Assembly (NCBI RefSeq): GCF_002019645.1
Contig: NZ_KV917374.1
Coordinates: forward strand, 4,561,161-4,625,160
From: Litchfieldia alkalitelluris
GTDB lineage: Bacteria; Bacillota; Bacilli; Bacillales; Bacillaceae_L
Direction: 5' to 3'
Length of the DNA: 64,000 bases
Shown here: piece by piece, positions 1 through 64,000 of the stretch
How the letters are laid out: every line of letters begins with the position of its first letter
Position numbering within the stretch: the first letter of the stretch is position 1
Notes under the pieces: generated by a model
Database searches by the model: none
What the model saw: the letters and a program-made list of their open reading frames with translations, nothing else
What the model was told of the DNA's origin: nothing
Translations under genes and position numbers: made by a program

Positions 1-3126
<3,126 letters not shown>

Positions 3127-3228
3127 AAGAGATATTTGATTGCTCAAATAAAAATTTAAAACTAGATTAAACGTTGACGCTTGTTTATTGTGTTCAGTTT
3201 TCAAAGAACTTTTTTGAAGCAGAGTTAT

Positions 3229-3257
3229 AATATATCATTTATCAATATTATTGTCAA
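3229..3257 (-). promoter_or_regulatory. rRNA operon promoter (sigma-A type)
   Basis: On the minus strand there is a consensus -35 TTGACA (3252-3257), a 17-bp spacer and an A+T-rich -10 TATATT (3229-3234), with TATTAT overlapping. It lies about 100 bp upstream of the 16S 5' end. The intervening leader carries AGTTCTTTGAAAACTGAACA, typical of Bacillus rRNA leaders. The rest of 3258-3490 holds no gene that I can see. Confidence 0.6.
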
Positions 3258-3490
3258 ATATTTTTTTAATATAATAATTAGCACTTCATTTGTTACCACC
3301 TACAAAACATTGTCTTGTTGGCGACTTAGACATCATACCATTTTAACTTCATAGAAGTCAACATGGTTTAAAAAGGTAATAATATCCACGCTAAATTGAT
3401 CAAACCACAACCATAGGAATAATGAATAGTATCTTGCATTAAAAGAAAACATAAAAGATGTAAATAAAATAGAAAGAAGAGGAGATACGA

Positions 3491-4597
3491 ATGAAACAAC
3501 TAAAAATGTTGCTTGCAGCTTCTATCTTTTTATTCGTTATTACTTCTTCTCCATTAAGTAGTTATGCTATTTCTGCAAATGGAGCTATTTTAATGGAACA
3601 GCATTCGGGAAGAGTTTTATACGAAAAAAATGCCCATACGCCAATGCGAATTGCAAGTATCACAAAAATCATGACTGCTATATTAGCGATAGAATCAGGA
3701 AAATTAAATGAAACAGTTACGATCAGCAATAAAGCTGCAGGAACTGAAGGGTCTTCTCTATATCTTTTACCAGGAGAAAAAGCAAAACTCGAGGATTTAG
3801 TTTACGGTCTAATGTTGCGGTCAGGCAATGACTCTGCCGTAGCAATTGCTGAACATGTAGGAGGCAACTTGGAATCTTTCGTAAAAATGATGAATCAAAA
3901 AGCCAAAGAATTAGGAATGGAACAAACAATTTTCGCTAACCCACATGGTTTAGATGATCATGAAAATCATTATTCTTCAGCTTATGACATGGCCCTTGTT
4001 ACTCAATATGCAATGAAAAATGAAACTTACGCAATTATAGCCGGCACCAAATCACACACAGCAAAATCTCTGAGTGAGCATGGCACTGTCACTTGGCAAA
4101 ATAAAAACAGATTGTTAACCCAGTTGTACCCCTATTGTACAGGGGGGAAAACAGGTTATACACAAAGAGCAAAACGGACTTTAGTTACGACGGCCACTAA
4201 AGATAACCTTGATCTAATTGCTGTAACAATCAATGATCGAAATGATTGGAAGGACCACATGAGATTGTATGATCAAGCATTTAGTGAATATGAACTTGTG
4301 GATATTTTAAAGAAAGATCAAATTCCTAATCTGTTAGATGATTATTTTACAGACAACTTATTAGTAAAAGAAGATTTTATGTATCCCCTAAAACGTGAAG
4401 AAAAAGAAGCTCTTTCTCTTAAGGCTCATTTTATAAATCCTTCAAAAAAACAGGCTGAAGGAAAAGCTGCTATTAAAATAGGTGAGATCGATATTTATAT
4501 GAAGGAAGACGTTATAGGTGAAGTTCCGCTTTATTTTAATAATATATTACCGAAAGAGCCTAAAAGTTGGTGGGATAAGCTTAAAGATGCTTTTTAA
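3491..4597 (+). CDS. dacB: D-alanyl-D-alanine carboxypeptidase, DacB (PBP5*) type
   Basis: A low-molecular-mass penicillin-binding protein (peptidase S11) that trims the terminal D-Ala from peptidoglycan stem peptides. In Bacillus, DacB acts on the spore cortex and controls its cross-linking. Seen: an N-terminal signal peptide (about 1-26), the active-site SxxK (Ser56-Ile-Thr-Lys59), SGN at 111-113 and KTG at 220-222, followed by a C-terminal beta domain. The 368-residue length and the segments LRSGNDSAVAIAEHVGG and NPHGLDDHENHYSSAYDM closely resemble B. subtilis DacB as I remember it, more than DacA or DacF. The start follows an AGAGGAG site. It stands alone after the divergent rRNA operon; the spmA/spmB genes that follow dacB in B. 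subtilis are absent. Confidence 0.9.
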   Translation: MKQLKMLLAASIFLFVITSSPLSSYAISANGAILMEQHSGRVLYEKNAHTPMRIASITKIMTAILAIESGKLNETVTISNKAAGTEGSSLYLLPGEKAKLEDLVYGLMLRSGNDSAVAIAEHVGGNLESFVKMMNQKAKELGMEQTIFANPHGLDDHENHYSSAYDMALVTQYAMKNETYAIIAGTKSHTAKSLSEHGTVTWQNKNRLLTQLYPYCTGGKTGYTQRAKRTLVTTATKDNLDLIAVTINDRNDWKDHMRLYDQAFSEYELVDILKKDQIPNLLDDYFTDNLLVKEDFMYPLKREEKEALSLKAHFINPSKKQAEGKAAIKIGEIDIYMKEDVIGEVPLYFNNILPKEPKSWWDKLKDAF

Positions 4598-4737
4598 CAG
4601 GAGAATCATTTATTAAAGTAAGCTACCCCCAATAGGTCAGCTATAGTTGTTCTCTACACTCACGCAACAATCTCCTCTTAGCTAAATGTATTTAAATAAA
4701 CTTTCGTTTGTAAGTTAATGACTGTATTCCGTTTTAC

Positions 4738-4770
4738 AAAGCTGTCCCTAGATAGGACGGCTTTTTTTCT
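4738..4770 (+). terminator. intrinsic terminator between dacB and cysP
   Basis: GCTGTCC pairs with GGACGGC (one G-T pair) around a short loop and is followed by seven T. It ends transcription from dacB, or attenuates a leader of the next gene. The 4598-4893 gap shows no riboswitch core that I recognise. Confidence 0.65.
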
Positions 4771-4893
4771 TTTAGCATTGAAAAGTTTTTGTGATAAAAG
4801 TTCACTGTCATTCGCCTTCATACATATACTTATATAAATTAGTAAAATACGCAAATACACAGAAAAATCTTCTGAGAAGAAAGGGTCAGTCCT

Positions 4894-5970
4894 ATGCTAT
4901 TGACATATGTTGCCATTGCCGTTGCTCTTTTCTTTGCAATGAATATTGGTGCAAGCGGCACCGCGGCTTCAATGGGCGCACCTTATGGTTCGGGTGCGAT
5001 TAAGAATAAACGGTTAGCATTGCTTTTAGTTGCAATATCTGCATTTCTAGGAGCTGTTATAGGTGGTGGAGAAGTTGTAAATACGATTGGAAAAGGAATC
5101 ATTCCTACTGATATATTAACTGTAAATGTTGTAGTTATTATACTTACGGGAGCCACTTTCACATTATTTCTTTCCAATCTAATGGGTATCCCACTCTCCA
5201 CAAGTGAGGTAACTGTAGGTTCTATTGTTGGTGTTGGAGCAGCCTATCATGCCGTTTATACTAGTAAATTAATAGTTATTATATCTTTTTGGGTAATCAT
5301 CCCCATACTTTCATTTTTAATTACCCTCATTTTGGGGAGATTGATAAACTATGCCGAAAATCGTTGGACACATTTAAAAGGACATGGAAAATGGGCAAAG
5401 TGGTTATCTATTCTTCTTATCATAGGTGGTTGCTTTGAGGCATTTTCAGCTGGGATGAACAATGTAGCTAATTCGATTGGTCCACTGGTAGGGGCTGAAA
5501 TTCTTACTGCTAGTACGGGAATTATGATTGGCGCAATTTTCACTGCGATTGGAGCCCTTACATTAGGGAGTAAAGTATTAGAAACGAACGGGAAAAAGAT
5601 TACAAAGCTTTCATTGCTTCAAGGAAGTGCTGTCTCTTTTACAGGGGGAGGACTTGTCGTGATTGCATCCCTCTTTGGCCTTCCTATCCCTCTTACACAG
5701 GTAACCACCTGTGGCATTTTAGGTGTGGGCACAGCCAAAGATGGATTAAAAGTTTTACAGAAGGATGTAATTAAACGAATTGCAATGGTTTGGGTCATTT
5801 CTCCACTTGCATCTTTAGTTGTTTCCTATTCTTTAATTAATCTCTTTGCAGTATTTAATTTATACAATCTACTAGTCATCTTTAGTACATTAATTGCAAC
5901 GATAGGATCTATCTATTTATTAAAGCTTGTAAGAAAAGAAAAGCGTAACCTTAATAATGATAAAGCCTAA
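4894..5970 (+). CDS. cysP: PiT-family anion permease, CysP-like sulfate transporter
   Basis: A ten- to eleven-helix membrane protein of the PiT (inorganic phosphate transporter) family. Two signature repeats are visible: the N-terminal AMNIGASGTAASMGAPYG and the internal FSAGMNNVANSIGPLVGAE, each followed by helices. Their sequence, the segment GIPLSTSEVTVGSIVGVG and the length (358 aa) resemble B. subtilis CysP, a proton-coupled sulfate permease, more than PitA. Sulfate is therefore the likeliest substrate, though phosphate cannot be excluded. The start ATG follows GAAAGG. It is a single gene flanked by terminators; the cysH operon in which B. subtilis cysP sits is not here. Confidence 0.82.
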   Translation: MLLTYVAIAVALFFAMNIGASGTAASMGAPYGSGAIKNKRLALLLVAISAFLGAVIGGGEVVNTIGKGIIPTDILTVNVVVIILTGATFTLFLSNLMGIPLSTSEVTVGSIVGVGAAYHAVYTSKLIVIISFWVIIPILSFLITLILGRLINYAENRWTHLKGHGKWAKWLSILLIIGGCFEAFSAGMNNVANSIGPLVGAEILTASTGIMIGAIFTAIGALTLGSKVLETNGKKITKLSLLQGSAVSFTGGGLVVIASLFGLPIPLTQVTTCGILGVGTAKDGLKVLQKDVIKRIAMVWVISPLASLVVSYSLINLFAVFNLYNLLVIFSTLIATIGSIYLLKLVRKEKRNLNNDKA

Positions 5971-6007
5971 AACAGTTAAACTGCCAAAGCAGTTTAACTG
6001 TTTTTTT
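5969..6007 (+). terminator. strong intrinsic terminator after cysP
   Basis: AAACAGTTAAACTGC and GCAGTTTAACTGTTT form a nearly perfect 15-bp stem with a tiny loop, followed by a T run. It overlaps the stop of the convergent gene at 6006 and probably works in both directions. Confidence 0.9.
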
Positions 6008-6461
6008 AAGCTTTTACCTTTTCATATATGGTTTGTAAAACATATAGGATGATTGATTTTAGCAAAAATAATAAAGATAGCTGATATTTCTTTAAATGAA
6101 CAAGGGTAGCAATCCCTCTTTTTGTAAACCAATTAATCAGCACATATGTAAAGAATGAAGCTACAACAAAATTCAGGAGGATAAACCTTATTGGTTTTCC
6201 AAATGCAAACTTCATAATCCATAAGGTTCCAATGAAAAAAGGACCAGCTATTAAAGGGACCTCAGGTATAAAGTAAGGTGGTAGCTTTTCATAGAACACC
6301 CACCACTTTCTTTTTTTAGCTATGAGACCTTCAAGCGCAACCAAGATTCCCATAAAAATAGCGGCAGGATAGAATCTTTTAAATGTCTTTTTTTTCATGA
6401 GTGGTAGTGACAGCCATGGTAGCAGAGTCAATATGATCAGAATTAATTTATTGGTTCTCAT
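6006..6461 (-). CDS. hypothetical membrane protein, 151 aa
   Basis: I do not assign a function. The protein has about four hydrophobic segments (roughly 5-20, 33-48, 68-85 and 93-112) separated by short basic loops, and an aromatic stretch KKRKWWVFYEKLPPYFIPEV between helices two and three. The architecture resembles small CBO0543-type membrane proteins, but this is weak. The start ATG follows GGGAAGGAT. It is transcribed alone, convergent to cysP. Confidence 0.6.
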   Translation of the reverse strand: MRTNKLILIILTLLPWLSLPLMKKKTFKRFYPAAIFMGILVALEGLIAKKRKWWVFYEKLPPYFIPEVPLIAGPFFIGTLWIMKFAFGKPIRFILLNFVVASFFTYVLINWFTKRGIATLVHLKKYQLSLLFLLKSIILYVLQTIYEKVKA

Positions 6462-6604
6462 TTTATCCTTCCCTTTACTTTTCTGTGTTGCACAAAATTG
6501 ATTTAAAGCTATTCTTCCAAATATAGTATAGTTTTATTTATGAAATTTCCCGGAATAAAAAATAGAGATGAAAGAGTTGGTTCACTCCCTCACCTAAATA
6601 GCTC

Positions 6605-7150
6605 TTATTTAACAGATTTCAACATTTCCATCATCATTTCCTTATCCATCGGTCCGATAATCTTTTTTGCGATAATACCATTTGAATCAATAATATAACT
6701 AGTTGGAATCGTATAGGCTTTATATTCATCCCCTACTTCACCTGTTTGATCAAGTAGGATAGGAAAGGTGATATTGTAATCCTCCGCAAATTCTTTTACA
6801 GCTCCTTCTTTACGTTCCGAGTGAAAAAGATTCACGGCTAAAATTTCAACGGACTCACCCATCTCATCATAAAATGACTGCATATGAGGCATTTCAGCTT
6901 TACATGGTGGACACCATGTTGCCCAAAAATTAAGAATGATTTTCTTTCCTCTCAAATCTGATAACTTTTGTGACTTCCCATCTAAATCGTCTAATTGAAA
7001 ATCAGGGGCTTGATTTCCTTGTTCAACCCCAATTTCTACTATTGTATTACTAACTGGGACTTCATCCTGTCTGACTTCATTCTTCGCATCATACATTCCC
7101 CACCCAGCAAGAATAACAAGTCCCAATATAACAACAACTCGCTTAAACAA
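6605..7150 (-). CDS. TlpA/ResA-like thioredoxin-fold thiol-disulfide oxidoreductase
   Basis: A membrane-anchored extracytoplasmic thioredoxin-like protein. An N-terminal hydrophobic anchor (about 4-18) precedes the motif FWATWCPPCKAEMP with active-site Cys80 and Cys83, a cis-proline-type segment (YTIPTSYIID) and the usual C-terminal helix. ResA and StoA relatives of this size reduce apocytochrome or spore-envelope disulfides. Translation starts at TTG behind GGAGTGAGG, 6 bp after the stop of the upstream membrane gene. It is therefore the last gene of a cstR-like / membrane protein / thioredoxin cluster, which suggests a role in handling persulfides or disulfides outside the membrane. The exact substrate is unknown. 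Confidence 0.85.
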   Translation of the reverse strand: MFKRVVVILGLVILAGWGMYDAKNEVRQDEVPVSNTIVEIGVEQGNQAPDFQLDDLDGKSQKLSDLRGKKIILNFWATWCPPCKAEMPHMQSFYDEMGESVEILAVNLFHSERKEGAVKEFAEDYNITFPILLDQTGEVGDEYKAYTIPTSYIIDSNGIIAKKIIGPMDKEMMMEMLKSVK

Positions 7151-7156
7151 TTTGCC

Positions 7157-7810
7157 TCACTCCATTTCATCGTCTCTGTCCCATAAAAAAAGAGAAACAA
7201 TAATCACGCCTATTGAAAACCCATTTTCTATAATTAAAAAACCTCTTCCCGTCATTAAAGCGATAATCATTTGATAAAAAGAAAATATGATGAGAGTGGT
7301 AAATATATTTTTTATAGATATTGTTCTCCATCTTAGTAATAACCAACCTAAAATGAATAATGCAGTAAATCCAAGGAGTAAATGATATAAGTTATTCACA
7401 ATTAATAGCAACCCAGACATAACATTGTATAACCCTACCGTCGCAAAGGAACATGTAATGGCAATAAATAATATTTCCGATATAGAAATTACCTTTTTCC
7501 TAAGTTGAAAAAAAGTGATGATATAAACGAATAAGATAGCAATTACCAACCCCTTAGACCCACCTGTAAAATATAAGAGTGATAATGGACTATCTATAAT
7601 AAGTTTGGGCTCAAAAATAGTTAAACTAGCTTTCCAAATAAACAAACCTAAGATCACATTCCCTGAAATAATATCAAAAATTACTTTCCTAAGATCTTTT
7701 TTATAAAAAGTAAGCCAAAACCAAATTAAAATCAGACTTAAAAAAATAGAAATGCCTAAATTAAACCACTTTGTTAACATCGCAAAAGAGCCTATTTGAA
7801 TGACAGTCAT
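7157..7810 (-). CDS. polytopic membrane protein, 217 aa, in CstR-linked operon
   Basis: Function unknown. Six or seven hydrophobic helices span nearly the whole protein, with few polar residues and no recognised catalytic motif; a short acidic tail ends it. A longer frame runs upstream to 7858, but I place the start at ATG 7808-7810 because GGGAGGGG lies directly before it and the longer frame would read through the TACCC-N4-GGGTA operator. It is followed after 6 bp by the TlpA-like gene and preceded by a CstR-family regulator. By context it may be a membrane partner of the thioredoxin or a sulfur-compound transporter. Confidence 0.7.
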   Translation of the reverse strand: MTVIQIGSFAMLTKWFNLGISIFLSLILIWFWLTFYKKDLRKVIFDIISGNVILGLFIWKASLTIFEPKLIIDSPLSLLYFTGGSKGLVIAILFVYIITFFQLRKKVISISEILFIAITCSFATVGLYNVMSGLLLIVNNLYHLLLGFTALFILGWLLLRWRTISIKNIFTTLIIFSFYQMIIALMTGRGFLIIENGFSIGVIIVSLFLWDRDDEME

Positions 7811-7831
7811 GAAATTCCCCTCCCAAAAAAC

Positions 7832-7845
7832 TACCCCTAAGGGTA
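7832..7845. promoter_or_regulatory. candidate CstR/CsoR operator upstream of the membrane protein
   Basis: TACCC CTAA GGGTA is an inverted repeat of the C-tract/G-tract form bound by CsoR-family repressors. It sits between the regulator gene and the membrane-protein start, 22 bp upstream of the start codon. Binding is inferred, not seen. Confidence 0.55.
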
Positions 7846-7892
7846 TAAAAACAAGCAAATAAAAAGGGTTTTCACCCTCATTTGTTATCCTG

Positions 7893-8153
7893 TTATCTAC
7901 TTTTCACAAGAAGTTCAACAGCTTCTTTCACTAATTGTTCAGTATTCTCTCCATTTTCTTTCGCCTTTTGAACACATTCAACTAAATTCGAACTAACAAT
8001 CACACCGATAGTTCGATCAATAGCGGTTCTCGCTGCTGAAAGTTGAGTAATAACATCTCGACAATCTTTATCTTCTTCCATCATTCGTAAAATACCTCTC
8101 AACTGTCCTTCAATTCGCTTTACTCTATTTTTCATCTGATCATTATAGTCCAT
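7893..8153 (-). CDS. cstR: CsoR-family repressor, CstR-like persulfide sensor
   Basis: A small all-helical DUF156 repressor. From the ATG at 8151-8153 (preceded by GGAAAGAGG) the protein is 86 aa, with Cys31 in EEDKDC and Cys60 in SSNLVEC. The copper sensor CsoR has a His four residues before the second Cys; here that position is Asn. The Asn, the Cys31/Cys60 spacing and the segment NLVECV match Staphylococcus aureus CstR, which senses persulfides or polysulfides by linking the two cysteines. The protein should therefore derepress the adjoining membrane/thioredoxin genes under sulfane-sulfur stress. A longer frame to 8189 exists, but its start has no good ribosome binding site. Confidence 0.8.
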   Translation of the reverse strand: MDYNDQMKNRVKRIEGQLRGILRMMEEDKDCRDVITQLSAARTAIDRTIGVIVSSNLVECVQKAKENGENTEQLVKEAVELLVKSR

Positions 8154-8198
8154 AATCGAAACCTCTTTCCTTGCTACCTGTTCATTCATTCAATAATA

Positions 8199-8214
8199 AT
8201 ACCCGCTCTGGTAT
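8199..8214. promoter_or_regulatory. second candidate CstR operator, upstream of cstR
   Basis: ATACC CGCTCT GGTAT is an inverted repeat 46 bp upstream of the chosen cstR start, where an autoregulatory operator would be expected. Its half-site is close to that of the 7832-7845 site but the G/C tracts are shorter. Confidence 0.4.
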
Positions 8215-8417
8215 GAAGTCAACTGATGAAACAAATTATTAATTCCTTAGAAATCCTTGCTAGCCTGATGAACCTTTTTAGTCAAACAACTAAAATCAGT
8301 ACTCGAACCGTAAAGATAGATACTCTTCGACTTCAGTTACTTTATCCACATATCCACTCTTATTCTTTACGATTTCATTTTACGTTCACTAGTAATTTAT
8401 TGTTGATGATAGCTATG

Positions 8418-9452
8418 TTATTTAACACTTTCTTTTTTCAAGTATTGTTCTATTAATTGATTCAACCTCTTTAACTGAAAAGCATATTCATACACAGCAA
8501 ACCCTACTGCCAACATTCGCAGTTTATGGTCACTATCAGTTTCCTCACCATTCAAGAGTGTACTCAAAAATCCCTTTAACTCTTGTTCATGACTTTTGAC
8601 GGTATCATCAGCTTTAATTTTCCCTTCGTATTTTAATAAATAATACTCATGGGACTTAATTAATTGTTCAAGATATGTATCAAATTGTTTGTCTTCATTT
8701 TCATTTGCGTCACTCTGAAAGTAATGCTCTTCAATAAGTTCTAATACTTTCTCTCCTTGTTTTAGTGCTTTTAGCATTTGTTTAAAGACGACGATTTCTC
8801 TCACATTTAAACGATTGACCTTCGACATCTTCGCCCGCTCTTCATCAAACATCTTGTATTGTTCCTCAAGCTTTTGAATGTCCTTTTGAAGGTTCTTCCA
8901 GTTATCTGAAAATGTTTTTTCTGTTAATTCATCAGATATGGCGGTCCTTAGAAGTAAAGACAATTTATTAAAAGCTTCCTTTGATTTTTCATAATAATTA
9001 ACCTTAAATTTAGGGGGCAATATTAGTAAATTTACAGCAAAGCCTGAAAGCATTCCAATCATAATGATATTAAAACGATTTAACGCAAATAACCAATCTT
9101 TATCACCAGGAGCACTCATGATCGCTAAAACTGTAACCATTGTGAGTGATATGACATTTGCCTCCATTTTAAATTTCACACAAACTAAAATAACAATAAT
9201 TAAGATGAGACCAATGATAACAGGATTATTCCCAATAAAGGAGAGGGCAAACAAAGCGATGATAGCTCCTATTGTATTAGTAATAATTTGATCTAGCATT
9301 TGTCTCCATGTTTTATAAATTGAAGGTTGGATGGTAAAAATAGCTGCCACTCCAGCAAACACAGCTGGTTCAAGCTCAAAGTATATACAAATAAATAATG
9401 AAATGGTTACAGCAATCCCTGTTTTTAATGCTCTTGGACCTAATGTAATCAA
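8418..9452 (-). CDS. aromatic acid exporter family 1 (FUSC-like) membrane protein
   Basis: A two-part protein: six hydrophobic helices in the first ~150 residues, beginning ITLGPRALKTGIAVTISL, then a long cytoplasmic, charged, largely helical domain (about 160-340). This is the layout of the ArAE_1/DUF939 family, whose distant members export aromatic acids. Substrate and physiological role are unknown for Gram-positive members. The start is TTG behind GGAGGC. It is monocistronic and divergent from the ArsP-type operon. Confidence 0.75.
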   Translation of the reverse strand: MITLGPRALKTGIAVTISLFICIYFELEPAVFAGVAAIFTIQPSIYKTWRQMLDQIITNTIGAIIALFALSFIGNNPVIIGLILIIVILVCVKFKMEANVISLTMVTVLAIMSAPGDKDWLFALNRFNIIMIGMLSGFAVNLLILPPKFKVNYYEKSKEAFNKLSLLLRTAISDELTEKTFSDNWKNLQKDIQKLEEQYKMFDEERAKMSKVNRLNVREIVVFKQMLKALKQGEKVLELIEEHYFQSDANENEDKQFDTYLEQLIKSHEYYLLKYEGKIKADDTVKSHEQELKGFLSTLLNGEETDSDHKLRMLAVGFAVYEYAFQLKRLNQLIEQYLKKESVK

Positions 9453-9649
9453 TTAAAACAAGCCTCCGTTAATGTATTCAAAGAATCTTTCTAATTATAA
9501 ATAAAATGGGTCAAATGTTTTTGCTCGATGTTGTCTTTTTTCAGTAATTCTTGCTTATCAAGACTGGAAGATTGACCTGTCCTCTCAATTTTAATATATA
9601 ACAACTACAGATAGAAGTTAAATTTCACAATATACATCACCATAAAATA

Positions 9650-9790
9650 AATCAATTTTTTTTGATTAAGTGGTTGACACATGAAAATTTTGGATATATA
9701 TTTAATATATCAAAAATAATTGATTAATGAATATCCTACTTCGATTAGACCTGCTAATTTTTTTATACATAAAATCAATTTTTTTTGATT
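9650..9790 (+). promoter_or_regulatory. sigma-A promoter with three identical-type operators
   Basis: The core promoter is TTGACA (9674-9679), a 17-bp spacer and TATATT (9697-9702). Three inverted repeats surround it. AATCAATTTTTTTTGATT occurs twice, at 9650-9667 just upstream of the -35 and at 9773-9790 just upstream of the ribosome binding site. ATCAA-N6-TTGAT occurs at 9709-9724 over the expected transcription start. The AATCAA-N6-TTGATT form resembles ArsR/SmtB-type operators, which suits an ArsP permease operon. No such regulator is encoded within the window. Confidence 0.65.
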
Positions 9791-9813
9791 AAAAAATTAA
9801 AGGAGAGATTAAT

Positions 9814-9993
9814 TTGTATTTTCAGGATATTGAAAGAATAGCTAAATTTAAACGTGAGGAAATGGAACAAGAAGCATTACATTATCGAATGGCCAAAAAT
9901 CTTAAGAATAACGCAAACAAATCATTTAAAGCCCCAAAATTTCTTGTAGTAAAAGAAACTTCTAAAAACTTACATTGTTGTGTTGAGTGCTAA
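9814..9993 (+). CDS. small protein with C-terminal CCVEC motif, 59 aa
   Basis: A TTG-initiated frame (9814-9816) preceded by AAAGGAGAG at ideal spacing. It reads MYFQDIERIAKFKREEMEQE, a charged amphipathic helix with several basic residues, then a Lys-rich middle, and ends with LHCCVEC. Three cysteines in the last five residues suggest thiolate binding of a soft metal or metalloid. It ends 14 bp before the ArsP-like permease and is the first gene behind the triple-operator promoter. It matches no family I know. Its position suggests a metal(loid) chaperone or a regulator of the permease. Confidence 0.65.
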   Translation: MYFQDIERIAKFKREEMEQEALHYRMAKNLKNNANKSFKAPKFLVVKETSKNLHCCVEC

Positions 9994-10007
9994 TATAAGG
10001 AGCGATT

Positions 10008-10877
10008 ATGATGTGGACGGAATTAGTTAAAAGTTTTTTGTTTATAGCTATAGAACTAACAATCCTTTTTATTGTTATTTCATTTGTAATCAGTCTTCTC
10101 CAAGGGTATATTCCTTATGAGAAAATTGAAAAGAAGTTATCTGGGGGCAATAAGATCATCGCCGCTTTTGCTGCAATCTTATTCGCATTCATTACACCTT
10201 TTTGTTCGTGCTCAACCATACCTGTCGTGGTTAACATGCTTAAAAAAAAGATGCCATTCGGTATCGTAATGATCTTCTTATTCGCCTCACCAGTGCTTGA
10301 CCCAACAATTCTAACCATTATGGGAGTTGTTCTTGGTTGGAAAGTGACGATCATATATACGGTTCTAACAACTGTTTTTTCGATCATTATTGGTTTCACA
10401 TTAGAACAGTTAGGGTTTGAAAGATATGTTAAGAACATAGTAATGAAAGGCTATGAAGAACAGAATACAAAATTCAATCTGAAATTAGCATTTAAAGAAA
10501 CTGTAGACCTAATGAAAAGCGTTTATCCATATTTATTACTTGGCGCTGCAATTGGTGCAATTATCCACGGCTTGGTCCCAACAGAATGGATATCAAGTGT
10601 TTTTGGTAGAGATAACTGGTGGTTAATCCCAATCGCTGCAATTGTCGGAATTCCTTTATATATACGTCTATCAAGCATGATCCCAATCTCACAAATCTTA
10701 ATTATGAAAGGCATGGCACTAGGTCCTGTAATGGCGATGATGATTAGTTCAGCCGGTGCTAGTTTACCAGAAGTGATTCTCTTAAAATCAATTTTCAAGA
10801 AAGAATTAGTGATTACTTTTATCCTTTCAGTCGTCACTATGTCAACTATTTCGGGGTTTATCTTTTATTTAATATAA
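10008..10877 (+). CDS. ArsP-type permease (PF03773 / DUF318 family)
   Basis: An integral membrane permease with about eight helices in two repeats. The motif FITPFCSCSTIPVV (Cys66, Cys68), followed by FASPVLDPTIL, is the hallmark of the family, and the second half repeats the pattern (GIPLYIRLSSMIPISQ). Characterised ArsP members export trivalent organoarsenicals using such cysteines; other family members are uncharacterised. The two in-frame ATGs at 10008 and 10011 follow AAGGAGCG; either may be used. It lies between two small Cys-rich proteins and shares their promoter. Arsenic, antimony or selenium compounds are plausible substrates. The cysteine motif supports a soft-ion substrate, but the substrate is inferred. 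Confidence 0.8.
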   Translation: MMWTELVKSFLFIAIELTILFIVISFVISLLQGYIPYEKIEKKLSGGNKIIAAFAAILFAFITPFCSCSTIPVVVNMLKKKMPFGIVMIFLFASPVLDPTILTIMGVVLGWKVTIIYTVLTTVFSIIIGFTLEQLGFERYVKNIVMKGYEEQNTKFNLKLAFKETVDLMKSVYPYLLLGAAIGAIIHGLVPTEWISSVFGRDNWWLIPIAAIVGIPLYIRLSSMIPISQILIMKGMALGPVMAMMISSAGASLPEVILLKSIFKKELVITFILSVVTMSTISGFIFYLI

Positions 10878-10973
10878 TTTTTGATGATTTTGATTTAAAG
10901 CAGGGATAGCAATTCAAGTGAACCTGCCTCCTTTAGAAAAAGTCTTACTATTAAAAAGAATGGAGAGGATAAT

Positions 10974-11132
10974 ATGTTTAGTTTATTCAAGAAGAATAGT
11001 AATAAAAGTTGTTGTAACATCACGTTTGAGGAAGTAAAGGATGATTGCTGTCAGACTGAACAAGATCAGGCTTGTTGTGGTGAGGATGAAGTACAAAATG
11101 AAGATTCTTGTTGCGATGCTAATCATAACTGA
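10974..11132 (+). CDS. small acidic protein with four Cys-Cys pairs, 52 aa
   Basis: The start ATG follows GGAGAGGAT. After a basic N terminus (MFSLFKKNSNKS) come four regularly spaced vicinal cysteine pairs, in KSCCN, DDCCQ, QACCG and DSCCD, about 11-12 residues apart, in an acidic Asp/Glu/Gln background. There is no hydrophobic segment, so it is probably cytosolic. Vicinal thiols favour As(III), Sb(III), Bi(III), Cu(I) or Hg(II). It lies 96 bp after the ArsP-like gene and 20 bp before the next small gene. It is not a known metallothionein or ArsD; its paired cysteines recall ArsD only in the presence of vicinal thiols. Confidence 0.75.
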   Translation: MFSLFKKNSNKSCCNITFEEVKDDCCQTEQDQACCGEDEVQNEDSCCDANHN

Positions 11133-11152
11133 GATTAAAAAGGGGTAACATT

Positions 11153-11350
11153 ATGACTGTTAATCGTGGTGGAGCACTTTCAAAAGAATACTTTCTTGCT
11201 TATTTGCATCTTATCATTAACACGAGAAGCTGTTCAGTGGAAAAGGCGAGAGATGTTGCGTTTGATTTATTTTTTAAACAAGATGAAAAACGATTTGGCT
11301 TACCTACTTACACTCAGTTCCAAGCAGCTTATGACGAACTGAATCACTGA
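11153..11350 (+). CDS. small hypothetical protein, 65 aa
   Basis: Starts at ATG behind AAAAGGGG, 20 bp after the four-CC-pair protein, and ends just before a terminator, so it closes the ArsP operon. The sequence is a soluble, probably helical protein (SKEYFLAYLHLIINTRSCSV, then a charged helix and DEKRFGLPTYTQFQ) with a single Cys. I recognise no domain; a role in the same metal(loid) response is inferred from position only. Confidence 0.65.
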   Translation: MTVNRGGALSKEYFLAYLHLIINTRSCSVEKARDVAFDLFFKQDEKRFGLPTYTQFQAAYDELNH

Positions 11351-11355
11351 TATTA

Positions 11356-11388
11356 AGGGCAGACTATAAATCTGTCCTTTTTCTTACT
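11356..11388 (+). terminator. terminator of the ArsP operon
   Basis: AAGGGCAGA and TCTGTCCTT pair (one mismatch) around a 7-nt loop and are followed by a T-rich tail, directly after the 65-aa gene. Confidence 0.7.
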
Positions 11389-11436
11389 ATCTATCCTGAA
11401 TAGTCAGGTTTGAAGATACACCTTCTTGGGGCAAAT

Positions 11437-11470
11437 GATCATAGAGAGTCTATGATTCACTTTCTCCTTG
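11437..11470 (+). repeat. flanking repeat of the hairpin array, copy 1
   Basis: A segment containing ATAGAGAGTCTATGATTCAC and then TTTCTCCTTG, itself a short palindrome (CATAGA...TCTATG). Near-identical copies stand at the other end of the array (12114-12148) and at 22935-22968. Confidence 0.7.
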
Positions 11471-11476
11471 TTTCAT

Positions 11477-12098
11477 AGGAAAGGTAACGAAAGATGTGCT
11501 TTGATTCCCTTTGTCGGAGAAATTACACAGGAAAGGGAACGAAAGGAGCGCTTTGATTCCCTTTGTCGGAGAAAATACACAGGAAAGGGAACGAAAGGAG
11601 CGCTTTGATTCCCTTTGTCGGAGGAAATACACAGGAAAGGGAACGAAAGGAGTGCTTTGATTCCCTTTGTCGGAGGAAATACACAGGAAAGGGAACGAAA
11701 GGAGCGCTTTGATTCCCTTTGTTGGAGAAAATACACAGGAAAGGGAACGAAAGGAGTGCTTTCAATTCCCTTAGTCGGAGAAAATACACAGGAAAGGGAA
11801 CGAAAGGAACGCTTTGATTCCCTTTGTCGGAGAAAATACACTGGAAAGGTAACGAAAGATGTGCTTTGATTCCCTTTGTCGGAGAAAATACACTGGAAAG
11901 GGCACGAAAGGAGCGCTTTCAATTCCCTTTGTCGGAGAAAATACACAGGAAAGGGAACGAAAGGAGCGCTTTGATTCCCTTTGTCGGAGAAAATACACTG
12001 GAAAGGGAACGAAAGGAGCGCTTTGATTCCCTTTGTCGGAGGAAATACATAGGAAAGGTAACGAAAGGAGCGCTTTCAATTCCCTTAGTCGGAGAACA
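11477..12098 (+). repeat. tandem array of twelve 52-bp hairpin units
   Basis: Units start at 11477, 11529, 11581, 11633, 11685, 11737, 11790, 11842, 11894, 11947, 11999 and 12051. The period is 52 bp, or 53 in the two units where CTTTGATT becomes CTTTCAATT before another unit. Every unit can fold: AAAGGGAA pairs with TTCCCTTT, and inside it AAAG pairs with CTTT around GAGCG. The linker is GTCGGAGAAAATACACAGG. Spacers are not unique, so this is not CRISPR. Open frames exist in several phases only because the repeat lacks stops; I call no protein. Confidence 0.9.
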
Positions 12099-12113
12099 TG
12101 CGCTCAGGAAACT

Positions 12114-12148
12114 GAATCATAGAGGGCCTATGATTCAGTTTCTCCTTG
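12114..12148 (+). repeat. flanking repeat of the hairpin array, copy 2
   Basis: Contains ATAGAGGGCCTATGATTCAG and then TTTCTCCTTG, closely matching the segment at 11437-11470 and in the same orientation. The downstream 12150-12240 stretch resembles sequence around 22840-22870, so it is part of a larger dispersed repeat. Confidence 0.7.
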
Positions 12149-12252
12149 CTTTCGCCTCCGCAACTGGATCACAGAGGATAAGGACCTCTCATCCTCCATG
12201 GATACAAATACTCGTATGCAGCAACTATCCTAGATGTCCAAACAGCCTTTTT

Positions 12253-13266
12253 CTATAAAATAATAAAATAAAAAACGAACATGGTCATTAATCCGAATGG
12301 CACTCCAATGAGAGCCCATTCTTTACTTGTGATTTGAAGTTTACTTGCTGCAATAATGTTAGGTATGTTACCCGGGATTAACATCCCTCCACTAATTAAT
12401 AATCCCATTAAAATCGCTTTTATCGTTACCTGCTCCATACTTGGACTTATTTCTGCTGCTGTTAGTGTAGCATTATCTAGAATTGCAGATATTATATTTA
12501 CCCAATAAAGCACCCCTGAATCTAGGGTTAACAAATAACGATCAATCAATGGCTGAAAAGCCGAACCTAAAAATGTAAGACCCATAACAAAGAAATATAT
12601 CTTTAACGTCCTTGTAAGGATTTCTTCATACCCTTCACTTTCACCTCGGTTTAAGACCGACTGATGATTCGTTGGTTTTTTTACAACTAGGGCTCCGATT
12701 ATTCCAAAAACCAAAATTGCTCCAAAAACCTCCGAACCTATCAATCTCAATAAATAGAAGTCATCAACTCCCAGTTTGCTAATTGCAATCGTCGACAATG
12801 GTTCGCCGATAGGTGTAAGTGCAGCACCTAGACCTATTGAAAAACAAGTGAGGACAACAAATTTAATTTGTGACTTTCGTTCAAGTTCAATACTATTCAC
12901 AATAAGTACCATAACTAATGCTGATATGATAGCTGTAATTAGACTTGCTATAATGCCTAGCAAAATAATTGTCACAGCAATAAAAAGTCTGAATGGCATG
13001 TATTCACTGACTTTTAGAATGCTTTTTTGTAGTGGTGAATGAAACCATTTAAACAATAACCCTGCAACGAACACAGCAAGGGTAATTTTTATCGGATTAA
13101 ATGCAGCTTTTAGAAATAAATGCCCATCTAATACTCCAAGAAATATTGCAGCTAGAAGTCCCATGGTAAATAAAAATAATTCAAGATTGGTTTCAACCTT
13201 TTCAACGAACAAAGGTAATAGTAATACTAGCAAAAAGATAATGAAGCCTATAAGCACTTTAACCAC
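12253..13266 (-). CDS. DUF1646 family putative ion transporter
   Basis: A hydrophobic protein with about ten helices and two motifs placed like those of the NhaD/ion-transporter superfamily: GAALTPIGEPLSTIAISKLG near 145-165 and ISAILDNATLTAAEISP near 255-275. This is the DUF1646 layout; the superfamily moves cations or anions coupled to Na+ or H+. The substrate is unknown. The start is uncertain: GTG at 13266 sits too close to the GGAG site, whereas GTG at 13257 is well spaced. It stands alone between the hairpin array and the 13.3-kb element. Confidence 0.75.
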   Translation of the reverse strand: MVKVLIGFIIFLLVLLLPLFVEKVETNLELFLFTMGLLAAIFLGVLDGHLFLKAAFNPIKITLAVFVAGLLFKWFHSPLQKSILKVSEYMPFRLFIAVTIILLGIIASLITAIISALVMVLIVNSIELERKSQIKFVVLTCFSIGLGAALTPIGEPLSTIAISKLGVDDFYLLRLIGSEVFGAILVFGIIGALVVKKPTNHQSVLNRGESEGYEEILTRTLKIYFFVMGLTFLGSAFQPLIDRYLLTLDSGVLYWVNIISAILDNATLTAAEISPSMEQVTIKAILMGLLISGGMLIPGNIPNIIAASKLQITSKEWALIGVPFGLMTMFVFYFIIL

Positions 13267-13337
13267 TCCATCTTATTCAAGATATCTACATGTATATGCA
13301 ATGACGTGGACAATCTTGCCAAGATTATACATAGCTA

Positions 13338-14008
13338 ACCCGTTCGCTTGGGAGGGAGAAAATACGAAATAACACGCATTTAGAGATGAAACTACCACGC
13401 TAATTTCGGTAATATATCAACGTTTCATAGGTGGTTTTAGAGGTCTTAGCATAGGATTAGCACACTAATTAACACAGAATATAGCAGCGTACATTAATTT
13501 TTGTACTTCTGCTAAATGAGCCGCTAATTTGGTTGTAAAAAAAAATTTTTTAATACTGATTCGCTTTAATTATTTACGAGAATATTAGGAATATGCTATT
13601 CCTATCGATAAGCTTATTCAACTCAGTTATGTGGGTGGAATAAGTAAGTCAGGGATATGTAGTAGACATATAACTGCACAGTAAATAGAAATAAAGAGAA
13701 AAATTTCCCTTAACTCATAAATAGCATGTAAAATAACGTAAATAGGTGGAAAAATTTCCCTTATTGACTAGTAATACTTGAAAATAGGTAATTTTGCTTT
13801 ATATAAGGGAAAAAACTCCTCCTATTCAGCTCAAAACTAACTCTAATCTGCAATTAACGGAAAAATCTCCTCTTATTTATCGCTAGATACGGACATGATT
13901 TTTTATTTAAAAATGTTAAGGTGAAGGTGGGTACTTATTGTGTTAGATTTCTAAACAATTGCTAATTAACCTGCTGATTAACGTTATCTCCCTCTCAATC
14001 GAACTGGT
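13338..14008 (-). mobile_element. ~670-bp non-coding element with terminal inverted repeats, copy A1
   Basis: The left end reads ACCCGTTCGCTTGGGAGGGA, and the right end, reverse-complemented, ACCAGTTCGATTGAGAGGGA. These are terminal inverted repeats of about 25 bp. The whole 671 bp matches, in the opposite orientation, the element at 49210-49892, and part of it matches 60618-60930. Inside are several short palindromes of the type GGAAAATTTCCC/CCGTTAATTG. There is no open frame of note, so this looks like a MITE-like, non-autonomous element. No target duplication is obvious. Confidence 0.75.
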
Positions 14009-14112
14009 TAATACACAATAGGAGTTTGCAGACTCCAAAGCATCATCGATCATCCTAGAGAGCTAGGCATTACTAAAATAAATCTAACAAAAAAATGAAG
14101 ATAATATAAAAA

Positions 14113-14150
14113 ATAGGGTACCCTTCTGTTTGTAAAGGTACCCTTTTATT
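14113..14150 (-). terminator. terminator of the ATL gene
   Basis: AGGGTACC (14113 onward) and GGTACCCT form a stem, with T runs in minus-strand orientation, immediately downstream of the ATL stop codon. Confidence 0.7.
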
Positions 14151-14451
14151 CCTTCCACTGATATTTAATTAAATCAATTTCCCCATATGCCCCTATGTCT
14201 ACCCCCTCAATTTCCAGGTTCATTTTTTGCTCATTGAACGAGGCATCGTCTTTCATAGCAATTTGCCCCTTTGCATTAATAACCCTATGCCAAGGAAGGT
14301 TATACTTTCTACTCATCGAATGGAGAACACGGACTACCTGTCGTGCAGCTCTTGGACTTCCCGCGAGTCTGGCAACTTGTCCATATGTCATTACCCTACC
14401 TTTAGGAATTCCTTGAATAATATCAATGACTTTTTCGGTAAAGGGTGTCAT
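14146..14451 (-). CDS. alkyltransferase-like (ATL) DNA repair protein
   Basis: A 101-residue homologue of the C-terminal domain of O6-alkylguanine-DNA methyltransferase. The helix-turn-helix part (TYGQVARLAGSPRAARQV) with its arginine finger is intact, but the active-site motif PCHRV reads PWHRV (Trp54). Proteins with Trp for Cys are ATLs: they bind and flip O6-alkylguanine without transferring the alkyl group and hand lesions to nucleotide excision repair. The start ATG follows AAAGGAT. It is followed by a DinB-like gene on the same strand and ends at its own terminator. Confidence 0.92.
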   Translation of the reverse strand: MTPFTEKVIDIIQGIPKGRVMTYGQVARLAGSPRAARQVVRVLHSMSRKYNLPWHRVINAKGQIAMKDDASFNEQKMNLEIEGVDIGAYGEIDLIKYQWKE

Positions 14452-14486
14452 TACATAATCCTTTCCTTAACTTCCATTGTTTCTTA

Positions 14487-15020
14487 TCATTTTGACTTTT
14501 TGAGTATACCAAGATATTCACTCCAAGGCCCCACATCCGTTCTATATCTCTCTGCCATCACTCGAACTATTTGAGAGATATGTGTTAGATCATGAATTAC
14601 CCATGTTGAAATCAACTCTCTTACCTTCACTACACCAAATGCCGGGTGAATCCCCGTTAATTCTAAATGTGATTCCGGGTCAATTATTGTGCCAAGTTTC
14701 AATATATTATCTGATCTAAGTTGTTTAAATTCGAGCAAGCTATTTTCGATTGAGTTTGTTGGTTCATCATTATTTAGATGTGAATAACGATTGAATGGAG
14801 GGAATGCCTTACTTTCACCTTCTTGTAAAATCATTTCTAGCCTTGGAATCCAATTATTTTTCTCACCTTCAATCAGGTGTTCGATCACCTCCGAGACATT
14901 CCATGTTCCTTCCCCTTCATTACATAGCAACCAACCATTAGACAAACCAGACACAAAATACTCTAATGTTTTAGGTGTCCGCTCCAACATTTCAATTGCT
15001 TCTTTCATCTTAAAATTCAT
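14487..15020 (-). CDS. DinB superfamily protein (DinB_2), 177 aa
   Basis: A predicted four-helix-bundle, metal-binding protein of the DinB/YfiT superfamily. The conserved histidines of the family appear as [11 protein letters not shown] (near 45-52) and the C-terminal [14 protein letters not shown]. Members include bacillithiol S-transferases; many are uncharacterised. The start ATG follows GGGAGG, 7 bp away. It lies upstream of the ATL gene with 35 bp between them, so the two may be co-transcribed as a DNA-damage or electrophile-stress pair. Confidence 0.8.
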
Positions 15021-15112
15021 TCTTTTCCTCCCTTGAACCTTCTATCTCATATGATAAAAATTCAACCAAGTATTCCATTATTAAGTAATATCTAGTTGTT
15101 TTTAAAATTCCA

Positions 15113-15160
15113 CAAAAAAGTGCACTAATCCTTCTTTTGAGGACCAATGCACTTTTAATT
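15113..15160 (-). terminator. terminator of uppP
   Basis: On the minus strand TAAAAGTGCA and TGCACTTTTTT form the arms of a stem with an additional inner GGTCC/GGATT-type pairing and a T run. It lies just downstream of the uppP stop codon. Confidence 0.75.
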
Positions 15161-15163
15161 TTA

Positions 15164-15982
15164 TTAAAAAAGAATGAAATAAATAACCACTGCCAATACG
15201 ATACGGTAAATTGCAAATGGCACTAGTTTAATTTTATTGATCAATTTCAAGAAAAACTGGATAGACAATAATGCAACAATAAATGCACTAACAAAACCTA
15301 CAATGAAGAAGGGAATTACATCTTGGGTAAAATATTCTAAATTACCAAGTATAGATATAGCACTTGCACCTAACATAATTGGAACAGCCATAATAAATGT
15401 GAAATCCGCGGCAGTCCGATGACTAAGCCCTAATAGAACTCCACCAGAGATAGTTGATCCCGACCTAGAGAATCCCGGCCATAGTGCGATACATTGGAAT
15501 AGTCCAATTAGAAAGGCTTGTTTATAGGTAATCTTATCAACAGTTTCAATAACCTCTGTTTTTGGACGATATTTATCAGCGATAATCATCAAAATCGCAC
15601 CTGCAACTAATCCAATTAGTACTGTTTTCGTAGAGAATAAGTACGTATCGATATAATCCTCAAACAATAATCCAAGAATTCCTGCTGGCAGTAATCCAAC
15701 AAAAATCTGACGTAGTGTTAACCTTGGCCCGTCATTTTTCACTTTACTTAGACCTAACAAATTTTTAAATCTGTCTTTAAAAAGTAACACCACAGCTAAA
15801 ATAGAACCAAGTTGTATGACAACTTTAAATGTATTAGCAACTTCCTGAGAATATAAGTCCTTTGATCTTAAAAAAGCATCATCAACAATAATCATATGCC
15901 CTGTTGAAGAGACAGGAGCAAATTCAGTTAAACCTTCTACAATCCCAAGTATCAGCGCTACAAAAAATTCCCACAAACTCAA
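15164..15982 (-). CDS. uppP: undecaprenyl-diphosphate phosphatase (BacA/UppP)
   Basis: A polytopic membrane phosphatase that recycles undecaprenyl pyrophosphate to the monophosphate lipid carrier for cell-wall synthesis; high dosage gives bacitracin resistance. Seen: the (E/Q)-rich motif GIVEGLTEFAPVSSTGH near residues 13-29 and PGFSRSGSTISGG near 168-180, both family signatures, with eight predicted helices. The length of 272 is standard. Initiation is at TTG with GTGAGGGG upstream. It is monocistronic. Confidence 0.95.
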   Translation of the reverse strand: MSLWEFFVALILGIVEGLTEFAPVSSTGHMIIVDDAFLRSKDLYSQEVANTFKVVIQLGSILAVVLLFKDRFKNLLGLSKVKNDGPRLTLRQIFVGLLPAGILGLLFEDYIDTYLFSTKTVLIGLVAGAILMIIADKYRPKTEVIETVDKITYKQAFLIGLFQCIALWPGFSRSGSTISGGVLLGLSHRTAADFTFIMAVPIMLGASAISILGNLEYFTQDVIPFFIVGFVSAFIVALLSIQFFLKLINKIKLVPFAIYRIVLAVVIYFILF

Positions 15983-16233
15983 TTTCGTTTCCCCTCACTC
16001 TATTTAAAATAGGCTGTTTTCGTAAGCTTTGTTGCTGTTGAATACTCTTTTTGTTTTTCCACTTAAAACTAGGGTACATGAGCAACAATCTTTCAGAAGG
16101 AGCCTTAAAATAAAACAATAAGAATATCATACTTGGAATGATAGAAAATAGATATAAAAAATTCTCTAACCGTACTCCTTTATTTTACGAAAAAAAGAGA
16201 CCCAGTTGTAGACCGAGCCTTTAGTGTTTGTTT

Positions 16234-16653
16234 TTATTTAACAATCATTACCGGACAATTTGCGCGCTTTGCTATTTTGTGACTAACACTGCCAAGGACC
16301 ATTTCCTGAAGTGCATTTAAACCTCGACTACCGACTACCGCAACATCAAATTCATGTTGGTTAATATACTCCACGATTGCTGGTCCCGGTTCACCTTTTA
16401 ACATTTCCACTTGATATTGAATGTTTGAATCCTTTGCCATTTTCTCGATGGATTTTACTCTTTCTTCTTTTGGACTGGTTATATCTATACTATTCCAATT
16501 TTGCAACACATCTGATTTTGATTTATCTGTATCTTTTACATAAACTACAACTACTTTTGAACCCTCTGTACACTTTGCAATTTCGATTGCTTTGTTTGCA
16601 GCCCGAACAGAATGCTCTGACCCGTCCCAGGCTAACAAAATCTTCTTAAACAT
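16234..16653 (-). CDS. universal stress protein (UspA family), first of three
   Basis: A single Usp domain of 139 aa starting MFKKILLAWDGSEHS, with the ATP-binding signature VVGSRGLNALQEMVLGSVSH near the C terminus (G-2x-G-9x-G-S/T). The chosen ATG (16651-16653) follows GGAGGAG; a longer frame to 16671 overlaps the SulP stop. It lies directly downstream of the SulP gene (17 bp), so the two are probably one transcript. It is one of three paralogues in 3.5 kb. Confidence 0.88.
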   Translation of the reverse strand: MFKKILLAWDGSEHSVRAANKAIEIAKCTEGSKVVVVYVKDTDKSKSDVLQNWNSIDITSPKEERVKSIEKMAKDSNIQYQVEMLKGEPGPAIVEYINQHEFDVAVVGSRGLNALQEMVLGSVSHKIAKRANCPVMIVK

Positions 16654-16670
16654 TTCAGCTCCTCCTCTCA

Positions 16671-18116
16671 TTAATGTGCACTTAACTTTCTACTTAACTT
16701 ATCAATAAGTTCTGAGCTCGATTTATTCAATCCTATAATTTCAACTTGTTTTCCCTTTTCTTCAAATTTCAAAACAATCTTATCAATTGCAGCAACGGCT
16801 GAATCATCCCATAAATGAGATTCGGTTAGGTCTAATACGACATGATCTTTATCTCCAATATCGTAATTAAATTCTTGCACTACATCGGAAACAGAAGCGA
16901 AGAAGAGTTCTCCTTTGAACTCGTAGATCACCCGATTTGCTTTCGATGATTTCGAAACCTTCACTCTTGATATTTTAGATACAAATATAACTGCACTAAG
17001 TATTACTCCTGTTAACACACCAATCGCTAAGTTATGAGTAAAAATAACAGTTAACACTGTAACAATCATAACAATAGAATCAGTGATAGGTACAATACGC
17101 AAGGTTCGCAAAGAATTCCAATCAAATGTTCCTATGGCAACCATGAACATCACTCCAACTAATGCTGCCATTGGTATTTGTGCAACGATATCACCTAGGA
17201 ATACAATAAGCATGATAAGAACAGTACCAGCAATAAAAGCTGAAAGCCTTCCTCTACCACCAGACTTAACATTAATTACAGATTGTCCAATCATAGCACA
17301 ACCAGCCATTCCACCAAAGAATCCAGCTGCAATATTAGCAATACCTTGCCCCCTTGACTCCATATTTTTATTACTAGGAGTATCTGTTAAATCATCAACA
17401 ATCGTTGCTGTTAATAAAGTTTCCACCAAACCAACAATTGCTAAACCTATCGAATATGGAAAAATAATCGATAATGTCTCTAAATTAAGTGGTACCTGAG
17501 GAATAAATAGTGATGGAAAAGCGCTTGTTAGTGCTCCCATATCTCCCACTGTTCTAACCTCACTTCCGGTCATGATTGCTAAAATTGTAATGACTACAAT
17601 GGCAATCAACGGTGAAGGGACCACTTTTGTTAAATAAGGTAATAAATAAATGATAAGTAGAGCCCCAATAACCATTAAATACATGTCAAAACCTTCACCT
17701 ATAAAATGCTGAAATTGCGAAGTGAAAATTAAAATAGCTAGCGCATTCACAAAGCCGACCATGACCGATCGAGGAATAAACTTCATGTATTTAGCTAGCT
17801 TTAAGATCCCAAATACAATCTGTAAAATCCCTGTAAGTATTGTTGCTGCTAATAAATAATGAAGACCATGCTCTGCGACTAAATCAATCATTAATAATGC
17901 CATTGCACCTGTTGCAGCAGAAATCATCCCAGGCCTTCCCCCTACAAAGGCAATAACAACTGAAATGATAAATGAAGCATATAGTCCAACCATAGGATCA
18001 ACACCAGCGATAATGGAAAAGGCAATCGCTTCAGGGATTAGTGCAAGTGCAACCACCAATCCAGCTAGAAGGTCTCCTCTCACATTTCCTAACCAAGATT
18101 CCTTCCAATTCATCAT
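16671..18116 (-). CDS. SulP family anion transporter with STAS domain
   Basis: A membrane transporter (residues ~1-390; about 14 helices in the 7+7 fold) plus a C-terminal cytoplasmic STAS domain (~395-481, with [19 protein letters not shown]). The first helix region [20 protein letters not shown] is the SulP signature. Family substrates are sulfate, bicarbonate or other anions; the sequence does not decide. ATG ATG follows AGGAGAG. The linked Usp genes recall natural Usp/SulP associations in which Usp may regulate transport in response to ATP. Confidence 0.9.
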
Positions 18117-18267
18117 ATCTCTCCTAACATGCTAAATTTCTAAGAGTTAATATTCCCAAGAATAGTACAAACAATGAGTGGACAGGTTGGTTTAAGAACT
18201 TAGGAGACATATCGCAGATTAGCATTTGAAAAAGTTTACCCTGAATATAACCTAGGTAGTGGCGTTC

Positions 18268-18322
18268 CATGTGCTGCGATCCACTTGCTTTCCGCGGGGT
18301 ACCTCATCGCTCATAGGCAATC
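18268..18322 (+). repeat. fragment of a GC-rich dispersed repeat
   Basis: TGCGATCCACTTGCTTTCCG, together with the following GCGGGG, matches TGCGATCCACCTGCTTTCCG at about 22710-22729. This type of intergenic repeat is common in Bacillaceae. The copy here is truncated. Confidence 0.6.
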
Positions 18323-18379
18323 TGCTTTCATTCTCAATGGTACGAATATAAAGTCTTAATGGTATTTCTGGCATAATCA

Positions 18380-18411
18380 AAAAAAGCCTTTTGGTAGGCT
18401 TTTTTAATTAT
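18380..18411 (-). terminator. terminator downstream of second usp gene
   Basis: AAAAAGCC and GGCTTTTTT flank a short loop, located after the stop of the 18448-18867 gene when read on the minus strand. Confidence 0.7.
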
Positions 18412-18447
18412 TTTCTTAATAATCAGATAATTATTATTATAGGAACT

Positions 18448-18867
18448 TCATTTCACAATCATTACAGGGCATTTTGCTTTCTTTGCTACCTTATGGCTTA
18501 CGCTTCCAAGTACCATTTCTTGAAGTTTGTTTAAGCCTCTACTCCCTAAAACAATTACATCAGACTTATAATCTGTGGCGTGTTTTAATATCTGTGGAAC
18601 TGGATCTCCTCTTACAATTTTCAACTCATAGTTAATTCCCGCTTCTTTTGCTTTTTCTGTAATAGAATGAAACTTTTTCGTTCGCTGATCTGTAACCTGT
18701 AATAAATCCCAGTTTCGTAGGACATCATATTTTGAAGTATTTCCGTCTACCACATATAGAACATTAATAAAAGAATCTCTATCAATCTTAGCAAGTTCAA
18801 TTGCCTTTTCCGCTGCTTTTAGAGAGTGTAATGAACCATCGGCTGGAACAAGTATATTTCTAAACAT
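18448..18867 (-). CDS. universal stress protein, second of three
   Basis: A single-domain Usp, 139 aa, beginning MFRNILVPADGSLHSLKAAE and ending with VLGSRGLNKLQEMVLGSVSH and KCPVMIVK; the ATP-binding glycines are kept. ATG follows GAGGGG. It is about 60 % similar by eye to the copies at 16234 and 19300, so local duplication is likely. It has its own terminator and upstream gap, so it is probably monocistronic. Confidence 0.88.
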   Translation of the reverse strand: MFRNILVPADGSLHSLKAAEKAIELAKIDRDSFINVLYVVDGNTSKYDVLRNWDLLQVTDQRTKKFHSITEKAKEAGINYELKIVRGDPVPQILKHATDYKSDVIVLGSRGLNKLQEMVLGSVSHKVAKKAKCPVMIVK

Positions 18868-19068
18868 CCAATTTCCCCTCTCGTTTTTATCTAATTATAA
18901 ATTATATTCAATTACCTCGGAAGCGGTTTCATTAATATTCAAAAAATATACTTATTTTTTGATCAGTGCCGGAATTTGAGACTTTTCTAGTTCATTTCGC
19001 TCTCTATATCCATGAGCAAATGCATTAGAAATCTCATTTGATTCACTTCCTCCATCGATTACTACAGC

Positions 19069-19220
19069 AAGGGAATCAGACACCTCCTTTGATTCCCTTT
19101 CTCCCCCGATTCTCTACTGAAAGGGAATCAGACACCTTCTCTGATTCCCTTTCTCCCCCGATTCTCTACTGGAAGGAATCAGACACTCTCTTTGGATTCA
19201 CTTTCTCCCAACTTAAACAT
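19069..19220 (+). repeat. second hairpin array: three 52-bp units
   Basis: Units begin near 19069, 19121 and 19173. Each has AAGGGAATCA pairing with TTGATTCCCTT across GACACCTCC, then a linker CTCCCCCGATTCTCTACTG. The period is 52 bp, as in the array at 11477, and the TTTGATTCCCTTT arm is shared, but loop and linker differ. It lies between the second and third usp genes. Confidence 0.75.
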
Positions 19221-19299
19221 CCTCCCCCTAAAAGACAGAAAAAGGAATCAAGGTTCCCCCTTGATTCCCGTTAAACCACCATTATTCTAACCATAAATA

Positions 19300-19719
19300 T
19301 TACTTAACAATAAGCACAGGACAATTTACTCTTTTAGCAACTTTATGGCTTACGCTACCTAGTACCATTTCTTGCAACGCATTCAGTCCTCTACTCCCCA
19401 GGACAACAAGGTTGAAATCTTGATCATTTGCATAATCAACAATAGATGGACCAGCATCACCATGGAGAAGAGTTATCTTGTAATCTATATTTTTAGCTTT
19501 TAACAATTCTTCTGTTTTTTCTAGCCGTTGCTTTCGATTTTGCTCAATCAACTCTGTATTACCATTGTGTAATACGTCCGTTTTGGAGGTTGTTGAGTCA
19601 ACAACATAGACAATTTCTAGTACCGCATTTGGTGTTCCTGATGCAATATATGCAGCCTTTTCAGCTGCTCTTACAGCATGATTTGATCCATCTGAAGCTA
19701 ATAATATTTTTGAAAACAT
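19300..19719 (-). CDS. universal stress protein, third of three
   Basis: A 139-aa Usp domain starting MFSKILLASDGSNHAVRAAE, with the nucleotide-binding VLGSRGLNALQEMVLGSVSH and a VNCPVLIVK end. The ATG at 19717-19719 follows GGGAGGG; an upstream in-frame start at 19737 lacks a site. Flanked by the hairpin array and a 340-bp gap, it appears monocistronic. Confidence 0.88.
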   Translation of the reverse strand: MFSKILLASDGSNHAVRAAEKAAYIASGTPNAVLEIVYVVDSTTSKTDVLHNGNTELIEQNRKQRLEKTEELLKAKNIDYKITLLHGDAGPSIVDYANDQDFNLVVLGSRGLNALQEMVLGSVSHKVAKRVNCPVLIVK

Positions 19720-19737
19720 TAGATTCCCTCCCAGCAA

Positions 19738-20061
19738 CCACTTAACAATTACATTCTAATTTTTTGTCACTTAATGCTAAAACATTACCCGTACTATTAA
19801 ATTACCAAACCACTCCGATTGAAGGGCATGTATTTTAACATTATAACTCTTTCTATGTTTTTATGATTTCTAATCTTATAAATTGGGAGCATAGCAAACA
19901 AGTGAGCCTGGCCTATTATAGCATTCTCGTAAAAACTTCATTTAAGCATATAACAACTTATTTACTCTTTTACTTCTCAATTTCTACCCATCACAAGCTT
20001 ACTTTCAAAACATAGAATATTCCATATGAAAATTAAATAAGAGGGATAGCCCCCTTATTTT
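19738..20061. other. gene-free gap between usp3 and the regulator
   Basis: About 320 bp of A+T-rich sequence. The only visible structure is a possible weak stem, ATAAGAGGGATAGCCCCCTTATTTT at 20036-20060 in the broken regulator's downstream region, which could act as its terminator (GGG/CCC arms with T run on the minus strand in part). Confidence 0.4.
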
Positions 20062-20755
20062 CTAGAAATTTATTTCACCTTCCAATTGATCCGGACTAAT
20101 CACAAGGCACCCATCTTCAGCGACTTCAATAAGTCCCCTTTTTCTCAATTGACTTAAGGTTCGGCTCATTGTTTCTCTTGTCGTTCCAATCATATTTCCT
20201 AATTCTCTGTTCGTAAAATTGGTCGTGATTTTATATTTTTCATCTAGTTGAACACCATTTGACTTACACAAACGTAGCAGCAGCATGATAATCTGTTCGT
20301 AAGTATCCCGGAGAATTTTCTCTTCCAAACGATTTTGAAGGTCGACTAATTTATCACCCAATACTTTAAAAAGCTTCACACAGAGTTCTGGGTATTTAAG
20401 GAGCACACCTTCAAATTGATGAATTGGAATGACGATTAACTCCGCTGTTTCAAGGATTTCTGCGTGTGCAGGAAAAAAGCCTTTTCTAAAAAAACCGGCG
20501 TGTGGAAACATTTCTCCCGCTTCAAGAATCGATACAATTTTGTTCCTTTCCAGAAATATCAGTTTTATGAATTTTCACCATTCCGGACCGAATAAAAAAA
20601 ACACGATCAAGTGGTTCACCTTGCATAAAAACAAATGATCTATTCTTGTATATTCTCATTTGAGAAATCTCAACAATATGATTAATCTCTCCATCTGAAA
20701 GTTGCTTAAAAAGTGAAACACCTTGTAAGTGTTTTTTTATCACCTCTAATTTCAA
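20062..20755 (-). pseudogene. Crp/Fnr family regulator, split by a one-base frameshift
   Basis: The 20522-20755 part encodes the N-terminal cyclic-nucleotide-like sensor domain (TTG start behind GAGGAGCG). The 20062-20511 part encodes the rest of that domain, the dimer helix and the HTH (TNRELGNMIGTTRETMSRTL). Removing one A from the AAAA run at 20538-20541 joins them as GKEQIVSILEAGEMFPHAGF, the expected family sequence, so this is a +1 insertion. Crp/Fnr proteins without Fe-S cysteines, as here, respond to other redox or oxygen cues. It lies next to the usp cluster, which such regulators commonly control. Whether the shift is real or an assembly error is open. Confidence 0.88.
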
Positions 20756-20889
20756 AATAGATCGCTCCTCTACACTTTTATCTAGTTTCTATTTTAGTCG
20801 TATTTAAGATTGTTTAGAGTGAGAAATATCATATAATTAATGATTATTTTTTAGGAAGGTTAGTAAAATTCCATTCCTATGGATGTCTA

Positions 20890-21030
20890 CCCTGAAAAAA
20901 GAAAAGCGGAAGGCGCTCGTTCATCGGCGACAGTCAAAAGACAAGACGGCTAGAAGGTTGCTCTTTAACCTTCTAGATGGATTGACTTATGACCCCGAGC
21001 CGATAGCGCCTGGAGCTAGACACCAAGCTA
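20890..21030 (+). repeat. Bacillaceae-type intergenic repeat (GAAAAGCGGAAGGCG...GGAGCTAGAC)
   Basis: Starts GAAAAGCGGAAGGCGCTCG and ends GCGCCTGGAGCTAGAC, with an internal perfect stem CTAGAAGGTT/AACCTTCTAG. The family is widely seen between Bacillaceae genes. An open frame crossing it is not a gene. A fragment (GAGCCGATGGGGCCCGGAGC) recurs near 34730. Confidence 0.75.
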
Positions 21031-21049
21031 AGTATAAATTACTAACTTT

Positions 21050-21110
21050 TTTCATTCACCATGGTGCGAAATACTTGTTTAGCATGGAAGTCTACCCTGA
21101 AAATAAAATT
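21050..21110 (+). repeat. repeat flanking the IS110 element, left copy
   Basis: CCATGGTGCGAAATACTTG, then GTCTACCCTGAAAATA. A direct, imperfect copy (CCATGGTGCGAAAATTTTTA, GTCTACCCTGAAAATA) lies at 22636-22686 on the other side of the IS. A shorter piece (GTCTACCCTGAAAAAA) is at 20885. Confidence 0.7.
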
Positions 21111-21201
21111 GGCCAGAAGGCAACACTAAATAAAGGGTACCTTTTTGGTTTTTTAAAAAAGTTCCCTACATATATTTGTATCTAAATATTATGGTTGATT
21201 T

Positions 21202-22425
21202 TTAAGCGGACTGTAATGGATGTCTTATTTCGTATCCTAAATTTGTTAAGTGTTTGATAGCTTTTTTCTTTTTCACTTCTAAGGCCTTCTCACTATAGTA
21301 ATTAGAACCAAGTTCTTTGTAACTCTCTTTTCTAGTTAATAAGTGATAAGCAATGACTAAGATTTGATGTGCAATGGCGACTTTTGCTTTGTTGGTACCG
21401 CGTCTTCTTTTTAATCGTTGGTATTTCGCAGCTAAATAACAGTCTTTTTTCCGAGTAGCACTTGAAGCTGATTCAATAAGTGCGCTTCTTAGATATTTAT
21501 TTCCGTCTCTAGTACGTGCTGTTTTTTTTTTACCTGCACTTTCATTTTGTCCTGGAGCCATACCAGCCCATGCTGCTAAATGAGCAGCGCTTGGGAATCT
21601 ACTTAAATCTGGGCCGATTTCTGCAATGATATGTTGAGCTGTTTGAATTGCGATTCCCGGGATAGAATCTAACAGTTCAATTTCATCTTTGTATTCTTTT
21701 AAGCGTTCCTTTATTTCTAGATCCAACATTTCAATTTGCTTTTCTAAATACTCAATGTGATCAAGTTGACCCTTAAGTAGAAATTTCTGATGAGGCCCAA
21801 TTAATCCCTTCAATGAACGTTCTAGAAGATCCATCTTCTTACGAAGCTGCTTCTTTGCTAGTTCCGCTAAGAGTGAAGGGTTAGTCTCACCTTTGATTAG
21901 TTGGCGAAGCATTAGTCGACCAGAAACACCTAAAATATCAGTAGCTACGGAGCTAAGTTTAATGTTTGCTCCTTCCAAGACCTTTTGAATACGATTAGCT
22001 TCCCGGGCACGTTCATCAATTAAACTTCTACGATAACGAACAAGCTCACGCAACTCTCGTTGCTCTCGGTCGGGAATGAAACTCGGTTTTAATAGGCCGT
22101 GTTTTAAAAGATCTGCAATCCACTCTGCATCTTTGACATCTGTTTTACGGCCAGGAACTTGTTTAATGTGCTGCGCATTAACCACGTAAGTTTGAAGAGA
22201 AGGTTCCAATTCTAATAGATTATAAATTGGTTTCCAGTACACGCCAGTGCTTTCCATTGCTACATGAGTACACTTATTTGACTGAATCCAGTCTACTAGT
22301 AAAAGAAGGTCATCGGTCATCGTTCCGAAGGTACGAACTTCTTTACTCTTTGGTGTTAAAATACAAGCTGTAATTGATTTCTTGTGGACATCCATTCCAC
22401 ATACATATTTGCTAATAATCTGCAT
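21202..22425 (-). CDS. IS110 family transposase (DEDD, RNA-guided type)
   Basis: 407 aa with an N-terminal RuvC-like DEDD domain and a C-terminal transposase_20 domain. Visible catalytic residues are Asp12 (CGMDVHKKS), Glu58 (VAMESTG), and Asp96 and Asp99 (KTDVKDAEW). The C-terminal block [18 protein letters not shown] and [16 protein letters not shown] carries the conserved Ser region that acts in strand exchange. It is full-length and apparently intact. Family members have been shown to use a bridge RNA from the element's non-coding end to choose donor and target. Confidence 0.95.
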
Positions 22426-22439
22426 GAAACAATCACCTA

Positions 22440-22620
22440 CCCAATATTATAGGAACAATGATTATTAAACGGCAGCTTATTGTGTGATCTACCCTACGTG
22501 CTTCTCAAATGAGAGCGACAAAACATGGTACACTTACTAACCGCGGTCCGTCTACCCAACGAGCTCAAGACATCAAGACATCCCGACCTCTACTAATAAT
22601 CATTGTATTAACTTTATGGG
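22440..22620 (-). ncRNA. candidate bridge RNA region of the IS110 element
   Basis: In IS110-group elements the bridge RNA is encoded upstream of the transposase. This ~180-nt stretch on the minus strand is bounded by the complementary pair ACAATGATTATTA / TAATAATCATTGT, has internal self-complementarity and lacks an open frame. The boundaries and the guide loops are inferred. Confidence 0.45.
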
Positions 22621-22631
22621 CGGGAACGCAT

Positions 22632-22830
22632 ATTTTCATGCGCCATGGTGCGAAAATTTTTAGCATTGGGGTCTACCCTGAAAATACCAGGGTTGTGAGT
22701 TGCATTCACTGCGATCCACCTGCTTTCCGCGAGGCAGTCCGTGAGCCTCGTCGCTTTTGGTTCCTGCGGGGTCTCACGAGACCGCTAAATCCCGCAGGAG
22801 TCAGGTGGCTCTTCGCTCATTCAACACAAG
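22632..22830 (+). repeat. composite dispersed repeat right of the IS
   Basis: Contains the right copy of the CCATGGTGCGAAA...CTACCCTGAAAATA repeat (22636-22686), then a GC-rich palindromic repeat (TGCGATCCACCTGCTTTCCG, TCCTGCGGGG, CCCGCAGGAGTCAGGTGG). These GC-rich units are a known type of Bacillaceae intergenic repeat and contrast with the surrounding A+T-rich DNA. An open frame across it is not a gene. Confidence 0.65.
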
Positions 22831-22934
22831 GTGAGTACGCATTTTCATCCTCCATGATGGAAATACTCATTTGCATAAAGGTCTCCTCTTAAAATACTTA
22901 GTCTCAGAATCCCCCTCTTTTAGCTTAGCAACTG

Positions 22935-22968
22935 GATCATAGAGGGCCTATGATTCACTTCGTCCTTG
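22935..22968 (+). repeat. dispersed copy of the hairpin-array flank
   Basis: ATAGAGGGCCTATGATTCAC followed by TTCGTCCTTG, nearly identical to 12114-12148, but here without an adjacent array. This suggests that the flank moves or is duplicated independently. Confidence 0.6.
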
Positions 22969-23101
22969 ATTTTACTTTCGCAACTGTATCAAAAACACCG
23001 GAATCACCTAAATCACTACTCATTATAAGCAATCATTAAGCAAACATTTTTATGCTCAATGGTCGTTTTTTTTAGTATCGAGGACTACCAAAACTTCCAC
23101 A

Positions 23102-23130
23102 TTAAAAAGCCACCCATATTGGTGGCTTTT
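23102..23130 (-). terminator. terminator of the ycgRQ-like operon
   Basis: AAAAAGCCACC and GGTGGCTTTT pair around CATATT, just downstream of the 23134 stop on the minus strand. Confidence 0.8.
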
Positions 23131-23133
23131 CAT

Positions 23134-24090
23134 TTAATAGTATTCATATATATAAGGTTCTTTTGGCTGTTCAATAATCTCTAACTCCGAAATTTGAAGA
23201 TATGGTAATATCCAATCATTATATTCTGTTGTTGTAATCGTTCCCTTTGCTCGAATCCATTGATCATTTTCTAGCTCCTTTACCAAATCACCTGTTGAAA
23301 GTGTTCCATAGATCGAGGCATCAGCTACACAGCATGAAAGACCGAATCTAGCAATAACAATCTGATCTTTAGTAAAATCTAGTTCTCGGTATACAAAACC
23401 AACAATCTCAAGTTCTTTTCCAACAAACTGATCTACATTACTGTCAATGATATTCATAATAGGAATATATTTATCCTCTGATACAATAATTGTATCTTGT
23501 TTTAATAGCTCTTCTTTGAGCTCATCATAATATTCCTGAGGCACTTCTTGAACTTCAAATCCCTCAGGATGCTCTAAGGGAATCTCTTCTTCACCATATG
23601 CAGCTTCTAGGTCATTCATATACTCATCAGGATTCTCTAAATATGCTTCTGCTCTTGATAGATCTCTTTCTTTTAAGGCTGCTGCTTCCTCTGGACTTGG
23701 AGGTTTTGTATACAGCCCCGAGCCATACTTAATCCCTCTTGTTTCAATCACTGAGCTATCTAACACATTATCAGCAAAGGTAAAACCTGTAACGATAGGA
23801 ATAATAAACACTGAATATAGAAGTACCGATCTAATTGGAGACCCTTTTACATGATCATGATCAATTCCACAACCACAGTGAACCTCATCCTCTTTTTTAG
23901 AACCACTTCTCCAAATTTGAATAACTCCTAATACAAAAAAGGTGATCGTAGCAAAATAAATAAATGGCATCATCCTTGGCGCAATAAAGTTGATAATATC
24001 TCCTGTTAGAATGAGCTTAAACATAAGCATCGTAAAGCCAATTAAAATGATGCCACGGATATATAGATGAAAATGTTGATCTCGGTTCAA
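23134..24090 (-). CDS. ycgQ: TIGR03943 family permease subunit (YcgQ-like)
   Basis: Three or four N-terminal hydrophobic helices with an intervening Cys/His cluster (HCGCGIDHDH near 70-80) precede a long soluble domain (about 125-318) ending in a conserved region with a Cys-Cys motif (GLSCCVADASIYGTL). This is the family of B. subtilis YcgQ, always next to a YcgR-type permease. The Cys/His cluster suggests metal binding. TTG start behind GGGAGGGG; it follows the permease gene after 14 bp, so the two form one operon. Confidence 0.85.
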   Translation of the reverse strand: MNRDQHFHLYIRGIILIGFTMLMFKLILTGDIINFIAPRMMPFIYFATITFFVLGVIQIWRSGSKKEDEVHCGCGIDHDHVKGSPIRSVLLYSVFIIPIVTGFTFADNVLDSSVIETRGIKYGSGLYTKPPSPEEAAALKERDLSRAEAYLENPDEYMNDLEAAYGEEEIPLEHPEGFEVQEVPQEYYDELKEELLKQDTIIVSEDKYIPIMNIIDSNVDQFVGKELEIVGFVYRELDFTKDQIVIARFGLSCCVADASIYGTLSTGDLVKELENDQWIRAKGTITTTEYNDWILPYLQISELEIIEQPKEPYIYEYY

Positions 24091-24104
24091 TTATATCCCC
24101 TCCC

Positions 24105-25115
24105 TTACACTAAGAAAAAATGCTGATAAATTAATATTGAAATGTAGACAACACTAGTGACAACAACCATAAACCAAATGACAAATTTCGCTTTAAAATA
24201 GGCAAAAAGCATAATCGTATTTTTTAAATCTAACATTGGTCCATATACTAAGAAAGCTAGAATTGAACCAGCTGTAAAAGTATTGCCAAACGACGATGCC
24301 ACAAAAGCATCTGCTTCAGAACAAAGTGATAGAACATAAGCAAACACCATCATCACCAATGGGCCTGTAAAATCATTCGATCCAATTGCTAGAAGTATGT
24401 TTCGGTCCAGAAAGGTTTGAAATAAACTAGCAATGAAGGCACCCATTATTAAATACTTTCCCATTTCAAAAAACTCGTCGCTCGCATGAAAAAAGGTGGA
24501 TTTCCATTTATTTGTAAAAATCTGTTCTGAATCCTTGTCTCTACCAGACAACTCTTCCCTGCTCCAGCGGATTTGATCCTTATTTTTAAAGACTAAATAT
24601 AAGATTAAACCAATAAGTATTGATAGAACAAACGCAAAACCCATTCTCGCATAAACAATCTCAAGATTAGCCTGAAAAGCATAGTACGTAGAGGCAAACA
24701 CAACTGGATTCAAGATAGGAGCTCCAACTAGAAAGACAACCCCAACATGAAGTGGCATTCCTTTTTTGATTAAACGTCGTACAATTGGAACGATCGCACA
24801 TTCACATATTGGAAAAATAGCACCTAAAAGGGCTGCTGGTATTAAGGCTGCAAACGCATTTTTAGGAATATATCGTTGCAGCCACTCTTCTGACACGAAC
24901 GTTTGAATCAATGCCGAAATAAAAACACCCAATAATATGAACGGTATTGCCTCTAAAACAATACTAAGAAAAATTGTATTAACATTTAACCAATCTCTCG
25001 GTATATTAAACTCGTTTATTTTAGTGAAATCCACAAACAAAAATAGAAAGATAAATAGGACAATCAAGGCTAGTCCAATGATATCTTTTACTATTGTATT
25101 AAGAGAACCTCTCAT
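24105..25115 (-). CDS. ycgR: PF03773 permease (YcgR-like)
   Basis: About eight transmembrane helices, with the family motif GAIFPICECAIVPIVRRLI (Cys104, Cys106) and GAPILNPVVFAST; the second half repeats it around SEADAFVASSFGNTF. It belongs to the same superfamily as the ArsP-type permease at 10008, but its partner is a YcgQ-type protein instead of small Cys-rich proteins. The substrate is unknown. ATG follows TAGGAGACAG. It is the first gene of the two-gene operon. I see no clear operator in 25116-25319. Confidence 0.85.
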   Translation of the reverse strand: MRGSLNTIVKDIIGLALIVLFIFLFLFVDFTKINEFNIPRDWLNVNTIFLSIVLEAIPFILLGVFISALIQTFVSEEWLQRYIPKNAFAALIPAALLGAIFPICECAIVPIVRRLIKKGMPLHVGVVFLVGAPILNPVVFASTYYAFQANLEIVYARMGFAFVLSILIGLILYLVFKNKDQIRWSREELSGRDKDSEQIFTNKWKSTFFHASDEFFEMGKYLIMGAFIASLFQTFLDRNILLAIGSNDFTGPLVMMVFAYVLSLCSEADAFVASSFGNTFTAGSILAFLVYGPMLDLKNTIMLFAYFKAKFVIWFMVVVTSVVYISILIYQHFFLV

Positions 25116-25319
25116 ATCTGTCTCCTATCCAAAAAATATTTTTCCAAACTAATCTTACAGACAGGTTCAAAGCACGTCCATTCCAAAATTTTCCACCTAA
25201 CTTTTTAATCGGCTGTTTTCGTAAACTTTGGCTTTTGAAAGGTCTTATAAATTCACTATAAACTAAAATACATCATTTACTTTAAACTAGGTCAATCAAG
25301 TCCTTTCAGATAAAACAAT

Positions 25320-26657
25320 TTAAAGAAATGAATCTCTTAGTTTAGGGACGAACAACCATAGAAAGATAGATCTTGATAAACTAAAAAGGACAAAGGCAAT
25401 CCATATTCCGTCGTTTTCATAATAAGGAACAAAAACAGTAAGTGCTATGATAAAGACAATTAAGGCTAGACTAATTGAATTCCTTATTTCCCCTGCTCTT
25501 GTCGCACCTGAAAAGATACCCTCTAATTGAAGACCCCAGAATCCAAAGATCGGGAAGATAATCACCCAAAACAATACTTGCGAAGCCACTTCATTTACCT
25601 CTGCATTTGGAGTAAATATGCCCAGGATAGCTGTTCCGCTAAAAATAATAGTCATTGAAAGGAAAACTGCTGTAATCAGACCCCATATTGCCGATAAGGC
25701 TAAAACTTGTTTATATAATAGCTGATTTTTTTCAGCAATGGCCCTTCCCGTGAGGATACTTGAGGCATTAGCAAATCCACCAAAGAAGTAAGCCATAATG
25801 TAATGAATTTGAAGTAAAATGGCATTTGCTGCAAGTGTAACTTCACCCATTTTCGCACCTTCTTTTGTAAAAAGAAAAGTCATAGTAAGCAAACAAATCG
25901 TCCTTAAAAAGAGGTCCCGGTTCATTTGTAGCATTCTGATGAAAGGTTTAGAGTCGAAGATTGAGCGCAGGACTGAAGGTGAAATCATCAAAGATCGACT
26001 TTTTAAAATTAGAAGTAAACCAAGTATAACTGCACTTATCTCAGATATTAACGTAGCTGTTGCTACTCCTTTTACTCCGAATCCTAGACCTAGAACAAAC
26101 ACAATATCTAAAACAATATTTAAACCATTCATAAATAGTTGGATATACAAGGTCTGTCTTATTTTTGACATTCCCATCATCCAACCAATCATTACATAGC
26201 TAGCTAGTGTAAAAGGGGCACCCCAGATTCGAATATAAAAATAAGATTTTGTTTGTTCAGAAACTGCTTCAGTTGTCCCCATTAGTGAAAGGGCTGAAGA
26301 AACAATTGGGTATTGAAATAAGATAAATATGATTCCGAACAACGCAGCGATTAGCATGGGCCGAATAAATGCCAGGGATTGTTCCTGTTCTGCGCCAAAT
26401 GCTTGTGCGGTAAATCCCGTTGTACTTACCCGGAGAAAACCTAATAACCAGTACATAATATTAAAAATAAGGGAACCAACTGCTACCCCACCTATTAAAC
26501 TTGGATTAGATAGCTGCCCAACAACAGCAGTATCCACGGCTCCTAAAATGGGAGTTGATAACCCTGAAATGACTAAGGGGATAGCAAGAATTAAATAGCT
26601 TCGATGGTTTAATAATGCATGAAATTTAGGTTGCTCAACTACTTCTACTTGTCTCAT
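25320..26657 (-). CDS. MATE family efflux transporter (DinF-like)
   Basis: A twelve-helix Na+- or H+-coupled multidrug exporter of 445 aa. Both MATE halves are visible: the N-terminal AIPLVISGLSTPILGAVDTAVVGQL and the second half starting near 240 with FLRTICLLTMTFLFTKEGAK. The sequence fits the DinF branch. I choose ATG 26655-26657 (MRQVEVVEQ), preceded by AAGGAGAG; a longer frame to 26705 has no such site. It appears monocistronic. Confidence 0.88.
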   Translation of the reverse strand: MRQVEVVEQPKFHALLNHRSYLILAIPLVISGLSTPILGAVDTAVVGQLSNPSLIGGVAVGSLIFNIMYWLLGFLRVSTTGFTAQAFGAEQEQSLAFIRPMLIAALFGIIFILFQYPIVSSALSLMGTTEAVSEQTKSYFYIRIWGAPFTLASYVMIGWMMGMSKIRQTLYIQLFMNGLNIVLDIVFVLGLGFGVKGVATATLISEISAVILGLLLILKSRSLMISPSVLRSIFDSKPFIRMLQMNRDLFLRTICLLTMTFLFTKEGAKMGEVTLAANAILLQIHYIMAYFFGGFANASSILTGRAIAEKNQLLYKQVLALSAIWGLITAVFLSMTIIFSGTAILGIFTPNAEVNEVASQVLFWVIIFPIFGFWGLQLEGIFSGATRAGEIRNSISLALIVFIIALTVFVPYYENDGIWIAFVLFSLSRSIFLWLFVPKLRDSFL

Positions 26658-26705
26658 ATTTCTCTCCTTGAAACTAGTGTGGTGGTACTTGTATGTACAA
26701 AACAT

Positions 26706-27126
26706 CTAAAACTGATCAGTTATATAAAAATTTATTAAAACCTAGACTTTCAGCATATTGCCCTTTAAATTTATTGAATTATTATGGATGAAAGCTTCAT
26801 AAAGAAATCTGCAAATAGGAATTATTACGATTAATATCATATTTTATTCTACTTCATAAGGCAACCTTTTTTTAATAAGAAAAGATGAAAATAATTTAAA
26901 CTAAATAAGATTTCCTTTGTCTTGAAACGGAATAATATTACTAAGATATCAATGTACCTCCTTGAACCTAATAAGTAATATGAATGATTATCTGAGGAAG
27001 TAATTGCCAACGTCACTTTTAAGTTATTGCAGCTACATTTATTAGCGCCAAGTCCGATGACATTTTTTCCAGTCATAAAGTAAATAATATATTCAACATA
27101 CATTCTTTAAACAGGGAGGATTTAAG
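26706..27126. other. gene-free gap
   Basis: About 420 bp, very A+T-rich. A minus-strand frame at 26849-27103 has no ribosome binding site and an atypical composition, so it is not called. The end of the gap holds the GGGAGG site of the next gene. Confidence 0.5.
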
Positions 27127-27969
27127 TTGAATGAGCACTTAATCCAAAAGAAACATATAAAAATTGGAGAAATCAATGTCTTCTGTGAATATCTCTTGAA
27201 TGAAAAACCTCCGATTGTATTAATTCATGGTTTTGTATCATCAACATTCACTTTTAATCGGCTAATTCCCTTATTAGCAAAACATTTTTCGGTATTAGCT
27301 ATCGACTTGCCAGGCTTTGGTCAAAGTGAAAAATCAAAGAAGTTTATTTACTCCTTTGACCAGTATTCAAATATAATTGTTGAATGTATTAAGCACTTTA
27401 ACCTCAGAAAGGTATTGCTTGTAGGCCACTCTATGGGTGGTCAAGTTGCCTTATATACAGCTCGAAAGGCACCAAATAATATTTCGAGGATAATACTATT
27501 ATGTAGTTCAGGATATTTAAAAAGAGCAAGTAAATGGTTAATACTTCTTTCCCATATCCCCTATTTCAGTCTCTTTATCAAATATTATATAAAATACAAA
27601 GGGGTCCAAAATAGTCTAAGGAACGTATTTTATCATCAACATTATATTACAGAAGAAGTAATTAATGAGTTTGGAAAACCGTTAAAAGAAGTGGATTTCT
27701 ATCACGCACTTTGTCGTTTTATTCGTCACCGGGAGGGTGATTTAACAAAAGAACAACTGAAAGAAATATCTGTTCCCACACTGTTGCTTTGGGGAGAAAA
27801 TGATAAAGTGGTCCCACTAAAAACTGGACAACAATTAGTACAGGACTTACCAATAGCAAACTTAATCACCTACAATAAGACAGGGCATCTTCTAACATTT
27901 GAACGAACACGTGAAGTATTCGAACAGATTCTCGCATTTAGTTCTGATGGTCGTTTAAGCCCCGACTAA
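27127..27969 (+). CDS. alpha/beta hydrolase, 280 aa
   Basis: Canonical alpha/beta-hydrolase with the oxyanion motif VLIHGF (near 34), the nucleophile elbow GHSMGG (Ser near 100), the acid LLLWGENDKV and the catalytic His in TGHLLTFE. The substrate is unknown; epoxide hydrolase- or MhpC-like enzymes have this form. Translation starts at TTG (27127-27129) behind GGGAGG; no in-frame ATG lies nearby. It is monocistronic. Confidence 0.88.
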   Translation: MNEHLIQKKHIKIGEINVFCEYLLNEKPPIVLIHGFVSSTFTFNRLIPLLAKHFSVLAIDLPGFGQSEKSKKFIYSFDQYSNIIVECIKHFNLRKVLLVGHSMGGQVALYTARKAPNNISRIILLCSSGYLKRASKWLILLSHIPYFSLFIKYYIKYKGVQNSLRNVFYHQHYITEEVINEFGKPLKEVDFYHALCRFIRHREGDLTKEQLKEISVPTLLLWGENDKVVPLKTGQQLVQDLPIANLITYNKTGHLLTFERTREVFEQILAFSSDGRLSPD

Positions 27970-28171
27970 TTAAAAAGCTACTTAATCCAATTAGTTCTGT
28001 TTTCTGTCCCCCATCGAAAATGCATCTTAATTTGTACTGGCTGTTATATCTGTTTTTTGGCAAATAATAATTTTGGCTACCTGTTAAACTAACGTCCCTC
28101 AAAGCTCTGTTCGCTTCCCAACATAAAAGAGCGGACCTTCTGGGAATCAGATAAGGGAATCAGAAAGTTAG

Positions 28172-28375
28172 ATAAATAAGCGGAAAAACTTCTCTTAATT
28201 AGAAAATAGCACTAAAAACAGCTTAAATAGGCGGAAGAATTCCGCCTATTTAAGCAAAAAACGTAAAAATGCGATATTATCATTTGCTTAAACGGAAAAT
28301 TTCCGCTTATATACCCAAGCTGAGCTCTATTCAGCCGTCTAAGCGGAAAATCTCCGTTTATTTTTAAATTTTCGT
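28172..28375 (+). repeat. palindrome-rich dispersed repeat, family B copy 1
   Basis: Begins ATAAATAAGCGGAAAAAC and ends GCGGAAAATCTCCGTTTATT, with internal AGGCGGAAGAATTCCGCCTA, a perfect palindrome. Its order of motifs matches 41110-41319 (same orientation) and 45644-45843 (inverted). It is non-coding. The upstream 28080-28170 part has short GGGAATCAG motifs like the hairpin arrays. Confidence 0.7.
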
Positions 28376-28483
28376 AAGATCTTGGAGGTGAAAGGTGGGG
28401 AGGACGACAGCTATTGAAGACAATTTCCCTATCCCTATAGAAATTTCTATTATGTTATTCCCACCCAAATAGTTTTACATCAA

Positions 28484-28530
28484 TAAAAAATGAGTGCCAA
28501 TCTTATCTAAAAAATGGCACTCATTTTGAC
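28484..28530. terminator. bidirectional terminator
   Basis: AAAATGAGTGCCA and TGGCACTCATTTT form a 13-bp stem with A and T runs on both sides. It lies between the plus-strand hydrolase and the minus-strand antiporter and probably serves the antiporter. Confidence 0.8.
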
Positions 28531-28586
28531 TTACATTTTTAATGTTTTTGATAGAAAGCGTACCCTTTTAAAATGTAGCTTTCTAA

Positions 28587-29555
28587 TTAATTTCTAATAA
28601 TAATGAAAACCATATAAATAATATATGCAATTGCAAGAATTACACCTTCAATCTTGCCAATCTTATGATTCGTTCGAGAAAATATAAGTATTGTTATAGT
28701 TAAAGCGATCATAAGTAATACATCCGTGAATATTTTACTATCAACTGCAAGAGGTGAGATAATTGATGCTGTACCAAGTACAAATAAAATGTTAAATATA
28801 TTACTTCCGACAATATTTCCAAGTGCTATTTCACTCTCTTTTTTAATGGCAGCTGTTATTGAGGTAATTAATTCTGGCAGTGATGTACCTACTGCAACAA
28901 TCGTTAATCCAACTAGTGTCTCACTCATTCCAAAGGAATATGCGATCTTAGTCGCATTGTCGACAACAACATCTCCACCAAAAATAATGGCCGCCAATCC
29001 TCCAAGAGTAAACAAAATATTCTTACCCCATGAGACATTCTCTACCTTTGTAGAATCATTATTCTTGTTAGCTAAACCTTTTTCCCTATCTTGTCTTGCA
29101 ACCTCAAATATATAATATAAAAAGATTGCAAAGAAAAGTAAGAAAATGAATCCGTCACTTCTAGTAATGAAGTTAGCACCTAACATTTGAAGACTAACAT
29201 CACTAATCAATACTAGTAAAGCGACACTTGCTAACAACGTAAAAGGGATTTCTTTTCGGATAGTTACACTTTCTACTTTTAATGGATTAATTAAAGCTGT
29301 AAGCCCGACAACAAAAGTAATATTGAATATATTACTACCAACCACGTTCCCTATTGCTACTCCTGCATTATCCTCAAGGGCTGCAACTATACTTACAGTA
29401 GCTTCTGGTGAGCTTGTTCCAAAAGCAACAATCGTTAAGCCGATTAATAATGGGGAAACATTTAGAGCTCTTGCAATTTTTGATGATCCTTCCACGAAAA
29501 AGTCTGCCCCTTTTATTAGAAGAGCAAAACCAATTAACAAAAAAAGATAAGTCAT
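28587..29555 (-). CDS. calcium/sodium antiporter (CaCA family, YrbG-like)
   Basis: A cation/Ca2+ exchanger with two inverted alpha-repeats: GTSSPEATVSIVAAL...GNVVGSNIFNI in the first half and GTSLPELITSITAA...GNIVGSNIFNILF in the second, containing the ion-binding Glu and Asn residues. It has ten predicted helices. The start at ATG 29553-29555 (MTYLFLLIGFALL) has AAAGGATG upstream; longer frames up to 29579 lack a good site. It is monocistronic. Confidence 0.9.
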   Translation of the reverse strand: MTYLFLLIGFALLIKGADFFVEGSSKIARALNVSPLLIGLTIVAFGTSSPEATVSIVAALEDNAGVAIGNVVGSNIFNITFVVGLTALINPLKVESVTIRKEIPFTLLASVALLVLISDVSLQMLGANFITRSDGFIFLLFFAIFLYYIFEVARQDREKGLANKNNDSTKVENVSWGKNILFTLGGLAAIIFGGDVVVDNATKIAYSFGMSETLVGLTIVAVGTSLPELITSITAAIKKESEIALGNIVGSNIFNILFVLGTASIISPLAVDSKIFTDVLLMIALTITILIFSRTNHKIGKIEGVILAIAYIIYMVFIIIRN

Positions 29556-29579
29556 ATTTTTCATCCTTTCACAACACAA

Positions 29580-30041
29580 TGCTTTTAGATAGTCTTGATT
29601 ACACGTTTATAATGGACTGTCTAAATATATTCTTCGTTGGTTTGGTATGTATTTACCTTTAGCGATCTCTACACTCTTTTTATTGTATTTCTAATTTCAA
29701 TATCCATTCAGCTTTTATTACATAATGAATTTATTATTTCCCTTGTATGCCGGGAGACCCTTATACTTTTTAAATTATAAAATCTATATTAATATTGAGA
29801 TGAGTGAATTGCTTATGGTTCTCCACTTTGTTACCTTTAATAAAGGTCGAATTTAACACCTATGATATTGATTTTTACAAAACATATTTATGAATGTATA
29901 CAGATACATATTGTTTATTATGCAAAGGACACTCTTTCTTTACTGGATAGTTTTCCATCAACCGCAAACTTTGCACTGATTTTTTAAAGGAAGAGAACAA
30001 AAACTATGGGGAATTATGAGATTACTACATAACCAAAGGGG
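29580..30041. other. gene-free gap before the chromate transporter
   Basis: About 460 bp, A+T-rich. The only structures I see are an imperfect stem AGATAGTC/GACTGTCT (29588-29623) upstream of the antiporter and a short palindromic CCTTTAATAAAGG near 29840. There is no recognisable riboswitch. Confidence 0.5.
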
Positions 30042-31244
30042 ATGATTACCATAACAAATTTGAAAGAGAACAAGCTAAAGGCCTTATTAGAAATTTTACT
30101 GGTCTCTACCAGACTTGGACTTTCTTCATTTGGAGGCCCTGTTGCGCATTTAGGGTATTTTCATGAAGAATATATACGTAGAAGAAACTGGATGGATGAA
30201 AAGAGTTATGCTGATTTAGTTGCACTGTGTCAGTTTCTACCAGGTCCAGCAAGTAGTCAGGTGGGAATTGGAATCGGAGTAATGCGTGCTGGTGTTTTAG
30301 GAGGGATTGTTTCATTTTTAGGATTTACACTCCCTTCAGTGATAGCCCTCATTATTTTTGCGGTATTACTTAATAACTATGGTTTAACAGATGCTGGCTG
30401 GATACGTGGCCTAAAAATTGTAGCTGTTGTGGTTGTCGCTCATGCAATCCTAGGAATGGCAAAGAATTTGACTCCTGATGTGAAAAGAAAAACAATTGCT
30501 TTATTTGCAATTGTCGTCACCTTACTGTGGCAAACAGTATTTACTCAGGTAGGAGTCATTTTATTGGCTGGTTTTGTGGGTTTTCTTATTTATAGGCACC
30601 ATACGATAGACGATCACTCAGAAGATGTGAAGTTTCCCATTTCACGACGATTTGCTGTGATCTGTTTAAGCCTTTTCTTCTGTTTATTAATTGCGCTGCC
30701 TCTATTGAGGGAAGCAACTAATATAAGTTGGATTGCCATGTTTGATAGCTTCTACCGTTCGGGGGCATTAGTATTTGGGGGAGGACATGTTGTCTTACCA
30801 CTTCTTGAGCGAGAATTTGTTCCAACAGGCTGGCTAACTGAAGAAGAATTTCTCTCTGGTTATGGTGCAGCACAAGCCGTACCTGGACCATTATTTACAT
30901 TTGCTGCTTATATCGGTGCTGTCATTAATGGCTGGCAAGGAGGACTGCTTGCCACATTTGCAATTTTCTTACCTGCTTTTCTTTTAATTTTAGGAACATT
31001 GCCATTTTGGAATTCATTACGCCGCAATCCAAAGATTAAGGGTGCATTAATGGGTGTTAATGCCGCAGTTGTCGGAATCCTAATTGCAGCATTATATCAT
31101 CCTATTTGGACGAATTCGATATTATCAGTTGGTGATTTTGCCTTTGCTGCCATTTTATTTAGCATGTTAGTTTTCTGGAAGCTGCCTCCGTGGATAATTG
31201 TGGTTACTGGAGCGATTGGTGGTTTCTTACTTTCATTAATTTAG
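30042..31244 (+). CDS. chrA: chromate transporter ChrA, fused two-domain form
   Basis: Two homologous CHR domains (about 15-185 and 210-395), each with the family motif: FGGPVAHLGYFHEEYI in the first and FGGGHVVLPLLEREF in the second, and each followed by PGP (FLPGPASSQVG and AVPGPLFTFAAYIG). The family exports chromate by a proton-motive mechanism; sulfate is a related anion. The start is ambiguous: ATG at 30042 directly abuts AAAGGGG, and TTG seven codons later is better spaced. It is monocistronic with its own terminator. Confidence 0.9.
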   Translation: MITITNLKENKLKALLEILLVSTRLGLSSFGGPVAHLGYFHEEYIRRRNWMDEKSYADLVALCQFLPGPASSQVGIGIGVMRAGVLGGIVSFLGFTLPSVIALIIFAVLLNNYGLTDAGWIRGLKIVAVVVVAHAILGMAKNLTPDVKRKTIALFAIVVTLLWQTVFTQVGVILLAGFVGFLIYRHHTIDDHSEDVKFPISRRFAVICLSLFFCLLIALPLLREATNISWIAMFDSFYRSGALVFGGGHVVLPLLEREFVPTGWLTEEEFLSGYGAAQAVPGPLFTFAAYIGAVINGWQGGLLATFAIFLPAFLLILGTLPFWNSLRRNPKIKGALMGVNAAVVGILIAALYHPIWTNSILSVGDFAFAAILFSMLVFWKLPPWIIVVTGAIGGFLLSLI

Positions 31245-31277
31245 AAAAGATGCGGAGTTTTGCCGCATCTTTTTTAT
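31245..31277 (+). terminator. terminator of chrA
   Basis: AAAGATGCGGAGTTTTGCCGCATCTTTTTT is one compact hairpin with T run (written here as its two arms AAAGATGCGG and CCGCATCTTT). Confidence 0.88.
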
Positions 31278-31433
31278 TTTTTCTCTAAGTCCTTTTTTAT
31301 GCCGTAAGATTAAGAAAAATGTCTATTAGTCCATGAAGTACCAGTTATGGAAGGAATAATTTTTATAAAACAAAGCTGTTTGAGAAAAAGTAGTTAAGAA
31401 AGATATTTGTATATGAAAGGGGCGGGTTATTTA

Positions 31434-32309
31434 ATGTTCTATCATGTGAAAGAACTTCAATATAATGCAAAACCATCAAATCCGGATCCAGTATATGCTA
31501 AAAAACTACAAGAAATCCTTGGTGGGCAATATGGTGAAATGTCTGTTATGATGCAATACCTTTTTCAAGGCTGGAATTGTAGAGCCGAGAGTAAATATAG
31601 AGATATGATTCTTGATATCGCTACTGAAGAAATAGCCCATGTCGAAATGATTGCTACGATGATTGCTCAGCTATTAGATGGAGCACCTGCAGGAGATCAA
31701 GAACAAGGTGCACAAGATCCAGCAGTTCAAGCCGTATTAGGTGGAATGAATCCTCAACACGCGATTGTTAATGGTCTTGGTGCACAACCAAATGATAGTG
31801 TTGGTTTCCCGTGGACAGCTCGCTACACGATCGCAAGTGGGAATTTATTAGCAGATTTCCGTGCTAATTTGAATGCTGAGTCTCAAGGAAGACTTCAGGT
31901 TTGTCGTTTATATGAAATGACAACCGATCCTGGCGTAAGAGATATGTTATCATTTCTAATCGCTAGAGATACAATGCATCAAAATCAATGGATGGCTGCA
32001 ATTGAAGAACTAGAACAAACACAAGGTGCTGTCGTACCAAGTTCATTTAATCAAGAATACGAAAAGCAGGAAGTTTCCTACTCCTTCATGAACTATTCTC
32101 AAGGTGAAGAAAGTAGTACAGGTCGATGGGCAAATGGACCATCGTTAGACGGACAAGCTAACTTTGAGTACATCCAAAACCCTAAAGCTATGGGACAAAA
32201 GCCGCAACTTGCTCCAGCTCCAAACTATATCCATGGAACTCCACCATTAGACATGCGATTAATGCAAGGTGCAGGAAAAATGGAACCTGGTCAATCGTTC
32301 TTACAATAA
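31434..32309 (+). CDS. manganese catalase (YdbD-like)
   Basis: A non-heme dimanganese catalase that splits hydrogen peroxide. The ferritin-like metal ligands are visible: Glu in GGQYGEMSVMMQYLF, the EEIAHVE helix, Glu in NLNAESQGRLQVCRLYE and ARDTMHQNQW. The sequence MFYHVKELQYNAKPSNPDPV is the typical start of the family, so I place the start at ATG 31434 rather than 31407, although the GAAAGGGGCGGG site lies a little far upstream. The 291-aa length is normal. In spore formers, homologues are general-stress or coat-associated. It ends at a strong terminator. Confidence 0.92.
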   Translation: MFYHVKELQYNAKPSNPDPVYAKKLQEILGGQYGEMSVMMQYLFQGWNCRAESKYRDMILDIATEEIAHVEMIATMIAQLLDGAPAGDQEQGAQDPAVQAVLGGMNPQHAIVNGLGAQPNDSVGFPWTARYTIASGNLLADFRANLNAESQGRLQVCRLYEMTTDPGVRDMLSFLIARDTMHQNQWMAAIEELEQTQGAVVPSSFNQEYEKQEVSYSFMNYSQGEESSTGRWANGPSLDGQANFEYIQNPKAMGQKPQLAPAPNYIHGTPPLDMRLMQGAGKMEPGQSFLQ

Positions 32310-32310
32310 A

Positions 32311-32341
32311 TATAAAACCCTCTAGCAATAGAGGGTTTTAA
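32311..32341 (+). terminator. terminator of the Mn catalase gene
   Basis: AAACCCTCTA and TAGAGGGTTTT pair around GCAA. Confidence 0.88.
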
Positions 32342-32361
32342 CAATATAAATAAGATCCATC

Positions 32362-33852
32362 TTATGAGTTGTTAACTTTCATTATTTCTTCTTCTTCATT
32401 TTCCTCTAATATCTTAACTAATTTATCTATGCTAGTACGAGGAGTTAAAATATATAAAATATCTCCTTCTCTTAGAACTGTATTTCCTTTAGGTGTTATT
32501 AGTTTTTCAGATCTAATAATTGCATTGATTAAAATTGTAGTAGGAAAATCAATGTCGACAATCTTTTTATTAATAATAGATGATTTTTCAACGACTTCAT
32601 ATTCAATAATTTCTGCATTTGCTTTTCCAATCGATACTAGTTCTAACGTATGCATCGGCTGTGGCTTCACAGGTCCAGTTAGTCCAAGCTTTCGAGCCAT
32701 GATAGAAATGGTTGATCCTTGGATTAAGGCTGAAGTTAACACAACGAAGAAAACGACATTAAAGAAAATCTGACTATCTGGAAGCCCTGCGATCATTGGG
32801 AAAGTGGCCAATACAATTGGTACTGCTCCTCTTAACCCTGCCCAAGATAGAAAAAGTTTTTCTCGGTTGGTATACCCCATTTTAATGGTTGATAAGTACA
32901 CAGCAAGCGGTCTAGCAACAACGATTAAGATAATCGCTAGTAATACTCCCTTACTAATTACATCTAATGTAAATAGCTGACTTGGAAATACCAATAATCC
33001 TAAAATCACAAACATCAATATCTGCATCATCCAAGCAAATCCTTCGTTAAAACGGAAAATTGAATGACGATAGGTTAATTCCTTGTTTCCAATTAATAAT
33101 GCAGCAACATAAACAGCAAGTAAACCACTTGCATTAAATAAAGCAGTCACACTATACGTAAGCAATGCAAATGCTAAGGCGAATACTGGATAGAGACCAC
33201 TTGAATCTAAATTGATCCTGTTTATCCCAAATGTAGCAATTTTCCCAAAAAGAAGTCCTAATAGTAAACCAATCCCCATTTGCCAAAAGAAAGATAAAAT
33301 TAGAAGAAAGGCATTGCTTTCACTAGTAGTTAGAAGTTGAATAAATGTAATGGTTAAAAAAACTGCCATCGGATCATTTGTACCCGATTCTGCCTCTAGT
33401 GTCGCCCCTAACCTCGCTTTAATATTTTGACCCTTCAGTACTGCGAAAACAGCGGCAGCATCGGTGGAACCAACAATGGAGCCGAATAAAAAGGCAGCAT
33501 ACCATGGGACATCAAAAATCAGTTTTGCAGCTATCGCAACAATGGATGTTGTAATAACAACTCCTAGCGTAGCTAATGATAAAGATGGAACAAGGACTGC
33601 TTTTACGGTCTTCCATTTTGTTTGCAGACCACCTTCAAACAAGATAATTATAAGTGCTATAACACCAATCAACTGTGCAAGATTCTGATTTTCAAAGTGA
33701 ATGACACCTAGTCCGTCACTTCCAAAAATCATCCCAACCGCAATAAATAGTACTAGGGCTGGAACACCTAATCGCGTTGAAAATTTTGTAGTGACAACCC
33801 CAACAATTAGTAGTGTAGCTGCTAATAAAATAAAATAATCAATATCTAGCAT
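32362..33852 (-). CDS. potassium/proton antiporter (CPA family) with RCK_C domain
   Basis: Twelve or thirteen helices (1-~385), with the CPA Asp region GSIVGSTDAAAVFAVL and AESGTNDPMAVFLT near 130-165, followed by a cytoplasmic RCK_C/TrkA-C regulatory domain (~405-490, VVEKSSIINKKIVDIDFP to ILTPRTSIDKL). The organisation is that of CvrA/NhaP2-type K+/H+ antiporters, whose RCK_C domain senses nucleotides. ATG follows GGGAGGGG. The upstream recombinase gene ends 12 bp before, so the two could share a transcript. Confidence 0.88.
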   Translation of the reverse strand: MLDIDYFILLAATLLIVGVVTTKFSTRLGVPALVLFIAVGMIFGSDGLGVIHFENQNLAQLIGVIALIIILFEGGLQTKWKTVKAVLVPSLSLATLGVVITTSIVAIAAKLIFDVPWYAAFLFGSIVGSTDAAAVFAVLKGQNIKARLGATLEAESGTNDPMAVFLTITFIQLLTTSESNAFLLILSFFWQMGIGLLLGLLFGKIATFGINRINLDSSGLYPVFALAFALLTYSVTALFNASGLLAVYVAALLIGNKELTYRHSIFRFNEGFAWMMQILMFVILGLLVFPSQLFTLDVISKGVLLAIILIVVARPLAVYLSTIKMGYTNREKLFLSWAGLRGAVPIVLATFPMIAGLPDSQIFFNVVFFVVLTSALIQGSTISIMARKLGLTGPVKPQPMHTLELVSIGKANAEIIEYEVVEKSSIINKKIVDIDFPTTILINAIIRSEKLITPKGNTVLREGDILYILTPRTSIDKLVKILEENEEEEIMKVNNS

Positions 33853-33864
33853 GAGTTCCCCTCC

Positions 33865-34416
33865 CTATAAATTGACATCGATCTCAGGTTTTATCTCTTC
33901 TTGCTTCACACCTAAATATTGCTTTGTTTCTGAAGGTGTAGAATGATTGAAGAATCTTTGAAGTATCGAAACTGCAACACCCTTTTTATAAGCATGATAT
34001 CCAAATGTTTTGCGTAAAGAATTCGTCCCAATCTTTTCCTCTATCCCCACTGTTTTTGCAGCGTTATTAATAATTCTATATGCTTGTTGTCTTGTGATTG
34101 GTTGATTTGTTTTAGAGGATTTAAACAGGTAATCATTTTGTTTAAGAGCTGTTTTAGAGAGGTAAGTTAAAATTGCGGCTTTCACTTTTCGGTTAATAAA
34201 TACTTCTGACCGATTATTTGTTGTTTTTAGAAATGTCTTAATTGAACCATCTTCGTTTTGAATATTGCTCACATTTAGATTTAACATTTCGGTGATTTTT
34301 AAGCCTGTATTAATTCCTAGAACAAATAACAAATAGTCCCTAGACGATTGTTCTTTTAATATTTTCTTTATCTCATTTATTTTACTAATATCACGAATAG
34401 GATCTACATGCTCCAC
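33865..34416 (-). CDS. short tyrosine recombinase, catalytic domain only
   Basis: A 183-aa phage-integrase-family protein without the N-terminal DNA-binding domain. The first catalytic box reads NTGLKITEML (Lys where Arg is usual), the second TNSLRKTFGYHAYKKG (Arg kept, the first His replaced by Asn) and FNHSTPSETKQYLG holds His and the Tyr nucleophile. The missing Arg makes normal recombination doubtful, although such short, altered integrases are present in Bacillus genomes. GTG start. A palindrome with 12-bp arms lies 20 bp upstream. The function, perhaps DNA-binding regulation, is unknown. Confidence 0.8.
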   Translation of the reverse strand: MEHVDPIRDISKINEIKKILKEQSSRDYLLFVLGINTGLKITEMLNLNVSNIQNEDGSIKTFLKTTNNRSEVFINRKVKAAILTYLSKTALKQNDYLFKSSKTNQPITRQQAYRIINNAAKTVGIEEKIGTNSLRKTFGYHAYKKGVAVSILQRFFNHSTPSETKQYLGVKQEEIKPEIDVNL

Positions 34417-34435
34417 TTTTCACATCGCTCCCCAA

Positions 34436-34473
34436 GGTTACATAATACTATTATAATACATTATTATGTAACC
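34436..34473. promoter_or_regulatory. 38-bp inverted repeat upstream of the recombinase
   Basis: GGTTACATAATA (34436-34447) and TATTATGTAACC (34462-34473) are perfect 12-bp arms around a 14-bp A+T core that includes a TATAAT-like -10 on the minus strand. It may be an autoregulatory operator or the binding/recombination site of the encoded recombinase. Confidence 0.55.
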
Positions 34474-34497
34474 TACAATTTTAGACCTCCTACATTT

Positions 34498-34695
34498 GAC
34501 ATCTTAAAGGGAAAAATTCCGCTTAAACTGGGAAATATCAACATTTCCCTAAAAATAACGGGAGTTTTGCGCTTATATCAACCTAATCTTTAGATTTAAT
34601 CATATATTAGTGAAGTTAACGGGAATTTCTACCCTTATATCTGCTTCTTAAGCCCCGCTAGTTACATTAAAGGGAATTTCTCCGCTTATGATTTC
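34498..34695 (+). repeat. palindrome-rich dispersed repeat, diverged
   Basis: Short modules GGGAAAAATTCCGCTT, GGGAAATATC, AACGGGAGTTTTGCGCTTAT, AAGGGAATTTCTCCGCTTAT recur with about 50-bp spacing. They share the modules of family B (28172, 41110, 45644) but not the whole order. A fragment of another repeat (GAGCCGATGGGGCCCGGAGC) follows near 34730. Confidence 0.5.
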
Positions 34696-34844
34696 CTATA
34701 CCTTCCGAAGCTACTGAATGATGATCTTGAGCCGATGGGGCCCGGAGCTAACAACAAAAATAGTACATTCTTATCTTTTCAATAAAGTGATCCTTCGTTA
34801 TTGAAGAATCACCCTGTCTTTTACTTAGTCATTGTTATTTAGCC

Positions 34845-35057
34845 TTACACTTTACTTTGACTTTTCGATTCCAACCTTTTTTTATGATTTAAATCAATGA
34901 CTAAATCACCGACACCCATTGCTATGAAACCATTAAGTAATCCGAATGCAGGTATTAGCATATCAGCACCGTTATTGAACAGAGTCATAATTAATAGTAA
35001 CAGGCTAAAAGAAGCAAAAATTAACCCTAATATGTATAAAATTCGACCTACCAGCAA
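34845..35057 (-). CDS. small membrane protein, 70 aa
   Basis: Two hydrophobic helices (about 5-25 and 34-54) and a basic tail (NHKKRLESKSQSKV). TTG start behind GGGTGGGA. I recognise no family. It follows the O-methyltransferase gene on the same strand, 31 bp downstream. Confidence 0.6.
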   Translation of the reverse strand: MLVGRILYILGLIFASFSLLLLIMTLFNNGADMLIPAFGLLNGFIAMGVGDLVIDLNHKKRLESKSQSKV

Positions 35058-35088
35058 TTTTATCCCACCCTTTATAGCGAATTCTATC

Positions 35089-35727
35089 TTATTTGTTTAC
35101 TTTTGATATAGTCATTCCATCTCCAATCGGAATAAGTAGTGACTCTAATTGAGGATGATTTGCTACCGTCTCATTGAATTTTTTCATGATCTCTGTATAT
35201 TTTTTAGGACTAACTGTCTCATCTGCTACACTCCCACCTGCAAGTACGTTATCAGTCACGATTAAGGCACCCGCTTCCGCTAGTCTTATACAGTAGTTTA
35301 GGTAGTTTTGATAATTTTCTTTATCAGCATCAATAAAGAAAAAGTCAAAACTCTGATTTTCATTAACTAATTTTTCAAGACTTTGTAAAGCTGGTCCAGT
35401 AATATAGGATACTTGTTCACCAAAACCGGCTTTAAAAAGATTACTATGTGCTAGTTTCGCATAATTTTCTTCTAACTCAAGTGAAGTTAATTTACCTTCT
35501 CTCCCGAACCCTCTTGCTAAACAAATTCCACTATAACCTCCAAGAGCCCCAATTTCCAATACCCGTTTTGCCCCTGACATCGATACAAGCATAGTAAGCA
35601 GCTTTCCTGAGGAAGGAGATACAGAAATCGACCGCATGCCATTTTCTGTTATTGATAAAAGGACTTCCTCCAAAAGTGCATCTTGATTACTAAATACTGA
35701 ATCAATGTAACTATTAATTTGCTTCAT
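35089..35727 (-). CDS. SAM-dependent O-methyltransferase (COMT-like)
   Basis: A class I methyltransferase of the O-methyltransferase family 3 with motif I VLEIGALGGYSGICLA (near 60-75), the post-I acid LTSLELEENYAKLA, the metal-binding FFFIDADKENYQNYL and TDNVLAGGSVAD. It probably methylates catechol-type hydroxyls in a divalent-metal-dependent way. ATG 35725-35727 is preferred over 35736, because AGAAGGG is then well spaced. Confidence 0.88.
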   Translation of the reverse strand: MKQINSYIDSVFSNQDALLEEVLLSITENGMRSISVSPSSGKLLTMLVSMSGAKRVLEIGALGGYSGICLARGFGREGKLTSLELEENYAKLAHSNLFKAGFGEQVSYITGPALQSLEKLVNENQSFDFFFIDADKENYQNYLNYCIRLAEAGALIVTDNVLAGGSVADETVSPKKYTEIMKKFNETVANHPQLESLLIPIGDGMTISKVNK

Positions 35728-35736
35728 AATCTTCAT

Positions 35737-36055
35737 TTCCCTTCTTATTTAGAGATTGCTCTTTTACTTAAAGGATCAATCTTCAGTTGTCATTATTACA
35801 CACTCTCTGTATACAAACGCATACACGCAATATAGCTTTAATTGTATACACTTGTATACGATATTATCAATCTACTAAACCAAAATCGCCTTATTCTTCA
35901 TCTGAATTGTTCTAGTCTTACTCATTGCACACAAAAATCAATTAAAATATAGTCTTTTTATAAAATTAATAATTCCTTAAAATGACTAGTGTAAAGTTAA
36001 AGAGGTTTACTCCTTTATCAAATTAAGCTATTTTAGTGCTGAAAGAGGTTGTTAT
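35737..36055. other. gene-free gap with TGTATAC motifs
   Basis: About 320 bp. It contains TGTATACA at 35808-35815 and 35843-35850 and TGTATACG at 35853-35860, the last two as ATTGTATACACTTGTATACG. These could be operators for the divergent genes. The remainder is A+T-rich, without clear promoter or RNA structure. Confidence 0.45.
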
Positions 36056-36691
36056 ATGAAAATTGATTCGCCAAAAATACCAAATGATTTACCTTCAAAG
36101 AATTTCCAAGATATTTTATATGAGGAAGACCCAGAGCTTGAATTATGTTTAATTAATGATTCCTCTTTTATTAATGAAGTGCTTTATAGAACGAGATTAT
36201 CTAGAATGGTTATTAAAAATTGCAAGTTTAATGAGACTAACTTTAGTAATATCGATATTACGGATGTTATTTTTGATAATTGCGACTTCTCTAATTGTAA
36301 TTTAAGTCATTCTTCTATTCATAGGGCCGTTTTTAAAAATTGCAAATTACTAGGTGTTGATTTTACAGAATCCCGTTTCGGTCATGTTGAGTTCAACCAA
36401 TCCTTAATGAACTTAGCTACATTCGGTAATTCAAAACTCGAAAAAGTGAAACTTCATGAAAATTCTTTAGTTCATGCAGATTTTTATGATTGTATCTTTA
36501 AGACCGTTGATTTTAAACAATGTGATATTAACAGTGCAAACTTTGAAAAAACATCACTTAAAGGAATTGATATTAGTAATTCTAATTTTGAGTCACTGAC
36601 TGTATCTTTAGCAGATCTTAAGGGCTGTAAAGTATCAACCTTCCAAGCAATTCAATTTGCCTCATTAATTGGCTTGGTTATCACTGATTGA
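36056..36691 (+). CDS. pentapeptide-repeat protein
   Basis: From residue ~45 to ~195 the sequence is a right-handed quadrilateral beta-helix of A(D/N)LXX-like pentapeptides (FNETNFSNIDITDVIFDNCD, CNLSHSSIHRAVFKNCK, ADFYDCIFKTVDF, SANFEKTSL). Members include Qnr/MfpA-type DNA mimics that protect gyrase and many proteins of unknown role; no specific function can be assigned. ATG follows GAAAGAGG. It is monocistronic. Confidence 0.88.
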   Translation: MKIDSPKIPNDLPSKNFQDILYEEDPELELCLINDSSFINEVLYRTRLSRMVIKNCKFNETNFSNIDITDVIFDNCDFSNCNLSHSSIHRAVFKNCKLLGVDFTESRFGHVEFNQSLMNLATFGNSKLEKVKLHENSLVHADFYDCIFKTVDFKQCDINSANFEKTSLKGIDISNSNFESLTVSLADLKGCKVSTFQAIQFASLIGLVITD

Positions 36692-36703
36692 ACTGTTAAA
36701 AAC

Positions 36704-36756
36704 ACTCAAAGTAGCATGAAGTCCAAGCCTCAAACAGATCTTGCTACTTTGGCTTT
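36704..36756 (+). terminator. possible terminator after the pentapeptide gene
   Basis: CAAAGTAGCA and TGCTACTTTG pair around a ~25-nt loop and are followed by a T-rich tract. Confidence 0.55.
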
Positions 36757-36796
36757 CTTAACTAAATAAAATATTGGCTACAACAATAACAAACGA

Positions 36797-37135
36797 TCAT
36801 TTTGTCTCTGATAAAAAGTCGGTTGCCTCGGCAACATCATATGTTTTTAACTGGAGCTTTTTCAATTCACCATTCGTTTCAAAAATAAGTATCGCTGGTG
36901 CTTTTTTAATTTCATATCTTGGATATTTTTTATTGACGCTATCCAAACTTGTGAGATATTCTACCTCCACTACTGGATATTCATTTCCTGCAAACTTACC
37001 AAACTCTTCACTAATATTCTTTTCCCCTTCAACAACAAGCACATAATATTCTGCCCCCTTAGATTGGTTAGAAGAACAGCCAAGTATTGTCATAAAGAGT
37101 AAGAGCATTGAACAAACTAGTATCCATCTTTTCAT
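36797..37135 (-). CDS. small lipoprotein, 112 aa
   Basis: A signal peptide with lipobox MTILGCSS (lipidated Cys20) precedes a soluble domain of about 90 residues with alternating charged and beta-type segments (EYYVLVVEGEKNIS, APAILIFETNGELKKLQLKT), reminiscent of a small thioredoxin-like fold but without CxxC. It lies outside the membrane and its function is unknown. ATG follows AGGAGATC. Confidence 0.75.
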   Translation of the reverse strand: MKRWILVCSMLLLFMTILGCSSNQSKGAEYYVLVVEGEKNISEEFGKFAGNEYPVVEVEYLTSLDSVNKKYPRYEIKKAPAILIFETNGELKKLQLKTYDVAEATDFLSETK

Positions 37136-37194
37136 TTCCGATCTCCTGACATCTTTTTAAATAAGATAAGCCACCAGAAATGGTAGCTTATGAC

Positions 37195-37584
37195 TTAAAG
37201 ATCTTTTTGATCAACATTTAATTCTATTAAATTTCCATCCGGGTCGGCACAGAAAATTTGTGCGAATCCACTTTTCCCATGTGGTTTCTCTAAAGTTTCA
37301 ACTTGATTTTGCTTTAGCCACTTCAGAGTATCATAGTACTTATCAACCCTTAAGGCAAAGTGGCCTTCTCTACTTGATAACCTTTTATCCTGGCGAATGG
37401 TCTGTGAAGAGGGATCGACGATTAGGTGAAGTTGCTGTCCCTCTACTTCATACCAAGCACCTGGAAAATCAAAATCAGGTCGGGGAATTTCTTTTAAACA
37501 TAAAATCTTCCCATAAAAATCTTTCGCCCTTTCCAAGTTAGTAATAGTAAGACTTACATGATGGAGGCATTTATATTTAATCAA
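37195..37584 (-). CDS. VOC family protein (glyoxalase/bleomycin resistance-like)
   Basis: A single vicinal-oxygen-chelate module of about 129 aa with metal-ligand positions His (HHVSLTITNLERAKDFYG), His (QQLHLIVDP) and Glu (DPDGNLIELN). It is a likely dioxygenase or fosfomycin/bleomycin-type protein; the substrate is unknown. I use TTG 37582-37584, spaced 10 nt from AAGGA; GTG 37593 lies too near. It starts 18 bp after the hydrolase stop, so the two are co-transcribed. Confidence 0.85.
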   Translation of the reverse strand: MIKYKCLHHVSLTITNLERAKDFYGKILCLKEIPRPDFDFPGAWYEVEGQQLHLIVDPSSQTIRQDKRLSSREGHFALRVDKYYDTLKWLKQNQVETLEKPHGKSGFAQIFCADPDGNLIELNVDQKDL

Positions 37585-37602
37585 AATCTTCACTTCCTTT
37601 TA

Positions 37603-38466
37603 TTATGTTGATAAGACAGATCCTTTTGTTTTTTTCCATAATAGCAATTCTTCTGTAACTGCTTTTGGGTTGTCCCAATGAACGTTATGTTTTGTATTTG
37701 CGATACCAACAATTTTTAGGTCATTAATCTTTTTTTGTATTTGTTGGATTCCTTTATTTCTTGATAAATCCGTCTCTGGAATCGTTGCATGAAACAACAA
37801 TACAGGACACTTAATGCTTTCATATGTTGTTGAACAAGGCTCCTGGAAAAAAGCTTTTATAGTTGCTAAAAGGCTTAAACAATCAGCTCTTAGCACATAT
37901 TTTTCACCGATCTTTTTAAAGTTAGAGTGGATGATAGAATCAAGATTATTGTCCCATTCCTTTGTGGTGTATTCTTGATATGTTTTCACGACTTCATTCC
38001 ATGAGTTATACTTACTGGATTTTATATATTCTTCCCAATCTATTAAGGCTTTTTCTTCTGTCATTCCATCCACCTGTTCAGGAAACAGATAACCCCCATC
38101 AATCAAAATCACTCCTATTACTTTATCAGGAAATAACTTTGTATAGTTTAGCGCAAGATCTGCTCCCCAAGAATGTCCCATGATGTAAAAAGGTGTTTTA
38201 ACTTTCGTGTTTATTACTTTATCAATCCTTTGTGCGACCGAAGAAAACGTATACTCTTCGTCTGTGGAAAGTACTTCTGTATTACCATGTCCCGGAAGAT
38301 CCAATAAGATAAGGTGAAAGTCTTTCGTAAGAAAATTTTTAAGTCCTAAAAAACTATTTGAATCTCCTGTCATCCCATGAAGACAAACTAAAGTTGGGAG
38401 GTTTCTGTCACCAAATTCATATCCATAAAATGTGTGGTTATTTTCTGTGATTCTAAATTCAGCCAA
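37603..38466 (-). CDS. alpha/beta hydrolase, 287 aa
   Basis: Hydrolase fold with VCLHGMTGDSNSF (oxyanion hole), nucleophile elbow GHSWGADLAL (Ser near 97) and C-terminal His in KHNVHWDNP. ATG follows AAGGAG. It is the first gene of a pair with the VOC protein and is thus probably part of a small-molecule degradation or resistance function. It is distinct in sequence from the hydrolase at 27127. Confidence 0.88.
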   Translation of the reverse strand: MAEFRITENNHTFYGYEFGDRNLPTLVCLHGMTGDSNSFLGLKNFLTKDFHLILLDLPGHGNTEVLSTDEEYTFSSVAQRIDKVINTKVKTPFYIMGHSWGADLALNYTKLFPDKVIGVILIDGGYLFPEQVDGMTEEKALIDWEEYIKSSKYNSWNEVVKTYQEYTTKEWDNNLDSIIHSNFKKIGEKYVLRADCLSLLATIKAFFQEPCSTTYESIKCPVLLFHATIPETDLSRNKGIQQIQKKINDLKIVGIANTKHNVHWDNPKAVTEELLLWKKTKGSVLST

Positions 38467-38681
38467 GCTAATTTCTCCTTTTTAACGATTGATAAGGTTT
38501 GTTAGATAAAAAAGATATTCGATTTATTTCACCGAATCCCTTTTTATTTTGAAAAAGAAAACGACTTCCACAAAAAATAGAATGTCCCCCCCTTCAACTG
38601 CATCGGGCTGTAATACAAACGTTTATGATACATAATTCATGTTAACTATAATAGTACTATCTAAATTAGAAGGGATCTAAT

Positions 38682-39473
38682 ATGTTAAACAATCATAACC
38701 TGAAGGATAAAGTAGCTATAATTACAGGTGGTGGCTCAGGATTGGGTCGTGCAGCCGCGTTTCGTTTAGTGAATGAAGGTGTAAAAGTATGTCTTCTAGA
38801 TATTGATATTGAACATGTAAAAAAAGTGAAAGAAGAAATTCAGGCAAATGGGGGCAAGGCGCTAGCAAAGAAATGCGATATTAACTCAGAACAAGATATC
38901 AAACAGGGAATTGAAGCAGCAATGAATCATTGGGGAAGAGTTGATATAATATTTGCAAATGCTGGTATAGTTGGTGAAATGGCGCCGATTGAAACCATGC
39001 AAGAGGAAGATTGGGTACGCACAATTAACACAAATCTTACGGGGACGTTTTTAACAGTGAAAAATTCGATACCTTTTCTGAAAGAAAATGGAGGTAGCGT
39101 CATTATCACTAGCTCTGTAAGTGGAAGTCGCATTTTCTCACAAGCTGGTTTTACCGCTTATAGTACATCTAAAGCAGGGCAACTTGCGTTTATGAAAATG
39201 GCAGCATTAGAGCTTGCTTCTTATAAAATTCGGGTTAATGCGATTTGCCCAGGTGCCATCAAAACAAACATTCAACAATCTATCCACCATTCCCCTGATG
39301 TAGAAGACATTGAAATTCCCATTATATATCCTGAAGGTGATCAACCTTTGGAACATGGACCAGGGAAATCGGAGCAAGTAGCTGATTTAGTGACATTTCT
39401 AGCTTCTGACTTATCTTCCCACATAACAGGAACAGAAATTTTTATTGATGGGGCAGAATCGTTACTAAAATAA
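38682..39473 (+). CDS. SDR family NAD(P)-dependent oxidoreductase
   Basis: Classical short-chain dehydrogenase of 263 aa: cofactor motif TGGGSGLG (near 16-23), structural NAG (IFANAGIVGE), Ser in SSVSGSR and catalytic YSTSK (Tyr near 160). An acidic residue after beta-2 (LLDIDIEH) favours NAD. The substrate is unknown. ATG follows AGAAGGG. It is monocistronic and ended by a strong terminator. Confidence 0.9.
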   Translation: MLNNHNLKDKVAIITGGGSGLGRAAAFRLVNEGVKVCLLDIDIEHVKKVKEEIQANGGKALAKKCDINSEQDIKQGIEAAMNHWGRVDIIFANAGIVGEMAPIETMQEEDWVRTINTNLTGTFLTVKNSIPFLKENGGSVIITSSVSGSRIFSQAGFTAYSTSKAGQLAFMKMAALELASYKIRVNAICPGAIKTNIQQSIHHSPDVEDIEIPIIYPEGDQPLEHGPGKSEQVADLVTFLASDLSSHITGTEIFIDGAESLLK

Positions 39474-39589
39474 CGAGGAATTTGATGTGTTCCAGGTATT
39501 CACATTGTATCTCGTTTTTCTTCTTCAACGAGTACAATCGTCTTTCTTCGATAATAAACACACGTGTCTTACGACCAATAATTGCTTAT

Positions 39590-39636
39590 AGCCTACTAAT
39601 GAAATTTGACTGTTTTTTCATTGGTAGGTTTTTTTA
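39590..39636 (+). terminator. terminator after the SDR gene
   Basis: CCTACTAATGAAA (39592-39604) pairs with TTTTCATTGGTAGG (39616-39629; one extra base), followed by seven T. Confidence 0.85.
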
Positions 39637-39752
39637 ATGAGAGTACAATCGCATCTTATTCCTCGACCTCCTCACGATTTGATTAATTAACATCTTTAAA
39701 CACTACCCGGAATATGCTTAGAACAAAACTATTCTAAAGAAGGGAGAACTTC

Positions 39753-40595
39753 ATGATACAAGTATCAGGAATGCCTCTTCAACCTAACGAATTAACTGTT
39801 GGAAGCACCGAGAAAGCGATCATTCAAAGAATGCAAGACACTCCAACCTTATATAGTTATCCTTCCATTCGAGAACTATTGTTTGAAATCACCCTGCGAA
39901 AAAACATAATCGATAGCGCACTGCTCATGAATAGTAGTAAAGCAACGTTTACAACCTTTCAATATGCACATTGTAATACTACCTTCTGGCAATTAACAAC
40001 AGCAGGTGGCTTCTTATTAAAGCCTAACGTAAATCCTTCTGATGGTATTTTAGATATTTATCAAAGTAGCTCAAAGTACTCATTTGAATGTGCAACAGCT
40101 TGTATGATCATCTTTTACCATGCCGTATTAAAAAGTATTGGAAAACCTCTTTTTAACACTTTCTTTAAAAATATTTACTTATATAGTTGGCATGCTGATT
40201 ACGATCTTGGGATTTACACGTATAATTCAGATCATTTTCTCCCTGGAGATGTTGTTTATTTCATGAATCCCGATGTTAATCCATCGACCTCTTGGTACAG
40301 GGGCGAAAACGCTGTCTTACTGGATAACAGCAAATATTTTGGCCATGGAATTGGAATAAATACAGCTGATGAGATTGTAGAATTTCTGAATAAGCAACGG
40401 CGCCCAGAAAGTAAACAATCTGCTTATCTAACAAGATTAGTGACAAATCCTTCCTTTGGGCATATATCTGGATTATCCACTACCCAAAGAGGTCACGTTA
40501 CTTATAAAAAAATACCTATTGTATCACATCATAATAAAAGCTCTATCGCACTCCTCCACTATCTTGCTTATCTACAAAAACACATTAGCCGATAG
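39753..40595 (+). CDS. tgl: spore-coat protein-glutamine gamma-glutamyltransferase
   Basis: A Bacillus-type transglutaminase of 280 aa, close to the length of B. subtilis Tgl, which forms gamma-glutamyl-lysine cross-links in the spore coat. The catalytic cysteine lies in SFECATACM (Cys113) and the active-site histidine/glutamate segments SWHADYDLGIYTY and RGENAVLLDNSKYFGHGIG are present. ATG follows GAAGGGAG. Together with the YjcZ-like gene 104 bp downstream it suggests mother-cell (sigma-E/K) expression. Confidence 0.93.
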   Translation: MIQVSGMPLQPNELTVGSTEKAIIQRMQDTPTLYSYPSIRELLFEITLRKNIIDSALLMNSSKATFTTFQYAHCNTTFWQLTTAGGFLLKPNVNPSDGILDIYQSSSKYSFECATACMIIFYHAVLKSIGKPLFNTFFKNIYLYSWHADYDLGIYTYNSDHFLPGDVVYFMNPDVNPSTSWYRGENAVLLDNSKYFGHGIGINTADEIVEFLNKQRRPESKQSAYLTRLVTNPSFGHISGLSTTQRGHVTYKKIPIVSHHNKSSIALLHYLAYLQKHISR

Positions 40596-40699
40596 TGTGG
40601 ATGTGATATATACCCATTTTCTTGTTGCAAAGGGGCAAAATGACTATAGGTGAGTATAATGTAGTGAATATACATTATATTGAAGGGAAGATCTGAAAA

Positions 40700-40957
40700 A
40701 TGGATAATGTTAATATGGCCCCTTATATGGGAGCTAATGTAAACGCGGCACCTTTTATGGGAGAAAACGTGAACGCTGCACCTGTATTAGGAGCTAATGT
40801 TCCGCCACAACCAACATATGTTGCCCCTAGCTATGGATATACTGCTCCTACCTATGGATATGCTTGTCCTGCACCTCGTAACGATTCCTTTGTCTTAATT
40901 GTTGTGTTGTTTATCTTACTAATCATTGTAGGTACTTGCTACTTTCCTAAGTGCTAG
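40700..40957 (+). CDS. YjcZ-like small spore protein with repeated N-terminal head
   Basis: The C-terminal FVLIVVLFILLIIVGTCYF is the membrane segment typical of YjcZ/SscA-type spore assembly peptides. It is preceded by an unusual hydrophilic head of short repeats: MGANVNAAPFMGENVNAAP and then Tyr/Pro-rich SYGYTAPTYGY. ATG follows GAAGGGAAG. It sits directly after tgl; its Gln/Lys-poor but Tyr-rich head may be part of the coat. The assignment rests on the tail. Confidence 0.75.
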   Translation: MDNVNMAPYMGANVNAAPFMGENVNAAPVLGANVPPQPTYVAPSYGYTAPTYGYACPAPRNDSFVLIVVLFILLIIVGTCYFPKC

Positions 40958-41002
40958 TTTTAAAGGTTTGTAACCTATTAAATATTGCCATACAAAAAAT
41001 AA

Positions 41003-41037
41003 AACGGCTCAGTTCACTTTGAACTGAGCTATTTTTG
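41003..41037 (+). terminator. terminator after the YjcZ-like gene
   Basis: GGCTCAGTTCA and TGAACTGAGCT pair around CTT, followed by a T run. Confidence 0.85.
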
Positions 41038-41109
41038 GTTGCCTGTTGAACTAACAAGCATAAAGGTGGGAACCCTCAGGGACCCGGAAGAGGGAAAAGC
41101 ATGGTTTAA

Positions 41110-41319
41110 TAAATAAGCGGAGAAATTTCTCTTAATTACAAAATAACAGTGCAAATAGCTTAAATAGACCGAAAAATTCCGACTATTGACTTAAAAATAC
41201 GTCAATATGGGTCATTTTGCTTTGCTTAACCGGAAAACCTCCGCCTATATCCCCCGAACGGAAGCTCTATTCAGCCGTCTAACCGGAATATTTCCGCTTA
41301 TTTTAAAACTTTTCGCAAG
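41110..41319 (+). repeat. palindrome-rich dispersed repeat, family B copy 2
   Basis: Same order of modules as 28172-28375: TAAATAAGCGGAGAAATTTC, CAAATAGCTTAAATAG, GGAAAACCTCCGCCTATA, CTCTATTCAGCCGTCTAA, GGAATATTTCCGCTTATTTT. Non-coding; it starts soon after the preceding terminator. Confidence 0.7.
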
Positions 41320-41358
41320 ATAATTGTATATGAACTGAAAACTTTTCATTCACTAGTG

Positions 41359-42156
41359 CTACATATTCGTTTTTGCATGGATATCTACTCGATTATTACT
41401 TTTCCCTTTAACCAGCTTTAATGTCGCCACGATTAGAAAACTGACGATTACTAATAAAAGCCATGAGCTCACCTTTCCTAGATGAACAAGACTCCATGCG
41501 TCGGTTTGGTTTGGATACTCCCAAGCCCCAAAGAAGGTAGCGATATTCTCTGCTATCCATATAAAAAATCCAATAAGAATAAAAGAAAATACGAGTGGCA
41601 TTCGGTATCGAGTTCCGGCAACCTCATATGTGACCCATGATTGCCAAAAGACGATTATCACAAGTCCAGATAACCACCAACGAAAATCAAACCAATAATG
41701 GTGAGTGAAAAAATTCAAATAAATCGCAGATGCTAGAGGCACAACAATAACAAAAGGTGGCCACTTAACCAAATCCACATTGAACCGCCGCCACGCCTGG
41801 CACAAATAACTCGCTACACTTGCGTACATGAATCCACTATATAAAGGCACTCCAAATAGTTTAAAATATGATTCCTCGGGATAAGACCAGGAGCCCATCT
41901 GAACCTTAAAAAGCTCGAGGGCCAGACCGATAAGGTGGAACAAGGTAATCACCTTTAGTTCATCCCGTGTTTCAAGACCTGATCGAACCATCAGCCACTG
42001 CATTAACAGGCAAATTATAAGCAGCCAGTCATACCGTGGCAGCAGAGGAAGTGGAAGGATTTGTGTAACTGCCAAAGACGCAAAAATAACGACAGGAAAC
42101 AAACATGACATAGCCTGCTCATAACCAAAACGACCGAACTGTTTTAGTGATCTCAT
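41359..42156 (-). CDS. DUF817 family membrane protein
   Basis: 265 aa with eight or nine hydrophobic helices rich in Trp and Phe (FDFRWWLSGLVIIVFW, WIAENIATFFGAWEYP). The layout and the conserved GSWSYPEES and FGAWEYPNQ segments are those of DUF817, a family without known function. ATG follows GGGGGC. Monocistronic. Confidence 0.8.
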   Translation of the reverse strand: MRSLKQFGRFGYEQAMSCLFPVVIFASLAVTQILPLPLLPRYDWLLIICLLMQWLMVRSGLETRDELKVITLFHLIGLALELFKVQMGSWSYPEESYFKLFGVPLYSGFMYASVASYLCQAWRRFNVDLVKWPPFVIVVPLASAIYLNFFTHHYWFDFRWWLSGLVIIVFWQSWVTYEVAGTRYRMPLVFSFILIGFFIWIAENIATFFGAWEYPNQTDAWSLVHLGKVSSWLLLVIVSFLIVATLKLVKGKSNNRVDIHAKTNM

Positions 42157-42205
42157 GATTTTGCCCCCAAGCTTTTTTCTTTAGAATGTTAAATACCTTT
42201 TAATT

Positions 42206-42421
42206 TTAGATATCTTCTTCACTTCGGTATTCTAAAAGATCGCCAGGCTGACATTCTAAAGCCTTACAAATCGCTTCTAGAGTTGATAGTCGAACCGCTT
42301 TTGCTTTTCCATTTTTTAGTATAGAAAGGTTAGCCATGGTGATTCCAACCCTCTCTGAGAGTTCTGTTACGCTCATTTTCCTTTTTGCTAACATCACATC
42401 AATATTGATTATAATTGCCAT
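42206..42421 (-). CDS. small Xre/Cro-type HTH regulator (YozG-like)
   Basis: A 71-aa protein that is almost entirely a helix-turn-helix domain (MLAKRKMSVTELSERVGITM, ANLSILKNGKAKAVRLSTLE) and ends in a short acidic tail. ATG 42419-42421 follows GAGGTG and lies 10 bp from the DUF2975 stop. The family usually pairs with a DUF2975 membrane protein, as here, with the regulator controlling the operon. Confidence 0.88.
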   Translation of the reverse strand: MAIIINIDVMLAKRKMSVTELSERVGITMANLSILKNGKAKAVRLSTLEAICKALECQPGDLLEYRSEEDI

Positions 42422-42431
42422 TGTTATCACC

Positions 42432-42914
42432 TCAGACCGTTAAATCATTTTCAGATTTTATGTTAATCGCTTCTTGTAAAAGTCGTTGGAGAACAGCAGC
42501 AAAAACTGCAATCACCATTGAAGCAAAAATAAGGATCAACCCGATAAAAATGATTCCAGGAGCATCATCTCTCTCAGCAACAAAATAAAAGAGTGGCATT
42601 CCTATTGTAAAGATGCTACTGATTAAGATTGCACAGGCTTTTATAGTTTTTAAAGCTTTAACAGATAAATCAGAGAAAGCATGATTGTTGTCAATATAGC
42701 TTAAAAGTTTAAACGCTTGATACAGTGCAAAGTAAAAAGGTATTGACGCTCCATAAAAAAGAATTAAAACAAGAAATTTCATATAAGCAACATCTGGATA
42801 CAATTCTGCTGCAAAGTTACCTATTTCTGGTACCACAAATATGCATAAAGCAAGAATTGGAAGTCCAATAAGAATAACAGCTAGCCTTAAAAAGAGTGTT
42901 GTTCCATGTTTCAT
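42432..42914 (-). CDS. DUF2975 domain membrane protein
   Basis: 160 aa with four transmembrane helices and an intervening DNNHAFSDLSVKALKTIK segment characteristic of DUF2975. ATG at 42912-42914 follows GAGGTG. It is the first gene of a two-gene operon with a YozG-like HTH protein. The role is unknown; such pairs are speculated to sense membrane stress. Confidence 0.85.
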   Translation of the reverse strand: MKHGTTLFLRLAVILIGLPILALCIFVVPEIGNFAAELYPDVAYMKFLVLILFYGASIPFYFALYQAFKLLSYIDNNHAFSDLSVKALKTIKACAILISSIFTIGMPLFYFVAERDDAPGIIFIGLILIFASMVIAVFAAVLQRLLQEAINIKSENDLTV

Positions 42915-43125
42915 AAAAAGCACCTCACTAATTTATTTTTATAAATTGATTTTACCAACACTTTTATCGTTTTACAATAAAAAAATATTGATAACTGAGA
43001 TACTTTTAATGAAATTACTTTTAACTATACAAAAAAGCATTCCTATTTAAGGAAATGCATTTGGTTTCAAACCCATAATAAAGTTTTTAATAATACCTGT
43101 CTTTAAAGTAAAGACCTCTCTTCTC

Positions 43126-43434
43126 TTAAGAGTCCAGGTACTGTTGTATTAACTTATAAACACCATAAAACACATAAAACAAGAATCCTAATATGATTAC
43201 TAGTCTTATCAAGTAGTTCTCAATAATGAAAAATGATAGAAACATAGTTATACCGAAGACAGCTGCACTTGCTGCAAATTTCGTATAACGAATTGCGGTC
43301 TCTGAATACTCAGGTTCATCTTTATACATCCATCTTTGTCCGAATAGCATACTTTCTTCTGGGCAAAAATAGGTCCATATTAGCACTGCATATAAAGGAA
43401 TCAAGAATATAAAATATAAAATGAGGTCACCCAA
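43126..43434 (-). CDS. small membrane protein, 102 aa
   Basis: Three hydrophobic helices (about 4-20, 48-66 and 72-92) with a soluble loop PEESMLFGQRWMYKDEPEYS. TTG start behind AGGAGGG. No family recognised. Weak hairpin GACTCTTAAGAG-type sequence lies at its downstream end. Confidence 0.65.
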   Translation of the reverse strand: MGDLILYFIFLIPLYAVLIWTYFCPEESMLFGQRWMYKDEPEYSETAIRYTKFAASAAVFGITMFLSFFIIENYLIRLVIILGFLFYVFYGVYKLIQQYLDS

Positions 43435-43641
43435 AGCTTTTCCCTCCTAACATTACGGTACCTATTAGAATGTACGTCATAACTTAATAGAAGTTTCACA
43501 ATACTTTTTCGTTCTTGTAAACACATTTATGAGTGAACTAGTTAATTATGTGATACTTTGGTTCGAAAAACAAAAAAGGTTAAGAAAACAGTCTTTTGTA
43601 AACAATAAGCTTGCTTACCTACAGAATGAGGAGGAATTTAT

Positions 43642-43800
43642 ATGCGTCAACAACAACCAGCAAAAGAAAACAATAGTTCTATAATGAAGCCAGGCTTTGC
43701 GGGCACTGATCCACAAAAAGTGAAGCAAGACATTCAAAAAGATGTAAGCGAAGGACTAGGTTCAATGACTTCTCGTGAGGCAGGGTCAATGCAAGATTAG
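43642..43800 (+). CDS. small hydrophilic protein, 52 aa
   Basis: ATG behind a strong GAGGAGG site. The protein has no hydrophobic segment and is rich in Gln, Lys, Ser and Gly (MRQQQPAKENNSS, GTDPQKVKQDIQKD, SMTSREAGSMQD). Composition and size recall minor small acid-soluble spore proteins, and spores are a theme nearby, but the sequence matches none that I know. Confidence 0.65.
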   Translation: MRQQQPAKENNSSIMKPGFAGTDPQKVKQDIQKDVSEGLGSMTSREAGSMQD

Positions 43801-44005
43801 TTATATTAACTAGGATCATCATTAGAAACAGCTAATCACATTAAAGATTTGCCTGTATCTTCGATTATTAAGTTCGTTGGTATAGGCTTTTTTATTAATA
43901 TGTATTGGATAGTTTACTTAATTGGAAATTATGATATACCATGAGACTAATTCCATGCAATTAGTCCAGTACCAAACTCCAAGCTTAGGTAACCATCCAT
44001 GTTTA

Positions 44006-44446
44006 TTATTTCTCCATTGTTTTTCGTCTTTTCATCATCACTAGTATACCTAATGAGATTGCTATCAATAGAAAAGGTAAGAGCTTTATAAGTACATTCA
44101 TCCAATGAAAAGGTGCTTCCTGAACGTATTCTGCTTTTTTCCACTGATTTGCTCGTACTTCAACAGCAATTGCAGTTTCAATTGGTAGATTAATTATCTC
44201 AAAATATTTTGTACCTTTAGGATAAGCATTTGACGCATTTCCATAGTAATTTCCAGTCATGTCATTAGGGTAGGTTTTTACTTCTCCGATTCTGTCACCA
44301 ATGTCACTGGCTGCCACCGTTTCCTCTTTTACTTCATACACCTTTCCATCCCACACAACAAAAGGATATGCCCAACTTAATCCTTGAACGGATGAAGTAA
44401 AGGAAAATATTAGAAATATACAACACAAGACTATTTTCTTAATAAT
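44006..44446 (-). CDS. secreted protein with C-terminal membrane anchor; non-ATG start
   Basis: A signal peptide (IKKIVLCCIFLIFSFTSSVQG), an extracytoplasmic domain (about 25-115, SWAYPFVVWDGKVYEVKEET) and a C-terminal helix (LIKLLPFLLIAISLGILVMM) followed by a basic stop-transfer tail. The site GGAGTG at 44452-44457 points to an ATT codon at 44444-44446 as start; the first canonical codon (TTG 44426-44428) would cut off the basic signal-peptide head. Rare ATT start or a mutated ATG. Function unknown. Confidence 0.65.
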   Translation of the reverse strand: MIKKIVLCCIFLIFSFTSSVQGLSWAYPFVVWDGKVYEVKEETVAASDIGDRIGEVKTYPNDMTGNYYGNASNAYPKGTKYFEIINLPIETAIAVEVRANQWKKAEYVQEAPFHWMNVLIKLLPFLLIAISLGILVMMKRRKTMEK

Positions 44447-44553
44447 TATTCACTCCTTACTTGCATAATTTCAGTTTACATAGTTAATTAATCTTAAATA
44501 AGCGCCATTTCATCTAAAAGTAACACCTTGTATATAATGAAAGATGGAACTGA

Positions 44554-44745
44554 TTAAAAAGAATTATTATTAAATAGTACGAAGTTTTCACTCAATTCCC
44601 TTTCATTAATTGATATTCTTACCGATAAGTCTTTAGTTCTTAGAACAAACTCTTTTACACCTATAAATTCAGATTCCACAATTAAATAGAATTGTGTTCC
44701 CTTTTTAAATCCATTAAAATTATTCTTTAACTTATATATCTTCAT
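44554..44745 (-). CDS. hypothetical protein, 63 aa
   Basis: Short beta-rich frame (NNFNGFKKGTQFYLIVESEF, VKEFVLRTKDLSVRISINE) starting at ATG with only a weak site (GGTTAG). No domain recognised. It may be a real small gene because codon use resembles its neighbours. Confidence 0.4.
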   Translation of the reverse strand: MKIYKLKNNFNGFKKGTQFYLIVESEFIGVKEFVLRTKDLSVRISINERELSENFVLFNNNSF

Positions 44746-45116
44746 TTTCTAACCTTGCAACTCCCGTAATCTATAATTAAATCCGTATCTTTTTCGTTTT
44801 TTCATCAGACAATTATTTAACGTCTCACTAGTAACTCTGTTACATATTTTAGTGTTGGGAAATCAACAAGTAAACCCTATGCCATAATATTTTCTAAAGA
44901 AAGTTCATTTATAATAGATTCTAACTTAGTCTAAAGTAACATATCTATATTTAATACATTCAATCTACTTGTCAGCCTATTTAGGAGAATAATTCATTTT
45001 TTAATAAACGAATAGTGATGGTCATTATAGTGGACAAGATACAAATAGGAAGAAAGTTAAAATTATTGCATTTGTTTAGATCTATTCTTTATCCTATACT
45101 TAAGGAGGTGATTTAG
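44746..45116. other. gene-free gap before the OsmC gene
   Basis: About 370 bp, A+T-rich, with no clear structure or operator. The end holds AAGGAGGTGATT, the strong site for the OsmC gene. Confidence 0.5.
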
Positions 45117-45584
45117 TTGAGTGAACCTATTGAATTAACGGAAATAACTATATTACAAAAAGATACAGCCAACAAAATCCGTCAAGCAAATATTAAAGGA
45201 TTTGATGAACCAGTAGTATATGGTGTGCATGGAGGCGTAAAAAAATTTTATGGGGTAGAACCTGATATTGAATTTCCTTCAACCTTAGATCATATCGTAT
45301 CTGCAGCTGGAGGCTGACTAGTTGGTACCCTATCTGGCGCGCTGGAGGCGCGTAAAATTCCAACCACAAATAATGTTAGAGCAAAGGTTCAGGGCACTAT
45401 AGAAGCTCCTGAAGGCGTATTAAAAATAACGAAAATAAGCTGTCATTATAATGTCAAAGTTCCTATTGGGAAAAAAGAGGCTGCCGAAAGAGCCTTGTCA
45501 GTTTTTGAACGATATTGCCCTGTTGCTCAAACTCTTAAAGGAGCTGTAGAATTTAAGCACTCCTGGGAAATCGAGGAATATTAG
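45117..45584 (+). CDS. OsmC-family peroxiredoxin, putative selenoprotein (UGA = Sec67)
   Basis: An OsmC/Ohr-family thiol peroxidase that reduces organic hydroperoxides. The frame opens at TTG behind AAGGAGGTGATT and reads 66 codons (IELTEITILQKDT, VVYGVHGGVKKFYG, FPSTLDHIVSAAGG) to an in-frame TGA at 45315-45317. It then continues without another stop for 88 residues (LVGTLSGALEARKIPT, KISCHYNVKVP, FERYCPVAQTLKG) to TAG at 45582-45584. OsmC proteins have a peroxidatic Cys after the AAGG-like turn and a resolving Cys in the CPV motif, about 66 residues apart; here they are position 67 (TGA) and Cys134. The TGA is exactly the peroxidatic position. A GC-rich bSECIS-like hairpin follows. If Sec is not inserted, the product is a truncated 66-aa fragment. 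A Cys-to-stop mutation is the alternative. Confidence 0.85.
45336..45353 (+). promoter_or_regulatory. bSECIS-like hairpin downstream of the UGA
   Basis: CGCGC (45338-45342) and GCGCG (45348-45352) pair around a TGGAG loop; a flanking G-T pair can extend the stem. The loop begins 25 nt after the UGA, and G is among its first two bases, as described for bacterial SECIS elements (loop about 16-37 nt from UGA, guanine near its start). The G+C content is far above its surroundings although the sequence also encodes GALEAR. Confidence 0.65.
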
Positions 45585-45643
45585 TGTAAAGCCAATAGGG
45601 AAATGTCCCTTAATTTGTAGGGGGACATTGGTCTTATTTAGAA

Positions 45644-45843
45644 TTTAAAAATAGACGGAGTTTTTCCGGTTAAAATGCAAATAGAACTTCATTTAGGGTA
45701 AATAAGCGGAGTTTTTTCCACTAACCGAAGCAAAATTACCTAGATTTCACGTTTTGGAGTCAATAGGTGGAATTTCTCCGTCTAATTAGGCTATTATATG
45801 TGCTATTTGCTAATTAAGAGAAATTTCTCCGCTTATTTATCAA
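45644..45843 (-). repeat. palindrome-rich dispersed repeat, family B copy 3 (inverted)
   Basis: Reverse complement of the motif order seen at 28172 and 41110: on the plus strand AATAGACGGAGTTTTTCCGG, AAATAAGCGGAGTTTTTTCC, AATAGGTGGAATTTCTCCG, GAGAAATTTCTCCGCTTATT. Non-coding. It separates the OsmC gene from the next terminator. Confidence 0.7.
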
Positions 45844-45924
45844 TCCATTCTGATTCCCTCATCTGGGTCCGGGTGGTTTGCTTTTTTATGTTTGGGTATA
45901 AGCCTGTTTTGTCCAGAAGTGGTA

Positions 45925-45966
45925 TTCAAAATGGCTCAGCAAGTGAACTGAGCCATTTTATTTTTA
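45925..45966. terminator. terminator between OsmC and the ART-like gene
   Basis: AAAATGGCTCAG and CTGAGCCATTTT pair around CAAGTGAA, with A and T runs on both sides; probably bidirectional between the convergent genes. Confidence 0.85.
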
Positions 45967-46042
45967 TAATTGCCAGCCTGCTTTTCAGACTGGATATTTC
46001 CAAGTTTTCAATCATTCCTATATAAATAATTATTCAACTGTT

Positions 46043-46585
46043 TTACTGCAAAACATCTACAGACACGACATTTGCAATATGGATAGAATCCTCAGAAAAA
46101 ATGCAGTACAGGTCAGTTACATCATTATCTTGCTTGGTGTTTCGTATGACAAAACCTTCGTATCCTTGCTTAATTAAATTTTTGCGAAGTTTTGAATTGG
46201 CTTCTTCTTTATTTAATAGGATGGCTTGATCCTTCCACGTAAGGCTTTTGTTTTTCGCACCAAAATAATCACAATAATTGTCACGTTCACTCATAAACAA
46301 ATCATATGATTGATATTCCTTGAGATTTGGATCATCCATATACACTTTGTAGATAAAACCATTAACTTCTTTGTCACATTCAACTACCTTAGGTTCTCCA
46401 TCCTCCCAAAACTCTGTTTCTGATTTTTGGAAAACCGTTTCGGTTCCTTTTGCATACGGTTTTGCTGACTGGATGTCAGAAGTAAACCAAAATCCAATCG
46501 TATTAATATCGTTACTAAAATTCTGAACGACCATTTCTTTAGTGAATTGTTCAAATTCCCTTATTGAACCATGATACATTATCAT
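46043..46585 (-). CDS. ADP-ribosyltransferase-like protein, 180 aa
   Basis: The sequence resembles the polyvalent/ART-like fold: an N-terminal MYHGSIREFEQF (the His of the H-Y/S-E triad), FWFTSDIQSAKPYA (aromatic/Ser strand and helix that bind NAD) and the C-terminal KQGYEGFVIRNTKQD...DLYCIFSEDSI, which is the final strand pattern of these domains. It lacks a signal peptide, so it would act in the cytosol or be delivered otherwise. ATG follows AGGAGG. No immunity-like partner is obvious; the downstream GH43-like gene is separate. Assigned by pattern only. Confidence 0.55.
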   Translation of the reverse strand: MIMYHGSIREFEQFTKEMVVQNFSNDINTIGFWFTSDIQSAKPYAKGTETVFQKSETEFWEDGEPKVVECDKEVNGFIYKVYMDDPNLKEYQSYDLFMSERDNYCDYFGAKNKSLTWKDQAILLNKEEANSKLRKNLIKQGYEGFVIRNTKQDNDVTDLYCIFSEDSIHIANVVSVDVLQ

Positions 46586-46799
46586 AAGCAGCAGACCTCC
46601 TATTTTAAATCCCGCAATTGTAATCTTATATGGAAGTTTTATTGCCTATCCTGTATTATGCTTTTCCTGATTGAAGCTATACTTAACCTATGTATATAAA
46701 GATCGTTGCTCTTAGTCGGGCACATTATAGATATTTAGTCGCTAAGGGTTAAAATATTATAGTTTTTGCTTAAAACAACTATATTTGCATACAAAAAAA

Positions 46800-47732
46800 C
46801 TAATTACTACTTTCTCCATATGCTTTTACTAACGCGTTATACTCATTCAAAGTAATTGGCATAACACCACCGTGCTTTGAATTAACAGGTATATCTAAAC
46901 CTTCTTTAATTTTTGTGAATTGTGCTGTTTTTAAGTCCGTTGTATAGTAAGGAATATATTTTTTCTCACTTTGATAATGATCTAGCAATAAGCACCATTT
47001 ATCTTCACCTTTTAGTTTAAAACAGGCAGGGCCTTCAACTCCAATTATATCTTTGAGGTTTGTATCCAGTGGAGTGAATTCTCCAAGTAAAGTGTCTGAA
47101 ACTTCTACGGTAATACTCTTTACGGTCTCGTCTTTTGAAAAACGAAAATATTTGCCGTCTTCTTCAATAATCGTCGTGTCAATCACATGATTTTCCCGAT
47201 CAATATATACTTTAGGTTCAGTAAAATTCACAAAATCCTTCGTTTTAGAAAAATAGATTCTATGTTTTTCAGCACCAAAGTTCTCTCTTGATGCCCAGAA
47301 TACTAAAAAGTCATCAGCTTCTTTATCATAAATGGCCTCTGGGGCCCAAACACAGCCAGCGGATTTCGGTCCAACTTTAATTAATCGTTGTGCTGACCAG
47401 TTAACCAAATCATCAGACTCCCAAACCACAATATGCTGACTTCCCGACTTTTGCACTTCATCCCAATCCTTACGATAATGCATAGATAAATCTGTGCCTA
47501 TTAAATAAAATTTATTTTCCTTTGGAGAACGGATAATAAATGGATCTCTTACCCCTAAATCTCCCAATTTCGATTTCAATATTGGTTTCTTTTCATTGAG
47601 AGTTTCCCATCGTATCCCATCCTGACTAACGGAAAAATAGACTTGCTCTGAGTTATCGCTACCCTCTTTTTCATGTATAAAATGCACAAAAAGATAAGCT
47701 TCATATTCTTTTCTCAATTCCACATTTGACAT
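46800..47732 (-). CDS. glycoside hydrolase family 43-like protein
   Basis: 310 aa with the five-bladed propeller pattern of GH43/arabinofuranosidases: EAYLFVHFIHEKE, GVRDPFIIRS (catalytic-base type Asp), YLIGTDLS, HIVVWESDDLVNW, GCVWAPEAIYD (Glu acid candidate) and a late HGGVMPIT. No signal peptide, so it is probably cytosolic and acts on short oligosaccharides. The ATG 47730-47732 (MSNVELRKEY) follows AAAGGAGA; a longer frame up to 47792 has no site. Substrate unknown. Confidence 0.85.
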   Translation of the reverse strand: MSNVELRKEYEAYLFVHFIHEKEGSDNSEQVYFSVSQDGIRWETLNEKKPILKSKLGDLGVRDPFIIRSPKENKFYLIGTDLSMHYRKDWDEVQKSGSQHIVVWESDDLVNWSAQRLIKVGPKSAGCVWAPEAIYDKEADDFLVFWASRENFGAEKHRIYFSKTKDFVNFTEPKVYIDRENHVIDTTIIEEDGKYFRFSKDETVKSITVEVSDTLLGEFTPLDTNLKDIIGVEGPACFKLKGEDKWCLLLDHYQSEKKYIPYYTTDLKTAQFTKIKEGLDIPVNSKHGGVMPITLNEYNALVKAYGESSN

Positions 47733-47831
47733 TTTGTTATCTCCTTTTGAAATAATTATGTAAATGTTCTCATGAATATTGCTATACATCAATCTAGATA
47801 TCAGACTAAAACAATGAAAAATCAGTAAAAT

Positions 47832-48398
<567 letters not shown>

Positions 48399-48553
48399 AT
48401 TAGTTTCCTCCTATATTCACTTCAACCTAGTTATATCACGATGTAAAATAAAATTTTGCTTTTACACAACCAATATAACTCTATATATAAAAACATTCTC
48501 AACTATCTTAATTACCAACAATCCATGTCCTTATTTCAATAACTTCTACAAAA

Positions 48554-48593
48554 AATACGTTAACCCTTTTTTTGGGATTAACGTATTTTTTCA
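48554..48593 (-). terminator. terminator of the 48.7-kb gene
   Basis: AATACGTTAACCC and GGGATTAACGTATT pair around a T-rich loop, with T runs on the minus strand, downstream of the small membrane gene. Confidence 0.8.
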
Positions 48594-48692
48594 ACATTAT
48601 AATTTTATTATTCATTTAATATAGCTATCAACGTGCTTCCGGGCTTACTCATTGCCTTAAATCTTATTCGCGCTAACAATTTTCACAATAAG

Positions 48693-48973
48693 TCAACTAC
48701 TACTTTTTAGCCAGGCCAATATACGAACGAACTCGAATGATTCAAACCACGTGATTAAAAACAAAACGATGAAAAAGGAGCTCAGGGAAATGAATTTCAA
48801 ACTTCCTTCTTCTTGTTTAGCTATCGCTATAAAACTTAACACCATTCCCACTACTAAAAAAAGGATCCCTAAAAGAGCAATCTGTTCAACATAATTATTA
48901 TTAATCCAATTTAACAGAATACAAGTAGTCCTAATACTATGAAGCCTATGGACCATACACTAAATGGTTTCAT
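48693..48973 (-). pseudogene. small membrane protein gene broken by a frameshift
   Basis: ATG at 48971-48973 follows AGGGGGTG and reads MKPFSVWSIGFIVLGLLVF, then hits a stop. The frame that continues (LLNWINNNYVEQIALLGILF, about 48693-48920) is in another phase. One added base at about 48918-48921 (TT to TTT) joins both into a ~93-aa protein with three membrane helices. No known family. Either decay or a sequencing indel. Confidence 0.7.
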
Positions 48974-49209
48974 ACTACACCCCCTAAACAAGAAAATTTT
49001 ACCATTTTTAAGGGGGTTAATAAAGGGGCTTGCTTCATTGTTAGTAGGTTTTGGATTAAAATAGACGTTACAATTATATCCGTCTTAAGCTACTTTCACT
49101 ATTTTAACACTTTCTTTCTTAGCTTCTGGATTCGTTTCAAAACATCTAAGAAATAAACACCAACAGAAAGTTCTCAAACAAGTGAAAAGAACCATTCGCA
49201 TCCTACATA

Positions 49210-49892
49210 ACCCGTTCGGTTGAGAGGGAGAAAACGTTAATCAGCAGGTTAATTAGCAATACAAATACCCGCTTTCACCCTATTTTCTTTAAATAAGAGT
49301 CATGTCCTTACCTAGTGATAAATAAATAGGAGGAGATTTTTCCGTTAATTGCAGATTAGAGCTGGTTTTGAGCAGAATAGGGGGAGTTTTTTCCCTTATA
49401 TAAAGCAAAAATACCTATTTTCAAGTATTACTAGTCAATAGGGGAAATTTTTCCCTCTATTTACGTTATTTTACATGCCATTTATGAATTAAGGGAAATT
49501 TTTCCCTCTATTTCTATTTACTGTGCAGTATATGTCTACTTCATCCCCGACTTGCTTATCCCACCCACATAACTGATGTTAGTTGAATATGCTTATCTAT
49601 AGGAATAGCATATGTTCATAATATTCTCGTAAATAATTAAAGCGAATCACATTATAATTTTTTTCATAATCATTTTCAACACCCCAACTAGCGGCTCATT
49701 TAGCAGACGTACAAAAATTAATGTACCCTGCTATTTTCTGTGTTAATTAGTGTGCTAATCCTATGCTAATGCCCCTAAAACCACATATAAAACGTGGATA
49801 TAACAACGAAAAAAAGAGATGCGAGTTAGCGTGCTAATTGCATCTCTAAAAGGCGTGTTATTTCGTATTTTCTCTCTCTCAAGCGAACGGGT
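49210..49892 (+). mobile_element. ~680-bp non-coding element with terminal inverted repeats, copy A2
   Basis: The left end ACCCGTTCGGTTGAGAGGGA and the right end, reverse-complemented, ACCCGTTCGCTTGAGAGAGA are terminal inverted repeats differing at two positions in 20. The 683 bp are an inverted copy of 13338-14008 throughout. Internal modules include GGGGAAATTTTTCCCTC and TTAAGGGAAATTTTTCCCTC. There is no coding frame; the flanks share no obvious duplication. It lies between a degraded gene and a methyltransferase. Confidence 0.8.
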
Positions 49893-49911
49893 CACATCCC
49901 ACATGATTGGT

Positions 49912-50541
49912 TCATTTTAAATATGAACCATGATATGTAAGAAATCCCTTTATACCAGTGCATATAAACATTGAAGCATCTTGCTTCATGAAAATACTAT
50001 TACCATGATAGAATGTCTTAGTTTCAATGGATTTGAAACCAACTTCGGATAATCTTTTTTCCATATCTTCATGTGAAAAACCGTTATGAACTTTCGGATG
50101 ATATATTTTATCGTTTTTGTCAAAATCAATAATAATTAGCTTGCCACCATTATTTAAGATATCAAACAGTCCTTGTAAAATGTGATTAGTATCCGGGATA
50201 TGAAGAAGGACTAGTGATACTAAAACGATGTCTGCCTTAAGCGCTGGAGTTTCTTGAGTGAAATCTGAATAAAGCACTTTTGAGTTGGTAATTCCTTTTT
50301 GAAAAATTTTAGCTTCAGCCACCTCCAACATTTGCTTTGATGAATCGACTAACAAAATAGAATTTACTAAATTTGATAATTCTAAACTAACTAGACCAGT
50401 TCCACTCCCATAGTCTAGTAAAGATTTTGTTTTAGAATTTTGTAATACTGACTTTACTTCCTTCACTATAACTTTTGATAATTCAACTCTTTCTTCTGTA
50501 TCATATCTTTTTGCCATCTCGTTAAATACGTTATTCTCCAT
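49912..50541 (-). CDS. class I SAM-dependent methyltransferase
   Basis: 209 aa. Motif I LLDYGSGTGLVSLEL (near 41-55), an acidic loop (LLVDSSKQMLEVAE), a motif II-like ADIVLVSLVLLHIP and a C-terminal strand set typical of UbiE/Methyltransf_25 proteins. ATG follows AGGAGCTG. The substrate is unknown. It lies beside the two-component and vanZ remnants, but the genes need not be related. Confidence 0.85.
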   Translation of the reverse strand: MENNVFNEMAKRYDTEERVELSKVIVKEVKSVLQNSKTKSLLDYGSGTGLVSLELSNLVNSILLVDSSKQMLEVAEAKIFQKGITNSKVLYSDFTQETPALKADIVLVSLVLLHIPDTNHILQGLFDILNNGGKLIIIDFDKNDKIYHPKVHNGFSHEDMEKRLSEVGFKSIETKTFYHGNSIFMKQDASMFICTGIKGFLTYHGSYLK

Positions 50542-50640
50542 TTTTCAGCTCCTAATTCTTTACATGACACAACTTTAATAGTCCCTTTAATTGAGATACT
50601 TTTAATCTGTATTTGATACCATTACGCCATTGCAGTCCCT

Positions 50641-51009
50641 TCACAAATCTACTACTTTTTTAAAAAGCTTTATTGTAAAAGCAGTTCTCCATGGTGTACT
50701 CATTACATCAATTGTTCCACCGTGGAGTTCGATAATGCTTTTGGTGATTGCTAGTCCTAATCCTGAACCTCCTGTAAAATGTGAACGTGACTTTTCCACC
50801 CGATAAAATCGGTCGAAAATATGTGGAATGTCTGAGGGTGGTATGGCTTGACGACCGTAATTGACGATTTCAATGTCGATCGTTGTTTCTGTTTCTTCTA
50901 GCTTTACATCATCTGAGGCTTTTGTAATTAAATATCCCTCATTTTTCAAATACACCTCGATTAACTCACCAATATGTCGGTCATCATCTACAATTAAGAT
51001 TTTAGTCAC
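50641..51009 (-). pseudogene. in-frame fusion remnant of a response regulator and its histidine kinase
   Basis: The first ~35 residues ([26 protein letters not shown] in part) are the start of an OmpR/VanR receiver domain, including the DDD acidic pocket. They are followed directly, from about residue 36, by the C-terminal ATPase half of a VanS-like kinase: [40 protein letters not shown]. The rest of the receiver, its phospho-acceptor Asp, the DNA-binding domain, the sensor and the phospho-His box are missing, so a deletion of over 1 kb with in-frame joining is the likely history. It can hardly be functional as a two-component system. It lies beside a broken vanZ. Confidence 0.85.
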
Positions 51010-51032
51010 TTTTATTAAACTCCTTATTTTAA

Positions 51033-51594
51033 CTAGAGTTGAAACTTCTGAAAATTATTCCTAAATAGATGAATCTTAAACAACTTACTAACAATTAGAT
51101 AACCAATAACAGCACCAGCTGTAATCGCTAATAAGTCATTAACATCAGTGCTTCTCCCACTGCCTAACGTCACTCGAATAATTAACTGCACTAATTCAAA
51201 TGAAAGACTCAAGAAAAATCCTAGTTTAGCAATCCTTTTAACAGATATTGTATTTTTGACTAGAAACGGAATGTATATCCCAAAGGGAATAAGCATGATT
51301 ATATTTAATAAAAACGTCTGAACATCAATGGTTAAAATCGGAATAAAGTTTATCGTTTATACCAAGGCGTTTGATTAGCATATTGACCAATATTCACATC
51401 AATCGGGAAAAATACCAGGTGAATGACACTAAGTAAGTATATCCCAAACGAGATAAGAACAACATATTGAGCTAAATTTATCCTTCTCTCTTGACGCTTT
51501 GTCCAACTGATCAACCAAATCAACCCTAATAGAGCAACCGGAACTAATACAACCATGATTCAATCGTAAACATAATAGAAATTGACTCTTTCAT
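51033..51594 (-). pseudogene. VanZ-family gene, frameshifted at two places
   Basis: ATG 51592-51594 behind GGAGGG reads MKESISIMFTIES, then leaves the frame that carries on as MVVLVPVALLGLIWLISW (51350-51556). That frame breaks at NQTPWYKR and resumes as INFIPILTIDVQTFLL / MLIPFGIYIPFLV (51033-51296). Together they form a full four- to five-helix VanZ-like protein (family linked to teicoplanin resistance). Two -1 shifts (near 51557 and 51355) are needed. It sits next to the receiver-kinase fusion and so belongs to a decayed Van-like cluster. Confidence 0.75.
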
Positions 51595-51713
51595 AAGATC
51601 CCTCCTGGAACCTTTGTTAATATATAATACAAACTCCAGTATGGGCGGAATTCTAAAGTTTTTATAAAGAAGTAATAAAGGATGTCTAAATTATTTGAAG
51701 GTTATTCTAGAAT

Positions 51714-51750
51714 CAAGAAAACCGACAATAATTTTGTCGGTTTTTAGATA
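51714..51750. terminator. hairpin GAAAACCGACAA/TTGTCGGTTTTT
   Basis: ACCGACAA and TTGTCGGT pair around TAATT, with T run on the plus strand and A run on the other. It lies in the 51595-51891 gap, which otherwise shows nothing. Confidence 0.75.
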
Positions 51751-51891
51751 CTGCTATGTAAAATTTATAGATTGTCTGTTTCCATAATTTTAATGGCTAA
51801 TTCCATCGGTTATATGGTCAAATAACTTCCTACCTAATGAAGAAGAAGGGTCGAGTCTCTTAAAAAAGGATCATTATAGACAATTACTATT

Positions 51892-52248
51892 CTAACAATG
51901 ACAAACCATTAATAAATTACCATCAGGATCTTTAAAGTTAAACCAATGTCCGTTCTCTATCTCCGTTACAAATTCCACGTTACGTTCTTTCAGTGATTGA
52001 TATGCGTTATGTATGTCGTCCGTATTGAAATGAAAAGCAGGATTTTTATATAAAGCTTCCTCAGAATAGATATTACTGTCAAGAACAAGGTTCAATCCAT
52101 TATTATCAAGCGGAATACAACACAGGTGACCTGCGATTATCTCATACTTAGGTTCTAAATTAAGTATATGACAGTACCATTCTCGTGCATTAATTATGTT
52201 ACTTACAGGAATAAAAATCGCCCCAACTTTACTTATTATAATGCCCAC
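51892..52248 (-). CDS. VOC family protein, 118 aa
   Basis: Single glyoxalase-like module with SKVGAIFIPVSNIINAREWY, HLCCIPLDNNGLNLVLDSN and the C-terminal FKDPDGNLLMVCHC. The usual first metal His is replaced (GAIFIP), so metal binding is doubtful; such proteins often bind antibiotics or small effectors. GTG start 52246-52248 behind AGGAGAG. Confidence 0.82.
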   Translation of the reverse strand: MGIIISKVGAIFIPVSNIINAREWYCHILNLEPKYEIIAGHLCCIPLDNNGLNLVLDSNIYSEEALYKNPAFHFNTDDIHNAYQSLKERNVEFVTEIENGHWFNFKDPDGNLLMVCHC

Positions 52249-52498
52249 ATCATCACTCTCCTAATTGAAAAGAAGCAGTAACACCAACTCACCATACCTT
52301 TAACACTGCTTATAAAATCATTATTTCAACACGAACTGTCACTATTCCTGCTTGGATAGAATGGTTATTATATTCGTTATTAAGTTAGAGAAATTACACA
52401 TAGTATCATTAAAACTGAAAATAATACCATCAAGGTCACATATAGTGAAGCCACCTGTAAGCACCAAGAAATCTCTAACTACAAAAGGAGATGAAATA

Positions 52499-52723
52499 AT
52501 GAAAAATATTTCTCACATTATCCATATAGGTGAATTAATAGCCGTGTCAAAAGTATTCCAACTAAACCCTTATCGAATGATAACATTAATTGAAAATGGT
52601 TTAATGGAAGTATTTGAAAGTAAGGAAGCTTTTTCACAAAAGTACGGCAAAAATGAAATGTATGATAAATTAGAAGACTGGTGCGAGTTAAATAACGGCA
52701 AGGTGATTACTAAGAAAAAATAG
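52499..52723 (+). CDS. small hypothetical protein, 74 aa
   Basis: ATG 52499 follows AAAAGGAGATG; an open frame extends upstream to 52352, but its composition is not protein-like. The protein has two short helices and a beta-strand (ISHIIHIGELIAVSKVFQLN, KYGKNEMYDKLEDWCELNNG) and a basic end (KVITKKK). No family recognised. Confidence 0.65.
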   Translation: MKNISHIIHIGELIAVSKVFQLNPYRMITLIENGLMEVFESKEAFSQKYGKNEMYDKLEDWCELNNGKVITKKK

Positions 52724-52836
52724 ACAACTGAATATAATAAGCTTGGATTTTCCGTAAATGACCGTGGATATCTAATAACTGATCACATTGTACATTTCCA
52801 ATTTTCCCATCCTAAGTACGAATAAAACTATTCCCT

Positions 52837-53868
52837 TTAGTGAAGGTCTATTTCTTGAATTTGATCTCCATCAACATTCATTTTATAAAGCTGATAATTG
52901 GGATCACCCTTAGCAAAATTTCTATCCAGCATAAAGTAAATAGTACTTCCATCCTTACTAATAACAGGATCACTCACATATTCGCCAAAATGAGTTAGCT
53001 GTTTCTCTTCTTTTGTATCTAGATTATATTTATATAATTCGTATTTAAAGATGCCTCCGTCATTAGGATTACTAATGGATTGAAAGATAAGTTCGTTTTC
53101 ATCAGGAGTAATTGTAAAACTAAAAATAGAGACTTCACGGTTAGGATCTGAAATAACAGATGTCTCTTCCGAATCCTCCAAAGGAACTTCAAAAATCCTT
53201 TGTTTTACGTCGAAACTATCTTCTGCGGTCTCTACATCTGAATCATCATCTCTACCTAAGTAAACACGATCACCACTCTCGGCAACGTTTAACGAATAAA
53301 TTGAATACTGCTGAAGATTGGTCTTTCGTTCACTTATTTTTTGAGTAAGGTTAAATTCGTAAACATCAAAATCATGTGGTCTTTTCCCTGTAATTGGTGA
53401 ATAGTTTTCAAATGTACCAGCTCGAAGGTAAAAAAGGGACGTTTGGTCGTGCTTAAATTCAATCTCTGTTATCGTTGAAGAATCAGTGAATACTTCCGTT
53501 ATTACCTCTTTTTCTAAATCATAAAAATGGACCTTACTTAACAATTCTGTTTCCTTATTTTTATTTGTAGTAATATAAGCTAAGATCGTTCCATCACTTG
53601 AAAAGGTTGGGTCTAGAATGATCGTTTCTTCATCATATTCTGCCAATATTGTATCTTTTGACTTCCCTTGATTACTTAATAATAATTGTGGTTTCCCACT
53701 TGTATACATTACATAAGCAATATCATTTAAAGAAGATACATCATATTGATTGGAAAGCCCCTTCTGTTTTTCACTTTCCGTTTTGTTAAAAACTATCCCT
53801 AATACCACAAGAATTACTGTTAAACTAGATAAAGATACTAATAGAAACGTGAGTTTTTTTTTATCCAT
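52837..53868 (-). CDS. membrane-anchored beta-propeller (TolB/WD40-like) protein
   Basis: An N-terminal membrane anchor (LTFLLVSLSSLTVILVVLG), then about 300 extracytoplasmic residues in repeated strand units typical of TolB-like propellers (DPTFSSDGTILAYITTNK, TITPDENELIFQSISNPN, SDPVISKDGSTIYFMLDRNF). No lipobox. Function unknown; such proteins bind peptides or sense the envelope. ATG 53866-53868 follows AAAGGATT. It is followed upstream by the PadR/HAAS operon on the same strand; 44 bp separate it from the HAAS stop, so co-transcription is likely. Confidence 0.8.
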   Translation of the reverse strand: MDKKKLTFLLVSLSSLTVILVVLGIVFNKTESEKQKGLSNQYDVSSLNDIAYVMYTSGKPQLLLSNQGKSKDTILAEYDEETIILDPTFSSDGTILAYITTNKNKETELLSKVHFYDLEKEVITEVFTDSSTITEIEFKHDQTSLFYLRAGTFENYSPITGKRPHDFDVYEFNLTQKISERKTNLQQYSIYSLNVAESGDRVYLGRDDDSDVETAEDSFDVKQRIFEVPLEDSEETSVISDPNREVSIFSFTITPDENELIFQSISNPNDGGIFKYELYKYNLDTKEEKQLTHFGEYVSDPVISKDGSTIYFMLDRNFAKGDPNYQLYKMNVDGDQIQEIDLH

Positions 53869-53912
53869 TATACAATCCTTTCTCAATTGCTATTATCTAA
53901 AGGCTACTGTTA

Positions 53913-54773
53913 TTAGTAGCGGACTGGTCCATACATCAATACAAAAATGATAATACAAGCTACAATAGGTATCATCCCCAGTACAAATGCAGCTTTTTTA
54001 TTTCTCTTCGCCAATTTTACTTGCGCCATATACAGAGCCGTCCAAACGGCAATTGGACAAGCAAACACAACCATCATGAAATGAAATTCACCAATCATAA
54101 TTAGTCCGCCAATGATTAGAAATAGTGAAATCCCGATAACGATAATTCCACTCGCAATATTTAATCCATGTAGTAACTTCATATACTTTTCATTAGAACC
54201 GTAATCATAGGTTGTTATCCAATAAACAAGAACAATGCTTAGAGCGATGTTTAACCATACCCAAATCGTCAAGCCGACATTTCCCGAATGATCTAACTGG
54301 CCAACAATTAACCAGCCGTATAAATGCCCCAGAGTATGAAAGATCAACAAACCATTGATCCAAAACTTCTTATTTATGTGAAAATGCTGATTTAATGGAA
54401 GAAACAATAGCATGGAACTCAGAACCATCGAATAACAAAGCCATCCAATATAGGCATCCCCTTCAACAAAAAGACTTAATAAATAAATGCTGATTGTAGC
54501 AATAATCGAGGATATTGATAAAGTGAGCATTAACTCCTTTCGATATGGAAAAAGTGCTTGTTGAATTTGACTGCCAATTTCCCCTTCTTGGCCAAATAGC
54601 TGCATGGCCCTTTCCTCTGCCTCGTCTGATGTTAAACCCTCTGCCTCAATTAAGTAATCGCGAGAAATCTGTAGATGTATAAGTAGTTCCTCATATAAGT
54701 CCTCTTTTTCTTTCTTAGAACTTTCTGTATGATGGACAATATTTTCCACATACCGTTCTAATTTCGATTTCAT
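53913..54773 (-). CDS. HAAS/permease-prefix domain membrane protein
   Basis: The first ~75 residues are a charged helical HAAS-like domain (LERYVENIVHHTESSKKEKE, EGLTSDEAEERAMQLFGQEG), followed by seven or eight membrane helices. These proteins are encoded next to PadR-family repressors and are thought to be their cognate membrane effectors. The start overlaps the padR stop by four bases (ATGA), indicating translational coupling. Confidence 0.85.
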   Translation of the reverse strand: MKSKLERYVENIVHHTESSKKEKEDLYEELLIHLQISRDYLIEAEGLTSDEAEERAMQLFGQEGEIGSQIQQALFPYRKELMLTLSISSIIATISIYLLSLFVEGDAYIGWLCYSMVLSSMLLFLPLNQHFHINKKFWINGLLIFHTLGHLYGWLIVGQLDHSGNVGLTIWVWLNIALSIVLVYWITTYDYGSNEKYMKLLHGLNIASGIIVIGISLFLIIGGLIMIGEFHFMMVVFACPIAVWTALYMAQVKLAKRNKKAAFVLGMIPIVACIIIFVLMYGPVRY

Positions 54774-55093
54774 ATAAGACCCTCCGAGCTTTTTTGTACT
54801 AAATTCTCAATGAGTTTCCAATCCTTTTGTTTTTTCCCTAATTCCTCTGAACCGGAATCTGTAATTTTGTAATACTTTCTTCTCCCTGAAGGAGTCTCTA
54901 ACCAATACGACTCAATCCACCCTTTTCTCTCTAAACGTTTTAATGCAGGATAGAGAGTCCCTTCACTCATTTCATAGTGATCGCCACTAAGCTGTTTTAG
55001 TAACCTAGTAATTTCATACCCATAAAGATCTTTCTGGTTAATAAGCGATAACAAAAGAAGATCAATACTTCCTTTTAACATTTCCTTGTCCAT
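54770..55093 (-). CDS. PadR family transcriptional regulator
   Basis: 107 aa with a winged helix (GSIDLLLLSLINQKDLYGYE, then HYEMSEGTLYPALKRLERKG and SGRRKYYKITDSG) and a short C-terminal dimerisation helix, the PadR-s2 type. ATG 55091-55093 (MDKEMLKG) follows GGTGAGGG; a longer frame to 55105 is less likely. A perfect palindromic operator lies 35 bp upstream, so autoregulation of padR and the HAAS (and perhaps propeller) genes is expected. Confidence 0.9.
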   Translation of the reverse strand: MDKEMLKGSIDLLLLSLINQKDLYGYEITRLLKQLSGDHYEMSEGTLYPALKRLERKGWIESYWLETPSGRRKYYKITDSGSEELGKKQKDWKLIENLVQKSSEGLI

Positions 55094-55127
55094 TCCCTCA
55101 CCCAATTTCCTATTTTTGTAATTAGTA

Positions 55128-55155
55128 TTGTATCACGATGTACATCGTGATACAA
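55128..55155. promoter_or_regulatory. perfect 28-bp palindrome, PadR operator candidate
   Basis: TTGTATCACGATGT is followed directly by its exact reverse complement. An additional CGTGAT lies close by (55164-55169). The centre ATGTACAT matches the ATGT...ACAT core of known PadR sites. Position between -10 region and padR start fits repression. Confidence 0.75.
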
Positions 55156-55314
55156 GGTATACTCGTGATTTATTCCCTTGTTTTTCCATAAACCTTTAGC
55201 TCATTATTGAAGTGTTTTCTAAATCAATAGAAATTGAATGTAAAAAAAAGCTACTACTAAAGACTTGGTTATGGGCACATGAAAGTCTGCTACCTCTTGA
55301 AACCGTATCTAAAA

Positions 55315-55362
55315 TAAAAAAATTCAGCCTTCGTTAAGACTGAACTATTTCTCTCTTTTTTA
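55315..55362. terminator. hairpin after the 55.4-kb small gene
   Basis: TTCAG and CTGAA arms extended by CTTCG-type loop pairing (CCTT/AAG), preceded by A run and followed by T-rich sequence; likely terminator for the minus-strand small gene. Confidence 0.55.
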
Positions 55363-55403
55363 ATTAAACCTAAACCCTTTTTGGATCGATGTCTCCTGTC
55401 AGC

Positions 55404-55574
55404 TTAAATACTTTTGTTTTTTCTTTTTCCATTTCCAATAAAAACGGACATTAACATAAAGCCAACCCCTATTATATTTAAGATCACATTACCTAAATTG
55501 CCAATGTTATCAACTCTAAGTCCAAACAAAATCGCACCAAAAAGAATAAAAGAAATAACCCAAAACAGTCTCAA
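55404..55574 (-). CDS. small membrane protein, 56 aa
   Basis: A TTG start (55572-55574) behind GGAGG, reading MRLFWVISFILFGAILFGLR, then NIGNLGNVILNIIGVGFMLM and a basic tail (GNGKRKNKSI): two transmembrane helices. The opposite-strand frame here is not a gene. Function unknown. Confidence 0.65.
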   Translation of the reverse strand: MRLFWVISFILFGAILFGLRVDNIGNLGNVILNIIGVGFMLMSVFIGNGKRKNKSI

Positions 55575-55705
55575 TATTTTGCCTCCGTTTGTAACATAGC
55601 GACTGCTTCTTGTTCAGTAAACGCTCTCGTTACTTTAAGTAAAATACTTCATAGCCAAAAGGATCGATGTCATTATAAAGAAACTCGAAGTGAATCATCT
55701 TGTAT

Positions 55706-56200
55706 TTAATTGCTATTTTTAAGTCTAATTGGGAAAAGCAGCAAAAACTCTGCCTTTCTTCGATCCAAGGAAGAATGTACTGTCGAGTACATCTCGAATC
55801 CATATAAACCTTCTTGTTCATAGTCTGAATCTTTTATCCATTCATACAACTCATTATAAGCAACACTGGCATTATCAATGTCTCCTTGATATTCTAGAAC
55901 AGCATATGTTGCTTTAGGAAGTGTATAAGAAATCATACCGACTGGTGGTTCTGAATCAACACTACATTCAACACCAGCTATCCATATAAATGGATCTTGG
56001 GCAGGATTGTAATTTGGAGGATCAATGAAAATTCCATAGGTAATCGGAAGATCAATTGCACCATTAACCTCTTTCAGTCTTTTATTAAAAGATTGTTGGA
56101 GTTTTGGAATAATCATTTGTTCTCGTGTATCTTTCAACAATGTTTCTATCTTCATTCCTATAATATGAGCTGAATCTCTTTTAACTATTTTGATAGTCAT
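55706..56200 (-). CDS. GyrI-like small-molecule-binding (AraC effector-binding) protein
   Basis: 164 aa forming one GyrI-like domain with two SHS2-type repeats (RDSAHIIGMKIETLL, ITYGIFIDPPNYNP, YTLPKATYAVLEYQGD, YGFEMYSTVHS). Such stand-alone domains bind hydrophobic ligands or cyclic-nucleotide-like compounds. ATG follows AGGAGATAC. Near its downstream end a different frame (55630-55700) encodes FLYNDIDPFGYEVFYLK, a possible remnant of another gene. Confidence 0.8.
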   Translation of the reverse strand: MTIKIVKRDSAHIIGMKIETLLKDTREQMIIPKLQQSFNKRLKEVNGAIDLPITYGIFIDPPNYNPAQDPFIWIAGVECSVDSEPPVGMISYTLPKATYAVLEYQGDIDNASVAYNELYEWIKDSDYEQEGLYGFEMYSTVHSSLDRRKAEFLLLFPIRLKNSN

Positions 56201-56301
56201 TCATGTATCTCCTCTTTGTTAAAATTCAATATAAAATGCTTATCAATCTTTTTTGTAAGTAAAGGCGAAATTATATCAATAATCGAAAAAGTTTACAGAG
56301 C

Positions 56302-56490
56302 CTAATTTATGAAAAGAGCTAAAATCGGAAGCACTAATAAAACAATAATTACACTTTGGATAAAAGTGAGTAAAATGTCTTTTTTCCATGGATTACTCTT
56401 TGGATAACGAGTGTTGATTCTTTGAAACACAAGAAACACTACCCAAAAAACTAAAATACTATAAATTGTAGACATAACACTATCGTACAA
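56302..56490 (-). CDS. small membrane protein, 62 aa
   Basis: Two hydrophobic helices (SILVFWVVFLVFQRI; FIQSVIIVLLVLPILALFI) with the loop NTRYPKSNPWKKD. TTG start behind AAGGGGG. No family recognised. Confidence 0.6.
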   Translation of the reverse strand: MYDSVMSTIYSILVFWVVFLVFQRINTRYPKSNPWKKDILLTFIQSVIIVLLVLPILALFIN

Positions 56491-56748
56491 ATCGGTTCCC
56501 CCTTAATTTGTAAAGAAGCAGATTTCGATAGTTCTCTTTTTCTACAAAAATCTATTTCTTTTGGTTATAACTACATTTACGGATTAAATAGCCAATGATT
56601 TCAGAATATTGAGTTATCTCATTATATCTGGTTATTCAGACTGTTACATGTTATCAAAATGAGAACATTCACCCCTTTAACTTAAATCCCTAATAACCAT
56701 CAATATTTATAACGAAGTTTTAGTAAAGTAAAAACAAAAGAAAAGAGT
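56491..56748. other. gap without genes
   Basis: About 260 bp, A+T-rich; nothing recognisable apart from the ribosome-binding-site-like GGGGG of the next gene. Confidence 0.4.
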
Positions 56749-56940
56749 TTACTTTTTAGGCTTATCAAGTGCTTGATATGCTACCTGGTACTTTCCTCCA
56801 TCGGCAACTTCTGAATGGTACAAGGCCTTGAGGGCATTGTTTTTTTCAAGACCATGTTCCGCCTTCAGTTCTTTAAAGCGTGTATGCAGTTCTTTGTTTT
56901 CCTTAATTAGTTGTTGCATTTGCGATTTTATGTACTTCAA
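56749..56940 (-). CDS. small coiled-coil protein, 63 aa
   Basis: A Lys/Glu-rich helix with coiled-coil periodicity (MKYIKSQMQQLIKENKELHT, RFKELKAEHGLEKNNALKAL) and a polar tail. TTG start 56938-56940 behind GAAAGGAG. No family recognised. Confidence 0.6.
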   Translation of the reverse strand: MKYIKSQMQQLIKENKELHTRFKELKAEHGLEKNNALKALYHSEVADGGKYQVAYQALDKPKK

Positions 56941-56976
56941 AATATTTATCTCCTTTCAGAATCTCTGAGTTCAAGC

Positions 56977-57423
56977 CTAATTTTCACTAGAAATAACCTG
57001 TTTAAAAAGTTCCCTAAATTGCTCCCGATCTTCTGCTGTAAAAGGTTTTGGTCCCTTTGTTCGCTGTCCGCTTTTTCGAGCCATTGCACTTAAATAGCGT
57101 GTTTGCAATAATTGGTCAATATTTTCATTTGTATAACTAAATCCCTTATGGTGGAGGACAATCATTCCTTTTGCTAACCCTAGCGATGCAAGACCATAAT
57201 CTTGCGTCACAATAATATCTCCTTTTTCAGCTAACTTTACAATCCGATAATCTGCAGCATCTGCTCCAGCATCTACATAAATGGTTTCCACTCCTGATGG
57301 CTGTTCTGCATTAGAAAAATGAGAAAAGCTTGTAACAAGGATAACCGGAATTTCTAAATTCCTTGCTTCCGATATTATAATATCTTTTACCGGACAAGCA
57401 TCTGCATCCACATAAATTTTCAT
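56977..57423 (-). CDS. yqxD: UPF0178/YqxD (DUF188) family protein
   Basis: 148 aa with a PIN-like fold: [20 protein letters not shown] at the start, [20 protein letters not shown] and the conserved [17 protein letters not shown], then a basic C-terminal part [20 protein letters not shown]. The acidic residues (Asp6, Asp8 and the later DAGADAADY) suggest nuclease-like metal sites, but the role is unknown. ATG follows AGGAGGAAG. Confidence 0.9.
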
Positions 57424-57481
57424 CTTTCTTCCTCCTGTTAAGAAGTAGCTCTTGTTCTTCAGAATTCAATCATTAAATCGT

Positions 57482-57781
57482 CTAAAAGTTTAATTTTATC
57501 TTTCTCGTATAATATAACGTAAAAGTGATAATTATTGTTAATAGAGCCGTTCCTCCTAAAATATACACTCCACCCCAATCATTTAACTTACCAGTTAAAG
57601 CCCAGACCTGATACGGAATAAAGACCAAAGCAAAAATTATAGGGATTCCCCAAAAAATGAAAGTGACATTTTGTTTGATTTCTTCTGTGGTAGATTTAGT
57701 TTTTAACTTTTCCAGAACAGTCATCTTGATTATTGAGATAAATAAAATAATTATTACGATAACTAACAGTATAAAATCCAA
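57482..57781 (-). CDS. membrane protein, 99 aa
   Basis: Three hydrophobic helices (DFILLVIVIIILFISIIK; TFIFWGIPIIFALVFIP; YILGGTALLTIIITFTL) with a basic end. TTG start behind GGAGGAG. Function unknown. Confidence 0.6.
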   Translation of the reverse strand: MDFILLVIVIIILFISIIKMTVLEKLKTKSTTEEIKQNVTFIFWGIPIIFALVFIPYQVWALTGKLNDWGGVYILGGTALLTIIITFTLYYTRKIKLNF

Positions 57782-57980
57782 TCGAACTCCTCCTCATTTT
57801 ATATTTATTAAACCATTCACAGTACAGTAAGAATAACTTCTCAGTTTTTCATTTAAGTTTCATATCCTCTTATTTTATCAAGCCACCGTTAGGTAAAAAT
57901 AAAGCATGAAATTAGTACAAAACATACCAGTAAAATGCATCACCATTTTAGCTACAAGTATTAAAAGGAATACTTCAACT

Positions 57981-58178
57981 CTACTCTAACAAATAAAATA
58001 TAGTCCATGTAAGGGAGGCAACAATTACTGCCAAAGTAATAGCAACCCAAAAAGTATTCAATTGAGTGTTATCTTCTCCATGTTTAATTTGCTTTAGTAA
58101 CTGAACAAATTTGAACGTTAAAAAGATACATAAAATTGGATTGATATAAAGTGCTGTTACTATAAAAAAATCCATCAT
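57981..58178 (-). CDS. membrane protein, 65 aa
   Basis: Two helices (FFIVTALYINPILCIFLTF; TFWVAITLAVIVASLTWTIF) with a polar Lys-Gln-rich loop. ATG follows GGGGGAG. Function unknown. Confidence 0.6.
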   Translation of the reverse strand: MMDFFIVTALYINPILCIFLTFKFVQLLKQIKHGEDNTQLNTFWVAITLAVIVASLTWTIFYLLE

Positions 58179-58299
58179 TGTGTCTTCTTCTCCCCCTAAT
58201 TCTCATTATTTTACCTTTTATCTATTTATTGTAATTCGTTTTGTTAGTGAAAAAGCGACTGCTCATCTTGAACAACCGTCCCCATACAGGCAGAAGAAT

Positions 58300-58494
58300 T
58301 TATATACTTACTATTACTGAATAAACAAATAATATCGCCAAAACAACTTTTATAACGGTTTTAGAAAACTGTTTAAGTCTATCGCTCTCAAATGTTCTCA
58401 GTAATAAGTAAAAAAAGCCAACTACCCAAATACCATTTTGAAAAAAAGTAGAAATTATATTTGTGATAAAATGGAAAATGAAATTTAAGCCCAT
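58300..58494 (-). CDS. membrane protein, 64 aa
   Basis: Start at ATG 58492-58494 behind GGAGTG (a GTG a few codons earlier is less likely). Two helices (NFIFHFITNIISTFF; VVKVVLAILFVYSVIV). Function unknown. Confidence 0.6.
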   Translation of the reverse strand: MGLNFIFHFITNIISTFFQNGIWVVGFFYLLLRTFESDRLKQFSKTVIKVVLAILFVYSVIVSI

Positions 58495-58574
58495 TACTAT
58501 CACTCCTTAACCTAATAATACTTTAGCACATAAAAACATAGGGAGATTTTAGTCTTCCTATGTTTTCATTCATA

Positions 58575-58724
58575 TTATTTTTCTGTTTGTTTTTGCTTCT
58601 TTTTCAAATACTCCGCACGTATTTTTTCAAGCTGCTGCTTTTTATCAAATTTTGCAGGCTTCTGTTTTTCATGAAACTTTGTCACAGCTACCTTACCTTT
58701 GGTATCCAATTGGTATTTTCCCAC
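58575..58724 (-). CDS. small basic protein, 49 aa
   Basis: GTG start (58722-58724) after TAGGTG. The protein MGKYQLDTKGKVAVTKFHEK, then QKPAKFDKKQQLEKIRAEYL and a Lys-Gln tail, is strongly basic (about one third Lys/Arg) and helical, like RNA- or membrane-surface-binding small proteins of Bacillus. The opposite-strand frame is a shadow. Function unknown. Confidence 0.65.
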   Translation of the reverse strand: MGKYQLDTKGKVAVTKFHEKQKPAKFDKKQQLEKIRAEYLKKKQKQTEK

Positions 58725-58888
58725 TTTGTTCACCTACTTTTCTTGTCTTAAAGAGATTCTATTCAATAAATATACTTTACACTATTTTACTGAAGTAAAC
58801 CTTTTTACTGCTAACTTTGTATATATCAGTAAAACAATAAAACAGTTATATATAGTTGAATACGATGTACAATAACTCATTCCATGCT

Positions 58889-59350
58889 TCATTTCCAAAT
58901 TACTAAAATACTATTATCTCTATTGGTTTTGTCACAACCTGTCAAATCGTAATCAGTTCTTTCTTCGTTCTCTTTAATATCTATTGATCTGCAAATTGCT
59001 GTGTTTATGTTACCAGAACCAAATGTATCCCTTCTTGTATCTGTGGTTGATTGAATTACTTCACCGTCATATTTAAGGTCATGCAGCATTGGGTCTCCTT
59101 CTTCAGTGTACGTTACAACTCTAATCTTATCTTCAAAACCTTGTTTTACATTTTCTATAAATGCAAAGAACTTATCTATGTTTGTAATATCTCCGTGCAT
59201 ATTTACAACGTCTTCTGGTGATTGAACATATTCAGGAATGTTGTTTTGTTTTGTAATAGAAGGTGATTCATTCCCTTGACTTAGCTCATTTGATTGGCAT
59301 CCTGAAAAAATGAATAGCAATATCGCAGTAAAAAACAAAATCTTTTTCAT
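58889..59350 (-). CDS. DUF4362 lipoprotein
   Basis: Lipobox FIFSGCQS (lipidated Cys18) followed by a ~130-aa domain with the DUF4362 segments VVNMHGDITNIDKFFAFIEN, IRVVTYTEEGDPMLHDLKY and a C-terminal pair of cysteines (TAICRSI; LTGCDKT). Function unknown; it is anchored outside the cell membrane. ATG behind GGGGGAAAT. Confidence 0.85.
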   Translation of the reverse strand: MKKILFFTAILLFIFSGCQSNELSQGNESPSITKQNNIPEYVQSPEDVVNMHGDITNIDKFFAFIENVKQGFEDKIRVVTYTEEGDPMLHDLKYDGEVIQSTTDTRRDTFGSGNINTAICRSIDIKENEERTDYDLTGCDKTNRDNSILVIWK

Positions 59351-59391
59351 CTATTTCCCCCTAACACTCCTTAGTAAATATAAGGATCAGG

Positions 59392-59775
59392 TTAGCTTAA
59401 TAACCTATAAATTTTTATAAGAGCCCAAATCACTATTAATCCCCAAATCAATACTATTATTGAACCGACTATCCAATTCTTCGGCTTACCGTTTTTCATC
59501 ATTTCTTCTGCCTTAACTTCACAGTCAGATATTACACTCTTTGGTATCATCTTTAGCCCAATCATTATCCCTAATGGAACGAGAATTAAATCATCTAAGT
59601 AGCCAAGAATGGGTATAAAATCAGGTATTAGGTCAATCGGACTGAATGCATAAGCTACAACACAAGCCGTAAATAGTTTTGCATACCAAGGTACACTTGG
59701 ATGTTTATAAGCACAGTAAAGAATATATATCTGCCGTTTTAAATTCCTTGCCCAATCCTTAATTTTTTTTAACAT
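59392..59775 (-). CDS. YkvA family (DUF1232) membrane protein
   Basis: 127 aa with the DUF1232 core KLFTACVVAYAFSPIDLIPD and FIPILGYLDDLILVPLGIMIG, whose Pro/Asp pattern is diagnostic, then a C-terminal helix (IVGSIIVLIWGLIVIWALI). It is a membrane-associated protein of unknown role. ATG behind AGGAGATA. Confidence 0.88.
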   Translation of the reverse strand: MLKKIKDWARNLKRQIYILYCAYKHPSVPWYAKLFTACVVAYAFSPIDLIPDFIPILGYLDDLILVPLGIMIGLKMIPKSVISDCEVKAEEMMKNGKPKNWIVGSIIVLIWGLIVIWALIKIYRLLS

Positions 59776-59901
59776 TTTATCTCCTAATAATAGTTAAGAT
59801 TTTATTCCCATCATAACAAATTTATTAAACAATCGGCTCGTTACTTAAGTGGTTTCTTTCACAATTTCTTTATAATATTTAATCCAATGACAAAAGATTA
59901 T

Positions 59902-60455
59902 TTAAAAGGATATATCTTTTAGGTACCAATCTTCCTTTAATTTTATAAAATAAAGTTTGAAGTATCTGTCTTCCTGAACAGAATCACCATTTTGATCAAC
60001 ATAATGTGGGCGAATTGTTACTTCAACCTCATTACCATTTTGTTTGAACGATACCCCTTCGATAAACCACCTTTTTATAATATAATTATCATCGTTGTAA
60101 GTTATTTTCCTTTCATTTCCTAGTGTTATAGCGTATATTTCCCCATTTTTTTCTTCGAACCGAAATTCTTCATGTGAACGTTCATTCAAACTTTCCACGT
60201 CATTATTCTGTAAATCATAAAGAAGTTTTGAACTATACATATTAATATAAGGGCCTTCAGTCACTTGGTAATTGTATAAACTTTCAATATCATGTAGCTT
60301 TTCTAACTCTTTTTCTGTTTTTTCAATTTCTTCTGTTAAATCATGGACTTTTTTTTCTAATTGTTCTACTGCAATTGAATCCGGCAAAGAAGATGCTTTG
60401 TCATTGTTCCAGTAATAATTATTAAGAATGCTAGAATAATAAGTAATTTTTTCAT
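59902..60455 (-). pseudogene. lipoprotein-like gene with frameshift behind the signal peptide
   Basis: ATG 60453-60455 behind GAGGTG reads MKKLLIILAFLIIITG, a signal peptide that should end in a lipobox cysteine, then the frame changes. The long open frame (NNDKASSLPDSIAVEQLEKK in part) continues with a ~45-aa coiled coil, VHDLTEEIEKTEKELEKLHD, and a ~100-aa beta-rich domain. A loss of about 4 bases (or another -1 shift) near 60407-60411 would restore ITGC-NNDKASS. A TTG-initiated product from 60387 lacks any signal. No family known. Confidence 0.7.
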
Positions 60456-60617
60456 CAAACTCACCTCACTATTAGTTACTTCTAATTTCAATAAGTAATT
60501 GTCAATCTCCTTCTTACTAAATGCTTCGGTTAGTGAAAGAGCGTTTCCACTAATTGTAGAAACGCAATCCGTTAGTTTAAGTGCGTTATTTCATAAAGTA
60601 AGGTATGGCTCTAACAA

Positions 60618-60930
60618 AATAAGAACCCCGACTTCATCCTACTTTCTTTAAATAAAAAGTCATGGCCTTACCTAGCATAAATAAATAAGAGGAGATTTTT
60701 CCGTTAATTGCAGATTAGAGCTAGTTTTGAGGTAAATAGGGGGAGTTTTTACCCTTATATAGAGCAAATCTGGCTATTTTCAAGTATTCTAGTCAAATAA
60801 GAGAAATTTCTCCCTCTATTTACTTTATTTTAAATGCTATTTATGAATTAAGGGAAATTTTTCCCTCTATCTCCATTTACTATGCAGTATATGTCTACTA
60901 CACATCTCCTACTTGCTTCTTCTACTATCA
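60618..60930 (+). mobile_element. truncated copy A3 of the ~680-bp element
   Basis: Matches the left-central part of A2 (TTTCTTTAAATAAAAAGTCA, TTCCGTTAATTGCAGATTAG, TTAAGGGAAATTTTTCCCTC) in the same orientation and about 85 % identity by eye, but both terminal repeats are missing. It lies behind the broken lipoprotein-like gene. Confidence 0.75.
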
Positions 60931-60971
60931 GGTTAGTATAAGTGTAACATTTCACATAATCAGATTCATTA

Positions 60972-61006
60972 ATAAAAAAAGCTACTAATTGCTCAGCAGC
61001 CTTTTT
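60972..61006 (-). terminator. hairpin AAAAAGGCTGCT / AGTAGCTTTTTT
   Basis: On the minus strand a GC/AT stem with a T run, directly next to the A3 element; probably ends a transcript from the 61-kb region. Confidence 0.6.
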
Positions 61007-61009
61007 AAT

Positions 61010-61440
61010 CTTAAACATATTGGAAGATGATATCCAAACTATTTTAGAGCGATTTTGCCTCAGAGGATATTGATCAAGTGAGGGTGATCGATAACCGTAA
61101 TATAAGGGAATCCACCATTTACCTTATACTGCCTGGCTGATCATGGACATGCATCAAGCCTTTATCTTCAATTATAGTCATGGCCTTCCTTCTGGAACAA
61201 ATACCTTTCCTCACGCATGACTAAATCCTTCGTTAAGTAATTACGGATAAATCAAATACCAGACTCGACTTCTCTAGCTTCGAGCATCTTCTCTCTTCCT
61301 GATCCAAGCTCTTATTCCTCGATCAATCATCTTAGGTGTTGGGTTTTCATAACGTTCTTCGATATCTTAGATAATCTGTTCTTCATTTTTAAAAGTTGAT
61401 CTTTTCAAATTCTATTCACTCGACCGTTTATAGAACTATT
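61010..61440 (-). pseudogene. degraded coding remnant
   Basis: The minus strand has interrupted stretches that look coding: KRSTFKNEEQII, DIEERYENPTPKMIDRGIRA, WIRKREDARS, then after stops segments such as VFVPEGRP. Several stops and shifts break them. I cannot assign the ancestor. The intact CBO0543-like gene begins just beyond its upstream end. Confidence 0.4.
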
Positions 61441-62052
61441 TCATAGGTGTTTTCTCACCTTTGGATGGTGATTTAAGTAGATAAATAACTTTGTTATTAA
61501 TATCGCCAAAGTAAGGATTAAGAGATAATTAAGAAATAGATAAAAATAATTCATACCTTTATCAAGATGAATTAAATCCCATGCAGCCATTAATGGCTTA
61601 AGGAAAAAAGAGAACAATGCACTCGTCAGCACCCCATAAAGAAATACATTCTTATTTTTGTTGATACACCACTGATATACCAGCATAAATGTAACAGGAA
61701 CAAATGAAGCATCTAAAGCAAAATTAACCGGCATAATAGGGATAACCTGAAACGGATAATAAACAAAGCCTGTTCTCATGGCAATAGCATCTGAATATGT
61801 AAACCATGTATGTATATTAAAACCATAAAATCCTATTTGGAAAATTCTAGTTCTGTCAATTTTAAAGTATATAACAACAAGAGGGATAATTAACAATAAA
61901 AAAATGATCCAAAATGGGATCGTACCTACATTGGAAAAGTCCTTCCAATAGTCCATCCACATGGAAACAACTTTTTCCTGTTCTTCTAATATTTCATTTA
62001 ACCTCTTTCCTTGCTCTTCTGTCATCAATACGTGTTCTTTTGTAATCAACAC
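61441..62052 (-). CDS. CBO0543-type membrane protein
   Basis: 203 aa with an N-terminal cytosolic amphipathic stretch (EEQGKRLNEILEEQEKVVSM), then six hydrophobic helices. The segment FKIDRTRIFQIGFYGFNIHT, with WFTYSDAIAMRTGF, is typical of the CBO0543 family, whose function is unknown. GTG start 62050-62052 behind GGGAGATG. Confidence 0.72.
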   Translation of the reverse strand: MLITKEHVLMTEEQGKRLNEILEEQEKVVSMWMDYWKDFSNVGTIPFWIIFLLLIIPLVVIYFKIDRTRIFQIGFYGFNIHTWFTYSDAIAMRTGFVYYPFQVIPIMPVNFALDASFVPVTFMLVYQWCINKNKNVFLYGVLTSALFSFFLKPLMAAWDLIHLDKGMNYFYLFLNYLLILTLAILITKLFIYLNHHPKVRKHL

Positions 62053-62290
62053 GCAACATCTCCCGTCTCCTTTTTGGATAGTATTTCATTGTTTTCTACT
62101 TCTTAGTCATGCCTTTTCTGTATCTACCACAAAATTAATTTACTTGTGTATACAATCTTATTTGACACTTTCTTATGTATTTTATGCTGAGGTTCGGAAA
62201 GACGGGTCAATCTATTTTGATGCACGTGATGATTTTTCACATAAAAAACCCAACAAAAAAAGGCCCCCCCCCCTAAGGGATTGCCTCAAA
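62053..62290. other. gap with a C10 tract
   Basis: 240 bp. It holds ten consecutive C at 62264-62273, next to AAAAAAA; on the minus strand this reads CCCTTAGGGGGGGGGG plus T run and may be the terminator of bdbC. No gene seen. Confidence 0.5.
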
Positions 62291-62704
62291 TTAATGTTGT
62301 TTCTTGTTTATTAACATCAATACTATAATCAATGAAAAAGCAGTAAAAGCTAAAAATGGGATCGTGATAAAGCCAAGCCAGTTAATATATTCAGCACTAC
62401 AAGGTACACCACTTTTACAAGGCTTGATTTCTGCAAATCCAGGCACCTTTTGTTGGAGATAATGAAAGAAAGAAATACACCAACCAATAATGGCCATTGG
62501 TAAAACAAATCTTTTTACAGATGAGTCATTCTGAAACGTTCCAATACCAAGTATTAGTACTAGTGGATACATCAAAATCCGTTGGTACCAACATAGTTCA
62601 CATGGTATAAATCCACGTATTTCACTAAAGTAAAGACTTCCTAAAGTGGCAATTAGAGATATAACCCAGGCAAAGTAAAGGAAATACTGTCTAACTTTTG
62701 TCAT
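62291..62704 (-). CDS. bdbC: thiol-disulfide oxidoreductase BdbC (DsbB-like)
   Basis: A four-helix membrane quinone reductase that reoxidises BdbD. The redox pairs are visible: CELC (Cys35, Cys38) after helix one and Cys96/Cys102 (KPCKSGVPC) in the second periplasmic-side loop. 137 aa is the usual length. It starts 2 bp after the bdbD stop, so the two form an operon. In Bacillus this pair oxidises secreted proteins and, in B. subtilis, competence pseudopilins. Confidence 0.93.
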
Positions 62705-62706
62705 AG

Positions 62707-63402
62707 CTATTTACCTTCTAATTCGTTTTCTATAAGACTTTTAATCTTTTCATAATCAAATGGATCTTCAAGCATAATTCCATTCACCATAATGGTCGGT
62801 GTTAGCTGAACATTATACTCTTCTACTAATTTTGTATCTTTATTTAATTCTTCTAACTCCGTTTGATTAGTTATATCCTCTTGAAGTTGTTGGAGATCAA
62901 TGTCAGGAAAGGCACTTGCTATTTCTACAATTTTATCATTTGTTATCCATAATGCATGGTGATCATCACTAGGTTGCGCTTTAAATAGTTCTTTATGGAA
63001 CGACCAATAGCTTTCTGGACTTTGTTTATAGACTGATTCAGCTGCAAGAGAACCTAGCTTCGATTGTTCACCGTGAAATAATACATTAATATAAGCAAAC
63101 TTCACATTTCCTGTATTTACATAGTCATTAATTAATTGTGGATATATAGATTCACCCCACGCTTTACAAGCAGGACATTTAAAGTCACCAAATTCTACAA
63201 CTGTAACTGGTGCATTAACATCACCTAAGACTGGTTGCCCGTCAATTGGCGGTTGTTTTTCAAAGGTCGTTTTATTTTTATTAGAATCTGATTTCATACT
63301 GTTTACGACAAGTAAAACTGATAAAATAGCAAAAATAATTAAAGTTAGAAAGACAACAGTTTTTAATGGTGATCCTTTTTGTTTCTGTTTTTGTTTCATC
63401 AT
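62707..63402 (-). CDS. bdbD: thiol-disulfide oxidoreductase BdbD (DsbA-like)
   Basis: An N-terminal basic head and membrane anchor (KTVVFLTLIIFAILSVLLVV) precede a thioredoxin-fold domain with FGDFKCPACKAW (Cys76, Cys79) and a cis-Pro segment VQLTPTIMVNG. It introduces disulfides in exported proteins; its partner BdbC is encoded directly downstream. ATG behind AGAGGTG. Confidence 0.93.
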   Translation of the reverse strand: MMKQKQKQKGSPLKTVVFLTLIIFAILSVLLVVNSMKSDSNKNKTTFEKQPPIDGQPVLGDVNAPVTVVEFGDFKCPACKAWGESIYPQLINDYVNTGNVKFAYINVLFHGEQSKLGSLAAESVYKQSPESYWSFHKELFKAQPSDDHHALWITNDKIVEIASAFPDIDLQQLQEDITNQTELEELNKDTKLVEEYNVQLTPTIMVNGIMLEDPFDYEKIKSLIENELEGK

Positions 63403-63424
63403 AGCACCTCTACATATATTTAAA

Positions 63425-64000
63425 TCAATTCAAAATCACACTTAACATAATTGCTAGATAGAAAGTTAGCACCATAAAAATACTCATAATAAAGGATATA
63501 GCCGTAGGTGCTTTTTTTACAAAGGACAATATAGTCATTGCCAAAAATAAGACGGCCAACCCTAATAAACTATTACTTATACTATTAAATGATAAAACAA
63601 CATTTAGACCACGTTCGATCTGCCCTTGATAAAGAAGATCAAATAACCTTGCTGGTCCACTTGTGGCGAGAGCAGTCTCTATATCGTGTGGCGGTGACTG
63701 TTGTCCTAAAGCTGCGGTAGCTGAAAAGATGAATAGAAGTATAATACTTTCAGCTTTAATCCATGGTTTCGGATTGAATTCCTTATCTTTACTCAGTCGC
63801 TTTCTCATCAAAACACTATTGATAAAAGCAAAGGCAAGTAATGGAATGATAAGTAAATGCTTAATTAATAGAGCTTGTCCATATGATAGCATCCATGCAT
63901 CTGTATAATCCTTAAAATCTACGACTAAGGTCATTAAAAATAACCCTGTACCTATAGTAATAAGAAAACAGGTAATAGCAACAGGTGTAAACCACTTTAA
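63425..64000 (-). CDS. CopD-family copper resistance membrane protein (5' part missing)
   Basis: The frame stays open to the window end (LKWFTPVAITCFLITIGTGL continuing into TLVVDFKDYTDAWMLSYGQA). It has at least five helices; the segments SYGQALLIKHLLIIPLLAFAF and FIFSATAALGQQSPPHDIET fit the C-terminal CopD/YcnJ domain, with a periplasmic-side His (PPHD). Family members take part in copper uptake or resistance. The N-terminal part, possibly including a CopC domain, lies outside the window. It precedes bdbDC on the same strand. Confidence 0.85.
   Translation of the reverse strand, partial: LKWFTPVAITCFLITIGTGLFLMTLVVDFKDYTDAWMLSYGQALLIKHLLIIPLLAFAFINSVLMRKRLSKDKEFNPKPWIKAESIILLFIFSATAALGQQSPPHDIETALATSGPARLFDLLYQGQIERGLNVVLSFNSISNSLLGLAVLFLAMTILSFVKKAPTAISFIMSIFMVLTFYLAIMLSVILN

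What the first reader, a model, noticed from the sequence alone, without database searches (positions are those of the whole stretch)
45117..45584. OsmC-family gene with in-frame TGA at the peroxidatic cysteine: probable selenoprotein
The reading frame is continuous over 156 codons apart from one TGA (45315-45317). OsmC/Ohr proteins have a peroxidatic Cys roughly 66 residues before the resolving Cys of the CPV motif; here the distance from the TGA to Cys134 is 67, and the flanking AAGG-x-LVGTLSGALEAR matches the family pattern around that Cys. No other stop or shift disturbs the gene, the ribosome binding site is strong and the terminator region is intact. Cysteine-to-Sec replacement in OsmC-like proteins has been reported from environmental bacteria, but Sec is uncommon in Bacillaceae.
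Basis: partly seen in the sequence, partly recalled or inferred. Interest (0 to 1): 0.92.

Follow-up and report, generated by a model that had tools for sequence, protein, structure and literature searches.

The report
Selenocysteine-containing OsmC-family protein
A bacterial gene that looks broken by a stop signal very probably uses that signal to place selenium, as the amino acid selenocysteine, at the active site of a stress-protection enzyme, and related genes in other bacteria keep the same signal.

Summary
The ORF at 45117-45584 (+) is an OsmC-family gene with one in-frame TGA (45315-45317, codon 67) at the column of the peroxidatic Cys. Its genome has tRNA-Sec(UCA), selA, selB and selD; SelD has its own TGA. 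Among 44 distinct genes found (window included) that cover the position, 44 have TGA. They lie in 41 genomes of Bacillota, Methylomirabilota and Acidobacteriota; 40 of 41 show selA, the exception being held as 1.3 Mb only. In 398 sampled genomes of the class, the 14 carriers are all among the 86 with selA. A 7-bp hairpin with loop GGA, 26 nt after the TGA, fits published bacterial SECIS rules. In 23 Bacilli rows its codons are almost frozen, while 0 of 55 other conserved columns keep one codon. An Ohr/OsmC-type peroxidase with a Sec67-Cys134 selenenylsulfide is the likely mechanism (inferred). A marine OsmC-like selenoprotein (motif UxxT) is known; this branch has UxxG and scores 22.6 bits against NCBIfam's OsmC_like_Se (cut-off 95). 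It is a distinct, apparently uncatalogued subfamily: a new variant of a known kind.

The parts
45117..45584 (+). Sec-OsmC gene: TTG start, 155 residues, TAG stop
   Evidence: 43 related genes
45102..45111 (+). Shine-Dalgarno-like AAGGAGGTGA
   Evidence: read directly from the sequence
45315..45317 (+). in-frame TGA, codon 67, read as Sec; column of the OsmC peroxidatic Cys
   Evidence: TGA in 44 of 44 distinct genes; aligns with Cys57 of 1ukk and the corresponding Cys of 1ml8
45337..45353 (+). putative bSECIS apical hairpin GCGCGCT-GGA-GGCGCGT; 26 nt lie between the TGA and its loop
45321..45364 (+). possible lower stem GTTGG...CCAAC (45321-45325 with 45360-45364) closing the hairpin; predicted in only part of the single-sequence folds
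45516..45521 (+). Cys134-Pro135, predicted resolving Cys, invariant in the 27 aligned members
45602..45629 (+). terminator-like hairpin after the gene

Best explanation
The gene encodes a selenoprotein of the OsmC/Ohr superfamily. SelB carrying Sec-tRNA-Sec binds a hairpin just after codon 67 and decodes UGA as selenocysteine. The selenolate of Sec67 most likely reduces a hydroperoxide (organic rather than H2O2), and the selenenic acid is resolved by Cys134 as a selenenylsulfide. This is then reduced by a dithiol donor: lipoylated proteins in known Ohr/OsmC enzymes, or possibly bacillithiol/bacilliredoxin in Bacillales. Shown here: conserved gene, conserved TGA, Sec machinery, hairpin under synonymous constraint, conserved Sec/Cys pair. 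Inferred: that Sec is physically inserted, the peroxidase reaction and the reductant. The confidence given is for the selenoprotein claim; the peroxidase reaction itself I put at about 0.6.
For: tRNA-Sec 57.8 bits against a cut-off of 47, ARAGORN tRNA-SeC with tca anticodon, selA 552 bits, selB 363.8, selD 425.6 with its own TGA. TGA at the column in 44 of 44 distinct genes. selA in 40 of 41 carrier genomes. 14 of 14 class-sample carriers within the 86 of 398 genomes with selA, hypergeometric 2e-10 ignoring kinship. Codons 75, 76 and 78 identical in 23 of 23 rows and codons 74 and 79 in 22 of 23, while 0 of 55 other conserved columns have a single codon; permutation 0 of 200000. Hairpin pairs are standard in 98.6% of cells against 20-69% when slid. 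R22, D58, H59, Sec67, Cys134, P135 and Q138 invariant in 27 rows. Two-Cys chemistry and lipoyl reductant of Ohr/OsmC: PMC8945050 (passages seen).
Against: The hairpin of the window alone is no more stable than shuffles (z -0.84 and -0.74). Two-sided pair changes come from only two related groups; 14 of 500 shuffles reach the count of such pairs and 25 of 500 the count of pair types. Columns 24/38 are unpaired in the four NC10 rows, and single-sequence folds of those rows give other structures. One carrier genome (that of L051) shows no selA, but only 1.3 Mb of it is held. Outside the 27 aligned rows, the most distant carrier L083 has Tyr for H59 and Arg for Q138. No expression, mass or selenium data. 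No conserved neighbour supports the peroxidase reading, and no structure was obtained.
Confidence: 0.95

Rival explanations
1. The TGA is a real stop (nonsense mutation or sequencing error) and the gene is a pseudogene or an ordinary Cys gene misread.
For: Decayed relics of this gene exist: L027 in the same genome and L056 elsewhere, about 41-43 residues each; a 33-residue C-terminal match in G111; a frameshifted copy in G112.
Against: TGA at the same codon in 44 of 44 distinct genes from 41 genomes in three phyla, with both halves conserved.
Confidence: 0.01
2. The TGA ends one peptide and translation re-initiates downstream, giving two polypeptides.
For: In 4 of the 27 loci clustered an ORF starting after the TGA was listed in the second half (L039, L041, L042 at one place, L051 at another).
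Against: Those starts lie at two different places, and the other loci listed none (the listing had a 70-residue floor, so this is a weak test). The OsmC domain spans the TGA and would be cut at the catalytic position. Presence follows selA, which re-initiation would not need. The hairpin codons are nearly frozen.
Confidence: 0.02
3. It is a selenoprotein, but not a hydroperoxidase: the Sec/Cys pair serves another redox task (for example disulfide reduction, or reactive sulfur or selenium species).
For: The window protein is distant from characterised Ohr and OsmC (NCBIfam scores 13-30 bits, each below its cut-off). The residue 9 before the catalytic position is Asp (D58) where 1ml8 has Glu, so the catalytic surroundings may differ.
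Against: Both catalytic positions and the CP motif follow OsmC; studied OsmC/Ohr members are hydroperoxidases (PMC8945050, passages).
Confidence: 0.35

Closest known systems
OsmC-like selenoprotein of marine metagenomes (PMC1088965, PMC2398784; COG1765 / PF02566, motif UxxT)
   Same: OsmC superfamily with Sec as the redox residue
   Different: The motif here is UxxG in 44 of 44 genes; found here in Bacillota, Methylomirabilota and Acidobacteriota genomes. The marine sequences themselves could not be fetched for a direct comparison.
NCBIfam NF041052 OsmC_like_Se, OsmC-related (seleno)protein
   Same: Homologous over residues 53-151; 26 of 27 members match at E<=0.01
   Different: 22.6 bits against a cut-off of 95 for the window protein; the best E-value among 27 members is only 1.3e-06
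Solved OsmC-type proteins 1ukk, 1nye, 1qwi and 1ml8 (that 1ml8 is E. coli YhfA is recalled), and NCBIfam NF008009 PRK10738
   Same: Sequence relatives with Cys at both catalytic positions in the alignments shown
   Different: Cys in place of Sec; weak similarity (1ml8 26.1 bits by phmmer; 27-32 bits by profile); the match begins near residue 50, leaving this protein's N-terminal part with R22 and YGVHGGV unmatched

Membership tests
OsmC/Ohr superfamily (Pfam PF02566) | Profile score above the gathering cut-off | tested here: met
   54 bits vs 27.5 with the TGA read as Cys; 45.4 bits in the whole-genome search, which reads stops through
OsmC/Ohr superfamily (Pfam PF02566) | Two catalytic Cys positions about 66 residues apart | tested here: met
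   Sec67 and Cys134 align with Cys57 and Cys123 of 1ukk; both invariant in A3
OsmC/Ohr superfamily (Pfam PF02566) | Lipoyl- or thiol-dependent peroxidase activity | not testable with these tools
   needs purified protein
OsmC/Ohr superfamily (Pfam PF02566) | OsmC fold of the predicted structure | not tested
   the prediction job was interrupted and the tool then switched off
Bacterial selenoprotein | Sec machinery in the genome | tested here: met
Bacterial selenoprotein | bSECIS: loop 3-9 nt, upper stem 4-16 bp, G in the first two loop positions, 16-37 nt from UGA to the loop, MFE <= -7.5 kcal/mol (rules from PMC13188914, section 5 read) | tested here: met
   loop GGA, 7 bp (two of them G-U), spacing 26 nt, -14.4 kcal/mol for the whole fold; tested on the window, not on each relative
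Bacterial selenoprotein | Sec shown in the protein | not testable with these tools
   needs 75Se labelling or mass spectrometry
NCBIfam NF041052 OsmC_like_Se | Score above the curated cut-off of 95 bits | tested here: not met
   22.6 bits for the window protein
Marine OsmC-like selenoprotein (UxxT) | UxxT motif | tested here: not met
   ULVGT 28, ULTGT 10, UMTGT 5, ULAGT 1 of 44

The most novel reading that the evidence does not exclude
A separate OsmC subfamily that exists only as a selenoprotein. No Cys ortholog was found among 44 genes in three phyla, which suggests a reaction or substrate for which Cys will not do. The gene is lost or decays rather than reverting to Cys, is duplicated in some genomes, and may have moved between phyla. 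It is not recognised by NCBIfam and not listed as such in the 2026 catalogue of prokaryotic selenoproteins.
Probability: 0.6. Interest if true: 0.6.

Novelty: new variant of a known kind. Interest (0 to 1): 0.5.

Why it matters
Genes like this are easily annotated as pseudogenes or as two short ORFs (my knowledge). The subfamily offers a natural test of why a redox enzyme keeps selenium. It occurs in cultivable Bacillales such as Litchfieldia, Planococcus and Rossellomorea; in the window's genome it stands beside one ordinary Cys OsmC (L078); and no Cys version of it was met in the searches made here. It also suggests that Sec use in Bacillales goes beyond the 3 selenoprotein families that a 2006 survey counted there (PMC1794560, passage).

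Tried and rejected
Conserved neighbourhood: ORFs of at least 70 residues in 27 loci (the window region and L030-L055) were clustered. Only lineage-specific synteny was found: four Planococcus/Planomicrobium loci share one set of neighbours, four or five Rossellomorea/Bacillus loci another, three NC10 loci a third. No operon argument is made. In the window the nearest listed ORFs on either side lie on the other strand, apart from a 75-residue ORF at 45798.

Mobile or viral origin: no match in plasmids or phages by tblastn. In viral contigs 7 stretches matched a pattern and none encoded a relative.

Cys orthologs: matches without TGA were distant ordinary OsmC proteins with Cys (L070 and L078 about 26% identity, L086 about 26%, L084 and L085 at 31-34 profile bits and without the YGVHGGV motif) or relics (L027, L069). 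The genome-contig scan used exact peptide patterns and finds close relatives only, and only samples of the class and phylum were searched, so a Cys ortholog elsewhere is not excluded.

Single-sequence folding energy gave no support by itself. The structure prediction was interrupted and then unavailable, so no fold comparison was made.

Rows left out: the synonymous-codon count used 23 Bacilli rows of the 44 genes; L060, L061, L064 and L068 of the same type were not in it. The pair count A4 has 42 of the 44 (L060 and the frameshifted L068 left out), and its L067 row was given three bases late. The tree has 40 Sec rows (L060, L061, L064 and L068 left out) and long branches; the places of L083, L086 and L078 are unsure.

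Full report
Observation. The frame at 45117-45584 (+) begins TTG, 5 nt after AAGGAGGTGA, runs 155 residues and ends in TAG, with one in-frame TGA at 45315-45317 as codon 67. With the TGA read as Cys it is an OsmC-family protein (PF02566, 54 bits against 27.5). The profile of the family aligns residue 67 with Cys57 and Cys134 with Cys123 of the OsmC chain 1ukk, so the TGA stands at the peroxidatic position.

Machinery. The window lies at 4561161-4625160 of contig 1 of a 5.43 Mb genome rated 100% complete. That genome has a tRNA-Sec of 57.8 bits against a cut-off of 47, with anticodon tca by ARAGORN; selA at 552 bits against 267.9; selB at 363.8 against 242.25; and selD at 425.6 against 125, itself with one TGA at codon 21 in GGUGC. 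selA, selB and the tRNA gene lie within about 4 kb of each other. The fold after the selD TGA also gives a hairpin with G first in its loop, 33 nt away. G001, of the same genus, has the same gene at the same coordinates as the Litchfieldia salsa record L030 (identical DNA), so the genus is most likely Litchfieldia (inference).

Relatives. A pattern-based scan of genome contigs gave 27 loci: 26 cover the position and one (L056) is a 43-residue relic. Searches of the genus (3 genomes, 2 with a match), family (17 genomes, 4 with a match), class (398, 16 with a match) and phylum (398, 9 with a match) added more. After removing records seen twice (L025 = L030, L057 = L034, L058 = L043, L059 = L046, L062 = L048, checked; L010, L024 and L079 are the window's own), 44 distinct genes in 41 genomes cover codon 67, and 44 of 44 have TGA (recounted). 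One of them (L068, G112) is frameshifted further on. Identity to the window falls to 46-53% in NC10/Methylomirabilota and Acidobacteriota and about 40% in G771. Matches without TGA were distant OsmC proteins with Cys or relics.

Co-occurrence with Sec use. Of the 41 carrier genomes, 40 show selA: G000, G001, G003, G006 and those of L034 and L047; G068, G083, G086, G105, G112, G201, G271, G355; 26 of 27. The exception, the genome of L051, is held as 1.3 Mb only. In the class sample 86 of 398 genomes have selA and the 14 carriers are all among them (hypergeometric 2e-10, which ignores kinship). The two further class genomes with a weak match (G111 relic, G209 ordinary OsmC) also have selA. The 17 genomes of the window's family all have selA, but only 4 of the 17 have the gene, so the machinery does not depend on it.

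SECIS-like hairpin. After the TGA come 26 nt, then loop GGA closed by 7 pairs (45337-45343 with 45347-45353), which fits the published bacterial rules (PMC13188914 section 5, read). In 23 Bacilli rows the codons under the hairpin hardly vary: 74 GGC 22 of 23, 75 GCG 23 of 23, 76 CTG 23 of 23, 78 GCG 23 of 23, 79 CGT 22 of 23. Among 55 other conserved columns with four or more synonyms, mean entropy is 1.67 bits, the lowest 0.76, and none has a single codon; permutation 0 of 200000. Over 41 distinct rows 98.6% of pair cells are standard, against 20-69% when the partner is slid. There is a two-sided G-C to A-U change in L028 and L029 (one related pair), and G-U to U-A or U-G in the four NC10 rows. 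Against this: the NC10 rows break one pair, the counts of two-sided pairs and of pair types are reached by 14 and 25 of 500 shuffles, and the window's own fold energy is not unusual (z -0.84).

Mechanism. In 27 aligned members R22, D58, H59, Sec67, Cys134, P135 and Q138 are invariant; in the distant L083, H59 is Tyr and Q138 is Arg. Cys109 is not conserved: it is replaced in L038, L044 and the NC10 and Acidobacteriota rows, so Cys134 is the likely partner of Sec67. Known Ohr/OsmC enzymes reduce hydroperoxides with one Cys, form an intramolecular disulfide with the second, and are re-reduced by lipoylated proteins (PMC8945050, passages). By analogy Sec67 attacks the hydroperoxide and Cys134 resolves it. 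This step is inferred. The selenoprotein claim stands at about 0.95, the peroxidase reaction at about 0.6.

Evolution. The tree keeps its 40 Sec rows apart from three ordinary OsmC rows (99/83). The window lies next to L. salsa. The Sec motif is ULVGT in 28, ULTGT in 10, UMTGT in 5 and ULAGT in 1 of 44 genes. Second copies such as L026 in L. salsa fall in a deeper group, and the Methylomirabilota and Acidobacteriota rows fall among deeper Bacillota rows, next to the long-branched L083. Transfer between phyla is possible but was not tested.

What is known. Text searches brought up OsmC-like selenoproteins as the marine family with motif UxxT: PMC1088965 (passages), PMC2398784 (passages), and the reviews PMC9312934 (passages) and PMC13188914 (abstract, section 5, part 1 of 3 of section 7, passages). 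The word OsmC occurs once in the main text of the last. None of the titles, abstracts or passages that I saw reports a Bacillota OsmC selenoprotein; papers outside the held library were not searched. The window protein is below the cut-off of NF041052 (22.6 against 95) and of the other NCBIfam models that it matches. I therefore file it as a new variant of a known kind.

Noticed in passing
L027:1498-1644 (G000:C1:4186694-4186816): Relic of a second copy in the same genome: the first about 41 residues, then unrelated sequence. A similar relic ends just after the same motif (YGVHGGV) in Alkalihalobacillus sp. BA299 (L056:5001-5129).
   Followed up: partly
L020:1471-2529: SelD of this genome is itself a predicted selenoprotein (TGA at codon 21, GGUGC), with a hairpin whose loop lies 33 nt downstream.
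   Followed up: partly
L068 / L072 (G112): A Sec-OsmC gene with its TGA but a frameshift after about residue 92: decay or assembly error.
   Followed up: no
L065 and L071 (G086); L080 and L087 (G453); L026 and L030 (L. salsa): Genomes with two Sec-OsmC genes, both with TGA.
   Followed up: partly
L043, L046, L048, L049 about 3815-4947: In four Planococcus/Planomicrobium loci a gene that looks like a NifS-type cysteine desulfurase (name recalled, not searched) lies just before the Sec-OsmC gene on the same strand.
   Followed up: no
window 45640-45850: Several short repeats resembling GCGGAGTTTTTCC and its complement in the intergenic stretch after the gene (seen by eye).
   Followed up: no
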